Origin: an uncultured SAR116 cluster alpha proteobacterium
GTDB taxonomy: Bacteria; Pseudomonadota; Alphaproteobacteria; Puniceispirillales; Marisalimonadaceae
DNA length: 64,000 bases
Direction of reading: 5' to 3'
Assembly: GCA_902524215.1 (NCBI GenBank)
Contig: CABZCK010000004.1
Span: 1 to 64,000, forward strand
The position numbers and the translations under genes are program-made. The notes under the pieces were generated by a model. It made no database searches. It was not told the origin of the DNA and worked only from the letters and a program-made list of their open reading frames with translations. Below, in pieces: positions 1-64,000 of the stretch (positions are counted from its first letter, which is position 1; every line of letters starts with the position of its first letter).

Positions 1-798
1 TCTAAATTAAATTTTGTAAAAAATAATTTTGTTGATAAGACAAATTTTGGTTTTAAATTTTTTATATTTGTATCTTTAACTATATTTTTAGTTTTTTTAA
101 AATTTTTTTTAAAACCAATTACAAAAAGTAAAAGTCAAAAAATAATCCAAATTTTTCATAAATTACTTTTGTGGCTTTTAAGTATAAATGTCGAGGTAAT
201 AGGCCAAAGAAATTTAAATAATCTTCCAATACTTTATGTGTCAAATCATATTTCATATTTAGATATTCCTATCTTAGGTTCCATCATAAATGGTAGATTT
301 ATTGCAAAAAGTGAGATTGCTAACTGGCCAATTATGGGTTACTTATCTAAAGTAGGTAATACAATATTTATTAATAGAAATTTAAGTTTTCTAAAAATAA
401 ATAAATCAATAATTTTGGACTATATTTCTAGGGGCGATAATATTATTTTATTCCCTGAGGGGACTACATCTGATGGAATAAGAGTTCTTAGTTTCAAGTC
501 GAGTTTGCTGACTTCTTTGGAACAAAAAAATATTTTAATTCAGCCAATTGTCATAAATTATAAAAGTATTAATGGAATGCCTTTAAACAGATGGTTAAAG
601 CCTATTATTGCTTGGTATGGTGATATGGATTTAAAACCACACTTAATTAATACATTAAAATTATTTTCAATAAATGTTAAAATAACATTTTTGCAACCTC
701 TTAATGGAAAAGATTTTACAAATAGAAAAGATATGACATCTAGTTTACATCGTGCTATGGATAAAATTTATTCAAATGAATTAAATAATACTTTGTGA
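1..798 (+). CDS. plsC: Lysophospholipid (1-acylglycerol-3-phosphate) acyltransferase, 5'-truncated by window edge
   Basis: This is a PlsC/LPLAT-family acyltransferase, which transfers an acyl group to lysophosphatidate at the inner membrane in phospholipid synthesis. The reading frame is open from base 1, so the TTG start in the ORF track at 169 is an artefact and the true start lies upstream of the window. The extra 56 residues include a hydrophobic segment (FKFFIFVSLTIFLVFLKFFL) typical of the N-terminal anchor. The catalytic H-x4-D motif is seen as NHISYLD, and the substrate-binding block as FPEGTT. The stop lies 14 bases before miaB. The family is clear. Exact acyl specificity, or an ornithine-lipid OlsA-type role, cannot be decided from sequence. 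Confidence 0.85.
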   Translation, partial: SKLNFVKNNFVDKTNFGFKFFIFVSLTIFLVFLKFFLKPITKSKSQKIIQIFHKLLLWLLSINVEVIGQRNLNNLPILYVSNHISYLDIPILGSIINGRFIAKSEIANWPIMGYLSKVGNTIFINRNLSFLKINKSIILDYISRGDNIILFPEGTTSDGIRVLSFKSSLLTSLEQKNILIQPIVINYKSINGMPLNRWLKPIIAWYGDMDLKPHLINTLKLFSINVKITFLQPLNGKDFTNRKDMTSSLHRAMDKIYSNELNNTL

Positions 799-812
799 GA
801 TTAATTAATATT

Positions 813-2168
813 ATGAAAAAATTATTTATTAAAACATATGGTTGTCAAATGAATTTTTATGACAGTGATCATATGTCTAATTTGTTAAAAGATCATGGTT
901 ATAAAACATCTGAGCAGATAGAGCAAGCTGATTTAGTAATATTGAACACATGCCATATTAGAGATAAGGCAGCTGAGAAAATGTATTCTGATTTAGGAAG
1001 AATAAAGAAAATTTATGAAAGCAATAATTTAACAAAACCAATTATTGCTGTCGCCGGTTGTGTTGCGCAAGCTGAGGGAAAAGAGATTACTAAAAGATCA
1101 CCGTGGGTGGATTTAGTTGTTGGTCCGCAAGCCTATACTGATCTTCCTAAATTACTTAAAAAGATAAATAACTATCCCAAGAAAAGAGAAATTAATCTTA
1201 AATTTCCTGAAATTCCAAAATTCGATTTTCTAAATTTTGACAAAAAAGTAAGTAAAGTTTCAGATTATGTAACAATACAAGAAGGTTGTGATAAGTTTTG
1301 CTCTTTTTGTGTTGTTCCGTACACAAGAGGTCCAGAATATTCCAGATCAAGAAAATCTATTCTGGAAGAGATTAAAATAATGGCTCAAAATGGCGTAAAA
1401 GAAATTATATTACTTGGTCAGAATGTAAATGCTTGGAAAGATGATTCAAATGAAAGTAAAACATATAATTTAGGGTCTTTAATAGAAGATATTGCAAAAA
1501 TCGATGACATTCTATCTATACGTTATACAACGTCACATCCTCTTGATATGGATTTAGACTTAATTAAAGCACATAAAAACATTAAAAAATTAATGCCTTA
1601 TTTACATTTGCCAATTCAATCAGGCTCGGACAATATTTTAAAAAAAATGAATAGAAAGCATACTTCTAATGAATATTTAAAAATAATTGAATTAGTTAGA
1701 AAATACTGTGAAAACATTGCAATCTCCTCAGATTTTATAGTAGGTCATCCTGGTGAAACTCATGAAGATCATAAAAAAACACTAGACATTATAAATGAAG
1801 TTGAGTTTGCAAGTTCATATTCTTTCATGTACTCCTCAAGACCTGGAACAAAATCTTCAGAACTTGATGAAATAGTAGATGAAAATGAAAAAAAAATTAG
1901 ACTTCTCGAAATACAAAATAGTCTTAACCGTCATCAATTAATTTTTAATAAAAACATGGAGAATTTAGATTTTCCTATTCTAATAACAAATAAAAACAAA
2001 AATAATCAATTTTTGGGAAGATCTCCCTATAATCAAACTGTATATGTTAATGAAGAAAATTTACCAGTTAAAAAATCTTCTGAAAAAATAATTGGTTCAA
2101 TGTTAAATGTTAAAATCATAAAATCGAATCAAAATAGTTTATTAGGTAATTTTACAAATAATGTTTAA
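813..2168 (+). CDS. miaB: tRNA-2-methylthio-N6-dimethylallyladenosine synthase MiaB
   Basis: MiaB is the radical-SAM methylthiotransferase that converts i6A37 to ms2i6A37 in tRNAs reading UNN codons. All modules are visible: an N-terminal UPF0004 domain with its three cluster cysteines (YGCQMN near residue 11, NTC near 47, AGC near 80), a radical-SAM CxxxCxxC motif (CDKFCSFC near 160), and a C-terminal TRAM region. The ORF track starts at a GTG at 795. I prefer ATG 813 because MKKLFIKTYGCQMN matches the family N-terminus. The 3' end overlaps phoH by 8 bases, so the genes are probably co-transcribed and translationally coupled. Confidence 0.96.
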   Translation: MKKLFIKTYGCQMNFYDSDHMSNLLKDHGYKTSEQIEQADLVILNTCHIRDKAAEKMYSDLGRIKKIYESNNLTKPIIAVAGCVAQAEGKEITKRSPWVDLVVGPQAYTDLPKLLKKINNYPKKREINLKFPEIPKFDFLNFDKKVSKVSDYVTIQEGCDKFCSFCVVPYTRGPEYSRSRKSILEEIKIMAQNGVKEIILLGQNVNAWKDDSNESKTYNLGSLIEDIAKIDDILSIRYTTSHPLDMDLDLIKAHKNIKKLMPYLHLPIQSGSDNILKKMNRKHTSNEYLKIIELVRKYCENIAISSDFIVGHPGETHEDHKKTLDIINEVEFASSYSFMYSSRPGTKSSELDEIVDENEKKIRLLEIQNSLNRHQLIFNKNMENLDFPILITNKNKNNQFLGRSPYNQTVYVNEENLPVKKSSEKIIGSMLNVKIIKSNQNSLLGNFTNNV

Positions 2169-3156
2169 AACAAGGGATAGAGATAATAAATCATTAGATC
2201 ATAAAAAAAACTCACAAGTCGAATTAATTTTTAACTCTAATGATCACTTGAAAATATTGTTAGGTGAAAATTCGAAAAATATAGATAAGCTTAATCAGAT
2301 TTTAGACGTGGAAATAAGTTTTTTTGGGAATAAATTACTAATTTTCGGTGAGAAGCAAAATGTAGAATTAGCTGAAAATTTGATAAATAAAGTATATGAT
2401 ATCATACTATTGAATAAAAATAACAATCACAGCATAGATTTTTCAATTTTTGAATCTGAGTACAAAATGTTAAAAAACCAAAATTCTGTCGATACTCCCT
2501 CAAAAATATTAAATTCTATCGATACATGGAAAAAAACTATTTATCCAAAAAGTGATGGGCAAAAAAGATATATACAAGCTATCAATGAATATGATGTAAT
2601 ATTTGGTCTTGGCCCAGCTGGAACTGGCAAGTCTTACTTAGCGGTTGCTAAGGCTGTGCAATTTTTAAAAAAAGGTGATATCGACAAAATAATTCTATCT
2701 AGACCAGCTGTAGAAGCTGGAGAGAATTTAGGTTTTTTACCTGGTGATATGAAAGATAAAGTTGATCCATATCTGAGGCCAATATATGACGCTTTATATG
2801 AAATGATTCCTTTTGAGCTAGTTGAAAAAAAAATACAAGAAGGGATAATTGAAATTGCTCCAGTTGCTTTTATGAGAGGTAGAACTTTTAAAAATTCATT
2901 TATAATTATTGATGAAGCTCAAAATACATCATCTATTCAGATGAAGATGATACTAACTCGTTTAGGTCATGGATCAAAAATGATTATTAATGGAGACTTA
3001 ACTCAGATTGATATAAAATATTTAAACGATTCAGGATTAAGAACAGCTAAAACGAAACTTACTAACTTAAAAACAATTAAATTTGCAAATTTAAATAAAA
3101 AAGATGTTGTGCGGCATAAAATAGTTTCGGAAATTATAAGTGCTTATGAAAAGTGA
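2161..3156 (+). CDS. phoH: PhoH-like ATPase (YbeZ type)
   Basis: This is a PhoH/YbeZ-family P-loop ATPase of about 330 residues, the usual length. It has an N-terminal KH-like region, a Walker A motif GPAGTGKS near residue 150 and a Walker B FIIIDEAQN near residue 245. Its neighbour ybeY and the order miaB-phoH-ybeY-corC-lnt form the conserved proteobacterial cluster linked to rRNA processing and ribosome quality control. The name 'phosphate-starvation inducible' is historical and does not imply phosphate control here. The gene overlaps miaB upstream by 8 bases and ybeY downstream by 11 bases. Confidence 0.95.
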   Translation: MFKTRDRDNKSLDHKKNSQVELIFNSNDHLKILLGENSKNIDKLNQILDVEISFFGNKLLIFGEKQNVELAENLINKVYDIILLNKNNNHSIDFSIFESEYKMLKNQNSVDTPSKILNSIDTWKKTIYPKSDGQKRYIQAINEYDVIFGLGPAGTGKSYLAVAKAVQFLKKGDIDKIILSRPAVEAGENLGFLPGDMKDKVDPYLRPIYDALYEMIPFELVEKKIQEGIIEIAPVAFMRGRTFKNSFIIIDEAQNTSSIQMKMILTRLGHGSKMIINGDLTQIDIKYLNDSGLRTAKTKLTNLKTIKFANLNKKDVVRHKIVSEIISAYEK

Positions 3157-3709
3157 TAATTTTTTGTCAAGCAAAAGAATGCGATCAGAAAAGGTAAGTT
3201 TGTATAAAAACAAAAAATTTACTTTGGAATTTAAATTTAAACATTTAGATTTTTATAATGAAATTTATTATTTACGAAAAATAAAGAAATTTGATTTGAT
3301 TTTGTCAAATGTTAATAAATACATAAGTTCATTTTTAAAAAAAAATATTTTAAGTTTTTCTATTTTACTTACTAATGATGAGGAAATTAAACATATCAAC
3401 CTAAAATATAGAAACTTAAATAAGCCTACAAATGTATTGTCTTTTAAGTCCATAATTGATGAGAATAATTATTTTAAAAATACTGAGAAAGAAATTCATT
3501 TAGGTGAAATAATTATATCCATGGAAAGAATTTTTAGTGAATCAAAGACAAATAATATTTTATTTACAGACCACTTTATACATATTTTTTTACACGCAAT
3601 TTTACATATCTTAGGTTATGATCATGAAATAGATAGTGATAGAGAAAAGATGGAAAACATCGAAATTTTAATATTAAACGATTTAGGGATTAAAAATCCA
3701 TATGCTTAA
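3146..3709 (+). CDS. ybeY: Endoribonuclease YbeY
   Basis: YbeY is a zinc metalloenzyme for 16S rRNA 3'-end maturation and ribosome quality control. The diagnostic zinc signature H-x3-H-x5-H is present as HAILHILGYDH. The track begins at GTG 3140. ATG 3146 lies two codons further on and overlaps the end of phoH. Even from 3146 the protein (187 aa) is longer than many YbeY proteins, and the first 30 or so basic residues look unconserved, so ATG 3179 is another possible start. Operon position between phoH and corC is canonical. Confidence 0.93.
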   Translation: MKSDNFLSSKRMRSEKVSLYKNKKFTLEFKFKHLDFYNEIYYLRKIKKFDLILSNVNKYISSFLKKNILSFSILLTNDEEIKHINLKYRNLNKPTNVLSFKSIIDENNYFKNTEKEIHLGEIIISMERIFSESKTNNILFTDHFIHIFLHAILHILGYDHEIDSDREKMENIEILILNDLGIKNPYA

Positions 3710-4562
3710 ATTTCTTAATTTTTTAAATTTAACTTTTAAAGAAAAAAAAAATGTGCAGTCTTTTCATTCAAATGACGATCTTGAACAATTCGTATCACGA
3801 AGAATTAATTCAAAACTTGAGGTAAATAAAACACAAAAACATGAAAATGAATTATTAAAAAATTTAGCCGGACTTAGAGGAATAACAGCTATAGATGTGA
3901 TGGTTCCTAGGGTTGATATAGTAACTGTATCGATGTCAGACAATTTTAATAATATCATTAATCAGTTAACAAAGGCTAATCATAGCAGAGTACCAGTTAC
4001 TGGACAAACAAAAGATGACATAGTTGGCATCATTCATATAAAAGATGTTTTAGCAAATATTAATTCGAAGAAAAAAAAACCCATAAAACATCTTCTCAAA
4101 GATCCAATTTTTATAGCTCCATCAATTAGCTTGTTAGATTTGTTGCATGAGATGAGACTCAAAAAGAGACATATGGCATTAGTCGTAGATGAATATGGCG
4201 GTATTGATGGATTGGTAACCATTGAAGATTTAGTTGAAGAACTTGTTGGAGAAATTGAAGATGAACACGATGAAACTTCTGAAATTAAAATAGAAAAGTT
4301 AAATGCAAATACAATCATTGTAGAGGCAAGAGCAACACTTGATTTTCTTAAAGAAAAACTAAATTTACAATTATCTAAATTTAAAAATGAAGAATTTGAA
4401 ACATTGGGAGGATATTTAATAAGTCTATCAGGTAGAGTACCAATAAAAGGTGAGGTCATTAGAGATATAGATAACAAAATAGAATTTGAAATACTAAACT
4501 CAGATAAAAGAAAAATAATTAAGGTTAAAATTAAAGGCTTAAAAATATTAAATGAGAGTTAA
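3702..4562 (+). CDS. corC: CBS-domain CorC/HlyC family protein (soluble form)
   Basis: This is a 286-residue CorC/TlyC-like protein with two CBS domains (roughly residues 65-185, with the conserved VMVPRVDI and LVVDEYGGIDGLVTIEDL segments) and a C-terminal CorC_HlyC domain (about 205-280). There is no DUF21 transmembrane domain, so this is the soluble form usually found between ybeY and lnt. It is associated with magnesium/cobalt homeostasis, though its direct biochemistry is unsettled. It overlaps ybeY by 8 bases and lnt by 11. A second CorC_HlyC-domain protein is cut by the right edge of the window. Confidence 0.92.
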   Translation: MLKFLNFLNLTFKEKKNVQSFHSNDDLEQFVSRRINSKLEVNKTQKHENELLKNLAGLRGITAIDVMVPRVDIVTVSMSDNFNNIINQLTKANHSRVPVTGQTKDDIVGIIHIKDVLANINSKKKKPIKHLLKDPIFIAPSISLLDLLHEMRLKKRHMALVVDEYGGIDGLVTIEDLVEELVGEIEDEHDETSEIKIEKLNANTIIVEARATLDFLKEKLNLQLSKFKNEEFETLGGYLISLSGRVPIKGEVIRDIDNKIEFEILNSDKRKIIKVKIKGLKILNES

Positions 4563-6069
4563 TCAATTGTTAATACAGATTCCTACTTACTTTTTACTAG
4601 GAAGTTTAGCAACTTTTTTTTTAGAACCTTATAAAGTTTATCCTCTAATATTTTGTTTTTCATTCGCGATATTCGGAATTTGTAAAAATAATAAATTAAC
4701 AGAAGTATTCATCCTAGCATTTTCATTTGCTTTTGGTTGGTTTTGCCTCGGCTTATATTGGATTTCAAATGCATTTTTAGTTAAATCAGATTTTTATATT
4801 TTTTTGATGCCTATTGCCATAACATTACTTCCATTATTTTTGTCGTTAATTTGGGGGTTAGCTTTTATTACTGCAAAACTAATTTCATCAAAAATTGGAG
4901 AAATTCATATTAATACTATTATATTTTTGTCAATTTTTGAATATTTAAGAGGTGAATTGTTTAAATTCCCATGGTTAATGCCAGGATATTTTTTTTCATC
5001 TGAAGAGGTTTTAATACAAGGATATTCTTTTATTGGTTCCTATTCTATGAATATTGTATTTTTTTTTATTACCATATTTCCAATATTAATTATTAGATAT
5101 AAAAAACTATCAATAATGCCAATATTCCTATTATTAACTCCAACTATATTATTGTTTATAAAATCCTTTGATAGATATATTAACAAAACCACTTCTGTTT
5201 TTAATGAATCTCATTTAATAAATGTTATTCAACCAAATATAAAGCAAGAAATTAAATGGAAAAAATCGTTGAAATCTGATCATCATCAAAAATTAACTGA
5301 TTTATCTAAATTAAAAAATAATGATAATAATCTACTTTCAATATTAAATATTTGGCCTGAAACAGCTTTTTTGGGAATATATCCAAGAGATAAAAAATTG
5401 CTACAAGATTTATCTCAAAAATTATTAAACCCAAAAAAAAATGAATTTTTATTTACTGGTTTAATATCCAAACATAAACATGATTATTTTAATTCTGCTT
5501 TACTAATAAATTCAAAAGCGCAAATAAAAAATATTTATAATAAAAATATTCTCGTTCCTTTTGGTGAATTTATACCATTCAGGAATATATTACCAAGGTT
5601 TAACTTTTTTGAAAATAAAATTGATTTCTCAAAAGGTTATAAGATAAATGCTATCACAATTAACAACTATTACAATTTCGTTCCTTTGATATGTTATGAA
5701 ATTTTATTTAGCGACCTAATTTTTAAGTCTTTAGATCAAAAAACATCTGTTATTATTAATATAACAAACGATGCCTGGTTTGGAAACTCTATTGGTCCGA
5801 TACAACATTTTCAGTTTGCTAAAATAAGAGCAGTAGAATTTGGGATTCCCGTAGTTAGGGTTGCAAATACAGGTTATACTGGTTTAATAAATCCTTATGG
5901 ACAAGTTTTAAAAAAACTAAATTTAAATGAGGAGGGGACTTTATCTTTTAAATTGATAAAAAATTCAAATGAGACTATATTTAGAAAATATGGTGATTTC
6001 ATATTTGTAATTATAATGTTATTAACTTTTTTAGTTAATGTATTATTCAAAAAAATTTTCTTAAAATAG
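4552..6069 (+). CDS. lnt: Apolipoprotein N-acyltransferase
   Basis: Lnt adds the third acyl chain to the N-terminal cysteine of lipoproteins at the inner membrane. The protein has about six hydrophobic helices over residues 1-205, a periplasmic nitrilase-like domain, and a final C-terminal helix. Glu-Lys-Cys triad candidates are visible: E in NIWPETAF, K in [11 protein letters not shown] and C in PLICYEILF. Length (505 aa) is normal. The gene overlaps corC by 11 bases, and metK follows after 8 bases. In many alphaproteobacteria a small HTH gene sits between lnt and metK; none is present here. Confidence 0.95.
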
Positions 6070-6077
6070 GAGTGTTA

Positions 6078-7250
6078 ATGAGAAGCTATTTATTCACATC
6101 TGAATCAGTTTCAGAAGGTCATCCAGACAAAATTAGTGATCTTATTTCAGATACAGTAGTTGACTTAATGATTGGCAAAGATCCTTACAGCAGAGTGGCA
6201 TGTGAAACGCTTGTAACAACTAATAAAGTCGTTATTGCCGGAGAGTATAGATTAGATTCAGATAGAACAAATTTATTTAAAGAGATTGAAGAAAAGATAA
6301 GATTATCAATAAAAAAAATAGGATATGAACAATCTGGGTTTCATTGGGAAAAACTTAAAATCGAAAATTATCTTCATAATCAATCAAGCGATATTGCAAT
6401 TGGTGTTGATCAAAGTGAAAATAAAGAAGAAGGTGCAGGGGATCAAGGCTTAATGTTCGGATATGCTGTTGATGAAACTGAGAGTTATATGCCAGCTCCA
6501 ATATATTATTCGCACTTAATCTTAAAGGAAATGTCTGATATGCGTCATTCTGGAAAAGCGGATTTCTTGGGACCAGACAGTAAATCTCAACTAACTATAG
6601 AATATGAAGGTAATAAACCAATTGGTGCAAAAAAAATAGTAGTTTCTACACAGCATGAAGAAGATTATAATCAAAAAGATTTAAAAGAATTTATTATTGG
6701 TATTATTAAAAAAGTTCTTCCGAAAGAATGGTCTTATAATAGCGATGATATCTTAGTTAATCCAACTGGCAGGTTTGTGATTGGAGGTCCAGATGGAGAC
6801 ACTGGACTAACAGGAAGAAAGATAATAGTTGATACTTATGGTGGATCAGCTCAACATGGGGGTGGTGCATTTTCAGGTAAAGATCCAACCAAAGTCGATC
6901 GATCTGCAGCATATATGACAAGATATTTGGCCAAAAATGTGGTTGCTTCTAAATTAGCTTCTAAATGTAGTATTCAAATAGCTTATGCAATAGGTGTATC
7001 TAAACCATTATCTTTCTATGTTAATACTTTTGGAACAGGAATAGTTGATGACCAATTCATAGAAGACTGTATAAAGAAAAATGTAGATTTATCACCTAGT
7101 GGTATTAGAAAAATGCTTAAATTAAATAATCCAATTTATGTCCCAACATCTTCATATGGTCATTTTGGACGAACACCAAATGAATTGTTAAAAGGATCGT
7201 TCACTTGGGAGAAAACAGATCTTGTTGAAATGTTGAAAAAGGAGTTATAA
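6078..7250 (+). CDS. metK: S-adenosylmethionine synthetase
   Basis: MetK makes S-adenosylmethionine from methionine and ATP. The family N-terminus is visible ([14 protein letters not shown]), with the ATP/metal-binding loops [12 protein letters not shown] and [16 protein letters not shown]. At 390 residues it is full length. I chose ATG 6078 over the track's GTG 6072 because an AGGAG sits 5 bases upstream of the ATG. There is no leader of any length between lnt and metK, so a SAM riboswitch at this position is ruled out. Probably co-transcribed with lnt and trmB. Confidence 0.97.
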
Positions 7251-7256
7251 AATCGA

Positions 7257-7928
7257 TTGTTCCAAAGAAATAAAAATTTATTTTATGGTCGTCGAAAAGG
7301 TAGGAGAATTTCTTTAACTAACTCAAAGATTTTTGAGCATTACAGTCATAAATTTTATTTACAAGAAGAGCAGATTCATAAAATTAAACTTAATGAACAC
7401 AGAAAAAATATCTTAGAAATAGGCTTTGGAAACGGTGACAATTTAGTGCATATGTCTTTAAACAAACCATATGATTTTTTTATTGGATGTGATGCTTACT
7501 ATAATGGATGTATTAAATTACTAAAGCAAATTGTAGATAAAAACATTAATAATGTCAAAATTTGGCCTGACGATATTAATTTAATTATGAAAAAGTTTAA
7601 AAGGAATTTTTTTGATTTAATTTTAATATTGCAACCTGATCCATGGCAGAAAAAAAAACATAGAAGAAGAAGATTGATACAACAAAAATTTCTTGATGAT
7701 ATTAGTCAGATTTTGAAAAACCAGGGTGAACTAATCATTTCAACAGATCACGAAGAAATGAAAAGTTGGGTATTAGAGCAATTCCATATAAGAGATGATT
7801 TTAAGTGGATGAAAAATGGATATCATTATAAAAACGCAAAACCAGAATGGATTATTGATACTAAGTATACAAATAAAGCATTGAAAAATAACAAAGTAGT
7901 AAATTGGTTTTTTTTTAAAAAAAATTAA
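7257..7928 (+). CDS. trmB: tRNA (guanine-N7-)-methyltransferase
   Basis: TrmB methylates G46 of tRNAs to m7G using SAM. The sequence shows the SAM-binding loop EIGFGNGDN and the family block DPWQKKKHRRRR, followed by the C-terminal ISTDHEEM segment. The N-terminal FYGRRKGRRIS matches the family start. The only reasonable initiator is TTG 7257, because an in-frame stop lies just upstream and the first ATG is far inside; an AAGGAG ends 12 bases before it. It directly follows metK. The usual downstream rimP is absent: the next gene is nusA after 78 non-coding bases. Confidence 0.93.
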   Translation: MFQRNKNLFYGRRKGRRISLTNSKIFEHYSHKFYLQEEQIHKIKLNEHRKNILEIGFGNGDNLVHMSLNKPYDFFIGCDAYYNGCIKLLKQIVDKNINNVKIWPDDINLIMKKFKRNFFDLILILQPDPWQKKKHRRRRLIQQKFLDDISQILKNQGELIISTDHEEMKSWVLEQFHIRDDFKWMKNGYHYKNAKPEWIIDTKYTNKALKNNKVVNWFFFKKN

Positions 7929-8006
7929 ATTTTTATTTCAAATTATACTCTTATAAGTTATTACTAGGAAAAATTAAGGTTAGAATATATGTAAGAGGTT
8001 TTTTAA

Positions 8007-9518
8007 ATGGAAAATATTCCAAGAATAGAACTTATCCAAGTAGCTGAAACTGTTGCTAGAGAAAAGTTAATTGATAAAGAAGATGTTATTCTAGCTATGG
8101 AAGATGCTATTCAAAAGGCTGCTAGATTTAAATATGGTCTAGAAAGAGATATTAGAGCTACTATAAATAGAAATAATGGAGCAATCTCTATTGAACAATA
8201 TACGCATGTGGTTGAAGTGGTAGAGGATGAAGCAACACAAATGTCTTTAGTAGAAGCTCTTAGAAGAGATGAATCATTGAAAATAGGTGACTACCATAAA
8301 ATGATATTACCTCCTTTTGATTTTGGAAGAATAGCTGCTCAAAGTGCAAAACAAGTTATTTCACAAAAAGTAAGAGATGCAGAGAGATTACGTCAATATA
8401 ATCAATTTAAAGATAGAGTTGGTGAGATAATATTAGGTACTGTAAAAAGGTTTGATAATTTTTCTGTTACACTTGACATTGGTAAAGCAGAAGGTGTGAT
8501 TAGAAAAGATGAAATGATCCCTAGAGAACAATTAAAGCCAGGTGACAGAGTTAGAACATATATACTTAATGTAAGTGAAGAAACACGTGGACCACAAATT
8601 TTTCTTTCACGATCATGCAATGAATTTTTAAGTTTATTATTTACTCAAGAAGTTCCTGAGATTTATGACGGGATAATTGAAGTTAAAAGTGTTGCTAGAG
8701 AACCTGGTAGCAGAGCTAAAATAAGTGTTTATTCAAAAGATAATACTATTGATCCGGTTGGAGCTTGTGTTGGAATGAGAGGATCAAGAGTTCAAGCAGT
8801 TGTGAATGAGTTACAAGGTGAAAAAATTGAAATTATACCTTGGTCAGATGATCCAGTTACTTTTGTGATTAATTCTTTAGCACCTGCTGTACCATCTAAA
8901 GTAATTATGGATGAAGAAGCCGGTAGAATGGAAGTAATAGTTCCTGATGATCAGTTATCACTTGCGATTGGAAGAAGAGGTCAAAACGTTAGACTAGCTT
9001 CTGATCTTAGTAAATGGTATATAGATGTAATTTCTGAGAGCGTTGACTCCGATAAAAGACAAGAAGAAATTAGTGAAAGGACAAAAATTTTTATTGAAGC
9101 TCTGGATGTTGATGACGTAATAGCTCATTTGATAGTCGCAGAAGGTTATACCTCAATTGAAGAGATTTCAAATTCATCCATAGATGAATTAAATAATATA
9201 GAAGGTTTTGATGAAGATTTGTCATTAGAGCTAAAAGAAAGAGCACAAAATTACGTTAAGCTTGAAAATGAAAATATAGAATTAAAACTTAAGTCAAGCG
9301 GAATCGAAAATAAATTATATGAATTTAAATATTTATCTAAATCTAATATTCTGACATTAGTTGAAAATAACATAAAAACTTTGGATGATCTTGCAAATTT
9401 AGATAGTGAAGAACTTTTTACATTACTAGGCGAAAAAGTATTTAATAATGAAAATGAAGCTGGAGAGGTCATAATGGAAGCTCGAAAGCATTGGTTTGAA
9501 GATGATAAAATTAAGTAA
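8007..9518 (+). CDS. nusA: Transcription termination/antitermination factor NusA
   Basis: NusA binds RNA polymerase and nascent RNA in pausing, termination and antitermination. The domains follow in order: an N-terminal polymerase-binding domain (1-125), an S1 domain (about 135-200), two KH domains (about 200-345, with VGMRGSRVQAVVNEL and AIGRRGQNVRLA), and two C-terminal acidic helix-hairpin-helix repeats (about 360-500) typical of proteobacterial NusA. An AGAGG 8 bases before ATG 8007 supports the start. It heads the nusA-infB-rbfA-truB-rpsO-pnp operon. Confidence 0.96.
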   Translation: MENIPRIELIQVAETVAREKLIDKEDVILAMEDAIQKAARFKYGLERDIRATINRNNGAISIEQYTHVVEVVEDEATQMSLVEALRRDESLKIGDYHKMILPPFDFGRIAAQSAKQVISQKVRDAERLRQYNQFKDRVGEIILGTVKRFDNFSVTLDIGKAEGVIRKDEMIPREQLKPGDRVRTYILNVSEETRGPQIFLSRSCNEFLSLLFTQEVPEIYDGIIEVKSVAREPGSRAKISVYSKDNTIDPVGACVGMRGSRVQAVVNELQGEKIEIIPWSDDPVTFVINSLAPAVPSKVIMDEEAGRMEVIVPDDQLSLAIGRRGQNVRLASDLSKWYIDVISESVDSDKRQEEISERTKIFIEALDVDDVIAHLIVAEGYTSIEEISNSSIDELNNIEGFDEDLSLELKERAQNYVKLENENIELKLKSSGIENKLYEFKYLSKSNILTLVENNIKTLDDLANLDSEELFTLLGEKVFNNENEAGEVIMEARKHWFEDDKIK

Positions 9519-9527
9519 AAAATTATA

Positions 9528-11939
9528 ATGACTGAAAATAATTCAAAAGAACGAAAAAAATTAAGTTTATCAGGTGGTAAATTAACACTAAAATCTAATT
9601 TAAACCCTAATAAGATTCCTTCAAGTGTTACAACGAATGCAAGATCTGGTCGTAATACAGTCCAAGTTGAGGTAAAAAGACCAAAAAGACATTTCGATAA
9701 TAAAATAACACCTAAATACGAAAAAAATGATATCAGTACCACATTAAGCGCCGAGCAAATCGCAAAAAGAAGTAAAGAACTCAAAGATGGCCTTGCTAGA
9801 ACTGCTGCTTTAGCAGAAAATGAAGTCAATAAACCAAAAAATGATTTGAAATCAAAAAATTTTAATAAAATAGATGAAGATAAAAATAATGAAATAATAA
9901 TAAACAAAGATTTTTCATCCTTGAGTTCACATAATAAGTTGCATGAAGATAAAAAACCGGATGATAATAAATTTTCAAAAAAATCATCAAATAAAGACAC
10001 CTTTAAGGAGAATACAAAAAGAGTTACTCTTAATAAGGGTTATGAAAAAAAAAGAGAAGGTAAACTTACTATTGCTAGAGCTTTAGATAGTGAAAATGTA
10101 AGGTTTCGTTCACTTGCATCTATAAAACGTCGAAGAGAAAAAGTAAAATTGCAATCGGAAGTTTCTACACCTTCAATTAAACAAATTAGAGATGTAATAA
10201 TACCAGATACTATTTTGGTATCTGAATTAGCAAATAGAATGTCTGAAAAAACTGCTGATGTTGTAAGAGAGTTAATGAAAAATGGCATAATGGCCACAGC
10301 TGCGCAAGTAATAGATGCAGATACTGCAGAGTTAATAACCACTGAATTTGGTCACAAAGTAAAGCGTGTTTCAGATTCTGATATAGAGTTAGACTTAGTA
10401 AACAACAAAAAAATCTCTGAAAATCTTGTTCCAAGACCTCCAGTTGTAACTATTATGGGACATGTAGATCATGGAAAAACATCTTTATTAGATGCCTTGA
10501 GAGAAACTAATGTTGCTAATAGTGAAGCTGGTGGAATTACTCAACACATTGGTGCATATCAAATTAAAACCAAGAATGGCAATCTTATATCATTTATAGA
10601 TACACCAGGACATGAGGCTTTTTCAGAAATGAGAGCAAGAGGTGCTAACATTACTGATATAGTAATATTGGTGGTGGCTGCTGATGATGGAATTAAGCAA
10701 CAAACTATAGAAGCAATCAATCATGCTAAATCTGCTGAAGCTCCAATTATTGTAGCTGTAAATAAGTGTGATAAACCTGATGTGGACCCTCAGAAGGTTA
10801 AAAATGAATTGCTACAACATGAATTAATTCCAGAGGATATGGGTGGTGATATTCAATGTATTAATGTATCAGCTTTGAAGAAAACAGGACTTAATAATTT
10901 AACAGACGCTATTGAATTGCAAGCTGAAATACTAGAATTAAAGAGTGATCCTAATTGTCCAGCTTCTGGCGTAGTTATAGAATCAAAAATTGAAAAGGGC
11001 AAAGGTTCAGTAATTACTTTATTGGTAGAAACAGGTACAATTAGAGTAGGTGATATTATCGTTGTTGGCACTGAAAATGGAAAAGTTAGAGCGCTAATTA
11101 ATGATTTAGGTGAAAGGGTTAATGAAGCCATGCCTTCAACTCCTATAGAAGTTTTGGGTCTTTCTGGGACACCAATTGCTGGAGACATTGCTAATGTAGT
11201 AGAGAGCGAATCAAAAGCAAGGGAAGTTGCAGAATATAGATCTAGAAAATTTAAAGAAAAAGAAGCAGCACTCTCATCCAGAGGAACAGTCGAACAAATG
11301 TTGGCCAATATTCAATCAGGTGAAATTACAGAATTACCCGTTGTTATAAAAACAGATGTTCATGGATCATTAGAAGCAATTAGAGTGGCATTAAATAAAT
11401 TAGGCGATGAAAAAATTAAAGTTAAAATTTTGATAGGCTCGGTTGGTCCAATCAACGAATCTGATATTTCTTTAGCTGTGGCATCCTCAGCTTTAGTTTT
11501 TGGTTTTAATGTAAGAGCAATACCACAAGCTAGGGAAATTGCTAAAAGAGATATGGTTGAAATTAGATATCACTCTATAATTTATGAACTTATAGAGGAT
11601 GCTAAAAATGGTCTTGCTGGAATGTTAGATCCTGATCTTCAAGAAGAATTTATTGGGTACGCTGAGATTAAGCAAGTATTTAATATTTCAAATTTTGGAA
11701 AAATTGCAGGATGTGCTGTAACGGAAGGCATTATTAAAAGAGGTTGTAGTTTTAGACTTTTAAGAGAAAATACTGTTGTTCATGAAGGAAAACTTAAAAC
11801 TTTGCAAAGATTTAAAGATGAAGTCAAAGAAGTTAAATTTGGACTAGAGTGTGGAATGGGTTTAGAAAATTTTAATGATATTAAAGTTGGTGATGTCATG
11901 GAATGTTTTGAAGTTAAAGAAATAAAAAAAATATTATAA
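9528..11939 (+). CDS. infB: Translation initiation factor IF-2
   Basis: IF-2 is the GTPase that delivers initiator fMet-tRNA to the 30S subunit and promotes subunit joining. The protein (803 aa) has a charged, low-complexity N-terminal region (1-190), an IF2_N domain near 210-265, then the G domain with GHVDHGKT (G1), DTPGHE (G3) and NKCDKPD (G4), and C-terminal domains II, III (IF-2) and IV. The gap to nusA is only 9 bases, so the ylxR gene found between them in many alphaproteobacteria is absent. The long minus-strand ORF at 9251-10000 is a shadow of the repetitive lysine-rich N-terminus. Confidence 0.97.
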   Translation: MTENNSKERKKLSLSGGKLTLKSNLNPNKIPSSVTTNARSGRNTVQVEVKRPKRHFDNKITPKYEKNDISTTLSAEQIAKRSKELKDGLARTAALAENEVNKPKNDLKSKNFNKIDEDKNNEIIINKDFSSLSSHNKLHEDKKPDDNKFSKKSSNKDTFKENTKRVTLNKGYEKKREGKLTIARALDSENVRFRSLASIKRRREKVKLQSEVSTPSIKQIRDVIIPDTILVSELANRMSEKTADVVRELMKNGIMATAAQVIDADTAELITTEFGHKVKRVSDSDIELDLVNNKKISENLVPRPPVVTIMGHVDHGKTSLLDALRETNVANSEAGGITQHIGAYQIKTKNGNLISFIDTPGHEAFSEMRARGANITDIVILVVAADDGIKQQTIEAINHAKSAEAPIIVAVNKCDKPDVDPQKVKNELLQHELIPEDMGGDIQCINVSALKKTGLNNLTDAIELQAEILELKSDPNCPASGVVIESKIEKGKGSVITLLVETGTIRVGDIIVVGTENGKVRALINDLGERVNEAMPSTPIEVLGLSGTPIAGDIANVVESESKAREVAEYRSRKFKEKEAALSSRGTVEQMLANIQSGEITELPVVIKTDVHGSLEAIRVALNKLGDEKIKVKILIGSVGPINESDISLAVASSALVFGFNVRAIPQAREIAKRDMVEIRYHSIIYELIEDAKNGLAGMLDPDLQEEFIGYAEIKQVFNISNFGKIAGCAVTEGIIKRGCSFRLLRENTVVHEGKLKTLQRFKDEVKEVKFGLECGMGLENFNDIKVGDVMECFEVKEIKKIL

Positions 11940-11946
11940 TTAATCA

Positions 11947-12306
11947 ATGAACCATAAAAGACAACCTTCAAATAGACAACTAAAAGTTGGACAGCAAATA
12001 AGATTTTTAATATCAAATTTTTTTATTAAGGAGGACTTTATCTTTGAGACCTTTGATAGCAAGAATTTGACTATTGTAGATGTTATATTAAGTCCTGATC
12101 TCAAAAATGCTAAAATATTTATTTCAACAAATTCAGTTTCTGCAAATAAAGTTTTAATTAATGAACTAAACAATAAGTCTAAGCTAATACAAACAAAGAT
12201 AGCATCAAATTTGACTTCAAAATTTACTCCAAAAATAAAGTTTTTCTTTGATAACTCATTTGAATATTCAAATAAAATAAATAATATTTTAGAAACCATC
12301 AAATAG
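11947..12306 (+). CDS. rbfA: 30S ribosome-binding factor A
   Basis: RbfA is a small KH-like protein that binds immature 30S subunits and helps 16S rRNA 5'-end maturation, important in the cold. At 119 residues the length is normal. The family segment NLTIVDVILSPDLKNAKIFIS, shown here only in part, is visible near residue 37 onward, and the C-terminal region (SKFTPKIKFFFDNS) matches the usual TPKLxFxxD end of the fold. It follows infB by 7 bases and precedes truB by 7 bases, so it clearly belongs to the same operon. A mirror minus-strand ORF (11940-12302) is a shadow. Confidence 0.9.
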   Translation: MNHKRQPSNRQLKVGQQIRFLISNFFIKEDFIFETFDSKNLTIVDVILSPDLKNAKIFISTNSVSANKVLINELNNKSKLIQTKIASNLTSKFTPKIKFFFDNSFEYSNKINNILETIK

Positions 12307-12313
12307 GCAAGAA

Positions 12314-13231
12314 ATGAAAGTTAATGGTTGGCTTCTTGTTGATAAACCAGAAGGAATATCTTCACGAAAAGTAGTTAATTTGATTTCCAACTCTCTCTCT
12401 ATCAAAAAAGTTGGTCATGCAGGAACTTTAGATCCAATGGCTTCAGGTTTATTGCCTATAGCTATTGGAGAGGCAACTAAGACTATTGGAGTAATTCAAC
12501 AGTTTAAAAAACACTATGAATTTACAATAAAGTGGGGAGAAAAGACATCTACTGATGATAAAATGGGGACCATAATTTCAAGTACTACTAAAAGACCAAA
12601 CTTAGAGACTATTAATAAGAATATAAAAAATTTTATAGGTAAAATTGAACAAATACCCCCAAAATTTTCAGCTATAAAATTTAATGGTAAAAGAGCTTAC
12701 TTGTTAGCAAGAAATAATCTAAATTTTTCATTAAATCCAAGAACTGTTTTCATTGAAACTTTCCGAATAAAAAAATATCTTGATGAAAGCCATTGTTCTT
12801 TTGAATGTATATGTTCAAAAGGTACTTATATAAGATCCTTAGGAAGAGATTTAGGTGAGGCAATGAATTGTTTTGGTCATTTATATGAGTTAAGAAGAAC
12901 TCATATTGGTAATTTTTCAACTAAATGTGCGATTTTACTGGATTTATCAAAAAAATTAATACATAGTTCAGCAATTTTAAAAAACATTTTACCTATTGAG
13001 AAAGTTTTAGAAAGTTTACCTTTTATAAACCTAACAGAAAAGCATGAGATAGCTTTAAGAAATGGACAAAGAATTTGTTTAGATGAATTAATTGAAAATG
13101 AACATAAAAAAAATTTTTTTTTAAATAAAAGTAATGATACTTATATGATATGTAAGAACAATAATAGACCCATATGTTTTTTTAAAATAGATAATAATTT
13201 TATTAAACCAACTAGAGTGTTTAATTTGTAA
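12314..13231 (+). CDS. truB: tRNA pseudouridine(55) synthase TruB
   Basis: TruB isomerises U55 of the tRNA T-loop to pseudouridine. The N-terminal [14 protein letters not shown] and the catalytic motif [16 protein letters not shown], with its active-site aspartate, are intact; [13 protein letters not shown] marks the RNA-binding core. The length (305 aa) is typical of the alphaproteobacterial form with a short C-terminal extension. It starts 7 bases after rbfA and is followed by rpsO after 10 bases. No unusual features. Confidence 0.96.
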
Positions 13232-13241
13232 AGAGGGAAGT

Positions 13242-13511
13242 ATGTCAATCACAAAAGAAAAAAAATCAAAATTAATTAAAGAGTATAAGATAAATGAAAA
13301 AGATACAGGATCAGCTGATGTTCAAGTTGCTATTCTATCTGAAAAGATTAAGTCTCTTACAGAACATTTGAAAGAACACCACAAAGATTACATCTCTAGA
13401 CGTGGATTGTTAAGCATGGTTGGGAAAAGAAGAAACTTACTTTCTTATATAAAGAATAAAAGTGAAACCAGATACAGTGATTTAATTAAATCACTTGGGT
13501 TAAGAAGATAA
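13242..13511 (+). CDS. rpsO: 30S ribosomal protein S15
   Basis: S15 binds the central domain of 16S rRNA early in 30S assembly. At 89 residues it is exactly family length, and the core signature is obvious ([39 protein letters not shown]). A GAGGG six bases or so before ATG 13242 supports the start. The order truB-rpsO-pnp is the classic proteobacterial one. In E. coli S15 represses its own translation through a 5' structure, but the 10-base gap here leaves no obvious room for a separate leader. Confidence 0.97.
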
Positions 13512-13543
13512 ATATTTAATTCAATCCAGAAATAGGTAGTGAT

Positions 13544-15637
13544 ATGTTTGAAGTTTTTCGAAAAGAAGTGAAATTTGGCGGTAAAAAATTAATATTTGAA
13601 ACTGGTAAAATTGCTAGGCAAGCTGATGGCGCTGTAGTTGTCACTCATGGTGGGACAACGATTTTATGTACAGTAACGGCAGCTAAAAGTAACTCTGAAG
13701 CTGATTTTTTCCCACTTACAGTTAATTATCAAGAAAAAGCTTTTTCAGCTGGAAAAATACCAGGAGGGTTTTTTAAGAGAGAAGGTCGTCCATCAGAAAA
13801 AGAAACATTAACTTCAAGGTTAATTGATAGACCAATAAGACCATTATTTCACAAAAATTTTAAACGTGAAACTCAAATTATAGCAACTGTCCTTGAGTAC
13901 GATTTTGAGAATGATCCTGATATAGTTGCAATTATTGCAGCATCTGCTGCACTAACTTTATCTGGATTGCCGTTTATGGGACCTATTGGAGCATGCAGAG
14001 TTGGTTGGGATGGGAAAAAATATATATTAAACCCAAAAATTGATAAGGAAAATAACCATTTGCTTGATTTAGTTGTTGCTGGAACAAATGATGGCGTATT
14101 AATGGTTGAATCAGAAGCTAGTGAGTTAAACGAAAAAATTATGCTTGGTGCAGTCGACTTTGGTCATAAAGAATTGAAAGCTGTAATAAAAGGTATTATT
14201 GAATTAGCTGAAGTTGCAGCTAAGGAACCAATATCAATTGAAGAAGAAATTCCAGGAGAAAAAAATTATATTAAATTAATTACTGGTTTTAAAAAAGAAA
14301 TAGAGAAAGCTTACAAAATCGAAGAAAAAGCATCAAGATACGGTGAATTAGACAAAATAAAAGAAAAAATAAAAAAAGATCATGATGAAGAAATTAATTT
14401 AAACTTATTTTCTGACGTTTTTAAAAAAGTAGAAGCTGATATTGTAAGATCCTCAATTTTAAAAACTAAAAAAAGAATTGATGGAAGAGATAATAAAACT
14501 GTTAGAAATATAGTTGCAGAAGTAGGCACGTTCCCAAGAACACATGGGTCGTCTTTATTTACTAGAGGTGAAACACAAGCTCTTGTTGTTACAACACTTG
14601 GCTCTTCCCAGGATTTGCAAATAATTGATGGTCTTGACGGAGATTATAAAGAAAGATTTATGTTACATTATAATTTTCCTCCTTTTTCAGTTGGTGAGGT
14701 TGGAAGAACGGGATCGCCAGGAAGGAGAGAAATTGGTCACGGTAAACTTGCTTGGAGAGCTATCAACCCTTTACTACCTTCAACAGAAGAGTTTCCATAT
14801 ACAATGAGAGTAGTTTCTGACATCACTGAATCAAATGGATCTTCATCTATGGCTACAGTTTGTGGCACCTCGCTGGCATTAATGGATGCTGGTGTTCCAT
14901 TAAAAAAACCAGTTGCCGGTATAGCTATGGGTCTAATTAAGGAAGATAAAGACTTTGTAGTACTTTCTGATATTTTAGGAGATGAAGATCACTTAGGCGA
15001 TATGGACTTTAAGGTTGCTGGAACAGATAAAGGTATCACGAGTTTACAAATGGATATAAAAATCACATCTATAACTAGTAAAATAATGAAAGTTGCGCTT
15101 GATCAGGCTTTAGTTGGAAGAAATCATATTCTTAAAGAGATGAAAAAAGCAATCTCAAAACCAAGGACAACTTTGGCAGAAAATGCTCCTAAAATAAAAA
15201 TTCTAAAAATTAAAGTCGACAAAATTAAGGAGATTATAGGACCATCTGGAAAAGTTATTAAGGATATATGTGAAGTATCTTCGTCAAAAATTGATATAGA
15301 TGACAAGGGTGTCTTGAAAATAGCATCACCAAATGATGAAAGTTTGGAAATGGCTTTAAAAAGAATTAATGATATAATAGTAGAACCAGAAAAAGGTGTA
15401 ATATACACTGGTAAAGTAGTTAAGACTGTTGATTTTGGTGCTTTTGTTAATTTTTTAGGTTCTAAAGATGGATTAGTTCACATTTCAGAATTACAAGAAG
15501 AACGAACCAATAAAACAACTGATGTTTGTGAAGAAGGTGATGAAGTTAAAGTTATGGTTATTGGATTTGATGATAGGGGTAAGGTAAAACTGTCAATGAA
15601 AAGAGTTGATCAGGAAACAGGAGAGAGTTTACAATGA
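13544..15637 (+). CDS. pnp: Polyribonucleotide nucleotidyltransferase (PNPase)
   Basis: PNPase degrades RNA 3'-to-5' by phosphorolysis and can add tails in reverse. The protein (697 aa) contains two RNase PH domains (about 10-145 and 310-455), the linking alpha-helical domain, a KH domain (about 550-610, [14 protein letters not shown]) and an S1 domain (about 620-690, [15 protein letters not shown]). The active-site segment [19 protein letters not shown] is present. It follows rpsO by 32 bases and its TGA overlaps the ATG of the next gene (ATGA), suggesting translational coupling to an unrelated hydratase gene. Confidence 0.97.
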
Positions 15638-16428
15638 AAAAACATTATGAATTAAAGATGAATTGGGTTAAATCAGAAAAAATTGGCAAAGTTGGTTTAA
15701 TTACTTTAAATCATGAAAATTCTTTAAATCCACTCTCTGCGGGTTTTGTAGAGGCTATTTATCTTTCTTGTAAAAAATTTGATGAAGATAAAGACATAAA
15801 TTGTATTGTTTTGACAGGGTCAAAAAAAGCTTTTGCTGCAGGCGCAGACTTGAAAGAAATGTTACCGCTTACTTTTGCTGAAATTTCTGAAACCAGATAT
15901 ATTGAAAAAAATTGGTCCTACTTTTCCTACATTCAAAAACCCTTAATAGCTGCTGTTCAAGGATTTGCTTTAGGTGGAGGATGTGAGCTTGCAATGGCCT
16001 GTGATTTTATTTTAGCCTCTGATGATGCAAAGTTTGGGCAACCAGAAATTAATGTAGGCGCTATTCCTGGAGCTGGTGGAAGTCAAAGAATGCCACGTTT
16101 TATAGGTAAATCAAAGGCTATGTATGCTATTTTAACTGGAGATATGATAGATGCTCATGAAGCTGAGAAATGTGGTTTGGTTGCTAAGGTATTTAATGGA
16201 GAAAGTTTTAACGAAGAAGTTTTAAAAGTCGCACATAAAATAGCTAGTAAGTCTACTGCGTTAGCAAGGTTAGCTAAAGAAACTGTAAATGTAAGTTATG
16301 AAACAACTCTAAACGAAGGCTTGAGAGCTGAAAGAGCTGTTTTCATGTCAACTTTTTCATTAGAAGATCATAAAGAGGGAATGGAAGCATTTTCTGAAAA
16401 AAGAAAGCCTAATTGGAAAAATAAATAA
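15634..16428 (+). CDS. Enoyl-CoA hydratase (crotonase family)
   Basis: This is a crotonase-fold enoyl-CoA hydratase, the beta-oxidation step adding water to 2-enoyl-CoA. Both catalytic glutamates of classical hydratases are visible ([11 protein letters not shown] and [15 protein letters not shown]), as is the oxyanion loop [10 protein letters not shown]. Total length is 264 residues; a second possible start is ATG 15658. The ATG at 15634 overlaps pnp by 4 bases. The gene more usually lies near mutM/rpsT/dnaA in alphaproteobacteria (from memory), so its place behind pnp is unusual. It ends exactly where the convergent fabI ends, with no space for a terminator. Confidence 0.88.
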
Positions 16429-17232
16429 TTAAATCTTAACTAAATCTTGATTAGGTATACCTACAACTTTTAACCCACCATCTACATAATGAGTAAGACC
16501 TGTCACACCACTCGATATGTCTGATAAAAGATAAAGAGCTGCATTTCCAACTTGTTCGAGGTCAGGATTTTTTTTTAATGGAGCAACTTTTTCAGAGTAT
16601 TTGTAAACATGCCTTGCTCCAGAAATCGCTGCACCTGCAATAGTCTTCATGGGTCCGGCTGAGATTGCATTAACTCTAATGTTATTTTTCCCTAAATCTA
16701 CTGATAGATATTTAACAGATGTTTCTAATGCTGCTTTTGCTACACCCATAACATTATAATTTGGAGTGGTTTTGTTTGATCCTGCATAGGTAAGAGTTAG
16801 CAATGATCCTCCATTTCTCATAATCTTTGAAGCAGATTTTGCTACTCTGGTAAAACTATAAGTTGAGATGTCAAGTGTACTTAAAAAATTTGTTCTTGAG
16901 GTTTCAATGTATTTTCCCTTAAGTTCATCTTTGTCAGAATATGCTAAGGCGTGAACAACAAAATCTAAATCCCCAATATCTTTTTTTATATTTTTAATTA
17001 AATTTTCAATAGAGTATTCATTTTTAAGATCTAATGAAACATCACATTTATATAAATTTTTACAGTTTATTTTTTCTGATAAGGGTATAATTCTTTTTTT
17101 TAAACTGTCATTTTGGTAAGTTAAAATAACATTGGCATTATTTAAAAACAGTTCATTTGCTATTCCCCATGCAATGGATCTTTCATTGGCAACACCCATT
17201 ATTAGACCGGTTTTTCCTGCCATTAAGTTCAT
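16429..17232 (-). CDS. fabI: Enoyl-[acyl-carrier-protein] reductase (NADH)
   Basis: FabI reduces trans-2-enoyl-ACP in the last step of each fatty-acid elongation cycle. The alphaproteobacterial N-terminus MAGKTGLIMGVANERSIAWG is nearly diagnostic, and the catalytic Y-x6-K is present (NYNVMGVAKA), in an SDR fold of 267 residues. It is the last gene of the fabA-fabB-fabI set, beginning 2 bases after the fabB stop. Its stop codon abuts the stop of the convergent enoyl-CoA hydratase gene. Confidence 0.96.
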   Translation of the reverse strand: MNLMAGKTGLIMGVANERSIAWGIANELFLNNANVILTYQNDSLKKRIIPLSEKINCKNLYKCDVSLDLKNEYSIENLIKNIKKDIGDLDFVVHALAYSDKDELKGKYIETSRTNFLSTLDISTYSFTRVAKSASKIMRNGGSLLTLTYAGSNKTTPNYNVMGVAKAALETSVKYLSVDLGKNNIRVNAISAGPMKTIAGAAISGARHVYKYSEKVAPLKKNPDLEQVGNAALYLLSDISSGVTGLTHYVDGGLKVVGIPNQDLVKI

Positions 17233-17234
17233 AA

Positions 17235-18470
17235 TTAACTTTCTGAGAGTTTTGAAAGTATGAGGGTTGCGTTTGTACCGCCAAAACCAAATGAATTTGA
17301 TAATGCTGTATTAATATTTATATTATCAATTGTTTTTCTAGGTACATCAATATTTTCAATTATCGGATCTGGTGTTTCTATATTTGAGGAACCGGATATA
17401 AAATTATTATTCATCATTATAAGAGTATATATTGCTTCGTGAACACCAGTAGCTCCTAATGAGTGACCTGTTAATGACTTTGTACTTGTCACTTTAGGTA
17501 AATATCCCTTATTTGAAAAAACTTTTTTTATTGCTTCTATTTCTTGAACATCTCCAACTGGTGTACTTGTACCGTGAGCATTAATATAATCAATTTTTAA
17601 GTTTGTATTTTTCAATGCGTTTTTCATACACCTAACAGCACCTTCTCCACTAGGTGCTACCATGTCGTGTCCGTCTGAGTTTGCAAAGTGACCTAAGACT
17701 TCTCCATAAATTTTAGCATCCCTTTTTTTTGCATGTTCATATTCTTCGAGTACTATAATGCCACCACCGCCTGAGATAACAAAACCATCTCTATTAGCAT
17801 CATATGGTCTAGATGCTTTTTGAGGAGTATCGTTATATTTGCTAGACAATGCTCCCATTGAATCAAATAAAACAGATAAAGTCCAATCTAGTTCTTCTCC
17901 ACCACCAGCAAAAACAATATTTTGATTACCATATTTTATATTATCAACTCCCACTCCAATACAATGAGCAGATGTTGAACATGCAGAAGTTATTGAATAA
18001 TTAAGACCTTTTATTTTAAACATTGTAGAAAGACAAGCGGAAATACTTGAGCTCATACACTTCGGAACCATAAACGGCCCTACTCTTTTTGGACCTTTCT
18101 CTCTAGTAATATCAAATGATTTTAATAAATTAACTGTACTTGGCCCACCAGCACCTGCAATTAATCCAGTTAAAGGGTTTGATATTAATTCATCATTAAG
18201 ATTTGCATCTTTAATTGCTTCCTTCATTGCTATAGCAGTGTAAGCAGCACCATCACCCATAAATCTTAGGTCTTTTTTATCTAAAAAGTCTTCAAAATTT
18301 ATATCAATGTCTCCATGAACATTACTTCTAAAGCCAAGATCAGAATAATCTTTGCTAAAGCTAATTCCGGACTTATTAAAATATAAGGAATCTTTCACTT
18401 CTTTTTTATTATTACCAATTGGACTAACAATACCAATACCGGTAATAACTACTCTTCTTTGTTCAATCAT
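17235..18470 (-). CDS. fabB: 3-oxoacyl-[acyl-carrier-protein] synthase I
   Basis: FabB condenses malonyl-ACP with acyl-ACP and is needed to elongate the cis-3-decenoyl intermediate made by FabA. The Cys-His-His triad is readable: TSACSTSAHC, INAHGTSTPVGD and LTGHSLGATG. Length (411 aa) is normal. Placement directly between fabA and fabI marks it as the FabB rather than FabF type. Twelve bases separate it from fabA. The operon gives the anaerobic-type route to unsaturated fatty acids. Confidence 0.95.
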   Translation of the reverse strand: MIEQRRVVITGIGIVSPIGNNKKEVKDSLYFNKSGISFSKDYSDLGFRSNVHGDIDINFEDFLDKKDLRFMGDGAAYTAIAMKEAIKDANLNDELISNPLTGLIAGAGGPSTVNLLKSFDITREKGPKRVGPFMVPKCMSSSISACLSTMFKIKGLNYSITSACSTSAHCIGVGVDNIKYGNQNIVFAGGGEELDWTLSVLFDSMGALSSKYNDTPQKASRPYDANRDGFVISGGGGIIVLEEYEHAKKRDAKIYGEVLGHFANSDGHDMVAPSGEGAVRCMKNALKNTNLKIDYINAHGTSTPVGDVQEIEAIKKVFSNKGYLPKVTSTKSLTGHSLGATGVHEAIYTLIMMNNNFISGSSNIETPDPIIENIDVPRKTIDNININTALSNSFGFGGTNATLILSKLSES

Positions 18471-18482
18471 TTGTCTACCTAA

Positions 18483-18998
18483 TTATCTTTTCTCATCTTG
18501 AAAGAGACCAACTCTTATATCAAAGGCTTCAAATACAATTTGACTATCACACAGAACTTTTCCGTCAGCGATACCAAGCATAAGCTTTCTATTAATTATT
18601 TTTTTAAAATCTAATACATATTCAACTTTTTTTGCAATTGGTAAAACTTGACCTGAAAATTTTACGTTACCGACAGATAATGCCCTACCTTTACCTCTTC
18701 CTCCCATAATACCAAGACAAAATCCAAGTAGTTGCCAAAGACCATCCATCCCTAAGCAGCCAGGCATCACAGGATCATTTTCAAAGTGACATTCAAAAAA
18801 CCATTTATCAGGAGTAATATTATATTCTGCGTGAGCCAAGCCTTTATTATAATTTCCACCTTCTTCTGATATATTAACTATTTTATCAAACATAAGCATA
18901 GGGGGTAATGGTAATCTTGGAAAATCTATCCCAGCAAGCTTACCTTTTGCACAAGCTATTAATTCTTCGTAATTGAACTTATTTTTAAGTATCGACAA
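18483..18998 (-). CDS. fabA: 3-hydroxydecanoyl-ACP dehydratase/isomerase
   Basis: FabA dehydrates 3-hydroxydecanoyl-ACP and isomerises the product to the cis-3 form, which commits carbon to unsaturated fatty acids. The active-site histidine lies in ECHFENDPVMPG and the aspartate in LGMDGLWQ; length (171 aa) is typical. The start is a TTG at 18998, supported by AAGGGA 6 bases upstream and by the family N-terminus preceding FNYEEL. The gene is the first of fabA-fabB-fabI, and is preceded in the same direction by the SH3 gene after 27 bases. Confidence 0.96.
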   Translation of the reverse strand: MSILKNKFNYEELIACAKGKLAGIDFPRLPLPPMLMFDKIVNISEEGGNYNKGLAHAEYNITPDKWFFECHFENDPVMPGCLGMDGLWQLLGFCLGIMGGRGKGRALSVGNVKFSGQVLPIAKKVEYVLDFKKIINRKLMLGIADGKVLCDSQIVFEAFDIRVGLFQDEKR

Positions 18999-19025
18999 AA
19001 TTATTCCCTTATAGTAACTATTGAA

Positions 19026-19508
19026 TTATTTTATTATAATATAATTTGATCCCCATAGAAACTTTTTTATATACCATCCTGAGAATTTCCTGGTATTTAA
19101 AGTTATTTTACACCAATAAAGTTTACATTTCACAATTGAAACATTCACATTATCATATAAAAATGCAATTTTTTTAGATGACAGCTGAGGTTTTTTTCTT
19201 AAATAATCTGGTTTTAATGTAATAGTTCTTTGTTTCATTGTTATTTGAGACTTATGTATCCATCCAACTGTATTTTTACTTGTTAAAACCTTTCTCCAAT
19301 GTTCAAATTTATCCACAACTAGTAATGGGACATTTTTTTTTATGAAAATAAGCTTTATGGGATAGTTTTTACCAGGTCCATATCTTAAATTAGCCTTTGA
19401 AGTTTTAATTGACACTAACTTAGGTAAATCTTCAGCTAATACAATATTTGGTAAATAAGAGTAACTATAAAATAAAATTAAAACGCACAATTTAAAATAA
19501 AAATTCAT
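19026..19508 (-). CDS. Exported SH3-domain protein
   Basis: This is a periplasmic or envelope protein with an N-terminal signal peptide (hydrophobic segment over about residues 3-25, cleavage likely after VLA) and two bacterial SH3-like repeats: one at about residues 35-90 (ANLRYGPGKNYPI ... GWIHKSQI) and a second, weaker one at 95-150 (DYLRKKPQLSSK ... GWYIKKFLWG). Such proteins probably bind peptidoglycan, but no function is known. ATG 19508 overlaps the TGA of the upstream moeB-like gene (ATGA), so I prefer it to the track's TTG 19514. Similar SH3 proteins are common in alphaproteobacteria. Confidence 0.85.
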   Translation of the reverse strand: MNFYFKLCVLILFYSYSYLPNIVLAEDLPKLVSIKTSKANLRYGPGKNYPIKLIFIKKNVPLLVVDKFEHWRKVLTSKNTVGWIHKSQITMKQRTITLKPDYLRKKPQLSSKKIAFLYDNVNVSIVKCKLYWCKITLNTRKFSGWYIKKFLWGSNYIIIK

Positions 19509-20278
19509 TTGCAAATATTACAATTTAAATTTTTTTTTATCTTTATTTTAGTAATTTCTTGCTTAATACAATCGTACAATAATAAATTTCCAGCTAAAGA
19601 ATTTTTAGTGAATGATTTTTCTTTTTTAAAAGAATTTTGAATAAATATCTCTCTAATTGTTTCAGTTACTTGAAGACTTGAAATTAAATTTGTAACTGGG
19701 CCTATTATTCCAACCTCTCTACAATTTAAATTAGTATCTTGATGCTGATTTTGCGGGAAAATACATTCATAACATGGTGAATTTTTAAATTTTCCACTTT
19801 TAAATACAGCTAATTGCCCTTCGAACTGAGTTGCTGATGCAGATATTAGAGTTTTATCATTCTTATGAGCTGATAAATTAGCATTATATTTAGTTTCAAT
19901 ATTATCTGAGCAATCGATTATAATATCGTATTTATCTATAGGAAATTTATTATCAAACTTATTAACAATAGACTTAATTTTTAAATTAGGATTTAAGTTT
20001 AAACAATAATCTCTTAACTTAGTGGATTTAGAAAGGCCTAAATTATTGATTGAAAATGCTATTTGTCTATTTAAATTAGATAATTCAATATTATCATGAT
20101 CGCATATGTCAATATACCCTATGCCAGCGGCAGAACAATAAATAGCTGTAGGGTTACCTAAACCTCCTGCTCCAATTATCAAAACTTTACTTTTTAGAAG
20201 TATAGATTGGCCCTCTTCTTCTATCTCAGGCATTATTAGCTGACTTGCATATCTTTTTAAGTCATTTTCATCAAGCAT
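19505..20278 (-). CDS. ThiF/MoeB/HesA-family adenylyltransferase (E1-like)
   Basis: This E1-like enzyme adenylates the C-terminal glycine of a ubiquitin-like sulfur carrier (MoaD or ThiS type). It has the ATP-binding loop GAGGLGNP near residue 37, the SNLNRQI motif, and two zinc-binding CxxC pairs (CYEC and CNIC). There is no C-terminal rhodanese domain (257 aa total). No sulfur carrier is encoded nearby, so molybdopterin and thiazole pathways cannot be told apart. It sits 6 bases after dut, and its TGA overlaps the ATG of the SH3 gene. Confidence 0.88.
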   Translation of the reverse strand: MLDENDLKRYASQLIMPEIEEEGQSILLKSKVLIIGAGGLGNPTAIYCSAAGIGYIDICDHDNIELSNLNRQIAFSINNLGLSKSTKLRDYCLNLNPNLKIKSIVNKFDNKFPIDKYDIIIDCSDNIETKYNANLSAHKNDKTLISASATQFEGQLAVFKSGKFKNSPCYECIFPQNQHQDTNLNCREVGIIGPVTNLISSLQVTETIREIFIQNSFKKEKSFTKNSLAGNLLLYDCIKQEITKIKIKKNLNCNICK

Positions 20279-20284
20279 TATTGT

Positions 20285-20734
20285 TTACTCTAATCCTGTT
20301 GAACCAAATCCTTTGGATGATCTTTTAGTCTCAAAAATATTTACACTACCTAATTTAAGGTGCACCTTAACAATCGGAGAAAAAACAATTTGACCAATTC
20401 TCATACTTGGTTTAATTACAAATGTTTCAGAAGAATGGTTAATTAAAATAACTTTAATTTCACCTCTATAATCCGAGTCAATTGTTCCTGGCGAGTTTAA
20501 TATTGTAACTCCATGATTTAGGGCCAAGCCAGACCTTGGCCTTACTTGACCTTCATAGCCTCTAGGTATTTTCAGTTTGATTCCGGTCGGTACTAAAAAT
20601 ATCTCATTTTGTTTTAAATTTATAGGATTATTTATATCCGCAACTATATCTAATCCTGACGAATTATCTGAATGATATTTTGGAAGATTAAAATTCTCAG
20701 ACTGTGATACTTTTTCTATTATAATTTTCAGCAT
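20285..20734 (-). CDS. dut: Deoxyuridine 5'-triphosphate nucleotidohydrolase (dUTPase)
   Basis: Dut hydrolyses dUTP to dUMP and pyrophosphate, keeping uracil out of DNA and feeding thymidylate synthesis. The trimeric-dUTPase motifs appear in order: SGLDIVAD (I), PRSGLALNHG (III), NSPGTIDSDYRGEIKVILINH with the catalytic aspartate, here quoted in parts as GTIDSDYRGE, RIGQIVF, and the C-terminal arm RSSKGFGSTG. Length is 149 residues. The 5' end overlaps the coaBC 3' end by 38 bases, a larger overlap than most in this window, and coaBC-dut order is conserved in alphaproteobacteria. Confidence 0.96.
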   Translation of the reverse strand: MLKIIIEKVSQSENFNLPKYHSDNSSGLDIVADINNPINLKQNEIFLVPTGIKLKIPRGYEGQVRPRSGLALNHGVTILNSPGTIDSDYRGEIKVILINHSSETFVIKPSMRIGQIVFSPIVKVHLKLGSVNIFETKRSSKGFGSTGLE

Positions 20735-22190
20735 TCATTTCTTGGTACAATTTTAAACTTTTTGAAATTATTAAATTTGCAATTTCGTGTTTTTTTAGTT
20801 TTTCAGTTTCTTGTATATTATAATATTTATCGATAATAAATATTTTGTTGAATTCTTTTCCAAAAATTGAATTTTCATCTTCAATTAAATTGGCAATTAT
20901 CATGTCTAATTGTTTTTCTTGTAGTTTTTTTCTGGCATTATGAATTAAATTTTTCGTTTCTGCTGCAAATCCGATAACTAACTTTGGTCTTTTTTTATTT
21001 TTGCTTACAAATTTAACAATATCAGGATTACTTTCTAATTTAAAAATAATGTTATTTTTTTTTTTAAGTTTATCATTATTTGACACTTTTTTATTTTCTG
21101 GGGTATAAGGTATTAATTTCCAGTCACAAACTGCAGCACAACTTATAAAAATATCACAATCAATATTATTTTCTACTTGTGAAAGCATTTCTTTTGCAGA
21201 TGAAACTTCAACATATTTATTTACATTTGGTTTATTAATATTTGTTGGACCACTTATTAGAGTTACATTTGCTCCAAGTTTTAAAAATTCTTCTGCCAAT
21301 GCATAACCCTGTTTTCCTGAGGAATTGTTAGAGACATATCTTATAGGATCAATTTTTTCTTGAGTAGGACCTGCGGTTATTAAAATTTTTAGTTGACTTT
21401 TAAATTTAATATTGCTCATTTTCTCTTTTTCTAAAAGATAAGTTCTCGTAAATGAATATATTTTATCTATCTCTGGTAGTCTGCCAGTGCCATTTTCACC
21501 ACATGCCATCATGCCTGATTCTGGATTAATTAAATTTATACCTCTTTGCTTTAAAATTTTTAAATTATCTTGAGTAGCTTTATTTTCCCACATATAAGGG
21601 TTCATGGAGGGAGCTATGAGAATTTTACTTTCAGAAGCTAAAATAACATTTGATCCTAAATCATCTGCAATTCCATGACTTATTTTAGCCATGAAATTTG
21701 CTGTACATGGAGCAACTAAAATTAAATCCTTATTTCTAGCTAAATTTATGTGATTCATATTCTCGTTTTCATCAGAGGAAAATAATTCTGTAAAACATTT
21801 TTTATTAATTAAGCTTGTCACTAACAAAGGAGAAATAAATTTTTGAGCAGATTTTGTTAATATAACTTCAATATCATAGTTGTTTTTGTGATATAATCTT
21901 ATTAAATCTAGAACTTTGTAACAAGATACACCTCCCGAAATAATAACCAATATGCTAAATTTTGATTTTTTTTGTTTTGAATTAATAATATTATTATCTA
22001 TATTTTCTTTGTAAATATCTAAATTTCTCTCTTTAAGTAAGATATGAATTAGTCTCAAATAAGACTTTGGTATTTTATTTTTTTTTTTCCAATTTGATAT
22101 AGTTGATGGATTTGTTTTAAGTAATTTTGAAACAGAGCCTGTACCACCAAGTTTGAAAATTAATTCAGGTATGTTAGTGAAATTATTCAT
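20697..22190 (-). CDS. coaBC: Bifunctional CoaBC with an N-terminal helix-turn-helix extension
   Basis: CoaBC makes 4'-phosphopantetheine in CoA synthesis: the CoaC half decarboxylates and the CoaB half couples phosphopantothenate to cysteine. CoaC motifs are present (PSMNPYMW and GMMACGENGTGRLPE), as are CoaB motifs (TAGPTQEKIDPIRYVSN and the lysine-rich KLKKKN loop). The protein is 497 aa, roughly 80-100 residues longer than usual. The extra N-terminus (residues 1-60) reads as a helix-turn-helix (SVSKLLKTNPSTISNWKKKN). The decarboxylase begins near residue 76 with no intervening ATG, so this is one continuous fusion ORF. It may be autoregulatory, but that is inference. Confidence 0.94.
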   Translation of the reverse strand: MNNFTNIPELIFKLGGTGSVSKLLKTNPSTISNWKKKNKIPKSYLRLIHILLKERNLDIYKENIDNNIINSKQKKSKFSILVIISGGVSCYKVLDLIRLYHKNNYDIEVILTKSAQKFISPLLVTSLINKKCFTELFSSDENENMNHINLARNKDLILVAPCTANFMAKISHGIADDLGSNVILASESKILIAPSMNPYMWENKATQDNLKILKQRGINLINPESGMMACGENGTGRLPEIDKIYSFTRTYLLEKEKMSNIKFKSQLKILITAGPTQEKIDPIRYVSNNSSGKQGYALAEEFLKLGANVTLISGPTNINKPNVNKYVEVSSAKEMLSQVENNIDCDIFISCAAVCDWKLIPYTPENKKVSNNDKLKKKNNIIFKLESNPDIVKFVSKNKKRPKLVIGFAAETKNLIHNARKKLQEKQLDMIIANLIEDENSIFGKEFNKIFIIDKYYNIQETEKLKKHEIANLIISKSLKLYQEMNAENYNRKSITV

Positions 22191-22197
22191 TTAATTC

Positions 22198-23640
22198 TCA
22201 AAAATTAAAAAATTTATTAAGTAATCTATCAATTTTTTGAAATATTTCAACTAATTCTTTTGAAAAGAATCTTTTATTATTGATTTTTTCAAAAAAGAAA
22301 TCATATCTCATATTTTTGCTGATCCATTCTTCCATTAATGGTTCTGTAGTTTGCCAAATATTTGCTTTAGGGTTAATTTGCCTAGCAATGCCCTCTGCCA
22401 TTATCATAGATTTTTGTAGTAAACAAAACTTAGCTTGAATTTTAATATTAAATTTTCTAGATAATGCAAGAATTTCACCAAATAAATGACCCATTGAAAC
22501 ATCCCCAATAGGTTTATTTAAAATAGGTGTAGTTAAAATTCTAATTTCTTGAGATAATTTTTGCAGATCTGTATCTTTATCAAGCATTCCATTTTCTTGA
22601 TGAAGTTTAGCAATTTTATAGAATTGTTTATTTAAAAGAAAATTAAAAAGTTTTGCCAAAAATTTTCTATCATTTAAATTTAGATAACCCATTATACCAA
22701 AATCTATTGCTATAATTTTTCCTGATCGATTAATAAAAATGTTTCCAGGGTGTAAATCACCATGAAAAAAACCATCTCTAAATGTTTGATAGAAAAAAAT
22801 TTCAGAGGCAACCATTGTTAGTCTTTTTAAATTAATATTTTGTTTTAAATTTTTAATTTGATCTATTCTAATGCCGTCAATAAATTCACTTATCAATATT
22901 TTTTTTGTTGTATATTTCCAATGAATTTCAGGTGTATCAAATAGCTCATAGTCAACAAAGTTTTCTCTAAGTTGTTCAGAGTTAGAAGCTTCTAATCTAA
23001 GATCTATCTCGTCAAGTGAACTATGAGCAAATGTGGCTATAATTTCTTTAAGACTTAATCTTTTACAATTAGTTGAAAAAAATTCTAATATATTACAAAT
23101 TCCATAAAATAATTTAAAATCCTTAAATAGTGTTTGCTCAATATTTGGCCTTAAAACTTTTATTGCTACTTCTTTACCGTTTTTAAGAATGCCTTTATGG
23201 ACTTGAGCTACGGAAGCAGCTGCAATAGGTTTTTTCTCAAAAAAATTAAATAATTCATCTATTTTTTTATTAGTTTCTTCTTCAATTATTTTAATTGCAA
23301 TTCTATCTGAAAAAGGAGGAAGTTTATCTTGTAATGATATTAATCTGTTAGTTATATCTAAACCAAATATATCTGGTCTAGTTGATAATGCTTGCCCAAG
23401 CTTAACAAAACCTGGACCAATTTCACCTAAATTATCAAGAAATTCACTATCATTTTTTTTTTTTTCAAAAACAAACTTGAAAAAATTAAGTGTTTTTTGA
23501 TATTTTTTATTTATTATATTAAATCTATTGATTTCAGTCACTAAACCGTTCCTGACTAGAATGTATAATACAAAAATAAATCTTGAAACAATAAGTGGAT
23601 ATTCATAAAATTTTGGTACAATAATCTTAATATTTTTCAT
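22198..23640 (-). CDS. ubiB: Ubiquinone biosynthesis atypical kinase UbiB
   Basis: UbiB is a COQ8/ABC1-family atypical kinase/ATPase that supports aerobic ubiquinone synthesis at the membrane. The family KxGQ motif is visible (FVKLGQALSTRPDIFG), as are the alanine-rich loop AAASVAQVHKG, the catalytic HGDLHPGN and the metal-binding DFG. An N-terminal hydrophobic stretch is present. I use ATG 23640, which overlaps the ubiE stop (TAATG), rather than the track's GTG 23652. The coding strand contains a run of 13 A within the FEKKKND codons, a potential slippage site; the frame is intact as written. Confidence 0.94.
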   Translation of the reverse strand: MKNIKIIVPKFYEYPLIVSRFIFVLYILVRNGLVTEINRFNIINKKYQKTLNFFKFVFEKKKNDSEFLDNLGEIGPGFVKLGQALSTRPDIFGLDITNRLISLQDKLPPFSDRIAIKIIEEETNKKIDELFNFFEKKPIAAASVAQVHKGILKNGKEVAIKVLRPNIEQTLFKDFKLFYGICNILEFFSTNCKRLSLKEIIATFAHSSLDEIDLRLEASNSEQLRENFVDYELFDTPEIHWKYTTKKILISEFIDGIRIDQIKNLKQNINLKRLTMVASEIFFYQTFRDGFFHGDLHPGNIFINRSGKIIAIDFGIMGYLNLNDRKFLAKLFNFLLNKQFYKIAKLHQENGMLDKDTDLQKLSQEIRILTTPILNKPIGDVSMGHLFGEILALSRKFNIKIQAKFCLLQKSMIMAEGIARQINPKANIWQTTEPLMEEWISKNMRYDFFFEKINNKRFFSKELVEIFQKIDRLLNKFFNF

Positions 23641-24368
23641 TAAAATTTCCACCCAGAATGAAGTGAAGCTATACCTTGTGATAAATTTTTATATTTGACT
23701 CTCTCAAATTTGGATTTAACAAACATTAATGACAGTTCATCTTGATCAGGAAACATTCTTATAGATTCAATTAAATATTTATATGCTTCTTCATTATTTG
23801 TTATAATTTTACCTAATTTTGGAATGATTTTGAATGACCATAAATCATATAATTTCTTTATAATATTATCATTAACCAAACTAAATTCTAAACAAATAAA
23901 CCTACCACCTGGTTTTAACACTCTATATATTTCATTAAGCGCTAATTGTCTGTTAGTTATATTTCTTAATCCAAAAGCTATTGTTATTCTATCATAAGTA
24001 TCATTTTTTATAGGAAGTTTTTCACAATTTCCAACAATATATCGTATTTTAGGATTATTTGATTTTCCATTAATTAACATGTTGTAATTAATATCTATAA
24101 TGTCTGCTGAAAAACCGCCAGATTTCATAAAAAGTTTTGCAATATCTCCAGTACCGCCTGCAATGTCTAGTAAAGACTGATTTGATTGTGGCGCAATCCA
24201 ATTTATTAATTCTTGTTTCCATAACCTATGAAAACCTAAACTTGATAAATCATTCATTAAATCGTATTTGGAAGATACAGAGTTGAAAATATTATTTACT
24301 AATTCTTCTTTCTTATTTATGTTGACTTTTTTAAAACCAAAATCAATTTTTTTTAAACTTTTTCTCAT
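23640..24368 (-). CDS. ubiE: Ubiquinone/menaquinone biosynthesis C-methyltransferase UbiE
   Basis: UbiE performs the SAM-dependent C-methylation of the quinone ring. The protein shows FNSVSSKYDLMNDLSSLG at the N-terminus, the SAM-binding DIAGGTGDIA, and the family blocks IAFGLRNITNRQLALNEIYRVLKPGG (here in part) and YKYLIESIRMFPDQ. The track begins at 24428, but the family N-terminus and an ATG place the start at 24368 (MRKSLKKIDFG). From there only 19 bases separate it from the divergent mutM start, so its promoter must overlap mutM coding sequence. It heads the ubiE-ubiB-coaBC-dut operon. Confidence 0.95.
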   Translation of the reverse strand: MRKSLKKIDFGFKKVNINKKEELVNNIFNSVSSKYDLMNDLSSLGFHRLWKQELINWIAPQSNQSLLDIAGGTGDIAKLFMKSGGFSADIIDINYNMLINGKSNNPKIRYIVGNCEKLPIKNDTYDRITIAFGLRNITNRQLALNEIYRVLKPGGRFICLEFSLVNDNIIKKLYDLWSFKIIPKLGKIITNNEEAYKYLIESIRMFPDQDELSLMFVKSKFERVKYKNLSQGIASLHSGWKF

Positions 24369-24387
24369 TATTAAATTATAAACGAAA

Positions 24388-25224
24388 ATGCCAGAATTAC
24401 CAGAAGTTGAAACATCTAAAAGATACATAGAGCAATTCTTGTTAAATGCAAAAATTTTAAATATTCAGTCTTATGTTTGTAAATTAAGATGGGAAATAAA
24501 TCCTTATATAAAAAAAATTTTCAATAATACAACAATTCTTAAAATAGATCGCCTTGGAAAATATATTTTGATAAATACGTCAAACAAAAATACTTTAATT
24601 TTACATCTTGGAATGAGTGGATACTTAAGTATAAATGATGAAAATTCTAAAAGAATTAAACATGATCATATAATTTTAAATTTTGTAAGAGCAAATGGAG
24701 AGAGGAAAAGCTTGATATTGAATGATCAAAGAAGATTTGGACATATCGATTTTTATTGTACGTTCAGTTTAAAAAAACATTTTCTTATAAAAAATCTTGG
24801 TATAGATGGCTTAAGTAAAAGCTTAAAGTATAACTTAATAAAAAAAAAATTTTCTATGAAAACAACTCTTATCAAAAATGCTATGTTAGATCAAAAAATT
24901 ATATGTGGAATAGGTAATATTTACGCTTCTGAAATTTTATTTTATTCCAAAATTAATCCTTTAAAAAAAGTTAATTCTTTAAGTAAAAATGAGATAAATG
25001 CATTGTTACTTAATATCAAAATTGTTCTTTCAAAAGCAGTTTTAAATGGTGGAACTACAATAAAAGATTATAAACAGCCAAATGGAAAAGTTGGATATTT
25101 CAAACAAAAATTAAAAGTTTATGGTAGAGACAAATTAAAATGTTTTGATTGTAATGGTATTATACTTAAGTTAAATATTAACAAAAGAGCAACATATATA
25201 TGTCCAGTATGTCAAAAAAATTAA
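24388..25224 (+). CDS. mutM: Formamidopyrimidine-DNA glycosylase
   Basis: MutM (Fpg) excises 8-oxoguanine and formamidopyrimidines from DNA. The N-terminal catalytic proline follows the initiator methionine (MPELPEVET); the helix-two-turn-helix is seen around AMLDQKIICGIGNIYASE, and the C-terminal zinc finger has its four cysteines (CFDCNG ... CPVCQKN). Length 278 aa is normal. It is divergent from ubiE with a 19-base gap, and its 3' end overlaps the following small gene by 25 bases. Confidence 0.96.
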   Translation: MPELPEVETSKRYIEQFLLNAKILNIQSYVCKLRWEINPYIKKIFNNTTILKIDRLGKYILINTSNKNTLILHLGMSGYLSINDENSKRIKHDHIILNFVRANGERKSLILNDQRRFGHIDFYCTFSLKKHFLIKNLGIDGLSKSLKYNLIKKKFSMKTTLIKNAMLDQKIICGIGNIYASEILFYSKINPLKKVNSLSKNEINALLLNIKIVLSKAVLNGGTTIKDYKQPNGKVGYFKQKLKVYGRDKLKCFDCNGIILKLNINKRATYICPVCQKN

Positions 25225-25610
25225 TAAAAAAGTTAAGTACTTTTATATTATGTTTTATTTTATCACTTTACTTAACAATCCAATTTTCTTTAGGAGAGTA
25301 TAAATTTAAAATTCAAAACTGGGTAGAAGACATTCCTATTTTACCAAGTTTAATAGAAAATAAAAGAGATGTCGTGGAATTTGACTCCTCTAATGGTAAA
25401 ATTATTTCAATATCTTTTGGAATTAAAACTTTATCAAAAAATAAAATTTTATCATTTTATAGAGATTTTTTTCAACAAGTAAAATGGGAAAAAGTTGAAA
25501 ATAAGAATATTTGGAGAGAAAAAAATAATCAATTTAAAAAAAAGATTTTTAAAATTGAAAATTTAAAGGATAATGTTTTAACCATTAAAATTATTGTCGA
25601 GAATTTTTAA
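25200..25610 (+). CDS. Small exported protein of unknown function
   Basis: I cannot assign a function. The 136-residue protein has a signal-anchor-like N-terminus (basic SKKLIKKLS then a hydrophobic FILCFILSLYLTI stretch to about residue 30), then a globular region with EDIPILPSL, VVEFDSSNGKIISI and FYRDFFQQVKWEKVE segments. This resembles, from memory, small alphaproteobacterial envelope proteins with a P-L-M-P-G-L/FD/FY..LPQLGW pattern, usually encoded near mutM and rpsT. The start is uncertain: ATG 25200 overlaps mutM by 25 bases, and ATG 25209 is three codons later; neither has a clear Shine-Dalgarno. Confidence 0.7.
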   Translation: MSSMSKKLIKKLSTFILCFILSLYLTIQFSLGEYKFKIQNWVEDIPILPSLIENKRDVVEFDSSNGKIISISFGIKTLSKNKILSFYRDFFQQVKWEKVENKNIWREKNNQFKKKIFKIENLKDNVLTIKIIVENF

Positions 25611-25611
25611 C

Positions 25612-25640
25612 TTGACATTTTAACTTTTAAAATGTAGCGA
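25612..25640 (+). promoter_or_regulatory. Possible rpsT promoter
   Basis: A perfect -35 hexamer TTGACA lies at 25612-25617, right after the stop of the preceding gene. At the standard 17-base distance the -10 is poor (TAGCGA), and a better GATACT is 21 bases away. The position ahead of rpsT, with a short leader ending in a good AAGG ribosome-binding site, supports a promoter, but the exact -10 is unsettled. Confidence 0.4.
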
Positions 25641-25659
25641 TACTGAAAAAAGGTATCTT

Positions 25660-25923
25660 ATGGCTAACCACAAATCTGCAAAAAAAAGAATTAGAAGAAA
25701 TGAAAAATTTCAATTAATTAATAAAATTAGAAAGACAAGGGTCAGAACATTTATTAAAAAAGTTGAAAATTTGATTGAAAAAAAAGACAAAAAAAATGCT
25801 CAATTAGCTTTTATTGAAGCTCAGCCTGAAATGCATAGATCAGTTGGAAAAGGTGTTTTTAAAAAAAATACCATTTCAAGAAAGTTATCTAGATTATCTA
25901 ATAAGATTAAATTGTTAAAATAA
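25660..25923 (+). CDS. rpsT: 30S ribosomal protein S20
   Basis: S20 is a small helical 16S rRNA-binding protein of the 30S subunit. The 87-residue lysine-rich sequence starts MANHKSAKKRIRRNEK, the family N-terminus, and contains the conserved KGVFKKNTISRKLSRLS. An AAGG sits 7 bases before the ATG, and a TTGACA element precedes it, so it probably has its own promoter. It lies directly upstream of dnaA, a common alphaproteobacterial order, separated from it by a 394-base non-coding gap. Confidence 0.96.
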   Translation: MANHKSAKKRIRRNEKFQLINKIRKTRVRTFIKKVENLIEKKDKKNAQLAFIEAQPEMHRSVGKGVFKKNTISRKLSRLSNKIKLLK

Positions 25924-26317
25924 ATTTTTAATTATACCATTTTTTATATATAGAAACGATTCGCTAATTTAAGAATTAGAAAACTATTTTATTTTAAATC
26001 AAGTCATCAAAAATTCGATTTATGACAGATATATTTTTCAGAAGTAATTTTTTTATAATCTTTTAAGAATCGTAACAAAATCAATAATGTATGAATATAT
26101 CTTAATATAATTTTGAAATTTTACTTCATAGAGTCAAAACATATAAATTAAATTTTTCTTAAAATTAAAAATTTTTTAAAAATTTTAAATAATATAAGTA
26201 ATTGTTTTATTTCAATAAATTTATAAAAAATGAAAATCAATAAATATTTTTTTTTTTTTAAGCCATATCAATTGCTTTACTTGGCAAATAAGTTTTAATA
26301 AAACCCAAGGTTTTAAA
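25924..26317 (+). other. 394-base non-coding region upstream of dnaA
   Basis: This is the longest gene-free stretch in the window. It is extremely AT-rich, with a stretch of A/T-only near-palindromes (26160-26200) and a run of 13 T at 26247-26259. I found no TTATNCACA DnaA box on either strand, so there is no direct support for a replication origin. Three GANTC sites occur (25958, 26067, 26131), the CcrM methylation consensus in alphaproteobacteria. A small 6-bp hairpin (CTAATT/AATTAG, 25964-25979) lies after rpsT without a T-tract. The region presumably holds the dnaA promoter and leader. Confidence 0.6.
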
Positions 26318-27694
26318 ATGGCAGAAGAAATACTTAAAAAATCAAAAGAAAACGTTGTTTCATGGTCAACAGTTCAACATGATCTTAAAGATGATTTTAA
26401 AAGTATTATTTGGAATTCATGGATAAAGCCTTTAGTTTTTGTAGAGTTTTCAAACTTTACCCTAACAATTCAAACACCCTCAGATTTAGTTAAAAATAGG
26501 ATTGACAATCAATATTATGACAAAATTTTTTTAAGGGCAAAAAGAGTTTTTATAGGTTTAAATAAGATTAGATTTACTGTTCATAATGACAAAAGTTTTA
26601 TTCAAAAAACAAATAAGTATAAATCAGAAGATGAAAATCAAACATTGTCGTCAATATCTTTCACAGATAACACCTCTAAAAGTTTAAATAAAAATTATAC
26701 ATTTGAAAAATTTGTTTTAGATCAATCTAACGAACTTGCTTACTTCTCAGCGCAAAGAATTAGTCAAGAGTTCAATTTAGACTATAATCCATTTTATATT
26801 TATGGGAATGTGGGTATTGGAAAAACTCATTTATTAAATGCAATTGCATGGAATATAAAAAAAAATAACAAGAAAAAATTTATATACATTTCAGCTGAAA
26901 GATTTATGTATCAATTTATTAAATCTTTAAAAATGAATGAAACTATTCGTTTTAAAGACCAATTTCGATCTATTGATGTTTTGATGATAGATGATCTTCA
27001 ATTTATAAGTGGAAAAAAGTCTACTCAAGAAGAGTTTTTTCACCTCTTGAATGATCTAATCGATAATAAAAAACAAGTTATAATCACAGCTGATAAATCC
27101 CCTTCTAATATTGATAATCTTGATTATAAAATAAGATCTAGACTATCTGGAGGTCTTGTTGTTGATATATTGCCAACAACATTTGAATTAAGAAAGAAAA
27201 TTATTAGAAATAAAGTTTCTATTAAAAATATACATTTAGAGAGAAACCTTATAAATTTTTTAGCTGAAAATATTTTTAAAAGTATAAGAGAATTGGAAGG
27301 AGCTATAAATAAAATAATTCTATATTCTGATGTAACGAAGTCGCAATTAAACATCGAAAATGCAAAGACTATTCTTGCTGATTACATGGAAATAAATAAT
27401 AAAAAAATAACAGTTAAAGATGTTCAACTGGAAGTTTCTAAATATTATAATCTTGAATTTCATGAACTTTGTTCCAAAAATAGATCAAGACACATTGCTA
27501 AACCGAGACAGATCGCAATGTTTTTATCTAAAAAATTCACTGATTCTTCCTACCCAGAAATTGGCAAGCTATTTGGTGGTAAAGATCATGCTACAGTCAT
27601 ACATGGGGTAAATAAAATAAAAGCTTCAAGTGAAACTGATAGAAAAATTAAACAAGATTTAGATAATATAATTTTAAGTTTAAAAACTGATTAA
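26318..27694 (+). CDS. dnaA: Chromosomal replication initiator protein DnaA
   Basis: DnaA binds origin DnaA boxes and opens the duplex to start replication. The domains are: I (about 15-85), a short linker II, the AAA+ domain III with Walker A GNVGIGKTHL near residue 165 and Walker B MIDDLQF near 225, and DNA-binding domain IV with GKDHATVIHGVNKI near 430. Length 458 aa is normal. AAGG precedes the ATG by 8 bases. The adjacent dnaN-recF-gyrB order is the ancestral bacterial replication cluster. Confidence 0.97.
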   Translation: MAEEILKKSKENVVSWSTVQHDLKDDFKSIIWNSWIKPLVFVEFSNFTLTIQTPSDLVKNRIDNQYYDKIFLRAKRVFIGLNKIRFTVHNDKSFIQKTNKYKSEDENQTLSSISFTDNTSKSLNKNYTFEKFVLDQSNELAYFSAQRISQEFNLDYNPFYIYGNVGIGKTHLLNAIAWNIKKNNKKKFIYISAERFMYQFIKSLKMNETIRFKDQFRSIDVLMIDDLQFISGKKSTQEEFFHLLNDLIDNKKQVIITADKSPSNIDNLDYKIRSRLSGGLVVDILPTTFELRKKIIRNKVSIKNIHLERNLINFLAENIFKSIRELEGAINKIILYSDVTKSQLNIENAKTILADYMEINNKKITVKDVQLEVSKYYNLEFHELCSKNRSRHIAKPRQIAMFLSKKFTDSSYPEIGKLFGGKDHATVIHGVNKIKASSETDRKIKQDLDNIILSLKTD

Positions 27695-27721
27695 TTGTAT
27701 ATACTATATATATGTAAAAAT

Positions 27722-27750
27722 TTGCTGATTTACAAAATTAATGCTATATT
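27722..27750 (+). promoter_or_regulatory. Predicted promoter for dnaN
   Basis: TTGCTG (27722-27727) and TATATT (27745-27750) are separated by exactly 17 bases in the 104-base dnaA-dnaN gap, a good fit to a housekeeping sigma-70-type promoter. This would give dnaN-recF-gyrB its own transcript with a leader of roughly 50 bases. Chance matches are common in AT-rich DNA, so this is a prediction. Confidence 0.5.
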
Positions 27751-27755
27751 TTGTA
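27731..27755 (+). repeat. Inverted repeat overlapping the dnaN promoter
   Basis: A perfect 8-base inverted repeat, TACAAAAT (27731-27738) and ATTTTGTA (27748-27755), has a 9-base spacer and covers the predicted -10 box. Its dyad geometry resembles a repressor operator, with half-site centres about 17 bases apart. It lacks a T-tract and has a weak stem, so a terminator is less likely. Confidence 0.45.
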
Positions 27756-27810
27756 TTGAATTAAAAATCTAAGATATAAAAATAAATATAATTAATTTAT
27801 GGAAAATGAA

Positions 27811-28920
27811 ATGAAATTTGCAATTGTTAAAACAGATTTAATCAAACCTCTAAGTCATATTAATTCAGTGGTCGAGAGAAAAAATGCAATAGCTATTTTA
27901 TCTAATCTAGTAATTGAAGCAGTTGGTAAAGAAATTAGTTTTATAGCTACTGATATGGAAATAGATCTTAAAGAGACAATTTCAGCAAATATAATATTAG
28001 ATGGAAAAATCACAGTTCCAGCACACACTTTACACGACATCGTAAAAAAATTTCCTGATGGCTCGGAAATTTTAATATATGTTAACGACAATAATTTAAT
28101 ATTAGAATGTGGCAAATCAAAATTCACTCTTCCTACTTTACCTTTTGATGACTTCCCAATTGTAACTGAAATATCTGAGGGAAAAGAATTTTCAATTAGT
28201 TCTGAAGATATGAAAAATTTAATTGATAATACAAAGTTTGCAATTTCTTTAGAAGAAACAAGATACTATCTAAATGGTATTTATGTCCATCAAGACGAAG
28301 AAGATAAGAACTTCATTAAAGGAGTAGCCACAGATGGACATAGGTTAGCTCAAGTTAAACTTAAACTTCCAGAGGGTGCAGATGGAATTCCATCAATTAT
28401 TATTCCTAGAAAAACAGTCAACGAGTTAAGAAAGTTATTAGAAGAAACAGATGGAGACATAATTGTTAAGGTCTCAAAGAATAAAATTAAATTTACTGTA
28501 AATAATTGTATTTTAACTTCAAAATTGATTGATGGAACATTTCCTGACTATCAAAGAGTAATACCAAAAGAAAATAATAATAAATTGGAAGTTTTAACAA
28601 AAAATTTTAAAGACGCAGTAGATAGAGTATCTACTATATCTATAGAGAAAACTAGAGCAGTTAAGCTCGAAATAAATAATAACTCATTAATTTTAAGAGT
28701 AAACAATAGTGAAATTGGAAATGCAATTGAAGAACTTACAATTGAATTTGAAGGAGAACAACTTGCGATAGGTTTTAACTCTAAATATTTATTAGATATT
28801 ACAAATCAAATTCAAGGTGATAAAATTCATTTTTCATTATCAGACTCCTCTTCACCAGCTTTGATTACAGATGAACAACAAGAAGGTATAATTTTTGTTT
28901 TGATGCCCATGAGGGTATAA
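27811..28920 (+). CDS. dnaN: DNA polymerase III subunit beta (sliding clamp)
   Basis: DnaN is the ring-shaped processivity clamp that tethers replicative polymerase and many repair enzymes to DNA. Three repeated clamp domains cover about 369 residues, with the family start MKFAIVKTDLIKPLSHINSV, the ATDGHRLA segment and the C-terminal VLMPMRV. The track starts at 27799, but the conserved N-terminus starts at ATG 27811, with a GGA 8 bases upstream. A probable promoter with an overlapping inverted repeat lies in the gap after dnaA. Confidence 0.97.
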   Translation: MKFAIVKTDLIKPLSHINSVVERKNAIAILSNLVIEAVGKEISFIATDMEIDLKETISANIILDGKITVPAHTLHDIVKKFPDGSEILIYVNDNNLILECGKSKFTLPTLPFDDFPIVTEISEGKEFSISSEDMKNLIDNTKFAISLEETRYYLNGIYVHQDEEDKNFIKGVATDGHRLAQVKLKLPEGADGIPSIIIPRKTVNELRKLLEETDGDIIVKVSKNKIKFTVNNCILTSKLIDGTFPDYQRVIPKENNNKLEVLTKNFKDAVDRVSTISIEKTRAVKLEINNNSLILRVNNSEIGNAIEELTIEFEGEQLAIGFNSKYLLDITNQIQGDKIHFSLSDSSSPALITDEQQEGIIFVLMPMRV

Positions 28921-28933
28921 AATTATTAATTTA

Positions 28934-32543
<3,610 letters not shown>

Positions 32544-32547
32544 AATA

Positions 32548-33777
32548 TTAACTTAGATTGTCAGTTCTTAGTAAAATATCTGAAATTAATAATGATGAGA
32601 ATGCACTTAATGTCCATCCTAAATGTCCGTGTCCAGTATTGTAAAAAATTCCAGGTAATTTACCTCTTCCAATTTTAGGCATCATACTAGGGGTCATGGG
32701 TCTTAATCCTGCCCAAGGTCTATAATGTTCTGTTGACACTTTTGGGAAAAGTTTGTTACTCCATTTGATTAATGGAAGTATCCTGTCTTCTCTTATGTCC
32801 TTATTATAACCATTAAATTCGGCAGTGCCAGCTATTCTAAACCTATTCGTACCAAGCCTACTTGAAACAATTTTAGCTCCATCATCTAAAAGTGAAACTT
32901 CTGGTGCACTACTTTGGCTAATTTTATCATTTAGATCAATTGTTATGGAATATCCTTTAACAGGATATATATTTACGTTATCTCCTAATTTAGAAGCTAT
33001 ATGTTTACTTGATACACCAGCACAAATAACTGTTGAATCAAAAGTATCAATATTTTTAGTATTTTGAGTACTAAATTTTAATTCAATTATATTATGTTTA
33101 TGAACAATATCATTAATTGAGGTGTTATAATTAAATTTTACATTGTTTTTTTTACAAATTTCAGCTAATTGGGTACAAAAAAGGTGTATATCGCCAGACA
33201 TATCACTTTTTGTAAAAAAGCCACCAAAAAAATTCTCTAAATTAATTGTAGGCTCAATTTTTTGAATTTCTTTATTGTTAAGTGGCTCTCTTTTTAAACC
33301 AGCTTTTGTTAGCCATTTATTAACTCTTAATCCATGTTTAAAATTTTCTTTTGTATTGCAAAGATGTAAAATACCTTTTTCTTTAAAGTCAAAATTAATG
33401 TTTTCTTCTTTTAATATCTCTTTCAATATATTTCCACTCTCGATTGCCATTTTTACAGTAGTAATTGTATTTTTTTCATGATTTTTCACATTTGATAAAA
33501 AACTTAAAAACCATCCTAGTTTATGTAAGGAAGGTTTTAGATTAATTGAGAGGGGAGCATCTTTTTTAAAAATCCACTGCATTCCTTGGTAAATAGTTTT
33601 CCAATTTGTCCAAACTTCACCATTACATGCTGATAGTTGTCCGCCATTAGCATAACTTGTTTCCATTCCTGCATACTTTTGTTTATCAAAAACAGTTACA
33701 TCGTAACCTTTTTTCATTAATTGATATGCTGTTGTTACGCCTGTTATGCCAGCGCCGATAATTGCTATTTTTTTCAT
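32548..33777 (-). CDS. dadA: DadA-type FAD-dependent D-amino-acid/glycine oxidoreductase
   Basis: This is a DAO-family flavoenzyme most like the D-amino-acid dehydrogenase small subunit DadA. It has the FAD-binding GAGITGVTTAYQL at the N-terminus, NGGQLSACN typical of DadA, and the C-terminal WAGLRPMTPSMMPKIG and NTGHGHLGWTLS blocks. I use ATG 33777, with GGAG 5 bases upstream, rather than the track's 33798. Its leader is a tandem glycine riboswitch, which suggests the real substrate or product pathway involves glycine (oxidation to glyoxylate and ammonia, for instance). The substrate is not provable from sequence; D-alanine remains possible. Confidence 0.9.
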   Translation of the reverse strand: MKKIAIIGAGITGVTTAYQLMKKGYDVTVFDKQKYAGMETSYANGGQLSACNGEVWTNWKTIYQGMQWIFKKDAPLSINLKPSLHKLGWFLSFLSNVKNHEKNTITTVKMAIESGNILKEILKEENINFDFKEKGILHLCNTKENFKHGLRVNKWLTKAGLKREPLNNKEIQKIEPTINLENFFGGFFTKSDMSGDIHLFCTQLAEICKKNNVKFNYNTSINDIVHKHNIIELKFSTQNTKNIDTFDSTVICAGVSSKHIASKLGDNVNIYPVKGYSITIDLNDKISQSSAPEVSLLDDGAKIVSSRLGTNRFRIAGTAEFNGYNKDIREDRILPLIKWSNKLFPKVSTEHYRPWAGLRPMTPSMMPKIGRGKLPGIFYNTGHGHLGWTLSAFSSLLISDILLRTDNLS

Positions 33778-33785
33778 AAAAACTC

Positions 33786-33972
33786 CATGACAAATCAAGC
33801 CCTAATCTGTCATGTGTACCTGAGAGATTAACTTATTATATAAGCTTACTCCTTCGGTGGACATAAAAATATGCCTCTCTCCAGATTGTCAACTCTTTAC
33901 GATACTTTTACCTGAGAGTTTCTAGGGTAGTTGCTCCTTCGGCGGTTATTTAAAACGCTCTCACGCAAAGAG
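33786..33972 (-). promoter_or_regulatory. Tandem glycine riboswitch controlling dadA
   Basis: Two glycine aptamers lie in the dadA leader on the minus strand. Aptamer 1 spans 33972-33893, with a P1 stem CTCTTTGCG/CGTAAAGAG and the conserved CGCCGAAGGAGCAA and ACTCTCAGGTA. Aptamer 2 spans 33887-33804, with P1 AATCTG/CAGATT and conserved CACCGAAGGAGTAAGC and TCTCTCAGGTA. A 5-base linker joins them, the usual tandem arrangement. Downstream, CATGACA (33814-33808) can pair with TGTCATG (33792-33786), a hairpin that shares two bases with P1 of aptamer 2 and reaches the GGAG ribosome-binding site. This suggests an on-switch acting at translation. Confidence 0.93.
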
Positions 33973-33985
33973 GAAATGACAGTTT

Positions 33986-34014
33986 ATAATAATTCCAACT
34001 ACAAAAATAATCAA
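33986..34014 (-). promoter_or_regulatory. Predicted promoter of the riboswitch-dadA transcript
   Basis: On the minus strand TTGATT (34014-34009) and TATTAT (33991-33986) are 17 bases apart, just upstream of the first aptamer. Transcription would begin close to the first P1 stem, as expected for a riboswitch leader. The rhodanese gene ends immediately before it, so some readthrough from that gene is also possible. Confidence 0.5.
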
Positions 34015-34015
34015 A

Positions 34016-34417
34016 CTAATTTTTTTTCTTAGTAATTTTTTCTATTGGGCCGTTTTGGTTTATCCAGTCATCAATGCCATTTTCTAAGTTCAAAACATTA
34101 GTTAAACCCATCTCCAAAGCTGTTTTAGTAGACAATGACGATCGCCATCCAGAAGCACAATAAAATATAAATTTATTTTTAGTATTGAAGTAATCTTTAT
34201 AATAAGGACTTTTAGGGTCAATCCAGAACTCTAACATACCCCTTGGTACGTGCTTAGCATTTTTTATTTTACCACTTTTCTCTAGTTCTCTAATGTCTCT
34301 TAAATCTATAAAAATTGTTTTATCATCATTATGCAATTTTAGAGCATTTATAAAGTCAATATTTTTGATTTTTTGTTTAGCTTCTTCAACTAAAGAAAAA
34401 CAAGATTTAATTGCCAT
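34016..34417 (-). CDS. Single-domain rhodanese-like protein
   Basis: This is a rhodanese-fold sulfurtransferase of about 133 residues. The active-site cysteine loop is CASGWRS (FYCASGWRSSLST), preceded by the rhodanese FIDLRDIRELEKSG segment and followed by NLENGIDDWINQNGP. CxxGxRS-type loops like this are usual for thiosulfate/persulfide-handling single-domain rhodaneses. I chose ATG 34417 over the TTG at 34432 because a GGA lies 10 bases before it. It is on the same strand as dadA, but the riboswitch leader and its promoter lie between. Physiological role unknown. Confidence 0.85.
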   Translation of the reverse strand: MAIKSCFSLVEEAKQKIKNIDFINALKLHNDDKTIFIDLRDIRELEKSGKIKNAKHVPRGMLEFWIDPKSPYYKDYFNTKNKFIFYCASGWRSSLSTKTALEMGLTNVLNLENGIDDWINQNGPIEKITKKKN

Positions 34418-34466
34418 TTTTTTAGTTTCCAATAGATTAAAATATATAATCTAATATAAATAAATA

Positions 34467-35456
34467 ATGACAAATAACAATCAACAATTTTTAATTCAAC
34501 ATGAAGTGTTTAATAAAAATTTTATCTTTCCAGCTGTTAAAAATATGAATTCTCAACAGGTTATATCATTATATGAAAATTTTAAAACAATTTTACCTCA
34601 CTCTCAAAAAAACTCTCGAGATTTAAAAATCAGAAGAAATTTAAGTGATATTTTGGATGAATTTGATGTTTTATTTTTAGATGCATTCGGAGTTATAAAT
34701 ATAGGGGATCAGTTAATACCACCCATAATTGAGACCTTAAATATTGCTAGAGATAAGGGTATATATGTAATCATTCTAACGAATGGTGCCACTTATTGTT
34801 CTGAAAAAAAAATTAATCAATTTTATAATCTTGGATTAGAGTTTTCTTATGATGAAATTATATCGAGTCGAGATGCAACAGAAAGATTTTTATCTATTCA
34901 TCTTAATTCATCTAAAATAGGTGTCCTTGGTAATAAAGACAAAAAACTAAACATTAAAAACTGTACAACAATAGATTTAGTGAAAGATATTGAATTATTT
35001 GACGAAATGGACTCTTTTATTTTTTTAGGTACAAGTTATTGGGACTCAGACTTTCAAGATTTATTAAAAGATACATTGTCCTCAAATCCAAGACCATTTT
35101 TTGTTTCCAACCCAGATATTGTTGCGCCTCACAAGGATCATTTTAGTATGGAACCAGGTTATTTTACATTAAAATTAATAAATGAAGGTATTAATTTACC
35201 ATTATGGTTTGGCAAACCTTTTTCAACAATTTTTGAAATGGCTTTAGAAAAAGTGCAGTTTATTTCAGGATCTTCAATTAACATGTCAAGAATTGGAATG
35301 GTAGGAGATACTTTGCATACGGATATTTTGGGCGCCAACTCAATCGGAATTAAATCAATTTTAATGACAAATTTTGGTTTATTGAAAAATCAAAATATTG
35401 CATCTGTTATTAAAAAGACTGGTATTATACCAGATTATTTAATTGAAGGTCCTTAA
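34467..35456 (+). CDS. HAD-superfamily class IIA hydrolase-like protein (TIGR01459 type)
   Basis: This 329-residue protein belongs to the class IIA HAD proteins related to NagD-type nucleotidases. Motif I reads FLDAFGVI, so the second acidic residue of the canonical DxD is replaced by phenylalanine. In my recollection the alphaproteobacterial TIGR01459 group also lacks it (tryptophan there), so this is a family trait rather than a mutation. The class IIA cap and motif II (LTNGA) follow, and the C-terminal RIGMVGDTLHTDILGANSIG matches motif IV. Substrate unknown. It directly precedes folate-related genes. Confidence 0.8.
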   Translation: MTNNNQQFLIQHEVFNKNFIFPAVKNMNSQQVISLYENFKTILPHSQKNSRDLKIRRNLSDILDEFDVLFLDAFGVINIGDQLIPPIIETLNIARDKGIYVIILTNGATYCSEKKINQFYNLGLEFSYDEIISSRDATERFLSIHLNSSKIGVLGNKDKKLNIKNCTTIDLVKDIELFDEMDSFIFLGTSYWDSDFQDLLKDTLSSNPRPFFVSNPDIVAPHKDHFSMEPGYFTLKLINEGINLPLWFGKPFSTIFEMALEKVQFISGSSINMSRIGMVGDTLHTDILGANSIGIKSILMTNFGLLKNQNIASVIKKTGIIPDYLIEGP

Positions 35457-35457
35457 A

Positions 35458-36228
35458 GTGAATAAAAGAAAATCTATTTTAGTTACATCTGGATCAAAAA
35501 GGTTAGGAAAGCATATCTCTAAATTTTTTGTAATGAATGATTGGGATTTAATTCTGCATTATAATAATTCAAAAGAAGAAGCAGAAGAAACAGCAAATGA
35601 ATTATCGCGTTACTCAAAAAATATAAAATTATATCAAGCAGACTTTACAAATTATAATGATGTTAAAAATTTAGTAGAAAACTTACTGTCAAAAGACAAA
35701 GATTGGATAGGTCTAGTAAATAATGCTGGATTATTTGAATATGATACAGGTATAGATTTTAAAATAGAAAAATTAAATCAACATATGTCTATTAATTTTT
35801 CTACACCTGCATTACTTATCCAAGCACTTTTTAAGAATATAACTAAAAACTGTATTGAAAAAAGTAAAAATAATATGGTTATAAATATAATTGATGCTAA
35901 AATCGAAGGTCTAAATCCAGATTATTATTCTTATACTTTGTCAAAGTTAGCAATGTCAGGATTGACAAAGATGTCAGCCTTATCTTATGCACCAGATTTA
36001 AGAGTAAATGCAATTGCTCCTGGAATAATATTACCTGCAGAGAATCAAAATAATGCTGAGTTCAAAAATTCTCATAAAAAAAATATTTTAAATAGTTCTG
36101 CAACAATAGATGATTTATATTTAGCTCTTGATTTTTTGACTAATTCAAACTCTGTTACTGGTCACATTTCATTATTAGATGGAGGAGCACATCTAGCTCC
36201 TCCCGTAAGAGATGTTGCTATTAAATAA
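35458..36228 (+). CDS. SDR-family oxidoreductase, FolM/pteridine-reductase-like
   Basis: This is a short-chain dehydrogenase with the nucleotide-binding TSGSKRLGKHI, NNAG near residue 85 and the catalytic YSYTLSKLA. The sequence SGSKRLGK rather than TGxxxGIG resembles pteridine reductases (FolM: dihydrobiopterin/dihydromonapterin reduction). The next gene is folB, which supports a pterin or folate role. The start is GTG 35458, supported by GAAGG 8 bases upstream; the track's TTG 35443 is unlikely. The substrate is inferred from context only. Confidence 0.8.
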   Translation: MNKRKSILVTSGSKRLGKHISKFFVMNDWDLILHYNNSKEEAEETANELSRYSKNIKLYQADFTNYNDVKNLVENLLSKDKDWIGLVNNAGLFEYDTGIDFKIEKLNQHMSINFSTPALLIQALFKNITKNCIEKSKNNMVINIIDAKIEGLNPDYYSYTLSKLAMSGLTKMSALSYAPDLRVNAIAPGIILPAENQNNAEFKNSHKKNILNSSATIDDLYLALDFLTNSNSVTGHISLLDGGAHLAPPVRDVAIK

Positions 36229-36240
36229 GGTAAAATATTA

Positions 36241-36591
36241 ATGTTTAAGAAAATTCTTATTGAAAATTTAACTTGTAATGCTTCTGTTGGAGTTTATGAA
36301 AACGAAAAATTAAATAAACAAAAAATAATAATTAACTTGGAAATTGTACTTGTTAAATCCATAAAAACTCATACTGATAATCTTAAAGATGTAGCTGATT
36401 ATGGAAAATTTAGAAGAATTGTATTAGATATTATCAATTCCAAGCATTTTAATTTAATTGAGACGCTAGCTGATAACTTAATTAAAAAAATAGGAGCTTT
36501 TGAAAAAGTTGAAAATATTAAATTAAAAATTACAAAGCCTGATGTTTTTGAGGATTGTTCTGTTTCATATGAAATTAGTGATTATCCTTAA
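36241..36591 (+). CDS. folB: Dihydroneopterin aldolase
   Basis: FolB cleaves 7,8-dihydroneopterin to 6-hydroxymethyl-dihydropterin in folate synthesis. The 116-residue sequence has the family features: IENLTCNASVGVYENEK at the N-terminus, the DVADYGKFRRIV segment, FNLIETLADNLI with its glutamate, and a C-terminal VKLKITKPDVF-like strand (IKLKITKPDVF). An AAGG lies 10 bases upstream of ATG 36241. It ends with a 17-base overlap with the convergent gloB. Confidence 0.9.
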   Translation: MFKKILIENLTCNASVGVYENEKLNKQKIIINLEIVLVKSIKTHTDNLKDVADYGKFRRIVLDIINSKHFNLIETLADNLIKKIGAFEKVENIKLKITKPDVFEDCSVSYEISDYP

Positions 36592-37342
36592 GTTTTCTAA
36601 AATGTTTAAAAGTTTCTGCACTATTTAATTTTTCAACATCATTTGCAATTTTAAAATTAATATCATTATATCTTAAAAATGGATTTAATTTTTTTTCTTG
36701 TCCAAGAAAAAAAGGTATGGTTGGTTTATTTTGCTTTCTTAAGTTTGTAATTTCTTTAATACAAGTATCTAACTCTTCAATATTATTGTAAATCAAACTT
36801 TTGCAAAAGTTTGCATTTGATAATGTATACTCATGACCACAATACACAAGTGTATCATCAGGTAAATTTATAATTTTGTCTAAACTGTTTTTCATTTGTT
36901 CAAAAGTTCCATCAAATATTCTTCCACATCCAAGTCTAAACAAAGTATCTCCAGAAAAAAGTGTTTTTAAACTCTCAATGTAATAACATATGTGACCAAT
37001 AGTGTGGCCAGGAGTGTGAAAAACTATAGCCTTTTCTCCAATAATATCAATTTCATCTCCATCTAAAACATAATGATCACAATTTTGTATATTATTTTTG
37101 TCATATTTTGGAGCAATAAGTTTACAGTTATATTTTTCTAATAATTCTTGATTGCCAGCGATGTGGTCGTTATGGTGGTGTGTATTAAATATATGCGTTA
37201 AATTCCAATTATTTTTTTCAAGTAGATCAATAACAGGTTGTGCTTCTCCAGGATCAATTGCTGCTGTTTGTTTATTAATAGGATTATTCAAGACATAAAT
37301 ATAGTTGTCACTTAATGCTTTTATGATTTCAATTTGAGTCAT
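36575..37342 (-). CDS. gloB: Hydroxyacylglutathione hydrolase (glyoxalase II)
   Basis: GloB hydrolyses S-D-lactoylglutathione to D-lactate and glutathione, the last step of methylglyoxal detoxification. The metallo-beta-lactamase motif THHHNDHIAG is present, with further metal ligands in HTPGHTIGH, SGDTLF and GHEYT, and the C-terminal glutathione-binding segment ending in NPFLR. Length (255 aa) is normal. An AAGGA precedes ATG 37342. It is divergent from the chorismate mutase gene and tail-overlaps folB. Confidence 0.95.
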   Translation of the reverse strand: MTQIEIIKALSDNYIYVLNNPINKQTAAIDPGEAQPVIDLLEKNNWNLTHIFNTHHHNDHIAGNQELLEKYNCKLIAPKYDKNNIQNCDHYVLDGDEIDIIGEKAIVFHTPGHTIGHICYYIESLKTLFSGDTLFRLGCGRIFDGTFEQMKNSLDKIINLPDDTLVYCGHEYTLSNANFCKSLIYNNIEELDTCIKEITNLRKQNKPTIPFFLGQEKKLNPFLRYNDINFKIANDVEKLNSAETFKHFRKLKDNH

Positions 37343-37415
37343 AATATAATTATCCTTAGGAAAAAATTATGTTATCAATAAATATATATCATACAAACTT
37401 ATAATTAATTTTACC

Positions 37416-37913
37416 ATGGAAGAATTAGAAAAACTTAGAAAAGAAATAGACCAACTTGATAAGATGATAGCTGAGTTAATTTCCAAAAGACAAGGACTTT
37501 CAAATAAAATTTTAAAAGCTAAAGGAGGGAAGTTTACTTATGATCCAGTAAGAGAAAGGAAAGTGATGGAAAAAATTTTCTCTTATGATATCGATTCTAA
37601 ACTTGCAGAAAGAATATGGAGACAAATTATTGCTTATAATCTGTCAACACAAAAAAAATTAAAAATTGGATACATTGGAGCGGACAAGCTTTCTTTAGCA
37701 GCTTATGAAAGTTATTTTGGTCCATATTTTGAAATTAGAGATTTTAAAAATTTTATTAAGTTAAATGAAGGAATAAATAAAAAAATTATTGATGTAGCAA
37801 TAATAGAAAAATCACAATTTGACCTAAATAAAATTAATTCTAAAATAAAAATTGTGTCTGAATTCCCATTAAATGAATACTTTCACAAAAAAAAGTATTT
37901 AATTTTGAAATAA
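37416..37913 (+). CDS. AroQ-type chorismate mutase with a degenerate prephenate-dehydratase-like tail
   Basis: The first ~80 residues are an all-helical AroQ chorismate mutase (LRKEIDQLDKMIAELISKRQ ... YDPVRERKVMEK ... IWRQIIAYNLSTQ), converting chorismate to prephenate. The remaining ~83 residues (KIGYIGADKLSLAAYESYFG ... IDVAIIEKSQ) look like the N-terminal half of a prephenate dehydratase domain (xVAYLGPxGSYSxxAA ... ADYGVVPIENS). The catalytic TRF half and an ACT domain are missing, so the tail should not be catalytically active. It begins an operon with hisC and tyrA for tyrosine/phenylalanine and histidine synthesis. Confidence 0.85.
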   Translation: MEELEKLRKEIDQLDKMIAELISKRQGLSNKILKAKGGKFTYDPVRERKVMEKIFSYDIDSKLAERIWRQIIAYNLSTQKKLKIGYIGADKLSLAAYESYFGPYFEIRDFKNFIKLNEGINKKIIDVAIIEKSQFDLNKINSKIKIVSEFPLNEYFHKKKYLILK

Positions 37914-37931
37914 CTTAGGTTAGAAAAAAAT

Positions 37932-39023
37932 ATGTTTTTAGAACCAAAAGAATCAATTTTAAATTTAGATGCCTATAAACCAAATTTTGGTTCATCTAAT
38001 TTGAAAAAATTAATTAGACTTTCTGCGAATGAAAATGCTTTAGGGTACTCTCCAAGAATTGATAAAGAGTTGAAGATTAAAAGTTTTAATCGGTATCCTC
38101 CACAACATAGTGAAGAACTGATTAAAACAATTAGTAAAATTAATAATTTAGACCAAAATAAACTTATTCTTGGCAATGGTTCTGACGATTTAATCTCTGT
38201 AATTGCTCAAACATTTTTAAAACCTGGAGACGAAGCAATTTACACAGAATATGGGTTTTTACAATTTCCACAATCCATAACTGTAGCTGGAGGAATTAAA
38301 AAAATTGCCAAAGACATTAATTTTCATGTAAGTATTGATAATATATTAAACTTAATAACAGATAAAACTCGTTTAATATTTCTTGCTAATGCTAACAATC
38401 CGACAGGGACATTTATTAGTAAAAGTGAAGTTTATAGGTTAATTAACAATATACCAGAAAATATATTGTTAGTTTATGACGCAGCTTATGCAGAATATAT
38501 TCGAAATGATGATTATATAGATGGATCTGAATTAGTTGAAAATTTTAATAACGTTATAATGTTAAGAACTTTTTCAAAATTACATGGACTTGCAGGCTTG
38601 AGACTAGGTTGGGGTTATAGTAATAGTAAAATAATAAATTTTTTAATGGCAGTTAGAGGTCCTTTTAGTGTCAATTCTATAGCCATTGAAGCTGGAATTA
38701 TTGCCATGAAAGACATTGATTTTCAAAACCATTGCTTTGATTTTAATTTAAAATCGATGAAATTTATGGAAATTGAATTAGGTAAATTAGGTGTAAAATA
38801 TGTAAAGTCTTCGACTAACTTTATTCTTATAAATTTATCAGATCAAGATAAATCTTCAACAAAAAATGCTGTATTATTTTTTAAAAAAAATGGTGTGTTA
38901 GTTCGCGAAATGAATGTTTATAATTTACCAAATTACATTAGAGTATCTTTAGGATCTGAAGAAGAAAATAATTATTTCTTGAAATTACTTAAAAAATTTA
39001 TCACACAAAATGATAATCGATAA
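37932..39023 (+). CDS. hisC: Histidinol-phosphate/aromatic aminotransferase
   Basis: This class I/II PLP aminotransferase catalyses the histidinol-phosphate step, and in alphaproteobacterial aromatic operons often also transaminates prephenate or aromatic oxoacids. Visible features include NENALGYSP at the substrate site, NPTG (NANNPTGT), DAAYAEY, and the PLP lysine in TFSKLHGLAGLRLGWG. The length is 363 aa. It lies between the chorismate mutase gene and tyrA, overlapping tyrA by 14 bases, which argues for a dual or aromatic role. Confidence 0.92.
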   Translation: MFLEPKESILNLDAYKPNFGSSNLKKLIRLSANENALGYSPRIDKELKIKSFNRYPPQHSEELIKTISKINNLDQNKLILGNGSDDLISVIAQTFLKPGDEAIYTEYGFLQFPQSITVAGGIKKIAKDINFHVSIDNILNLITDKTRLIFLANANNPTGTFISKSEVYRLINNIPENILLVYDAAYAEYIRNDDYIDGSELVENFNNVIMLRTFSKLHGLAGLRLGWGYSNSKIINFLMAVRGPFSVNSIAIEAGIIAMKDIDFQNHCFDFNLKSMKFMEIELGKLGVKYVKSSTNFILINLSDQDKSSTKNAVLFFKKNGVLVREMNVYNLPNYIRVSLGSEEENNYFLKLLKKFITQNDNR

Positions 39024-39912
39024 AAAAATAGTAACTATCATCGGCTTAGGTTTAATAGGTAGTTCTATATTAAAAGCATTTAATTATTATTTAAAAAATA
39101 AATTTTACATAAAAGTTTATGATAATAATCTTGAACACCTTAAAGTTGTTAAGTCATTTAAAATAGCAGATGAAATTTGTAACTCTGTCGAGCAATCTGT
39201 AAAAGAATCAGATTTAGTAATTTTAGCTATTCCTGTAGGTGTAATGGCAGATGTAGGAAAATTAATTTCACCAAATCTAAAAAAGGGAGCAATTTTAACA
39301 GATACTGGGTCAACAAAAATTTCCGTAATCCGAGATCTTTCATCATTAATACCTGAAGATGTATTTCTAGTTCCTTCACACCCTTTAGCAGGAACTGAGT
39401 ATTCTGGACCTAAAGCAGGTTTTTATAATTTATTTGAAGGCCGATATTGGATTATAATTAGTAAAAAGAACGATAAAAATGGAAAGTATCTAGAAAATTT
39501 GTTTAAAAATTTTGGTTCTAAAGTTGAGTTCATGGATGAATTTTATCATGATAAAGTACTTGCAATAACTTCACATTTGCCTCATTTAATCGCTTATTCA
39601 ATTGTTGACACGGCTAATAATTTAGAGAGTGATTTAAAAAATGATGTTATTAGATATTCAGCAACTGGATTCAGAGACTTCACTAGATTAGCATCTTCAG
39701 ATCCGACCATGTGGAGAGATGTTTTTTTAAATAATGCTGAAGCAGTATTAGAAATGCTACAAAGATTTAATGAAGATCTTTCAGCATTACAAAAATTAAT
39801 TAGGAAAAAAAATTCTAACGAATTATATAATTTTTTCAAAAATTCTAAAGAAATAAGAAGTAAAATTATTGAAGCAAAACAACATTTACCAGAAGTATCA
39901 AAATTGAAGTAA
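39010..39912 (+). CDS. tyrA: Prephenate/arogenate (cyclohexadienyl) dehydrogenase
   Basis: TyrA oxidatively decarboxylates prephenate or arogenate toward tyrosine. It has a Rossmann N-terminus (IIGLGLIGSSILKAF), the TDTGSTK motif, the substrate-binding PSHPLAGTEYSGP and the helical ITSHLPHLIAY. Length 300 aa fits the monofunctional TyrA type without a chorismate mutase domain, which is encoded separately two genes upstream. NAD versus NADP preference is not readable with confidence. Its 3' end overlaps the convergent ydcF-like gene by 15 bases. Confidence 0.93.
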   Translation: MIIDKKIVTIIGLGLIGSSILKAFNYYLKNKFYIKVYDNNLEHLKVVKSFKIADEICNSVEQSVKESDLVILAIPVGVMADVGKLISPNLKKGAILTDTGSTKISVIRDLSSLIPEDVFLVPSHPLAGTEYSGPKAGFYNLFEGRYWIIISKKNDKNGKYLENLFKNFGSKVEFMDEFYHDKVLAITSHLPHLIAYSIVDTANNLESDLKNDVIRYSATGFRDFTRLASSDPTMWRDVFLNNAEAVLEMLQRFNEDLSALQKLIRKKNSNELYNFFKNSKEIRSKIIEAKQHLPEVSKLK

Positions 39913-40473
39913 ATTTATTCTAAAATATGTTAATTTATATTTAAAATACTCAGAAATATAATTTATTTTTTTTTTCCACCATATTTTATTTTCGTCAATA
40001 AATACATAAGGTATGATTTTAATATTTTTAAAAATACTTTTAAACTCTAACATAGCCCTTGGCATATGGTAATTATTTGTTAGTAAAACAAATGAATTTA
40101 TTCCTTTTGATTTAACCCATTTTAAGCTCTCTACGGCATTTGAAAAAGTATTTCTAGAGACACCTTCTATTTGAATGCAACATTCAATAATTTTTTCATT
40201 ATTTATGTTTTTTTTAGTAAGTTTTATCAATGTTTTTTTATTAAAACCTTTTCCTACTCCGCTAATAAACAAATTTTTATTTTTGCTTTTAATTTGAAAA
40301 AAAATTTGAAGAGATTTCTTTACTCTATTATCACCTCCAGTTAAGACAATAAAATTATTATTAAAGTTTAAATTATTATTATAATTTAAGATTTTCTTAT
40401 AGAAAATTAAATAATCAATCACTAATATTATTAAGAGTGTGACAACTAGAAAAAGATATTTTTTTTTAATCAT
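39898..40473 (-). CDS. YdcF-family (DUF218) membrane-anchored protein
   Basis: This DUF218/YdcF-type protein has one N-terminal transmembrane helix (YLFLVVTLLIILVIDYLIFY) and a periplasmic DUF218 domain with FIVLTGGDNRVKKSL, NTFSNAVESLKW and LLTNNYHMPRAMLEF. DUF218 relatives (ElyC, SanA) affect envelope biosynthesis; their chemistry is unresolved. In other alphaproteobacteria the gene lies beside ftsE-ftsX and a zinc-ribbon protein gene. Here only the zinc-ribbon neighbour remains, divergent, with 70 bases between. Confidence 0.85.
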   Translation of the reverse strand: MIKKKYLFLVVTLLIILVIDYLIFYKKILNYNNNLNFNNNFIVLTGGDNRVKKSLQIFFQIKSKNKNLFISGVGKGFNKKTLIKLTKKNINNEKIIECCIQIEGVSRNTFSNAVESLKWVKSKGINSFVLLTNNYHMPRAMLEFKSIFKNIKIIPYVFIDENKIWWKKKINYISEYFKYKLTYFRINLLQF

Positions 40474-40543
40474 TTGATTTAGTTAATTATTTGGAAAGAC
40501 ATATTTTTTACTATATAGTAATATATTATTCAGGTTAAATATT

Positions 40544-41443
40544 ATGTTAGAAAAATGTTTAAAGTGTAATACTTTATTTGAAGTTGATGAAAGTTTAATT
40601 ACTCCAAAGCTAAAATTATTTAAGTGTAGTGTATGTGATAATGAATGGCCTTTTTTAAATAGTAAAAATCCTAAAAAAAAAATACCAGAAAATTTATCTG
40701 ATGAAAAACTACGTAAAGATCTTGATGCGATTAGGACAGAAATAGAGAAGAAAACTGATATATTAAGTAATGGAGTGAAAACGCAGTCTAAAGAAAAGTT
40801 AACTAAAGGAAAAAATCAAAATTATAATACTAAGAAAAAAACTGTTGCTCAAATTGCTGAAGAAATAGCTGAAGCTAGTGTAAAAAATAGAGAACAAAAA
40901 ATAATTAAGAATAAAAAACAGATCTATAATAAAACCTCAAACGTTGAAACCCTCAAAAATGTTCATTCAAAGCAGAAAAGTGTTGCAATTCCTTTGATTA
41001 TTTTTATTTCTATTCTCTTCATAAGTAGTACTGTCTACTTTAGAAATAATGTTATAAGTTTTAGTCATTCTTATTTTCCGAATTTTGTAGAAAAGAATTT
41101 TCATAAAGTATTTGGTTTATTTAAACGAGTTAAAATACCATTTTATGCGGATTTTAAAAATTTAGAGATAGAAAATTTTGGTGCAGTTTATGAAGGTAAG
41201 TCAGTAAAGTTTTTTGGTAATATAAAAAACAATTCAAAATACTCTATATTAACACCTACATTAAAAGTAATCATGACAACAGAAGATGGCAAAATACTTG
41301 CGGAAACTATTATAAAATCAACGCAAACATTTATTTCATCTAACAATTTTATTAAAATTAATCATTTAATTCTAACTAATCAAAAATATAATAATGCCAC
41401 AATTCGTGCCACTATTATGAAAGAAATTGAGAGTTCAAGTTAG
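40544..41443 (+). CDS. MJ0042-type zinc-ribbon membrane protein with DUF3426-like C-terminus
   Basis: The protein starts with a zinc ribbon of two CxxC pairs (CLKCNTLF and CSVCDNEW) of the MJ0042 finger_bact type, followed by a lysine-rich linker, one transmembrane helix (about residues 146-166: VAIPLIIFISILFISSTVYF) and a C-terminal beta-rich domain (about 205-298) consistent with DUF3426. Function is unknown; the alphaproteobacterial homologues usually precede ftsE-ftsX, which are absent here. The 3' end overlaps lysA by 4 bases. Confidence 0.82.
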   Translation: MLEKCLKCNTLFEVDESLITPKLKLFKCSVCDNEWPFLNSKNPKKKIPENLSDEKLRKDLDAIRTEIEKKTDILSNGVKTQSKEKLTKGKNQNYNTKKKTVAQIAEEIAEASVKNREQKIIKNKKQIYNKTSNVETLKNVHSKQKSVAIPLIIFISILFISSTVYFRNNVISFSHSYFPNFVEKNFHKVFGLFKRVKIPFYADFKNLEIENFGAVYEGKSVKFFGNIKNNSKYSILTPTLKVIMTTEDGKILAETIIKSTQTFISSNNFIKINHLILTNQKYNNATIRATIMKEIESSS

Positions 41444-42699
41444 AAATTTGGTATTATGTCAAGTTTAAGTATTTGATCTATTTCTTCTCTTTTTCGAAGC
41501 AAAATTTCTTTATTATCAAATATAAACACCTCAGCGGCACTTGGTCTACTGTTATAATTTGATCTCATTACACTTCCATATGCGCCGCAGGTCATAATTG
41601 CTAGAACCTCATTCTTCTTTGTTTCTTGTAAATTAAAATCAATACCTAAAAAATCACCTGTTTCACAAATTGGTCCAACTATATCATATTTTTTTGAAGA
41701 TCTATTACTCTTAATTTTAATAGGCTTAATCGAATGAGTTGCATTGTAAAGAGTAGGCCTAATTAAATTATTCATGGCAGCATCTACAATCAAAAAGTTT
41801 TTAAGATTAGTTGATTTTGTCCTAATTACTCTAGTTAATAAAATCCCTGATTCAGCAATTAACGACCTTCCCGGTTCTACACTCAATTGAAAATCTTCAT
41901 TTCTAAAAACTTCATTTAAAGCTTTACTAAATGACTTATAATCAAGTGAATTTTTCATTGTATAATCAATTCCAAATCCACCTCCTAAATCTAAATGATT
42001 AACTTCGTAACCAAGACTTCTCAATTCTATTGCCAAATTTTTAATTTTTAAAAAAGTCTGGAAAAACACATCATAATCAAATAATTGTGATCCTACATGT
42101 ATTGCTAATCCAAAAGGATTTACAAAGGAAGCTTCATTTATTAATTTATAAGCATTTACAATGTCATCATAGATTATTCCAAACTTAGAGTTTTCATCAC
42201 CGGTTGATATTTTTTTATGGGTTTTAGCATTTATGTCAAGATTTACTCTTATTGCAACATTTACTCTCTTTTTAATATTTTTTGAAATTTCAATTATATC
42301 TTTTAATTCTTCAATTGATTCTGCATTTAATTGTTTAATATTTTGACCAATAGCAAACTCTATCTCATCTTTTTGTTTTCCAACACCCGAAAAAATAATA
42401 TCTTCCGGTTTAACTGAAACTGCTAAGCATCTTTTTAATTCACCAATCGATACTACATCAGCCCCTGCACCTAGATTATTTATATATTTAATTATTCCAA
42501 GATTATCATTTGATTTAACAGCAAAATGAATTTTTCCATTAAGAGGATCCATAATATTTTTAAGCAAATAGAAAGAATTTTTAATTAAATTTGAATCATA
42601 TATAAATGTTGGGGTCCCATAGTGATCTGCCAATTTTATTAAACTTTTATTTTGAAGAAATAATTCTCCTGATTTGCGATAGTATCCAATTCTTTGCAT
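41440..42699 (-). CDS. lysA: Diaminopimelate decarboxylase
   Basis: LysA decarboxylates meso-diaminopimelate to lysine, the last lysine step. It is a PLP fold-III enzyme: the PLP lysine is in HFAVKSNDN, with GAGADVVSIGEL, HLDLGGGFG, EPGRSLIAESG and the C-terminal CETGDFL (cysteine and glutamate of the active site) and GAYG motifs. Length is 419 aa. It follows the small lptM gene by 1 base and completes an argH-lptM-lysA operon, a conserved alpha/gammaproteobacterial order. Confidence 0.96.
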   Translation of the reverse strand: MQRIGYYRKSGELFLQNKSLIKLADHYGTPTFIYDSNLIKNSFYLLKNIMDPLNGKIHFAVKSNDNLGIIKYINNLGAGADVVSIGELKRCLAVSVKPEDIIFSGVGKQKDEIEFAIGQNIKQLNAESIEELKDIIEISKNIKKRVNVAIRVNLDINAKTHKKISTGDENSKFGIIYDDIVNAYKLINEASFVNPFGLAIHVGSQLFDYDVFFQTFLKIKNLAIELRSLGYEVNHLDLGGGFGIDYTMKNSLDYKSFSKALNEVFRNEDFQLSVEPGRSLIAESGILLTRVIRTKSTNLKNFLIVDAAMNNLIRPTLYNATHSIKPIKIKSNRSSKKYDIVGPICETGDFLGIDFNLQETKKNEVLAIMTCGAYGSVMRSNYNSRPSAAEVFIFDNKEILLRKREEIDQILKLDIIPNF

Positions 42700-42700
42700 T

Positions 42701-42829
42701 TTATTTTTTTGTTGAAATTATTTTTATTGATGGTGGAATAGGGTCTGCTTTTTTACCACATCCATAAGAAAAAATACTTAAAACTATCAATAAAAAAAAT
42801 AGAGTATTTAATTGGTTTAATTTTGACAT
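42701..42829 (-). CDS. lptM: LptM-like small lipoprotein (not in ORF track)
   Basis: I translated a 42-codon ORF in the argH-lysA gap: an N-terminal basic/hydrophobic signal peptide (LFFLLIVLSIF), a lipobox ending in YGC, then GKKADPIPP. That Cys-Gly-x-Lys-x-x-P-x-x-P mature end matches the LptM (formerly YifL) family, small lipoproteins that assist oxidative maturation of the LptD translocon in enterobacteria. It lies 4 bases after argH and 1 base before lysA, its usual place. The ORF track omitted it because of its length. Confidence 0.85.
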   Translation of the reverse strand: MSKLNQLNTLFFLLIVLSIFSYGCGKKADPIPPSIKIISTKK

Positions 42830-42833
42830 AACT

Positions 42834-44234
42834 TTATAGATATCTCCTTTTTGCTTCTGATATTGCTTTTAAAACCAATCTTGGAGAAGTTCCACCAAAT
42901 GATGATTTTTTTAATATTGATGAACTAATACTTATTGATTTAATAATATTATTATCAATTTTAGGTTCAATGGATCTTAAATCTTCTAAAGATAATTCAT
43001 CAAGTGAGTAATCTTTTTTTTCAGCAAGAAGAATTATTTTACCAGTAATTTTATGAGCATCTCTGAAAGGAATATTTAAATATGTTACCAAATAATCAGC
43101 TAGATCAGTTGCAGTTGGAAAACCTTTTTGTAAGGCTTTAAGCATTTTCTTTTTATTAATTTTTAAAGATTTAATAATACCAATCATATTTAATAGACAA
43201 TCTTTAATATTTCCAGATGAATCAAATACTGGTTCTTTATCTTCTTGTAAATCTTTACTATAGGCAAGAGGTAACCCTTTTAATAAAGTTGTTAAATTAA
43301 TTAAATTTCCTAGAAGTCTATTAGATTTTCCTCTAATAAGTTCAGCTGCATCAGGATTTCTTTTTTGTGGCATGATACTTGATCCAGTAGTATATTCTTC
43401 ATTAATTATAATGAAATTAAAACCGTTTGATGACCATAGAATAAGCTCTTCAGCAATTCTAGATAAATTCACGCCAATCAAACAAAGTACTGATAAATAT
43501 TCAACAGCAAAATCACGACTTGAGACAGAATCAATAGAGTTTCGTGTAGGTGAAGAAAAGTTTAATTTCTTTGCTACAAAATTTCTATCTATAGGGTAAC
43601 TTGTTCCTGCAAGTGCAGCTGAGCCAAGAGGGCACTCATTCATTCTGTTCTTACAATCTTGAATCCTTGCTCTGTCTCTTCCAAACATTTCTACATAGGC
43701 TAGAAGATGATGTCCAAAGGTGATAGGTTGAGCAACTTGCAAATGAGTATAACCTGGCATTAATGTCTCATAATTATCTTCAGCTTGAATAATTAAATTT
43801 TCTTGCAGTTGCCTTAAAAGCTCTGAAACGGTATCTAAATCACTTCTTATCCACATCTTAAAGTCGGTAACCACTTGATCATTTCTTGAACGTGCAGTAT
43901 GTAATTTTTTTCCGGATTCACCAATTAATTCAATTAACCTACTCTCAATATTCATGTGAATATCTTCTAGTTCAATTTTGAATTTAAATTTATCAGTTTC
44001 AATTTCTTTTTTAATTTTAAGAAGACCACTTTTAATTTTTAAAAAATCTTTTTTTAAAATAATCTTTTGTTTTGATAACATTTCAGCATGAGCTATTGAT
44101 CCTTCAATATCTTGAGTATATAAATTTTTGTCAAAACTGATTGAAGAATTAAACTTAATCAAGTTATCACTTGATTCTCCTTCAAATCTTCCACCCCAAA
44201 TAGTGCTTTTTAAACTTTTTTTTCTTTTTGACAT
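42834..44234 (-). CDS. argH: Argininosuccinate lyase
   Basis: ArgH splits argininosuccinate into arginine and fumarate. The fumarase/aspartase-superfamily signature GSSIMPQKRNPD is intact, with the catalytic-histidine region TPGYTHLQVAQP (PGYTHLQ), and the N-terminal WGGRFEGESSD typical of ArgH. Length 466 aa is normal. It begins the argH-lptM-lysA operon on the minus strand and is divergent from the TlpA-like gene with 60 A/T-rich bases between them. That argH/tlpA divergence is conserved in alphaproteobacteria. Confidence 0.96.
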   Translation of the reverse strand: MSKRKKSLKSTIWGGRFEGESSDNLIKFNSSISFDKNLYTQDIEGSIAHAEMLSKQKIILKKDFLKIKSGLLKIKKEIETDKFKFKIELEDIHMNIESRLIELIGESGKKLHTARSRNDQVVTDFKMWIRSDLDTVSELLRQLQENLIIQAEDNYETLMPGYTHLQVAQPITFGHHLLAYVEMFGRDRARIQDCKNRMNECPLGSAALAGTSYPIDRNFVAKKLNFSSPTRNSIDSVSSRDFAVEYLSVLCLIGVNLSRIAEELILWSSNGFNFIIINEEYTTGSSIMPQKRNPDAAELIRGKSNRLLGNLINLTTLLKGLPLAYSKDLQEDKEPVFDSSGNIKDCLLNMIGIIKSLKINKKKMLKALQKGFPTATDLADYLVTYLNIPFRDAHKITGKIILLAEKKDYSLDELSLEDLRSIEPKIDNNIIKSISISSSILKKSSFGGTSPRLVLKAISEAKRRYL

Positions 44235-44294
44235 TATATTATCTTTATAATTTTTTTAATTATCATATATATAAATCAAAAAAGAGAAACAATA

Positions 44295-44798
44295 TTGTTA
44301 ATTAGTCTGAAATATTTAATAATTTTATTAATTATCCTCCCATTTCCATCACAATCAAATTCTTTATTTCAAAAAATAGATATAAAATTGAATAACAACA
44401 TAATCTTAAATGACGAAAAGAACATTGAAAAAAAAATATTTAATATCTTTGACTTAAACTCAAAATACGTTGTTAACTTCTGGGCCACCTGGTGTATCCC
44501 ATGTAAAAAAGAATTGCCGGACTTAAAAAAAATGAAAATAGATAATAAAGATTTAAAAGTTATTATTATTTCAATAGATAAAAAACCAATTAAGGATCAA
44601 TTAAATTTTTTAAAAGAAAATAAAGTAAATAAATTAACTACTTATTTTGATCAAAATATGACCTTTTTCAAAAGTCTAAAACTTAGAGGTATACCTACAA
44701 CTTTATTAATCAAAAAGCAAAAGATAATAGCAAAAAAAGAGGGTATCTTTAGTTATAATCAAAATTCATTAGAACAAATTAATAACTTTTTTAATTAA
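44295..44798 (+). CDS. TlpA/ResA-like periplasmic thioredoxin
   Basis: This is an exported thioredoxin-fold protein: a hydrophobic N-terminus (residues 3-18) acts as signal or anchor, and the active site is WCIPC within FWATWCIPCKKELPDL, followed by the cis-proline in RGIPTTLLI. TlpA proteins typically reduce cytochrome apoproteins or CuA centres for oxidase assembly. The start is a TTG with a weak GAGA upstream, so the exact N-terminus is uncertain. The 3' end overlaps etfA by 8 bases. Confidence 0.87.
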   Translation: MLISLKYLIILLIILPFPSQSNSLFQKIDIKLNNNIILNDEKNIEKKIFNIFDLNSKYVVNFWATWCIPCKKELPDLKKMKIDNKDLKVIIISIDKKPIKDQLNFLKENKVNKLTTYFDQNMTFFKSLKLRGIPTTLLIKKQKIIAKKEGIFSYNQNSLEQINNFFN

Positions 44799-45723
44799 GT
44801 TTACTTTCCATCTCAGGGACTGCTTTAAATAAATCCTCAGCTAAGCCATAGTCAGAGATTGAAAAAATAGGTGCTTCTTCATCCTTATTAATTCCTATTA
44901 TAACTTTACTATCTTTCATTCCTGCCAGGTGTTGTATTGCACCTGAGATACCTACGGCTATGTAAAGATTTGGAGCAACAATTTTTCCAGTTTGACCAAC
45001 CTGCCAGTCATTTGGCACGTATCCAGCATCGACTGCAGCCCTACTTGCTCCCATGGCAGCACCAAGTTTATCAGCCAATTTTTCTAATATCTGAAAGTTT
45101 TCTGCAGATCCTAACCCTCTTCCACCTGATACAACTATATCAGCTGAAGTTAATTCAGGCCTTTCACTTTTAGTTAGTTCAGAATTTAAATATTTTGTCA
45201 GGTTATTAGTTGTTAAACTTCCAATTTCTTTAATCTCAATAACATTGTCATCGCTGGTTTCTGCTTCTTCAAATGCTGTAGATCTGATAGTTATAATATT
45301 TATTTTATTTTTACTCTTACAAGTCGCAATGGCATTCCCAGCATAAATTGGTCTTTTAAATGTTTGCTTATCAACGATTTCAATAACATCTGGAATTATC
45401 ATAGTATCAAGTAATCCTGCTAGTCTTGGCGCTACATTTTTTCCATTAGAAGTGTTAGAAAATAAAATATTCGTGTAGTCTTTAAAATTTTTTGCAATAA
45501 AATTTGCTGAATCTTCAGCTAATTGGTTTTTAAAAGCAACGTTTTCATTAATAAAAATATTATTAATACTTTTAATATGAATTAATTCATTACAAATATC
45601 TTTACAACTATCGCTTAAAACTAATAAATCTACATTTTCAAGTTTTATAGCAGCTTTTATAGTATTTAATGTCGATTTTTCTAATTTATTATTATTATGA
45701 TCAACTACCACTAACGTTTTCAT
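44791..45723 (-). CDS. etfA: Electron transfer flavoprotein subunit alpha
   Basis: EtfA binds FAD and, with EtfB, passes electrons from acyl-CoA and other dehydrogenases to ETF-quinone oxidoreductase. The C-terminal FAD domain is clear (SGGRGLGSAENF, GASRAAVDAGYVPNDWQVGQTG in part, and YIAVGISGAIQHLAGM). Length 310 aa is normal. It follows etfB by 13 bases at the end of the yggT-folD-HIG1-pduO-etfB-etfA series. Its presence agrees with the enoyl-CoA hydratase elsewhere in the window in suggesting fatty-acid or branched-chain amino-acid oxidation. Confidence 0.96.
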   Translation of the reverse strand: MKTLVVVDHNNNKLEKSTLNTIKAAIKLENVDLLVLSDSCKDICNELIHIKSINNIFINENVAFKNQLAEDSANFIAKNFKDYTNILFSNTSNGKNVAPRLAGLLDTMIIPDVIEIVDKQTFKRPIYAGNAIATCKSKNKINIITIRSTAFEEAETSDDNVIEIKEIGSLTTNNLTKYLNSELTKSERPELTSADIVVSGGRGLGSAENFQILEKLADKLGAAMGASRAAVDAGYVPNDWQVGQTGKIVAPNLYIAVGISGAIQHLAGMKDSKVIIGINKDEEAPIFSISDYGLAEDLFKAVPEMESKLN

Positions 45724-45736
45724 ATTTACCTCTAAC

Positions 45737-46486
45737 TTATATTACTTTAGCTTCATTTTTTAATTTTTCAATCATCTCATCAACTGATTTTACCATTATG
45801 CCAGCTTCTCTGGATTTTGGTTCTTCAACTTTTAAGATTTCTAACCTCGGTTCAATGTCGATATTTAAATCTTCAACTTTTATTTCATCAATTGGTTTTC
45901 TTTTTGCTTTCATAATGTTTGGCAAACTTGCATATCGTGGTTCATTCAACCTCAAGTCAGTTGTTACAATCGCTGGCAAATTAACTTCAATATTTTCTAT
46001 GCCCCCGTCAATTTCTCTACCAACTTTTATTTTTTTATCTTGTATTTCTAATTTACTTGCAAAAGTTGCTTGACCCCAGCTCAGCATTGCTGAAAGCATT
46101 TGTCCAGTAGCATTCATATCATCATCAATTGCTTGTTTGCCCATAATCACAAGATCAGGTTTGATTTTATTGCATATTGACGTTAGGATTTTAGCAACAG
46201 ATAATGGTTCAAGTTTCGATGTACAATTTACAAAAATACCAGAATCAGCTCCCATTGCTAGAGCGTTTCTTATTGTTTCTTGTACTTCTGGTAAGCCTAT
46301 GGATACTGCAATTATTTCACTGGCAACACCTTTTTCTTTTGATCGAAGAGCTTCCTCTACAGCTATCTCATCAAAAGGGTTCATAGACATTTTTACATTA
46401 TCTAATTCAACGTCCGTTTCATCTTTTTTAACTCTAACTTTGACGTTATAGTCTATAACTCTTTTAACTGGAACTAGTATCTTCAT
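45737..46486 (-). CDS. etfB: Electron transfer flavoprotein subunit beta
   Basis: EtfB binds AMP and shuttles electrons with EtfA. The family N-terminus [19 protein letters not shown], the [13 protein letters not shown] block and the signature [27 protein letters not shown] (quoted in parts) are present. Length 249 aa. It begins 19 bases after the pduO-type gene, so co-transcription with the upstream vitamin/one-carbon genes is likely. Confidence 0.96.
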
Positions 46487-46505
46487 AAATCATCTCCCAT
46501 TTCAA

Positions 46506-47084
46506 TTATTGATTTTTTCCTGGAACCCATAATATATCAAATTTTCCATTATCATTTGTTACTCTTGAAACTACAAATAAAAAGTCTGATAATCTGTTGA
46601 TGTAGATTAATGATTGTTTGTTAATCTTATTTTTTTCAGCAAGTTTTGACATGGATCTCTCAGCTCTTCTTGCTACCGTTCTTGCAATATGAAGCCAGCA
46701 TGACATTTCAGATCCACCAGGTAAAACAAATGAATTTAATGGTTCTAACTTATTATTAAACTTATCAATCATATTTTCTAAATTTAAAACTTGAGAATTT
46801 TTGATTCTTAATGGTTCAAATTTTGGGTTTTCCTCAATTGGTGTAGATAAGTCGGCACCTAAATCAAAGAGGTCATTTTGAATTTTTTTTAAAATCTCAA
46901 CCAAAAAATTATATTCTTTCTCTTTATTAATACAGTTAATTGAAAGGCCAATAAAAGAATTTAACTCGTCAACATCACCATATGCAGAGGGTCTTGAATC
47001 ATATTTTTTTACACGAGTACCGTCTGACAAACCAGTTGTCCCATCATCTCCTGTCTTAGTATAAATTTTATTGAGTTTAACCAT
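46506..47084 (-). CDS. PduO-type corrinoid adenosyltransferase
   Basis: This ATP:cob(I)alamin adenosyltransferase makes adenosylcobalamin. The PduO family N-terminus IYTKTGDDGTTGLSDGTRV is diagnostic, with the R-A-E-R region ARTVARRAERSM and the C-terminal NRLSDFLFVVSR. I use ATG 47084 (MVKLNKIYTKTG), which overlaps the upstream HIG1-like gene by 8 bases, rather than the track's 47123. The gene implies use of an adenosyl-B12 enzyme such as methylmalonyl-CoA mutase, even if B12 is scavenged rather than made. Confidence 0.93.
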   Translation of the reverse strand: MVKLNKIYTKTGDDGTTGLSDGTRVKKYDSRPSAYGDVDELNSFIGLSINCINKEKEYNFLVEILKKIQNDLFDLGADLSTPIEENPKFEPLRIKNSQVLNLENMIDKFNNKLEPLNSFVLPGGSEMSCWLHIARTVARRAERSMSKLAEKNKINKQSLIYINRLSDFLFVVSRVTNDNGKFDILWVPGKNQ

Positions 47085-47286
47085 TATAATATCTCTTGAT
47101 ATATAAGATAAATACAAAAACAATTATTGCAATTGCTTGGAAAATAATTCTATATCTCATAATCAAATTACTTTTGGATTTATTATAATCACCACCTCTA
47201 CCCATTGTAATAACGCCCCACATTAAAATTCCAAAAACTATTAGAAGACAAATTACTAATATTGAATTTGCGATTATATCATTCAT
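47077..47286 (-). CDS. HIG1-domain-like small twin-transmembrane protein
   Basis: This 69-residue protein has two hydrophobic helices (about residues 6-28 and 48-64) linked by a short polar loop with MGRGGDYNKSKSNLIMRYRI. This matches the alphaproteobacterial HIG1-domain ('twin transmembrane') proteins, whose mitochondrial relatives modulate cytochrome oxidase and supercomplexes. The bacterial role is unclear. It commonly precedes the pduO-type gene, as here, with 8-base overlaps to both folD and pduO. ATG 47286 is preferred to the track's TTG one codon earlier. Confidence 0.82.
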   Translation of the reverse strand: MNDIIANSILVICLLIVFGILMWGVITMGRGGDYNKSKSNLIMRYRIIFQAIAIIVFVFILYIKRYYNG

Positions 47287-48184
47287 CAAAAATAATCTCT
47301 TTAAATTCGTGACTATTTCTTAAGAAACTTGCTTTAACTGTGTTATACATTAAACATGCAATTGTCATAGGACCTACCCCACCAGGCACAGGCGTAATTA
47401 AATTAACCTTATTAATAACATCATTAAAATTTACATCACCTAAAATTTTAATTTTATCATTTATTTTTTTTCTATTGATACCAACATCAATTACAGTTGC
47501 TTTGTCTTTTACATAACTTTTATCGATAAATTCAGTCATTCCGATTGCAGCAATTAAAATATCAGCTTTTAGTGTAAATTCAGATAAGTTTCTTGTTTTA
47601 GAGTGTGTAATTGTAGTTGTACAATTTTCTTTAAGTAGCAATGATTGCATAGGTTTTCCAACAATATTTGATCTACCTACTATTGTAGCATTTAATCCAT
47701 TAAGTGAGCCTAATTCTTTTTTTAACATGTAAATACACCCTAGAGGTGTACAAGGGATCATTCCGTTATTATTACCTAGAAATAAGCTGCCTAAATTTAT
47801 TGGATGAAATCCATCCACATCTTTTTTTGGGTCAATTGATAAAATAACTTTATCTTCAGAAATATGCATTGGTAGTGGGAGTTGAACAAGAATTCCATCA
47901 ATATCTTTTTGCTGATTTAATTTTTTGATTTTATTTAATAATTCTTTTTCGGTTATTGATGAGGGATATACAATTTTCTTTGATATTATTCCAATATTTT
48001 CTGCAGTTTTAATTTTATTTTTAACATATATTTCACTAGCGGAGTTTTCTCCGATTAAAATTACGGCTATAGAAGGTTTACGTTTATTAAGTCTTTCAGA
48101 TTTTAAAACTAATTCTTTGACACTCTCAATTAAGTTTTGAGAATGATTAATTCCATTTATGATTTTCATATTGTCACTTATCAA
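47279..48184 (-). CDS. folD: Bifunctional methylene-tetrahydrofolate dehydrogenase/cyclohydrolase FolD
   Basis: FolD interconverts 5,10-methylene-THF and 10-formyl-THF, the central one-carbon pool step. Family motifs are visible: the catalytic lysine region SEIYVKNKIKTAENIGI (in part), DGILVQLPLP, KDVDGFHPINLG, the NADP site GRSNIVGKPM and the C-terminal TPVPGGVGPMTIACL. The initiator looks like TTG 48184, because TAGGAG, which overlaps the yggT stop, lies 8 bases before it; ATG 48169 would be 23 bases from it. A link to the glycine-controlled dadA through one-carbon metabolism is possible but speculative. Confidence 0.95.
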   Translation of the reverse strand: MISDNMKIINGINHSQNLIESVKELVLKSERLNKRKPSIAVILIGENSASEIYVKNKIKTAENIGIISKKIVYPSSITEKELLNKIKKLNQQKDIDGILVQLPLPMHISEDKVILSIDPKKDVDGFHPINLGSLFLGNNNGMIPCTPLGCIYMLKKELGSLNGLNATIVGRSNIVGKPMQSLLLKENCTTTITHSKTRNLSEFTLKADILIAAIGMTEFIDKSYVKDKATVIDVGINRKKINDKIKILGDVNFNDVINKVNLITPVPGGVGPMTIACLMYNTVKASFLRNSHEFKEIIFDE

Positions 48185-48195
48185 TTGTATTACTC

Positions 48196-48480
48196 CTAAA
48201 AACTTAATCTGTAATCAATTAATAAATTTCTGATGAATGATAAAAGCAATATGACTATTACAGGTGAAAAATCCATTCCACCAATAAATGGAATATATTT
48301 TCTAATTTTAACTAATAAAGGTTCGTGAAGTGCAATCAATCCTCTTAATATTAAATCAATAATTCTATTGTATCGATTTACGATTTCGAATTGGACCAGG
48401 AGGGTTATTATCACATAAGCTATAAGAGTATATAAATATATGGATATGATTTGATCTATTAATATAAATAAAGCGTTCAT
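48196..48480 (-). CDS. YggT-family membrane protein
   Basis: This 94-residue protein has two transmembrane helices (about 3-28 and 68-86) and the family segment LIALHEPLLVKIRKYIPFIGGMDFSPV (quoted in part: PLLVKIRKYIP, GGMDFSPVI). YggT proteins are linked to osmotic shock tolerance and envelope functions without a known mechanism. This is the single-repeat form. It begins the minus-strand operon leading to folD and the etf genes, and is divergent from the ynjB-like gene with about 60 bases between. Confidence 0.88.
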   Translation of the reverse strand: MNALFILIDQIISIYLYTLIAYVIITLLVQFEIVNRYNRIIDLILRGLIALHEPLLVKIRKYIPFIGGMDFSPVIVILLLSFIRNLLIDYRLSF

Positions 48481-48543
48481 AATTGCATAATATTTGTTAC
48501 AGTATTGATATAAGTTTTAAAATTAAATTTTAAACGGGTGAAT

Positions 48544-49764
48544 ATGAAATCTTTATCTTTAATTATTCTATTTATTTTTAATATTATAAATCCTTCATTT
48601 AGTAAAACTGGACAAACGAATAATTGGGATCAAATCGTAAACAGTGCTAAAAATCAAACTGTAAAACTTCATGCATGGGGAGGTTCTAAAAATATCAATA
48701 ATTATATTAATTGGGTTAAAGCAAAAGTTCATGAAGAATATGGTATCAAATTACAACATATAAAAATTAAAGATACATCTGATGCAGTTAAAAAAGTTTT
48801 ATTCGAGAAAATTGCAAAAAAAAATGATAATGGTTCAGTCGATATCATTTGGATTAATGGAGAGAATTTTTTAACAATGAAAAAAAATAACTTGTTGTTG
48901 AATAAGAATTGGATATTGCAATTACCTAATTCGAAATTTATCGATTTTTCTAAATCATCAGCTTACTTCTATGACTTTGGCATCTTTAATGAAGGGAAAG
49001 AGATGCCTTGGGGATTATCTCAACTTATTTTTTATTATGATAGTGATCAATTAAAAATTGTTCCAAAAAGCGCATCTCAATTAAAAAATTTCATAAAAAA
49101 GAATCCTGGCAGATTTACTTTTCCTCAACCACCTGATTTTATAGGAACAAGTTTTTTGAAACAAATTTTGATAGAAGTATCTAAAGATAAAAAATTCTTT
49201 TATGATAAGTATAATCTTAACAATGATAGACATAAATTGTCATTGAATGAATTATGGAATTGGTTTGACGAAATCACACCTTTTTTATGGAAAAGTGGAA
49301 AAACATACCCTAATAATTATCTGTCACTTGGTCAACTATTCTCTGATAATGAATTGGACATAGGTTTAACATTCAATATTGCATATCCAAAAAATGAAAT
49401 TTCAAAAGGAAATTTTAAATCTTCAGTTAAAAGTTTTGTACCAAATATAGGTTCATTAGCTAATACTCATTATCTCACAATTCCTTACAATGCCAAAAAT
49501 AAAAATGCTTCGAAAGTTGTAATAAATTATATGATTTCACCTGAAGCGCAATTAAAAAAGCAAAACTCAGAAATATGGGGGGATCCTTCAGTTTTATCTT
49601 TCGAGAAATTAAACAAAAACCTTAAAAAAGATTTTGAAAATCTTTTAAGTAAATCTACTGATTTAAGTTTTAAAGACTTGGAGAATAAAATTCCTGAACC
49701 TCACCCTAGCTGGGTTAAAGTTATTGAAGAAGGCTGGATTGCAAGATATGGATCAATTAATTGA
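48544..49764 (+). CDS. YnjB-like ABC transporter substrate-binding protein
   Basis: This periplasmic solute-binding protein of about 406 residues has a signal peptide (hydrophobic SLIILFIFNIINPSFS, cleavage near residue 20) and YnjB-type features: VKLHAWGGSKNINNYINWV, VDIIWINGENF, MPWGLSQLIFYYDS and a C-terminal EPHPSWVKVIEEGWIARYG. YnjB/YnjC/YnjD is a thiamine-transporter-like group of uncertain substrate. I use ATG 48544; GTG 48538 is an alternative. It overlaps the permease gene by 17 bases. No riboswitch is visible in its leader. Confidence 0.85.
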   Translation: MKSLSLIILFIFNIINPSFSKTGQTNNWDQIVNSAKNQTVKLHAWGGSKNINNYINWVKAKVHEEYGIKLQHIKIKDTSDAVKKVLFEKIAKKNDNGSVDIIWINGENFLTMKKNNLLLNKNWILQLPNSKFIDFSKSSAYFYDFGIFNEGKEMPWGLSQLIFYYDSDQLKIVPKSASQLKNFIKKNPGRFTFPQPPDFIGTSFLKQILIEVSKDKKFFYDKYNLNNDRHKLSLNELWNWFDEITPFLWKSGKTYPNNYLSLGQLFSDNELDIGLTFNIAYPKNEISKGNFKSSVKSFVPNIGSLANTHYLTIPYNAKNKNASKVVINYMISPEAQLKKQNSEIWGDPSVLSFEKLNKNLKKDFENLLSKSTDLSFKDLENKIPEPHPSWVKVIEEGWIARYGSIN

Positions 49765-51436
49765 AAGAAAAAAAAATATATTATTATTTTTACTTTTTCT
49801 TTTAATATTAAGTGCTATATCTTTTCCAGTAATTTTTGGTACACTAGGTACTATACTTCCATCAATGGGATATTTTTTGGATGTTTCAGATAATTTTACT
49901 CTTAAATATTTTTTTTTAACATTTCAGCTTCCTGGGATAGAAAAGTCAATTTATTTATCTATTTCGGTAGGTATTTTATCTACTTTTATTTCTTTGATAT
50001 TATCTCAAGTTATATTAGCAAAATTATATTTTACAAATTTTTTTTCTAAGTTAAATAAACTTTTATATCCGTTAATTGCTTTTCCTCACATAACCATGGC
50101 GGTTGGAATTTCTTTTTTATTTTCATCAAGTGGTTTTTTTATTCGTATAATATCATTAGTTTTTAATTTTGATAGACCTCCAAATTTAGACTTATTTCCA
50201 GACAATTATGGTTTTTTTTTAATATTTGGTTTGATATTAAAAGAAACTCCTTTTTTTTTGTTAATATCAATTGGATTTTTAAATAATGTAAAAAGTAAGG
50301 AACATTTTTTTTTAGCAAAATCAAAAAACTTTTCTGATTTTACAAGCTGGATTTTTTTTATTTTCCCTTTAATTTATAGAAAGTTAAAAATTACCATATT
50401 TGTTGTATTAATTTTTTCGGCAACTGTAATTGATATGTCGTTGATACTTGCTCCAACAACACCGTCAACTATATCAATAAGAATTTTGCAACTTTTTCAA
50501 CAACCTGAGCTGACTAGTTTTTCAATTGCATCTTGTTTGTCAATTATACAATTATTGATAATTATTTTAATAATATTAACTTGGATAAGTCTCGAAAAAT
50601 TTACTTGTAAACAACAATATTTAGTTTTTTATAGATATCTTTTGGATAGAAGAAACAATTTTTTTGAAAATATTTTATATTTTGTTTCAATAACTTGTTT
50701 TCTAATTTTTATTATTAATATTTTTATATCAATTATCTGGTCTTTAGCAGTTGATTGGAATTTTCCTGATTTATTTCCTAAAAAATTAACTTTAAATAAT
50801 TATTTAGTATTTTTTAAATTTAATTTTGATAGTTTTCTCAATTCATTATTTTTAGCTGTTTTAGGATCATCAATAAGTTTAATTATAATTATTGCTTGGT
50901 CAGAGCTTGTAGAAGCATTAAAGTTTAAAAATAATTTTTTAAATTTTATATTTTACATTCCATTATTAATACCTGAATTAACAATTTTGTTAGGCTTTAA
51001 TTTTTTTCTTTTAACTAATAATTTTGATAACAAGTTTCTTAACGTTTTATGGATTGAAATTATATATATAATACCATATACGTATTTAATATTTTCTAGT
51101 TCTTACAAAAATATTAACAAAAAATATTTAAAAATAGCTCAGTCTTTAAATAAGAGTTATTTAACAATTTTATTTAAAATTAAATTGAATTTAATGTTAA
51201 ATATAATTTTTCTTAGCTTTGCAATTGGATTTATTATATCTGTAAGTTTATATGCACCAATCTATTTTATAGGTAATGGTGAAATAACGACTCTATCATT
51301 AGAAATTATCAACTTACAAACTAGTGGAGATCGAAAAGATTTAGCTGTTGCAACTACACTACAAATGATAATGCCATTATTAATGTTGTTTATTTTCCAT
51401 TTGAAATCAAAGACATTCATAAAGTGGTCGGCTTAA
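49748..51436 (+). CDS. YnjC/ThiP-like fused ABC permease
   Basis: This is a double-length ABC transporter permease of about 562 residues with roughly 12 hydrophobic helices in two halves (about 1-275 and 290-560), each resembling a binding-protein-dependent inner-membrane component (EAA-like loop regions around AKSKNFSDFTSWIFF and AQSLNKSYLTILFK). It pairs with the upstream YnjB-like protein. The usual third gene, an ATP-binding subunit (ynjD), is absent: the next gene, aspS, begins 68 bases later. Start is uncertain between TTG 49724, TTG 49739 and ATG 49748. Confidence 0.85.
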   Translation: MDQLIERKKNILLFLLFLLILSAISFPVIFGTLGTILPSMGYFLDVSDNFTLKYFFLTFQLPGIEKSIYLSISVGILSTFISLILSQVILAKLYFTNFFSKLNKLLYPLIAFPHITMAVGISFLFSSSGFFIRIISLVFNFDRPPNLDLFPDNYGFFLIFGLILKETPFFLLISIGFLNNVKSKEHFFLAKSKNFSDFTSWIFFIFPLIYRKLKITIFVVLIFSATVIDMSLILAPTTPSTISIRILQLFQQPELTSFSIASCLSIIQLLIIILIILTWISLEKFTCKQQYLVFYRYLLDRRNNFFENILYFVSITCFLIFIINIFISIIWSLAVDWNFPDLFPKKLTLNNYLVFFKFNFDSFLNSLFLAVLGSSISLIIIIAWSELVEALKFKNNFLNFIFYIPLLIPELTILLGFNFFLLTNNFDNKFLNVLWIEIIYIIPYTYLIFSSSYKNINKKYLKIAQSLNKSYLTILFKIKLNLMLNIIFLSFAIGFIISVSLYAPIYFIGNGEITTLSLEIINLQTSGDRKDLAVATTLQMIMPLLMLFIFHLKSKTFIKWSA

Positions 51437-51504
51437 TTATAAATTTAAAAATCTTATAGTAATTTTATAGTTTGATGTTATAAAAATTGTTAAAGGTAAT
51501 CTTG

Positions 51505-53274
51505 ATGAATAAAGTTCACACTTATAGAACTCATAAATGTAATGAAATTAATAAATCTTTAGTAGGTAAAGCTGTAACTTTATCTGGTTGGGTTCATCGA
51601 AAAAGAGATCATGGACAACTGATATTTGTAGATTTAAGAGACCATTATGGCATTTCTCAAATAGTTTCTGACAAACAAAAAGATACTTTTGATATTCTTG
51701 AAAAAATTTCTTTGGAATCTGTTATTTCTGTGCATGGAAAAGTTATTGAAAGATCTGCTGAAACTATAAATCATAATATTCCTACGGGTGAAGTAGAGCT
51801 CCAAGTTGATAAAATTACTATTTTATCAAATGCAGAAAGTCTACCTTTGCAGGTTAATTCGGATGACGATTATGGAGAAGAAATAAGGTTAAGATATAGA
51901 TATCTAGATTTGAGAAGAAATAGGCCACATCAAAATATAATTCTGAGATCTCAAATTATTCAAGAGATAAGATCTGAAATGTTAGAGCAGGATTTTATCG
52001 AATTTCAAACACCAATTTTAACTGCATCTAGTCCTGAAGGTGCCAGAGATTTTTTAGTACCCTCTAGGATTCATAAAGGTAAATTTTATGCTCTTCCTCA
52101 AGCGCCTCAGCAATTTAAGCAACTTGTCATGGTATCAGGTTTTGATAAATACTTTCAAATTGCTCCTTGTTTTAGGGATGAGGATAGTAGAGCGGATAGA
52201 TCTCCAGGTGAGTTTTATCAATTGGATGTTGAAATGTCATTTGTAGAGCAAGAAGATGTTTTTGAAGCTGTTCAACCAGTAATTTATAATGTTTTTAAAA
52301 AATTCACTAAAAAAGAAGTAGTCAAAGATTTTGTTAAAATTACTTTTAAAGATGCAATGTTAAAATATGGAACTGACAAACCTGATATTAGATATGATGT
52401 ATTTATACAAGATGTAACCGATGTTTTTAAAAATTCTAATTTTAAAATTTTTGCAAGTAATATTGAAAAGGGATCGGTAGTCAGAGGTGTACCAGGTGTA
52501 GATTGTGGCAGTCGAGCTTTTGCAGATAAAATGAATAGCTGGGCTCAATCGCAGGGAGCTCCAGGAATGGGGTATATAATTTTCACAGATAATGAAGCAA
52601 AAGGTCCAATAGCAAATGCACTCGGTCTTGAAAAAGTTCAAATATTAAAAGAAACATTTAATTTGAATGATGGAGATGCTTTATTTTTCTCATGTGCAAT
52701 GGAAAAAGAAGCTGCAGATTTAGCAGGTAAGGCAAGAACTAAAATCGCTACTGAAAAAAAAATGATTGATGAAAATCTATTTAAGTTTTGTTGGATTATT
52801 GATTATCCAATGTTTGAAAAAAATGAAATTACTGGAGAGATAGACTTTTCTCACAACCCCTTTTCAATGCCGCAGGGCGGGATGAAGTCACTTCTTGAAA
52901 AAAACTCATTAGATATTTTAGCATATCAGTATGATCTAGTTTGTAATGGTGTAGAATTATCTTCAGGTGCAATTAGGAATCATATTCCAGAAATTATGTA
53001 TAAAGCATTTGAAATTGCTGGTCATAATCGTGATGTTGTTGACAATAAATTTGCTGGTATGATTAATGCTTTTAAATTTGGCGCTCCTCCTCATGGAGGA
53101 ATCGCACCTGGCATAGATAGAATAGTTATGCTTTTGGCTGATGAACCTAATCTGAGAGAGATTGTTTTATTTCCTATGACTGGAAAAGCAGAAGACTTAA
53201 TGATGGGAGCGCCTTCTGATGTTAATGAAATTCAACTTAAAGAATTAGGTATTAATATTAATAAAAAGAATTAA
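51505..53274 (+). CDS. aspS: Aspartyl-tRNA synthetase
   Basis: AspS is a class II synthetase charging tRNA-Asp. The N-terminal OB fold (LSGWVHRKRDHGQLIFVDLRD, in part), motif 2 (FRDEDSRADRSPGEFYQLD, in part), the bacterial GAD insertion (about 290-400) and motif 3 (GGIAPGIDRIVML) are present in 589 residues. I use ATG 51505, with AAAGG 8 bases upstream, rather than the track's 51487. Alphaproteobacterial enzymes of this type are often non-discriminating, also charging tRNA-Asn for the GatCAB route; that is not decided here. Confidence 0.96.
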   Translation: MNKVHTYRTHKCNEINKSLVGKAVTLSGWVHRKRDHGQLIFVDLRDHYGISQIVSDKQKDTFDILEKISLESVISVHGKVIERSAETINHNIPTGEVELQVDKITILSNAESLPLQVNSDDDYGEEIRLRYRYLDLRRNRPHQNIILRSQIIQEIRSEMLEQDFIEFQTPILTASSPEGARDFLVPSRIHKGKFYALPQAPQQFKQLVMVSGFDKYFQIAPCFRDEDSRADRSPGEFYQLDVEMSFVEQEDVFEAVQPVIYNVFKKFTKKEVVKDFVKITFKDAMLKYGTDKPDIRYDVFIQDVTDVFKNSNFKIFASNIEKGSVVRGVPGVDCGSRAFADKMNSWAQSQGAPGMGYIIFTDNEAKGPIANALGLEKVQILKETFNLNDGDALFFSCAMEKEAADLAGKARTKIATEKKMIDENLFKFCWIIDYPMFEKNEITGEIDFSHNPFSMPQGGMKSLLEKNSLDILAYQYDLVCNGVELSSGAIRNHIPEIMYKAFEIAGHNRDVVDNKFAGMINAFKFGAPPHGGIAPGIDRIVMLLADEPNLREIVLFPMTGKAEDLMMGAPSDVNEIQLKELGININKKN

Positions 53275-54278
53275 GTCTTGATATTTAGGGTGTGAATAAT
53301 TTTTATCATTGTTAGGAATATTAAAACCGCGCCAATTTGGTGCAAACTTGCATTCAAGTTCGGAACATAATTCAAAAGAATATAAATTCCTAGTAAAAAT
53401 TGTATAATAATTAAAACAATTAAGAATAACAATTCCAGAAATACTTCCTTTTTATATAGATTTTTAACAAAAAAAATTCCAATTGTAATTAATGAGATCA
53501 GTCCCAAGTGTCTATGATGAAATTGTGCTGACCCAGGATTTTCGAACGGGTCTAAAAAACCTAAAGAAAGATAATCGATTGGAAAAAAACTATCGTTCAT
53601 TAAAGGATATGTATTGTACATTAGCCCAGCATCCATTCCAGCTACCAGAGAACCAGCGATAATTGTGATGAATAATATAAGAAAAATGATGAAGTTCAAA
53701 TCAAATCTAATTTTAGATTTTTTGTTTTTTAGATCTAGAATGAGCCAGAATAATAGAAACAAAATCAGTAGACTATTTCCAAAATGAATAGCCAACCTAT
53801 ATTGAGATACGTCTGGTTTGTCAATCAAACCAGATTTAACCATCCACCAACCTATGAATGCTTGAAGGCAACCAAAAAACAAAATGACTAAAAGTCTTAC
53901 AGCAATAAATCTTTCTATTTTCTTTGTAACAATCAGATATGTAAATGGTATGATAAAAACAATTCCTATTATTCTTCCCCATAACCTATGAAAATATTCC
54001 CAGAAAAAAATAAATTTAAAATCTGAAAGTAGCATTCCTTTATTGTAATAAGAATATTCTGGCGTATTCTTATAGAGGTCAAATACCCTTCCCCATTCTT
54101 GATCACTTAAAGGGGGTAAAAATCCAAGAATGGGCCTCCATTCGACCATTGATAAGCCTGAATCTGTAATTCTTGTGATCCCCCCTATAACGATCATGGC
54201 TAACACTAATATAAAAATTAATATAAGCCAGATTAAAAGAAATACATGTTGTTTAACTGGATTAGAATTGTAGAACAT
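53271..54278 (-). CDS. ctaA: Heme A synthase
   Basis: CtaA/COX15 hydroxylates heme O to heme A for aa3-type cytochrome oxidases. The protein (335 aa) has eight predicted helices and the family hallmarks VIGGITRITDSGLSMVEWRP near residue 26, the heme-ligand histidines in FHRLWGR, HFGNSL, FHHRHLG and HQIGA, and MDAGLMYNTYP. This is the type without the Bacillus-like cysteine pair. It converges with aspS with a 4-base overlap. Confidence 0.95.
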   Translation of the reverse strand: MFYNSNPVKQHVFLLIWLILIFILVLAMIVIGGITRITDSGLSMVEWRPILGFLPPLSDQEWGRVFDLYKNTPEYSYYNKGMLLSDFKFIFFWEYFHRLWGRIIGIVFIIPFTYLIVTKKIERFIAVRLLVILFFGCLQAFIGWWMVKSGLIDKPDVSQYRLAIHFGNSLLILFLLFWLILDLKNKKSKIRFDLNFIIFLILFITIIAGSLVAGMDAGLMYNTYPLMNDSFFPIDYLSLGFLDPFENPGSAQFHHRHLGLISLITIGIFFVKNLYKKEVFLELLFLIVLIIIQFLLGIYILLNYVPNLNASLHQIGAVLIFLTMIKIIHTLNIKT

Positions 54279-54339
54279 ATTATTAATTTATTTATCAAAA
54301 ATATTGTTTAAGTAAATATGAATATTTTTTTTTTTTAAT

Positions 54340-54367
54340 CTTGAAACTTTATAATTTACAATTATTT
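54340..54367 (+). promoter_or_regulatory. Predicted heat-shock (RpoH) promoter of groES-groEL
   Basis: CTTGAAA at 54340-54346 and ATTATTT at 54361-54367 are spaced as in the alphaproteobacterial sigma-32 consensus (CTTG, 17 bases, CYTATNT), with 6 of 7 matches in the -10. A leader of about 45 bases would follow, ending in an AGGGAG ribosome-binding site. I looked for a CIRCE (HrcA) operator in this gap and did not find one. Confidence 0.5.
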
Positions 54368-54416
54368 ATTTGTTGTACTCATTTAGAGCGTAACTTAAAT
54401 AATTAGGGAGATAGTA

Positions 54417-54704
54417 ATGAAGTTTAAGCCACTTCACGATAGAGTAGTAGTTGAACGTTTGGACACAGACGAAAAGACTGCTGGTGGAATTATAATCCCA
54501 GACTCAGCTCAAGAAAAACCGATGCAAGGTAAAATATTAGCTGTAGGTTCTGGAGCAAGAGATGATTCTGGAAAGATACAACCATTAGATGTCAAGGAAG
54601 GTGATACAATACTTTTTGGCAAGTGGTCAGGAACAGAAGTTAAAATTGATGGTAAAGACCTTCTTATTATGAAGGAAAGTGACATCATGGGAATTATAAA
54701 CTAA
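54417..54704 (+). CDS. groS: Co-chaperonin GroES
   Basis: GroES is the heptameric lid of the GroEL folding chamber. The 95-residue protein begins [15 protein letters not shown] and contains the mobile loop region [15 protein letters not shown] and the C-terminal [22 protein letters not shown] lies about 6 bases before the ATG. It is followed by groEL after 35 bases, and preceded by a probable heat-shock promoter. Confidence 0.97.
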
Positions 54705-54727
54705 ATTTAAAATTTTTAATTATTTGA

Positions 54728-56419
<1,692 letters not shown>

Positions 56420-56440
56420 CCCTAATCATATTAAAACTCT

Positions 56441-56474
56441 AAAAACACCTAATTTTTATTAGGTGTTTTTTTTT
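56441..56474 (+). terminator. Intrinsic terminator after groEL
   Basis: AAAAACACCTAAT and ATTAGGTGTTTTT form a perfect 13-base stem around a TTTT loop, followed by further T to 56474. It is the only convincing rho-independent terminator that I could identify in the window. The symmetric A-tract gives it some bidirectional character. Confidence 0.93.
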
Positions 56475-56532
56475 GAAACTTTACAATATTTCTTTATTAA
56501 TAATTTAAATTAGATTAATAGATATTTGAGTA

Positions 56533-58131
56533 ATGACTTTTATAAACGAAAAAATTTCAAATGATTTAAAATCTTGGCCTTTTTTAGAAGCTAAAGTTTT
56601 AACTGATAGATTAAAAAAAAATAAAGTATATGATCATATTGATGACGATAAACCAGTGTTGTTTGAAACAGGATATGGTCCGTCAGGATTGCCACATATA
56701 GGAACTTTTGGTGAGGTTGCTAGAACTGCTATGGTTCAGAACGCTTTTTATCATCTCACTGGCAAAGCCACAAAGTTAATTTGTTTTTCTGATGATATGG
56801 ATGGATTTAGAAAAGTTCCTGAAAATGTACCAAATCAAAAAATGCTTAGTGAACATTTAGAAAAACCTCTTACTGATGTTCCAGATCCTTTTGAAAAGTT
56901 TGAAAGCTTCGGTTCTTACAATAATAATAAATTAAAAGAATTTTTAGATAAGTTCGGTTTTGATTATCAATTTGTATCTTCGACTGAATGTTACAAATCA
57001 GGTCAATTTAATGATGCATTATCAAAAATATTACTTAATTATGATAAAATTAAAAATGTTATTCTGCCAACTTTAGGTGAAGAAAGAAAGAGAACATATA
57101 GTCCATTTTTACCAATTTGTTTTCATACAGGGAAAGTCTTACAAGCTAATGTCATAGACATTGATGTGACTAATAATTCAATAAAATACTTCTCTCCTAT
57201 TAGTAATAAAGAAGAGGAAGTGTCAATTTTAAACGGTAATTGTAAATTACAGTGGAAATGCGACTGGGCTATGAGATGGTATGCACTTGGAGTAGATTAT
57301 GAAATGGCAGGAAAGGATTTAAGCGAAAGTGTAATTTTGTCAACAAAGATCTTAAATATATTAGGTGGTTTTCAACCTGCTGGATTTTCTTATGAGTTGT
57401 TTTTAGACGGGAATGGTCAAAAAATATCAAAATCTAAAGGTAATGGCTTATCGATAGAAGAGTGGTTAGCTTATGGAACAGAAGAATCTTTGTCATTGTT
57501 TATGTTCAATAATCCAAAAAGAGCAAAAAAATTATTTTTCGATGTAATTCCCAAAACAATAGATGAGTATTTTTCATTTTTAAGTAAATACAATTCAAAC
57601 GCTGAATGTGAATATGATAATCCCGTTTGGCATATTCATAAAAGTAATCCTCCTAAAGATGTTTTCCCTGTCTCATTCAATCTGCTATTAAATTTATCTT
57701 CAGTATGTAATGCTGACAATTCAAATGACTTGTGGAATTACATTACTAATTATGCACCAGAACTGAAAAAAGGGTTAAACAAAAAATTTGATATGTTAGT
57801 GGATCTATCTATTAATTACTATAAAGAAAGAGTTTTACCATTTAAAAATTTTAGATTACCTAGCGGATCTGAAACTAAAAGTATAGAAAGTTTAATAAAT
57901 TATTTAAAAGACTTAAACAATGAAGTATCTAGTGAAGAAATACAATCTATTGTCTTTAAAGTTGGAAAAGAAAATGGTTATGAAAATCTTAGAGAGTGGT
58001 TTTCTTGCCTTTATGAAACAGCTTTAGGGCAATCTAGTGGGCCAAGAATAGGTGGGTTTATTAAATTATATGGAATTAATAAGACTATTAAATTACTAGA
58101 AGATGTTCTTAATGGAAATCTTGTTAAATAA
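56533..58131 (+). CDS. lysK: Class I lysyl-tRNA synthetase
   Basis: This is a class I LysRS, an archaeal-type enzyme also kept by many alphaproteobacteria and spirochaetes in place of class II LysS. The HIGH-like motif is PHIGTFGE (within TGYGPSGLPHIGT) and the KMSKS motif is KISKSKGNG. Length 532 aa is normal; the C-terminal alpha-helical cage domain follows. It starts 58 bases after the groEL terminator and is followed by pyrD after 3 bases, so the two are co-transcribed. Confidence 0.95.
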   Translation: MTFINEKISNDLKSWPFLEAKVLTDRLKKNKVYDHIDDDKPVLFETGYGPSGLPHIGTFGEVARTAMVQNAFYHLTGKATKLICFSDDMDGFRKVPENVPNQKMLSEHLEKPLTDVPDPFEKFESFGSYNNNKLKEFLDKFGFDYQFVSSTECYKSGQFNDALSKILLNYDKIKNVILPTLGEERKRTYSPFLPICFHTGKVLQANVIDIDVTNNSIKYFSPISNKEEEVSILNGNCKLQWKCDWAMRWYALGVDYEMAGKDLSESVILSTKILNILGGFQPAGFSYELFLDGNGQKISKSKGNGLSIEEWLAYGTEESLSLFMFNNPKRAKKLFFDVIPKTIDEYFSFLSKYNSNAECEYDNPVWHIHKSNPPKDVFPVSFNLLLNLSSVCNADNSNDLWNYITNYAPELKKGLNKKFDMLVDLSINYYKERVLPFKNFRLPSGSETKSIESLINYLKDLNNEVSSEEIQSIVFKVGKENGYENLREWFSCLYETALGQSSGPRIGGFIKLYGINKTIKLLEDVLNGNLVK

Positions 58132-58134
58132 ATA

Positions 58135-59238
58135 ATGTTCTGGAAGTTTTTTTATAAAATTTTAAGTTTGATAGATCCAGAAAGAGCACATAATTTAACA
58201 TTAAAAATTATTGAAAATGGTTTTTTACCAAAAATAAAAACAAAATCTTTTCCATTAAAAGTAATGAATATTAAATTTCAAAATCCTATTGGATTAGCAG
58301 CTGGTTTTGATAAAAATGGTCAGACTATTAATCAGATACATAAGTTGGGTTTTGGTTTTTTAGAGGTAGGAACAATTACAGTGTTACCTCAAGAAGGTAA
58401 TCCAAAACCAAGAATATTTAGATTACCTGAAGATAAAGCTATAATTAATAGAAATGGTTTCAATAATGATGGTCTTACTTTAATTAAAAATAGAATAAAA
58501 TATTTTCGAAAAAATAATAATTCCTCAAATATAAAACTAGGAATAAATATTGGCCCTAATAAGGATTCTTCTGATAGGATTAAAGACTATACTAAATTAA
58601 TTCATGAATTTTCAAAATATGCTGACTATTTAGCAATTAATATATCATCTCCAAACACTCCAAATTTAAGAAAGTTTCATTCAGATAAAAATTTTAAAAA
58701 TTTAATTATTTCGATAAAAAAAGAAATTAGTAAGCTTAATAATTGTCCACCCTTATTAATAAAAATTTCTCCAGATTTAAGTGAAACAGAATTAAACAAA
58801 CTAATTAAAGAAACGATTAAGCATAAATTGCATGGCTTAATAATTTCTAATACAACTATTAAAAGAAATGTTAAATCTCAACACAAAAAAGAAAAAGGTG
58901 GCTTATCTGGAAAACCACTTTTTGAGGAATCAACAAAAATATTAATTAAAGCAAGAAAATTTTTAAATAATTATAGTTCTGATATCTCCATTATTGCTAC
59001 TGGGGGAATCTATGATGGAAAGTCAGCATATATAAAAATTTTATGTGGAGCTGATTTAATTCAACTCTACACTGGAATGGTTTATGAAGGACCTTTAGTT
59101 ATAAAAAATATTTTAGATCAATTGGATAAATTTAGAGAAAGAGATAATATTAAAAATTGGAGAGATGTTAGAGGATTAGCTAAAAACTTAAATGAAGCTT
59201 ACAAAATTGTGGAGAATGGGTTAAACAAAAAAAAGTAG
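58135..59238 (+). CDS. pyrD: Dihydroorotate dehydrogenase (quinone), class 2
   Basis: PyrD oxidises dihydroorotate to orotate in pyrimidine synthesis and passes electrons to ubiquinone. The class 2 N-terminal membrane-associating helices (residues 1-40), the FMN site GLAAGFDKNG, the catalytic serine in NISSPNTPNLR and the C-terminal GGIYDGKSAYIKILCGADLIQLYTG (in part) are present. Length 367 aa. It follows lysK by 3 bases. Confidence 0.96.
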   Translation: MFWKFFYKILSLIDPERAHNLTLKIIENGFLPKIKTKSFPLKVMNIKFQNPIGLAAGFDKNGQTINQIHKLGFGFLEVGTITVLPQEGNPKPRIFRLPEDKAIINRNGFNNDGLTLIKNRIKYFRKNNNSSNIKLGINIGPNKDSSDRIKDYTKLIHEFSKYADYLAINISSPNTPNLRKFHSDKNFKNLIISIKKEISKLNNCPPLLIKISPDLSETELNKLIKETIKHKLHGLIISNTTIKRNVKSQHKKEKGGLSGKPLFEESTKILIKARKFLNNYSSDISIIATGGIYDGKSAYIKILCGADLIQLYTGMVYEGPLVIKNILDQLDKFRERDNIKNWRDVRGLAKNLNEAYKIVENGLNKKK

Positions 59239-59256
59239 GTTAATTTTTACTTTCGC

Positions 59257-59285
59257 TTGACCATCAATAGAGCTTCCTTTATAAA
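59257..59285 (+). promoter_or_regulatory. Predicted rpmB promoter
   Basis: TTGACC (59257-59262) and TATAAA (59280-59285) are separated by exactly 17 bases, the best housekeeping-promoter match that I saw in the window. Transcription would start about 10 bases before the ATG, leaving only the AAGGA ribosome-binding site as leader. Confidence 0.65.
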
Positions 59286-59302
59286 ATCAACAAGGATTAA
59301 TT

Positions 59303-59587
59303 ATGTCTAAAGTATGTGAAATTTCAGGTAAAAAACCAATGAGTGGTAATAATGTTAGCCATGCCAATAATAGAACAAAAAGAAGATTTATTCCAAATCT
59401 GCAAAACGTAAAATTATATAGTGGGACACTACAAAAATACATTAATCTGAATATCACAGTTAGAACTATGAAAACTGTTGAAAAAAATGGTGGATTAGAT
59501 TCTTACCTGATTAAAACAAGCAATAGAAACTTGGCTGATACAGCTATTAAAATTAAAAAGCAGATTTTAAAAAATAATAATAAGTAA
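59303..59587 (+). CDS. rpmB: 50S ribosomal protein L28
   Basis: L28 is a small 50S protein near the E site. The 94-residue sequence begins [29 protein letters not shown] (quoted in parts), the family signature, with [16 protein letters not shown]-like ([15 protein letters not shown]) further on. AAGGA lies 6 bases before the ATG, and a strong promoter match lies directly upstream. It converges with cobT with 1 base between; rpmB beside cobT is a recurrent alphaproteobacterial arrangement. Confidence 0.96.
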
Positions 59588-59588
59588 G

Positions 59589-61421
59589 TTATTGTACATT
59601 CTCATCAAATAAATCTGCGAGCTGTTCTGTCATCGCTCCGGCAAGATGTTCTGCGTCAGTAAGAGTTACAGCTTTTTTGTAATACCTTGTAACGTCATGA
59701 CCAATTCCAATAGCAATTAATTCAACTGGAGATTGATTTTCTATGAAATTAATTATCAGTTTTAAATGTTTTTCAAGGTAGTTGCCACTATTAGCTGACA
59801 ATGTGGTATCGTCTACTGGAGCTCCATCACTGATAACCATCAAAATTTTTCTTTCTTCATATCTGTGATAAATTCTTTCATGAGCCCATATCAAAGCTTC
59901 ACCGTCAATATTTTCCTTTAATATACCTTCCCTTAACATTAAACCTAGAGAGTTTTTTGCTCTTCGCCATGGTGCATCTGCTGATTTATAGATAATGTGC
60001 CTTAAATCATTAAGTCTACCAGGGTTAGTTACCTTACCTTCATTAATCCATTTTTCTCTAGATTGGCCACCTTTCCAAGCTTTTGTTGTAAAACCTAAAA
60101 TTTCAACTTTAACGCCACATCTTTCTAATGTTCTCGCTAAAATATCTGCACTTATAGCAGCTATAGTAATTGGCCTACCTCTCATTGAACCTGAGTTGTC
60201 TATTAAAATTGAAACGATAGTATCTTTGAATTTTGTGTCTTTCTCAACTTTATATGAAAGTGGAAATAAAGGATTTGAAACAACTCTTGCTAATTTTGCA
60301 GCATCAAGCATACCTTCTTCTAAATCAAATTCCCATGTTCTATTTTGTCTTGCTTGTAATTTTCTTTGTAGTTTGTTAGCTAAACGAGCAACAGCTCCTT
60401 GAAGATTTTCTAGTTGTTTATCTAATGTTTTCCTTAATCTTAATAATTCGTCATTATCACATAGATCCGTTGCATTTATAATTTCGTCATATTTATTTGT
60501 AAAAATTTTATAGGTATTAACCTTGTTATCCAATTGATTTTGATTATTTTGTTGTTTAGAAATTAATTCTTCGTTTCCTTCTCCGTCATTATTTTCGATA
60601 TCATCATCAGAAAATTCACTTTCATCAGAAGTAGATTCTTTATTTTCTTCTACGCCTGTTTCAATTCCGTCTTCATTTTCTTCTTCACTATCCCCTTGTG
60701 ATGTATTATTTTGATCATCTGAATTCTCTTCATCATTTCCGTCATTATCTTCATCATCATCAGAGTCACTATTATTATCATCTAAGTCTCCTAATTCAGA
60801 TTTTAATGCGACAAGGAGATTATTGATATTTTTTCCAAATATCTCTTGGTCATTAATATTTTCTGATAGTTTAGATATAAATTTTCCAACTCTTTTCTCC
60901 AACCACGGCTCCCATAAAGACATAGTTTTTTCTGAATTTTCAGGTAAAGGTGAACCAGATAGTTTTTTTCTCAAATACAAATGCATTGCATTTATAAAAG
61001 AAGTTGTGTCATCACTTCCTGGTGGAGCAATCAAATTAGTCTCAAATTTTTTTTCTATTAATTTCTGTAAATTTTTTTTAACTCCAAAATATTTGCTACT
61101 ACCTATTTTTTCAATTCTTGTATCTTCAGCTAAGTTAAAAATTGTAGCAGCTAAATCAGATGATGGCTTCAATTTTGAATGAATTGCTTTATCATGATAT
61201 TGTAGTTTTAGTGAAATTTCATCTGATTCACCCCTAGTTTTATTAATAATTGTTTTGTCAAAGTCATTAGATTGTTTAGCAATTGTTATTTGTTTTGAAT
61301 TAAATCTAGTTGTATTTCCAAAAAATTGTATTTCACGATTTTTTAAATTATTCGCAGCAATTGCTTTAATCGTGGCGGCAGTTGCATTTTGAAATTCTGC
61401 TATTTTTTTTTCTTTATTCAT
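59589..61421 (-). CDS. cobT: Cobaltochelatase-type subunit CobT (VWA domain)
   Basis: CobT is the VWA-domain partner of the AAA+ protein CobS; with CobN they insert cobalt in aerobic B12 synthesis. The 610-residue protein has an N-terminal CobT domain (1-200), a long acidic low-complexity linker (about 205-275), and a C-terminal von Willebrand A domain with the MIDAS motif [10 protein letters not shown]. No cobN or other B12 synthesis gene is in the window, and many alphaproteobacteria keep cobST without CobN, so the chelatase role is not assured. Overlaps cobS by 8 bases. Confidence 0.92.
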
Positions 61422-62418
61422 TTTCTATGATTTCGTTTTCAACTAATACCCTTCCAAAACAACGTTGATAATATTCTGAAACAATTGGTTTTTCTACTTC
61501 ATCGCATTTATTTAAAAAAGTCATTTTAAAGGCTAAGTCTAAATCTTCGATAATATTAAAATTTTCTGCCCAAGTTATTACAGTTCTTGGTGACATTACA
61601 GTAGATAAGTCACCAGCAACAAAACCATTTCGGGTTAATTCAGCTAACGATACCATTTGATTAATTAATTTTTCATTTTTCCCATTAAAGGTTGGAACCT
61701 TTGATAGAACAATTTTCTTTTCAATCTCATTTGGCAAATAATTTAAAGCAGAGACAATAGACCATCTATCCATTTGACCTTGATTAATTTGTTGTGTCCC
61801 ATGATAAAGACCGCTAGTATCTCCCAAACCTACAGTATTTGCTGTGGCAAAAAGTCTAAAATTTTGATGAGGAGTAATGACTTTATTATTATCTAATAAT
61901 GTTAATTTTCCGCTAGCTTCTAAAATTCTTTGAATTACAAACATAACATCAGGTCTTCCTGCATCATATTCATCAAAAACAAGAGCCACTGGATTTTGAA
62001 GAGCCCAAGGTAAAACTCCTTCTTTAAACACAGTAATTTGCTTACCATCCTCAAGTACAATTGCATCTTTCCCAACTAAATCTAAGCGACTAATATGACT
62101 ATCTAAATTTACTCTAATGCAAGGCCAATTTAATCTTGATGCAACTTGTTCAATATGCGTTGATTTACCAGTGCCATGATATCCTTGTATCATTACCCTT
62201 CTATTATAGGAAAAACCTGCAAGGATAGCTTTAGTAGTTACTTCATCAAAGACATAAGATTCATCAAAATCAGGAACAAATTTTGTTTTTTCTTTAAATC
62301 CATAAACTTTCATGTTTGAAGAAAATCCGAAAAGTGACTTTGTATTAACTTCTTCTAGTTTTTTTGGAAATGCTTTTTCGTCATTGTCCATATTTCTTGC
62401 AAGTCCAACATCATTCAT
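61414..62418 (-). CDS. cobS: Cobaltochelatase-type AAA+ ATPase CobS
   Basis: CobS is a MoxR-like AAA+ ATPase. Walker A is GYHGTGKST near residue 85, Walker B is [16 protein letters not shown], sensor 1 is [14 protein letters not shown], and the C-terminal segment [12 protein letters not shown] is characteristic of CobS. I use ATG 62418, with GGAG 6 bases upstream, rather than the track's TTG 62430. It starts 21 bases after the J-domain gene, and overlaps cobT. It may act as a general AAA/VWA remodelling pair with CobT. Confidence 0.94.
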
Positions 62419-62439
62419 GTGTATCTCCAAATTTTTATA

Positions 62440-62955
62440 TTAATTAATATCTATTGATGGGCTTTTAAAAGATTTTATAATAACTTTGTATGCGTTAGTT
62501 ATTTTTACAAACATATCACTTGCATTATCTTTTAATTTTAAATTTTTGTCTGGGTGCCATTTTTTCGCCAATGACTTATATTTTTTTTTAACCTCTTCAA
62601 TGTTTGTTGTTGGATTTAACTCTAATAATTTCCAAGAGGATAGTAATTTGGAATTAACTTTTTTCTTAGAAAATTTTGTATCTTCGATATCATTAAAAAA
62701 ATTAAAAGGGTCCTTTATTTTTTTGTTAAAGTTACTCGTGCCAAATTTCCAAGATGGTCTGTCCCAAGTTGTTGATTTTCTAATTTCATTTTCAAATTCT
62801 TCTTCAGTAAGACCTTCAAAAAAATTCCATGATTTATTGAAATCTCTTATATGTTCAATACAATAATATTTATAACTATTGATATCTTTTCTAGATCTGG
62901 GTGCAGGATAAATACCTTCTTGCTTACAATTTAAAAATTCACAAATTTTTTTCAT
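62440..62955 (-). CDS. J-domain protein linked to cobS-cobT
   Basis: This 171-residue protein has an N-terminal conserved region (CEFLNCKQEGIYPAPRSR, YYCIEHIRDFNKSWNFFEGL) with cysteine/histidine residues that could bind zinc, a linker, and a C-terminal J domain (about 105-165) with the HPD tripeptide in KWHPDKN. This architecture is the standard alphaproteobacterial DnaJ-like protein upstream of cobS. A role as DnaK co-chaperone, perhaps in CobST assembly, is inferred from synteny only. It is divergent from bolA with 71 bases between. Confidence 0.87.
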   Translation of the reverse strand: MKKICEFLNCKQEGIYPAPRSRKDINSYKYYCIEHIRDFNKSWNFFEGLTEEEFENEIRKSTTWDRPSWKFGTSNFNKKIKDPFNFFNDIEDTKFSKKKVNSKLLSSWKLLELNPTTNIEEVKKKYKSLAKKWHPDKNLKLKDNASDMFVKITNAYKVIIKSFKSPSIDIN

Positions 62956-63026
62956 TCTTATCTTTTTAACCTTGATCAGTTATAAATTGATTTTATATTA
63001 ATCTTACTAATATACAAATAGCATAA

Positions 63027-63305
63027 ATGAATAGAAAAGCAAAAATAACTAATATTTTAAATGAAAATTTTAATCTTTACAGTTGTTTTGTGTCAGATGT
63101 GTCAGAATCGCACAAAGGTCATAGTGGGTATATTAAGGGAGAAGAAACACACTTTGAAATTGTTATTATTTCAAACGATTTTGAAAATAAAAATAGATTA
63201 GAAAGACATAAAATGGTTAATGATTGTTTAAAAGATGAATTTGAAGCGTCTTTACATTCTATTACTTGTAATTTGATGACCGTTACAGAAAGTAAGAAAA
63301 ATTAA
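63027..63305 (+). CDS. BolA family protein
   Basis: BolA proteins partner monothiol glutaredoxins in iron-sulfur or iron regulation. The 92-residue sequence has the class II KH-like fold features: VSDVSESHKGHSGYIKGEETHFEIVIIS (in part) and ERHKMVNDCL. The conserved HAL block is changed to LHSIT. No glutaredoxin gene is adjacent. A TTGATT/TATACA pair just upstream may be its promoter, with a very short leader. The 3' end overlaps the DUF2889 gene by 4 bases. Confidence 0.9.
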   Translation: MNRKAKITNILNENFNLYSCFVSDVSESHKGHSGYIKGEETHFEIVIISNDFENKNRLERHKMVNDCLKDEFEASLHSITCNLMTVTESKKN

Positions 63306-63853
63306 TTTTCATGCCATTTGGGCCATAATCTTTTAACAACTTCACTTTTAGAGTTAAAAGCATGACAAGTTCCAAGAAGTAATGGCTTATCTTGATTTTG
63401 GTTTCGTGTAGTTTCATTTTCTTTTTTTTGTTTTGATTTGTAAGGATATATTGTTTGGAAAGCAGCTGTAGCTGCTGAGGATAATAATTCAGTTATATGA
63501 GTACAGCCGTTTGTACCACCTATTAATTTTGTTATTTCTCTTTTCCAGCCAGATTTAATTTGCAGTCCAATAATTTTTTTAAAATTTGAGTTTGCATTTT
63601 TACAAATAGAATAAGGGCTTTTCTTTGTTTCGGCTTCTGCGTCTACAACATGCAAATTGTCATCAAGAACTAATTTTATTTTCATATGATGTATAGGCTC
63701 ATCTTTTTTTATAATTCCTCTCTCTTGATTTTTAAAGTTGTAATTCTTAGTATCCAAAAGTTCAGCTTCAATCTCAAAAAGTTTATCATTTCTTACATAG
63801 CCTTTTAGGCTTATATTTCTATTATGAAGTAATTTACGTTTTACATTAGCCAT
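63302..63853 (-). CDS. DUF2889 family protein
   Basis: A 183-residue cytoplasmic protein without signal or membrane segment. It matches, from memory, the DUF2889 pattern: YVRNDKLFEIEAELLDTKNY (RxDGLWxxEAxLxDxKxY), PIHHMKIKLVLDDNL (GxPxHDMxLRLTID), SPYSICKNA, and GGTNGCTHITELL (GxxGCTHLxEL). Function unknown; conserved His, Cys and acidic residues suggest an enzyme or metal site. It tail-overlaps bolA and follows the next upstream gene by 4 bases. Confidence 0.8.
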   Translation of the reverse strand: MANVKRKLLHNRNISLKGYVRNDKLFEIEAELLDTKNYNFKNQERGIIKKDEPIHHMKIKLVLDDNLHVVDAEAETKKSPYSICKNANSNFKKIIGLQIKSGWKREITKLIGGTNGCTHITELLSSAATAAFQTIYPYKSKQKKENETTRNQNQDKPLLLGTCHAFNSKSEVVKRLWPKWHEN

Positions 63854-63857
63854 TATT

Positions 63858-64000
63858 TTATTGTTCTTTCCATAGTCTCAACTTAGATAAAAAGTTTTTA
63901 TCTTTTTGTAATATTCTAACTTTAATTCCAAAAAGTCTAAACTCTTGGCCAGGGTTTGGAATTGTTTTTGTTTCAAAAACAACTAATCCAGCAATAGTGT
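63858..64000 (-). CDS. CorC/HlyC-domain protein, C-terminal fragment
   Basis: The minus strand is open from the window edge to a TAA at 63860-63858, encoding 46 visible residues (TIAGLVVFETKTIPNPGQEF ... RLWKEQ). T-x-x-G-x-V ... I-P-x-x-G-x-x-F ... F-x-I-x-V is the pattern of the CorC_HlyC (transporter-associated) domain found at the C-terminus of DUF21/CBS 'hemolysin' proteins. The rest, including any membrane domain, is outside the window. It is absent from the ORF track because its start is off the edge. Confidence 0.65.
   Translation of the reverse strand, partial: TIAGLVVFETKTIPNPGQEFRLFGIKVRILQKDKNFLSKLRLWKEQ

Follow-up and report, generated by a model that had tools for sequence, protein, structure and literature searches.

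In their main texts, published surveys describe glycine cleavage (gcv) genes, transporters, serine genes and, in SAR11, malate synthase as the targets of glycine riboswitches (PMC3766115, PMC2211319, PMC2704228). Two of these systems are closest to the locus described here, which lies in a stretch of 64,000 nucleotides from the genome of an uncultured SAR116-cluster alphaproteobacterium (hereafter the window). The first is the tandem glycine riboswitch of gcvT operons, as found in SAR116 relatives, Caulobacter and Bacillus. Like these switches, the window element has two aptamers, a P0 pairing and a target with a putative role in glycine disposal, and within the same bacterial order a tandem switch is also found in front of gcvT. 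Unlike them, it precedes a single flavoenzyme gene, in a family that has no glycine cleavage operon. The second is the riboswitch of glcB (malate synthase) in SAR11, which as described in the main texts of the relevant reports also belongs to a marine alphaproteobacterium and is linked to glyoxylate (PMC2211319, PMC2704228, PMC5069720). According to the same texts, SAR11 retains gcvT with a riboswitch of its own and controls the step that consumes glyoxylate, whereas the window switch would control a probable glyoxylate-forming step. In addition, and unlike the glcB case, the pairing of riboswitch and gene reported here reaches into the beta- and gammaproteobacteria.

A tandem glycine riboswitch in front of a flavoenzyme gene

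An Rfam cmscan search of the whole 64-kb window returned two matches to RF00504 (Glycine), both on the minus strand and both above the gathering score of 32: 33975-33890 with 57.2 bits (E 3.5e-09) and 33887-33804 with 51.7 bits (E 1e-07). No other RNA family was found in the window. When the whole genome was searched, the two aptamers scored 57.2 and 58.4 bits, and there were no further glycine aptamers in this 55%-complete assembly. With two independent high scores and no other match in 64 kb, a chance match is ruled out. The P1 stem is present in both aptamers. The window element is therefore a genuine tandem glycine riboswitch with a putative glycine response, and its RNA is an ordinary representative of a known riboswitch class. 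This agrees with the original prediction, which had placed two P1-containing aptamers between a promoter-like pair and the start of a 'dadA' gene; the former was located on the 5' side and the latter on the 3' side, both on the minus strand. The predicted span did run from the promoter to the start codon, but the codon itself (33777-33775, minus strand) begins one base beyond it, and the strand had been left unstated. The features of the locus, in order of transcription, are as follows.

34016-34432, minus strand: gene for a rhodanese-domain protein (PF00581), small, directly 5' of the riboswitch and on the same strand
33986-34014, minus strand: promoter-like pair, -35 TTGATT (34014-34009), 17 nt, -10 TATTAT (33991-33986), a consensus match only
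33977-33981, minus strand: P0 leader strand UGUCA, pairing with the linker UGACA at 33891-33887
33890-33975, minus strand: glycine aptamer 1 (5' aptamer), RF00504, 57.2 bits
33804-33887, minus strand: glycine aptamer 2 (3' aptamer), RF00504, 51.7 bits (33894-33797 with 58.4 bits when the whole genome was searched)
33786-33814, minus strand: expression-platform hairpin CAUGACAGAUUA-GGGCU-UGAUUUGUCAUG, 12 bp, -13.4 kcal/mol, z -4.9
33783-33786, minus strand: Shine-Dalgarno sequence GGAG, 5 nt before the ATG, kept in nearly all SAR116 leaders
32548-33777, minus strand: gene for a PRK12409-type FAD oxidoreductase of 409 aa (NF009074; DAO fold PF01266), of the type annotated as 'D-amino acid dehydrogenase'

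Across 42 SAR116 leaders, the P0 pairing between leader and linker, which is typical of tandems, was found paired in 91% of cells. In other SAR116 members it becomes (U)AUCA/UGAUA, and 11 of the 42 leaders show this two-sided change from G-C to A-U. TTGATT followed 16 or 17 nt on by a similar -10 hexamer was present in most congeners of the window genome, and among the relatives' leaders covered by a consensus scan, the promoter-like pair recurs clearly only in this genus. The rhodanese gene adjoins the riboswitch in the window's genus and its nearest relatives and is displaced or separated elsewhere in the family; it probably does not belong to the riboswitch device. Outside SAR116, aptamer 1 scored 59-77 bits and aptamer 2 at most 46. 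A stronger aptamer 1 has been described for gcv-type, not transporter-type, switches (PMC6944388).

The PRK12409 protein and its relatives

The window protein scored 599.8 bits against the NCBIfam model NF009074/PRK12409 (cut-off 494) and 328 bits against the model for canonical DadA, NF001933 (cut-off 383). The gene labelled 'DadA-type' in the original prediction encodes a DAO-fold protein that belongs to NF009074/PRK12409 and not to canonical DadA. Its relatives at 92-94% identity were found in SAR116-cluster genomes. Maximum-likelihood analysis of 76 proteins placed the 57 PRK12409 members, 55 with a riboswitch and 2 without, in one group with 100/100 support, and a very long branch separated this group from the other 19 proteins, which are DadA-type and comprise E. 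coli DadA.

These results bear on the reading that the enzyme is what its NCBIfam family name says, a true D-amino acid dehydrogenase acting on D-alanine or D-serine, and that glycine serves as a proxy, signalling for example a surplus of amino acids or wall stress caused by misincorporated glycine. Canonical DadA (NF001933, E. coli dadA), at about 31% identity, does have the DAO fold, some flavin-region residues and the substrate-arginine motif GLRP in common with PRK12409. Against this reading, however, stand not only the missed DadA cut-off and the very long branch between the clades, but also invariant swaps beside the substrate site. His385 (in GHGHLG) was present in 92 of 92 PRK12409 sequences, while all 19 DadA-type proteins have Thr at this position; likewise, Asn52 and Val55 are invariant in PRK12409, where DadA-type proteins have Y or H and P, respectively. 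Furthermore, no homologue of dadX (alanine racemase) was found in any PRK12409 locus examined (flanks of about 3 kb or less), as compared to a substantial dadX match in 8 of the 19 DadA-type loci, and among the matches listed a glycine riboswitch almost never occurs at DadA-type genes. PRK12409 thus differs from DadA in its clade, its substrate-site residues, its lack of a dadX partner and its riboswitch control. We consider a D-amino acid substrate unlikely, and the missed DadA cut-off and the lack of dadX in the PRK12409 loci also disfavour the earlier proposal that glycine signals the cell to use D-alanine.

An AlphaFold model of the window protein (pLDDT 84.7) had glycine oxidases as its nearest solved structures (4ysh, 7cyx and 1ryi), followed by sarcosine and dimethylglycine enzymes. 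Identity to the glycine oxidases is weak, at about 18%, and since the DAO fold also houses sarcosine, proline and D-amino-acid enzymes, likeness of structure alone would not assign the substrate. That the ThiO-type glycine oxidases (B. subtilis 1ryi, G. kaustophilus 4ysh) are the best structural matches could point to a glycine oxidase of the thiamine pathway (ThiO-like) or to a subunit of a cyanide synthase (HcnC-like). In an alignment to B. subtilis ThiO, Arg359 of the GLRP motif was found opposite Arg302, the substrate-binding residue of ThiO. This equivalent is kept in PRK12409, but His385 replaces Arg329, the Tyr246 region differs, and the window protein scored 123.2 bits against the ThiO model TIGR02352, far below its cut-off of 250.8. 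In addition, neighbour clustering (with clusters partly annotated) revealed no recurrent thi or hcnAB-like partner, and one would expect a TPP riboswitch, rather than a glycine riboswitch, to control a thiamine enzyme. A ThiO-like or HcnC-like role is hence very improbable.

Riboswitch pairing and the loss of glycine cleavage

How widely the riboswitch and PRK12409 occur together was assessed in several sets of genomes. In 200 Pseudomonadota genomes, 12 genes score above the NF009074 cut-off, and each of them is directly preceded by RF00504 on its own strand. By contrast, only one of over 100 lower-scoring DAO paralogues among the matches listed has a glycine riboswitch (G236:C74, 318 bits). 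This gene (L128, G236:C74:22545-23780) belongs to a separate DAO clade below the NF009074 cut-off and has a tandem riboswitch at 23877-24081 directly upstream. The survey of relatives that had been suggested with the original prediction showed the pairing at 24 of 24 PRK12409 genes in SAR116 relatives, and the pairing is wider than had been stated: a riboswitch was also found at 34 of 36 PRK12409 genes in other alpha-, beta- and gammaproteobacterial loci, and at four of the five new members that were obtained from another 385 Alphaproteobacteria. The arrangement is present in the cultured Comamonas testosteroni ATCC 11996 (L059). Pairing with the riboswitch characterises the PRK12409 clade in three classes of proteobacteria.

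In three members, no riboswitch adjoins the gene (L067, L070 and L148, the last a borderline case). At L067 and L070, a gene for an M20-type amidohydrolase abuts PRK12409 upstream and the riboswitch is missing. L148 (G413:C4:29083-30234) lies at the family cut-off, contains an in-frame stop, has no riboswitch and comes from a 1.6-Mb genome; perhaps it is a decaying copy. The M20-type amidohydrolase (TIGR01891) is found near PRK12409 in Comamonadaceae and relatives (L058, L061, L064, L067, L070, L073, L078, L080 and L082), directly upstream in several of these loci. Its substrate might be an N-acylglycine, from which it would set glycine free, although the TIGR01891 model is generic.

No general conserved operon partner hinting at the substrate was seen across the PRK12409 loci, and neighbour clustering revealed that the genes next to PRK12409 differ from lineage to lineage. 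Beyond SAR116, inherited gene order is ruled out as the sole cause of the pairing, since the flanking genes vary. This variation between lineages indicates either that selection has maintained the pairing or that riboswitch and gene were transferred together.

Next to the pairing, the distribution of the glycine cleavage system argues for glycine as the substrate. Of the 41 SAR116 genomes, 10 contain gcvT above the cut-off, and these same 10 contain GDC-P. Neither gene was found in the window's family, which is represented by 25 genomes, eight of them 88-100% complete. PRK12409 is present in 24 SAR116 genomes and meets gcvT only in one of them (G027), in which the riboswitch precedes PRK12409 and none precedes gcvT. 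Conversely, in five SAR116 genomes without PRK12409 the loci showed a riboswitch before gcvT, and four more agree by their coordinates. Because the SAR116 genomes are related, this complementarity between gcvT and PRK12409 represents few independent events. Four nearly complete genomes of SAR116 family f2 (G028, G031, G037 and G040) have no glycine cleavage genes, no PRK12409 and no glycine riboswitch. About half of the PRK12409 genomes outside SAR116 also keep gcvT, and this coexistence means that PRK12409 is no universal replacement. Malate synthase was found in nearly every SAR116 genome, and in all of those with at least 88% completeness, so glyoxylate could be used. The wide riboswitch pairing, together with the absence of glycine cleavage in the lineage, suggests that the enzyme probably burns glycine itself, and glycine is accordingly its most likely substrate. 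The oxidation of overflow glycine to glyoxylate, as originally proposed, is thus the best-supported reading, with a substrate deduced from the clade-specific pairing and the missing SAR116 glycine cleavage system. The earlier interpretation as a whole is partly supported, its glycine-oxidation half being favoured and its D-alanine-signal half disfavoured.

Switching direction and proposed function

The expression-platform hairpin includes the 3' strand of aptamer-2 P1 in its 5' arm, and the 3' arm extends into the GGAG. In the 42 SAR116 leaders, its 7-bp core was paired in 96.9% of cells, as compared to 20-61% for slid controls, and 12 two-sided changes between G-C and A-U were counted at one pair of the core; the extended 12-bp version was paired in 93.8% of cells. 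The leaders thus contain a conserved, covarying hairpin that competes with P1. In the window's genus, this hairpin reaches no further than the first G of GGAG, while in most SAR116 members beyond this genus a longer helix buries the whole GGAG. The common UGUCA hairpin arm is absent from three leaders (L016, L024 and L030). In L024 and L030, an alternative pairing of GGUUCCAU with AUGGAGCC is possible that covers the whole Shine-Dalgarno sequence. Since the covarying hairpin joins the Shine-Dalgarno region to the 3' strand of aptamer-2 P1, the leader sequences suggest control at the level of translation.

The direction of the switch was also approached by folding the leaders with P1 imposed. 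This left the Shine-Dalgarno sequence more open in 22 of the 42 leaders, but the trend was mostly reversed in the window's genus, where the Shine-Dalgarno sequence of the window itself became less open. With such mixed outcomes, thermodynamics does not settle the ON direction. This relates to the alternative that the enzyme makes glycine from sarcosine, dimethylglycine or iminodiacetate and is repressed by its product via an OFF switch. Enzymes for these three compounds have the same fold, and besides the direction being left open by folding, the Shine-Dalgarno sequence of several leaders can be hidden once P1 has formed. However, in most SAR116 leaders it is the competing hairpin itself that hides the Shine-Dalgarno sequence, which is what an ON switch expects, as is the ability of L024 and L030 to rebuild a fully burying hairpin. 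Moreover, where glycine cleavage was lost, the expected partner is a sink for glycine and not a source. We therefore regard a glycine-producing enzyme under an OFF switch as quite unlikely, and the switch is probably a glycine-ON switch.

Taken together, we think it rather probable that the tandem glycine riboswitch controls a lone PRK12409 gene and that the product is an FAD glycine dehydrogenase, an overflow outlet that replaces the lost glycine cleavage system. At low glycine, the Shine-Dalgarno region would be paired with the 3' strand of aptamer-2 P1 and the bases adjoining it, which would keep translation low. Once glycine is bound, P1 would form, the competing hairpin would dissolve and the enzyme would be made. 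The enzyme would then convert glycine to glyoxylate and ammonium in an FAD-dependent manner, with the electrons passing to the respiratory chain and the glyoxylate to malate synthase, and it would serve as the outlet for excess glycine in a lineage that has lost glycine cleavage. Both the ligand response and the electron acceptor in this scheme are presumed.

PRK12409 is not mentioned as a target in the main texts of two broad surveys of glycine riboswitches (PMC3766115, PMC2211319), and in the main texts of the open-access literature no report was found that connects a glycine riboswitch with dadA, a D-amino acid dehydrogenase or SAR116. As judged from open-access main texts, the conserved PRK12409 target of a glycine riboswitch therefore appears, provisionally, to be new. 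On a broader scale, we lean slightly towards the view that the PRK12409 proteins form a hitherto overlooked family of FAD-dependent respiratory glycine dehydrogenases with its own riboswitch across alpha-, beta- and gammaproteobacteria, which replaces glycine cleavage in SAR116, an abundant marine cluster, one riboswitch being placed at gcvT or here depending on the lineage. The ligand of a riboswitch is direct evidence on the metabolism of the gene downstream, and for this reason the annotation of PRK12409 comes into question. Our findings suggest that the propagated label 'D-amino acid dehydrogenase' is wrong or incomplete for the whole PRK12409 family. They also predict a route from glycine to glyoxylate in ocean bacteria without a glycine cleavage system, which would shift the expected sources of one-carbon units, nitrogen and glyoxylate in such bacteria.
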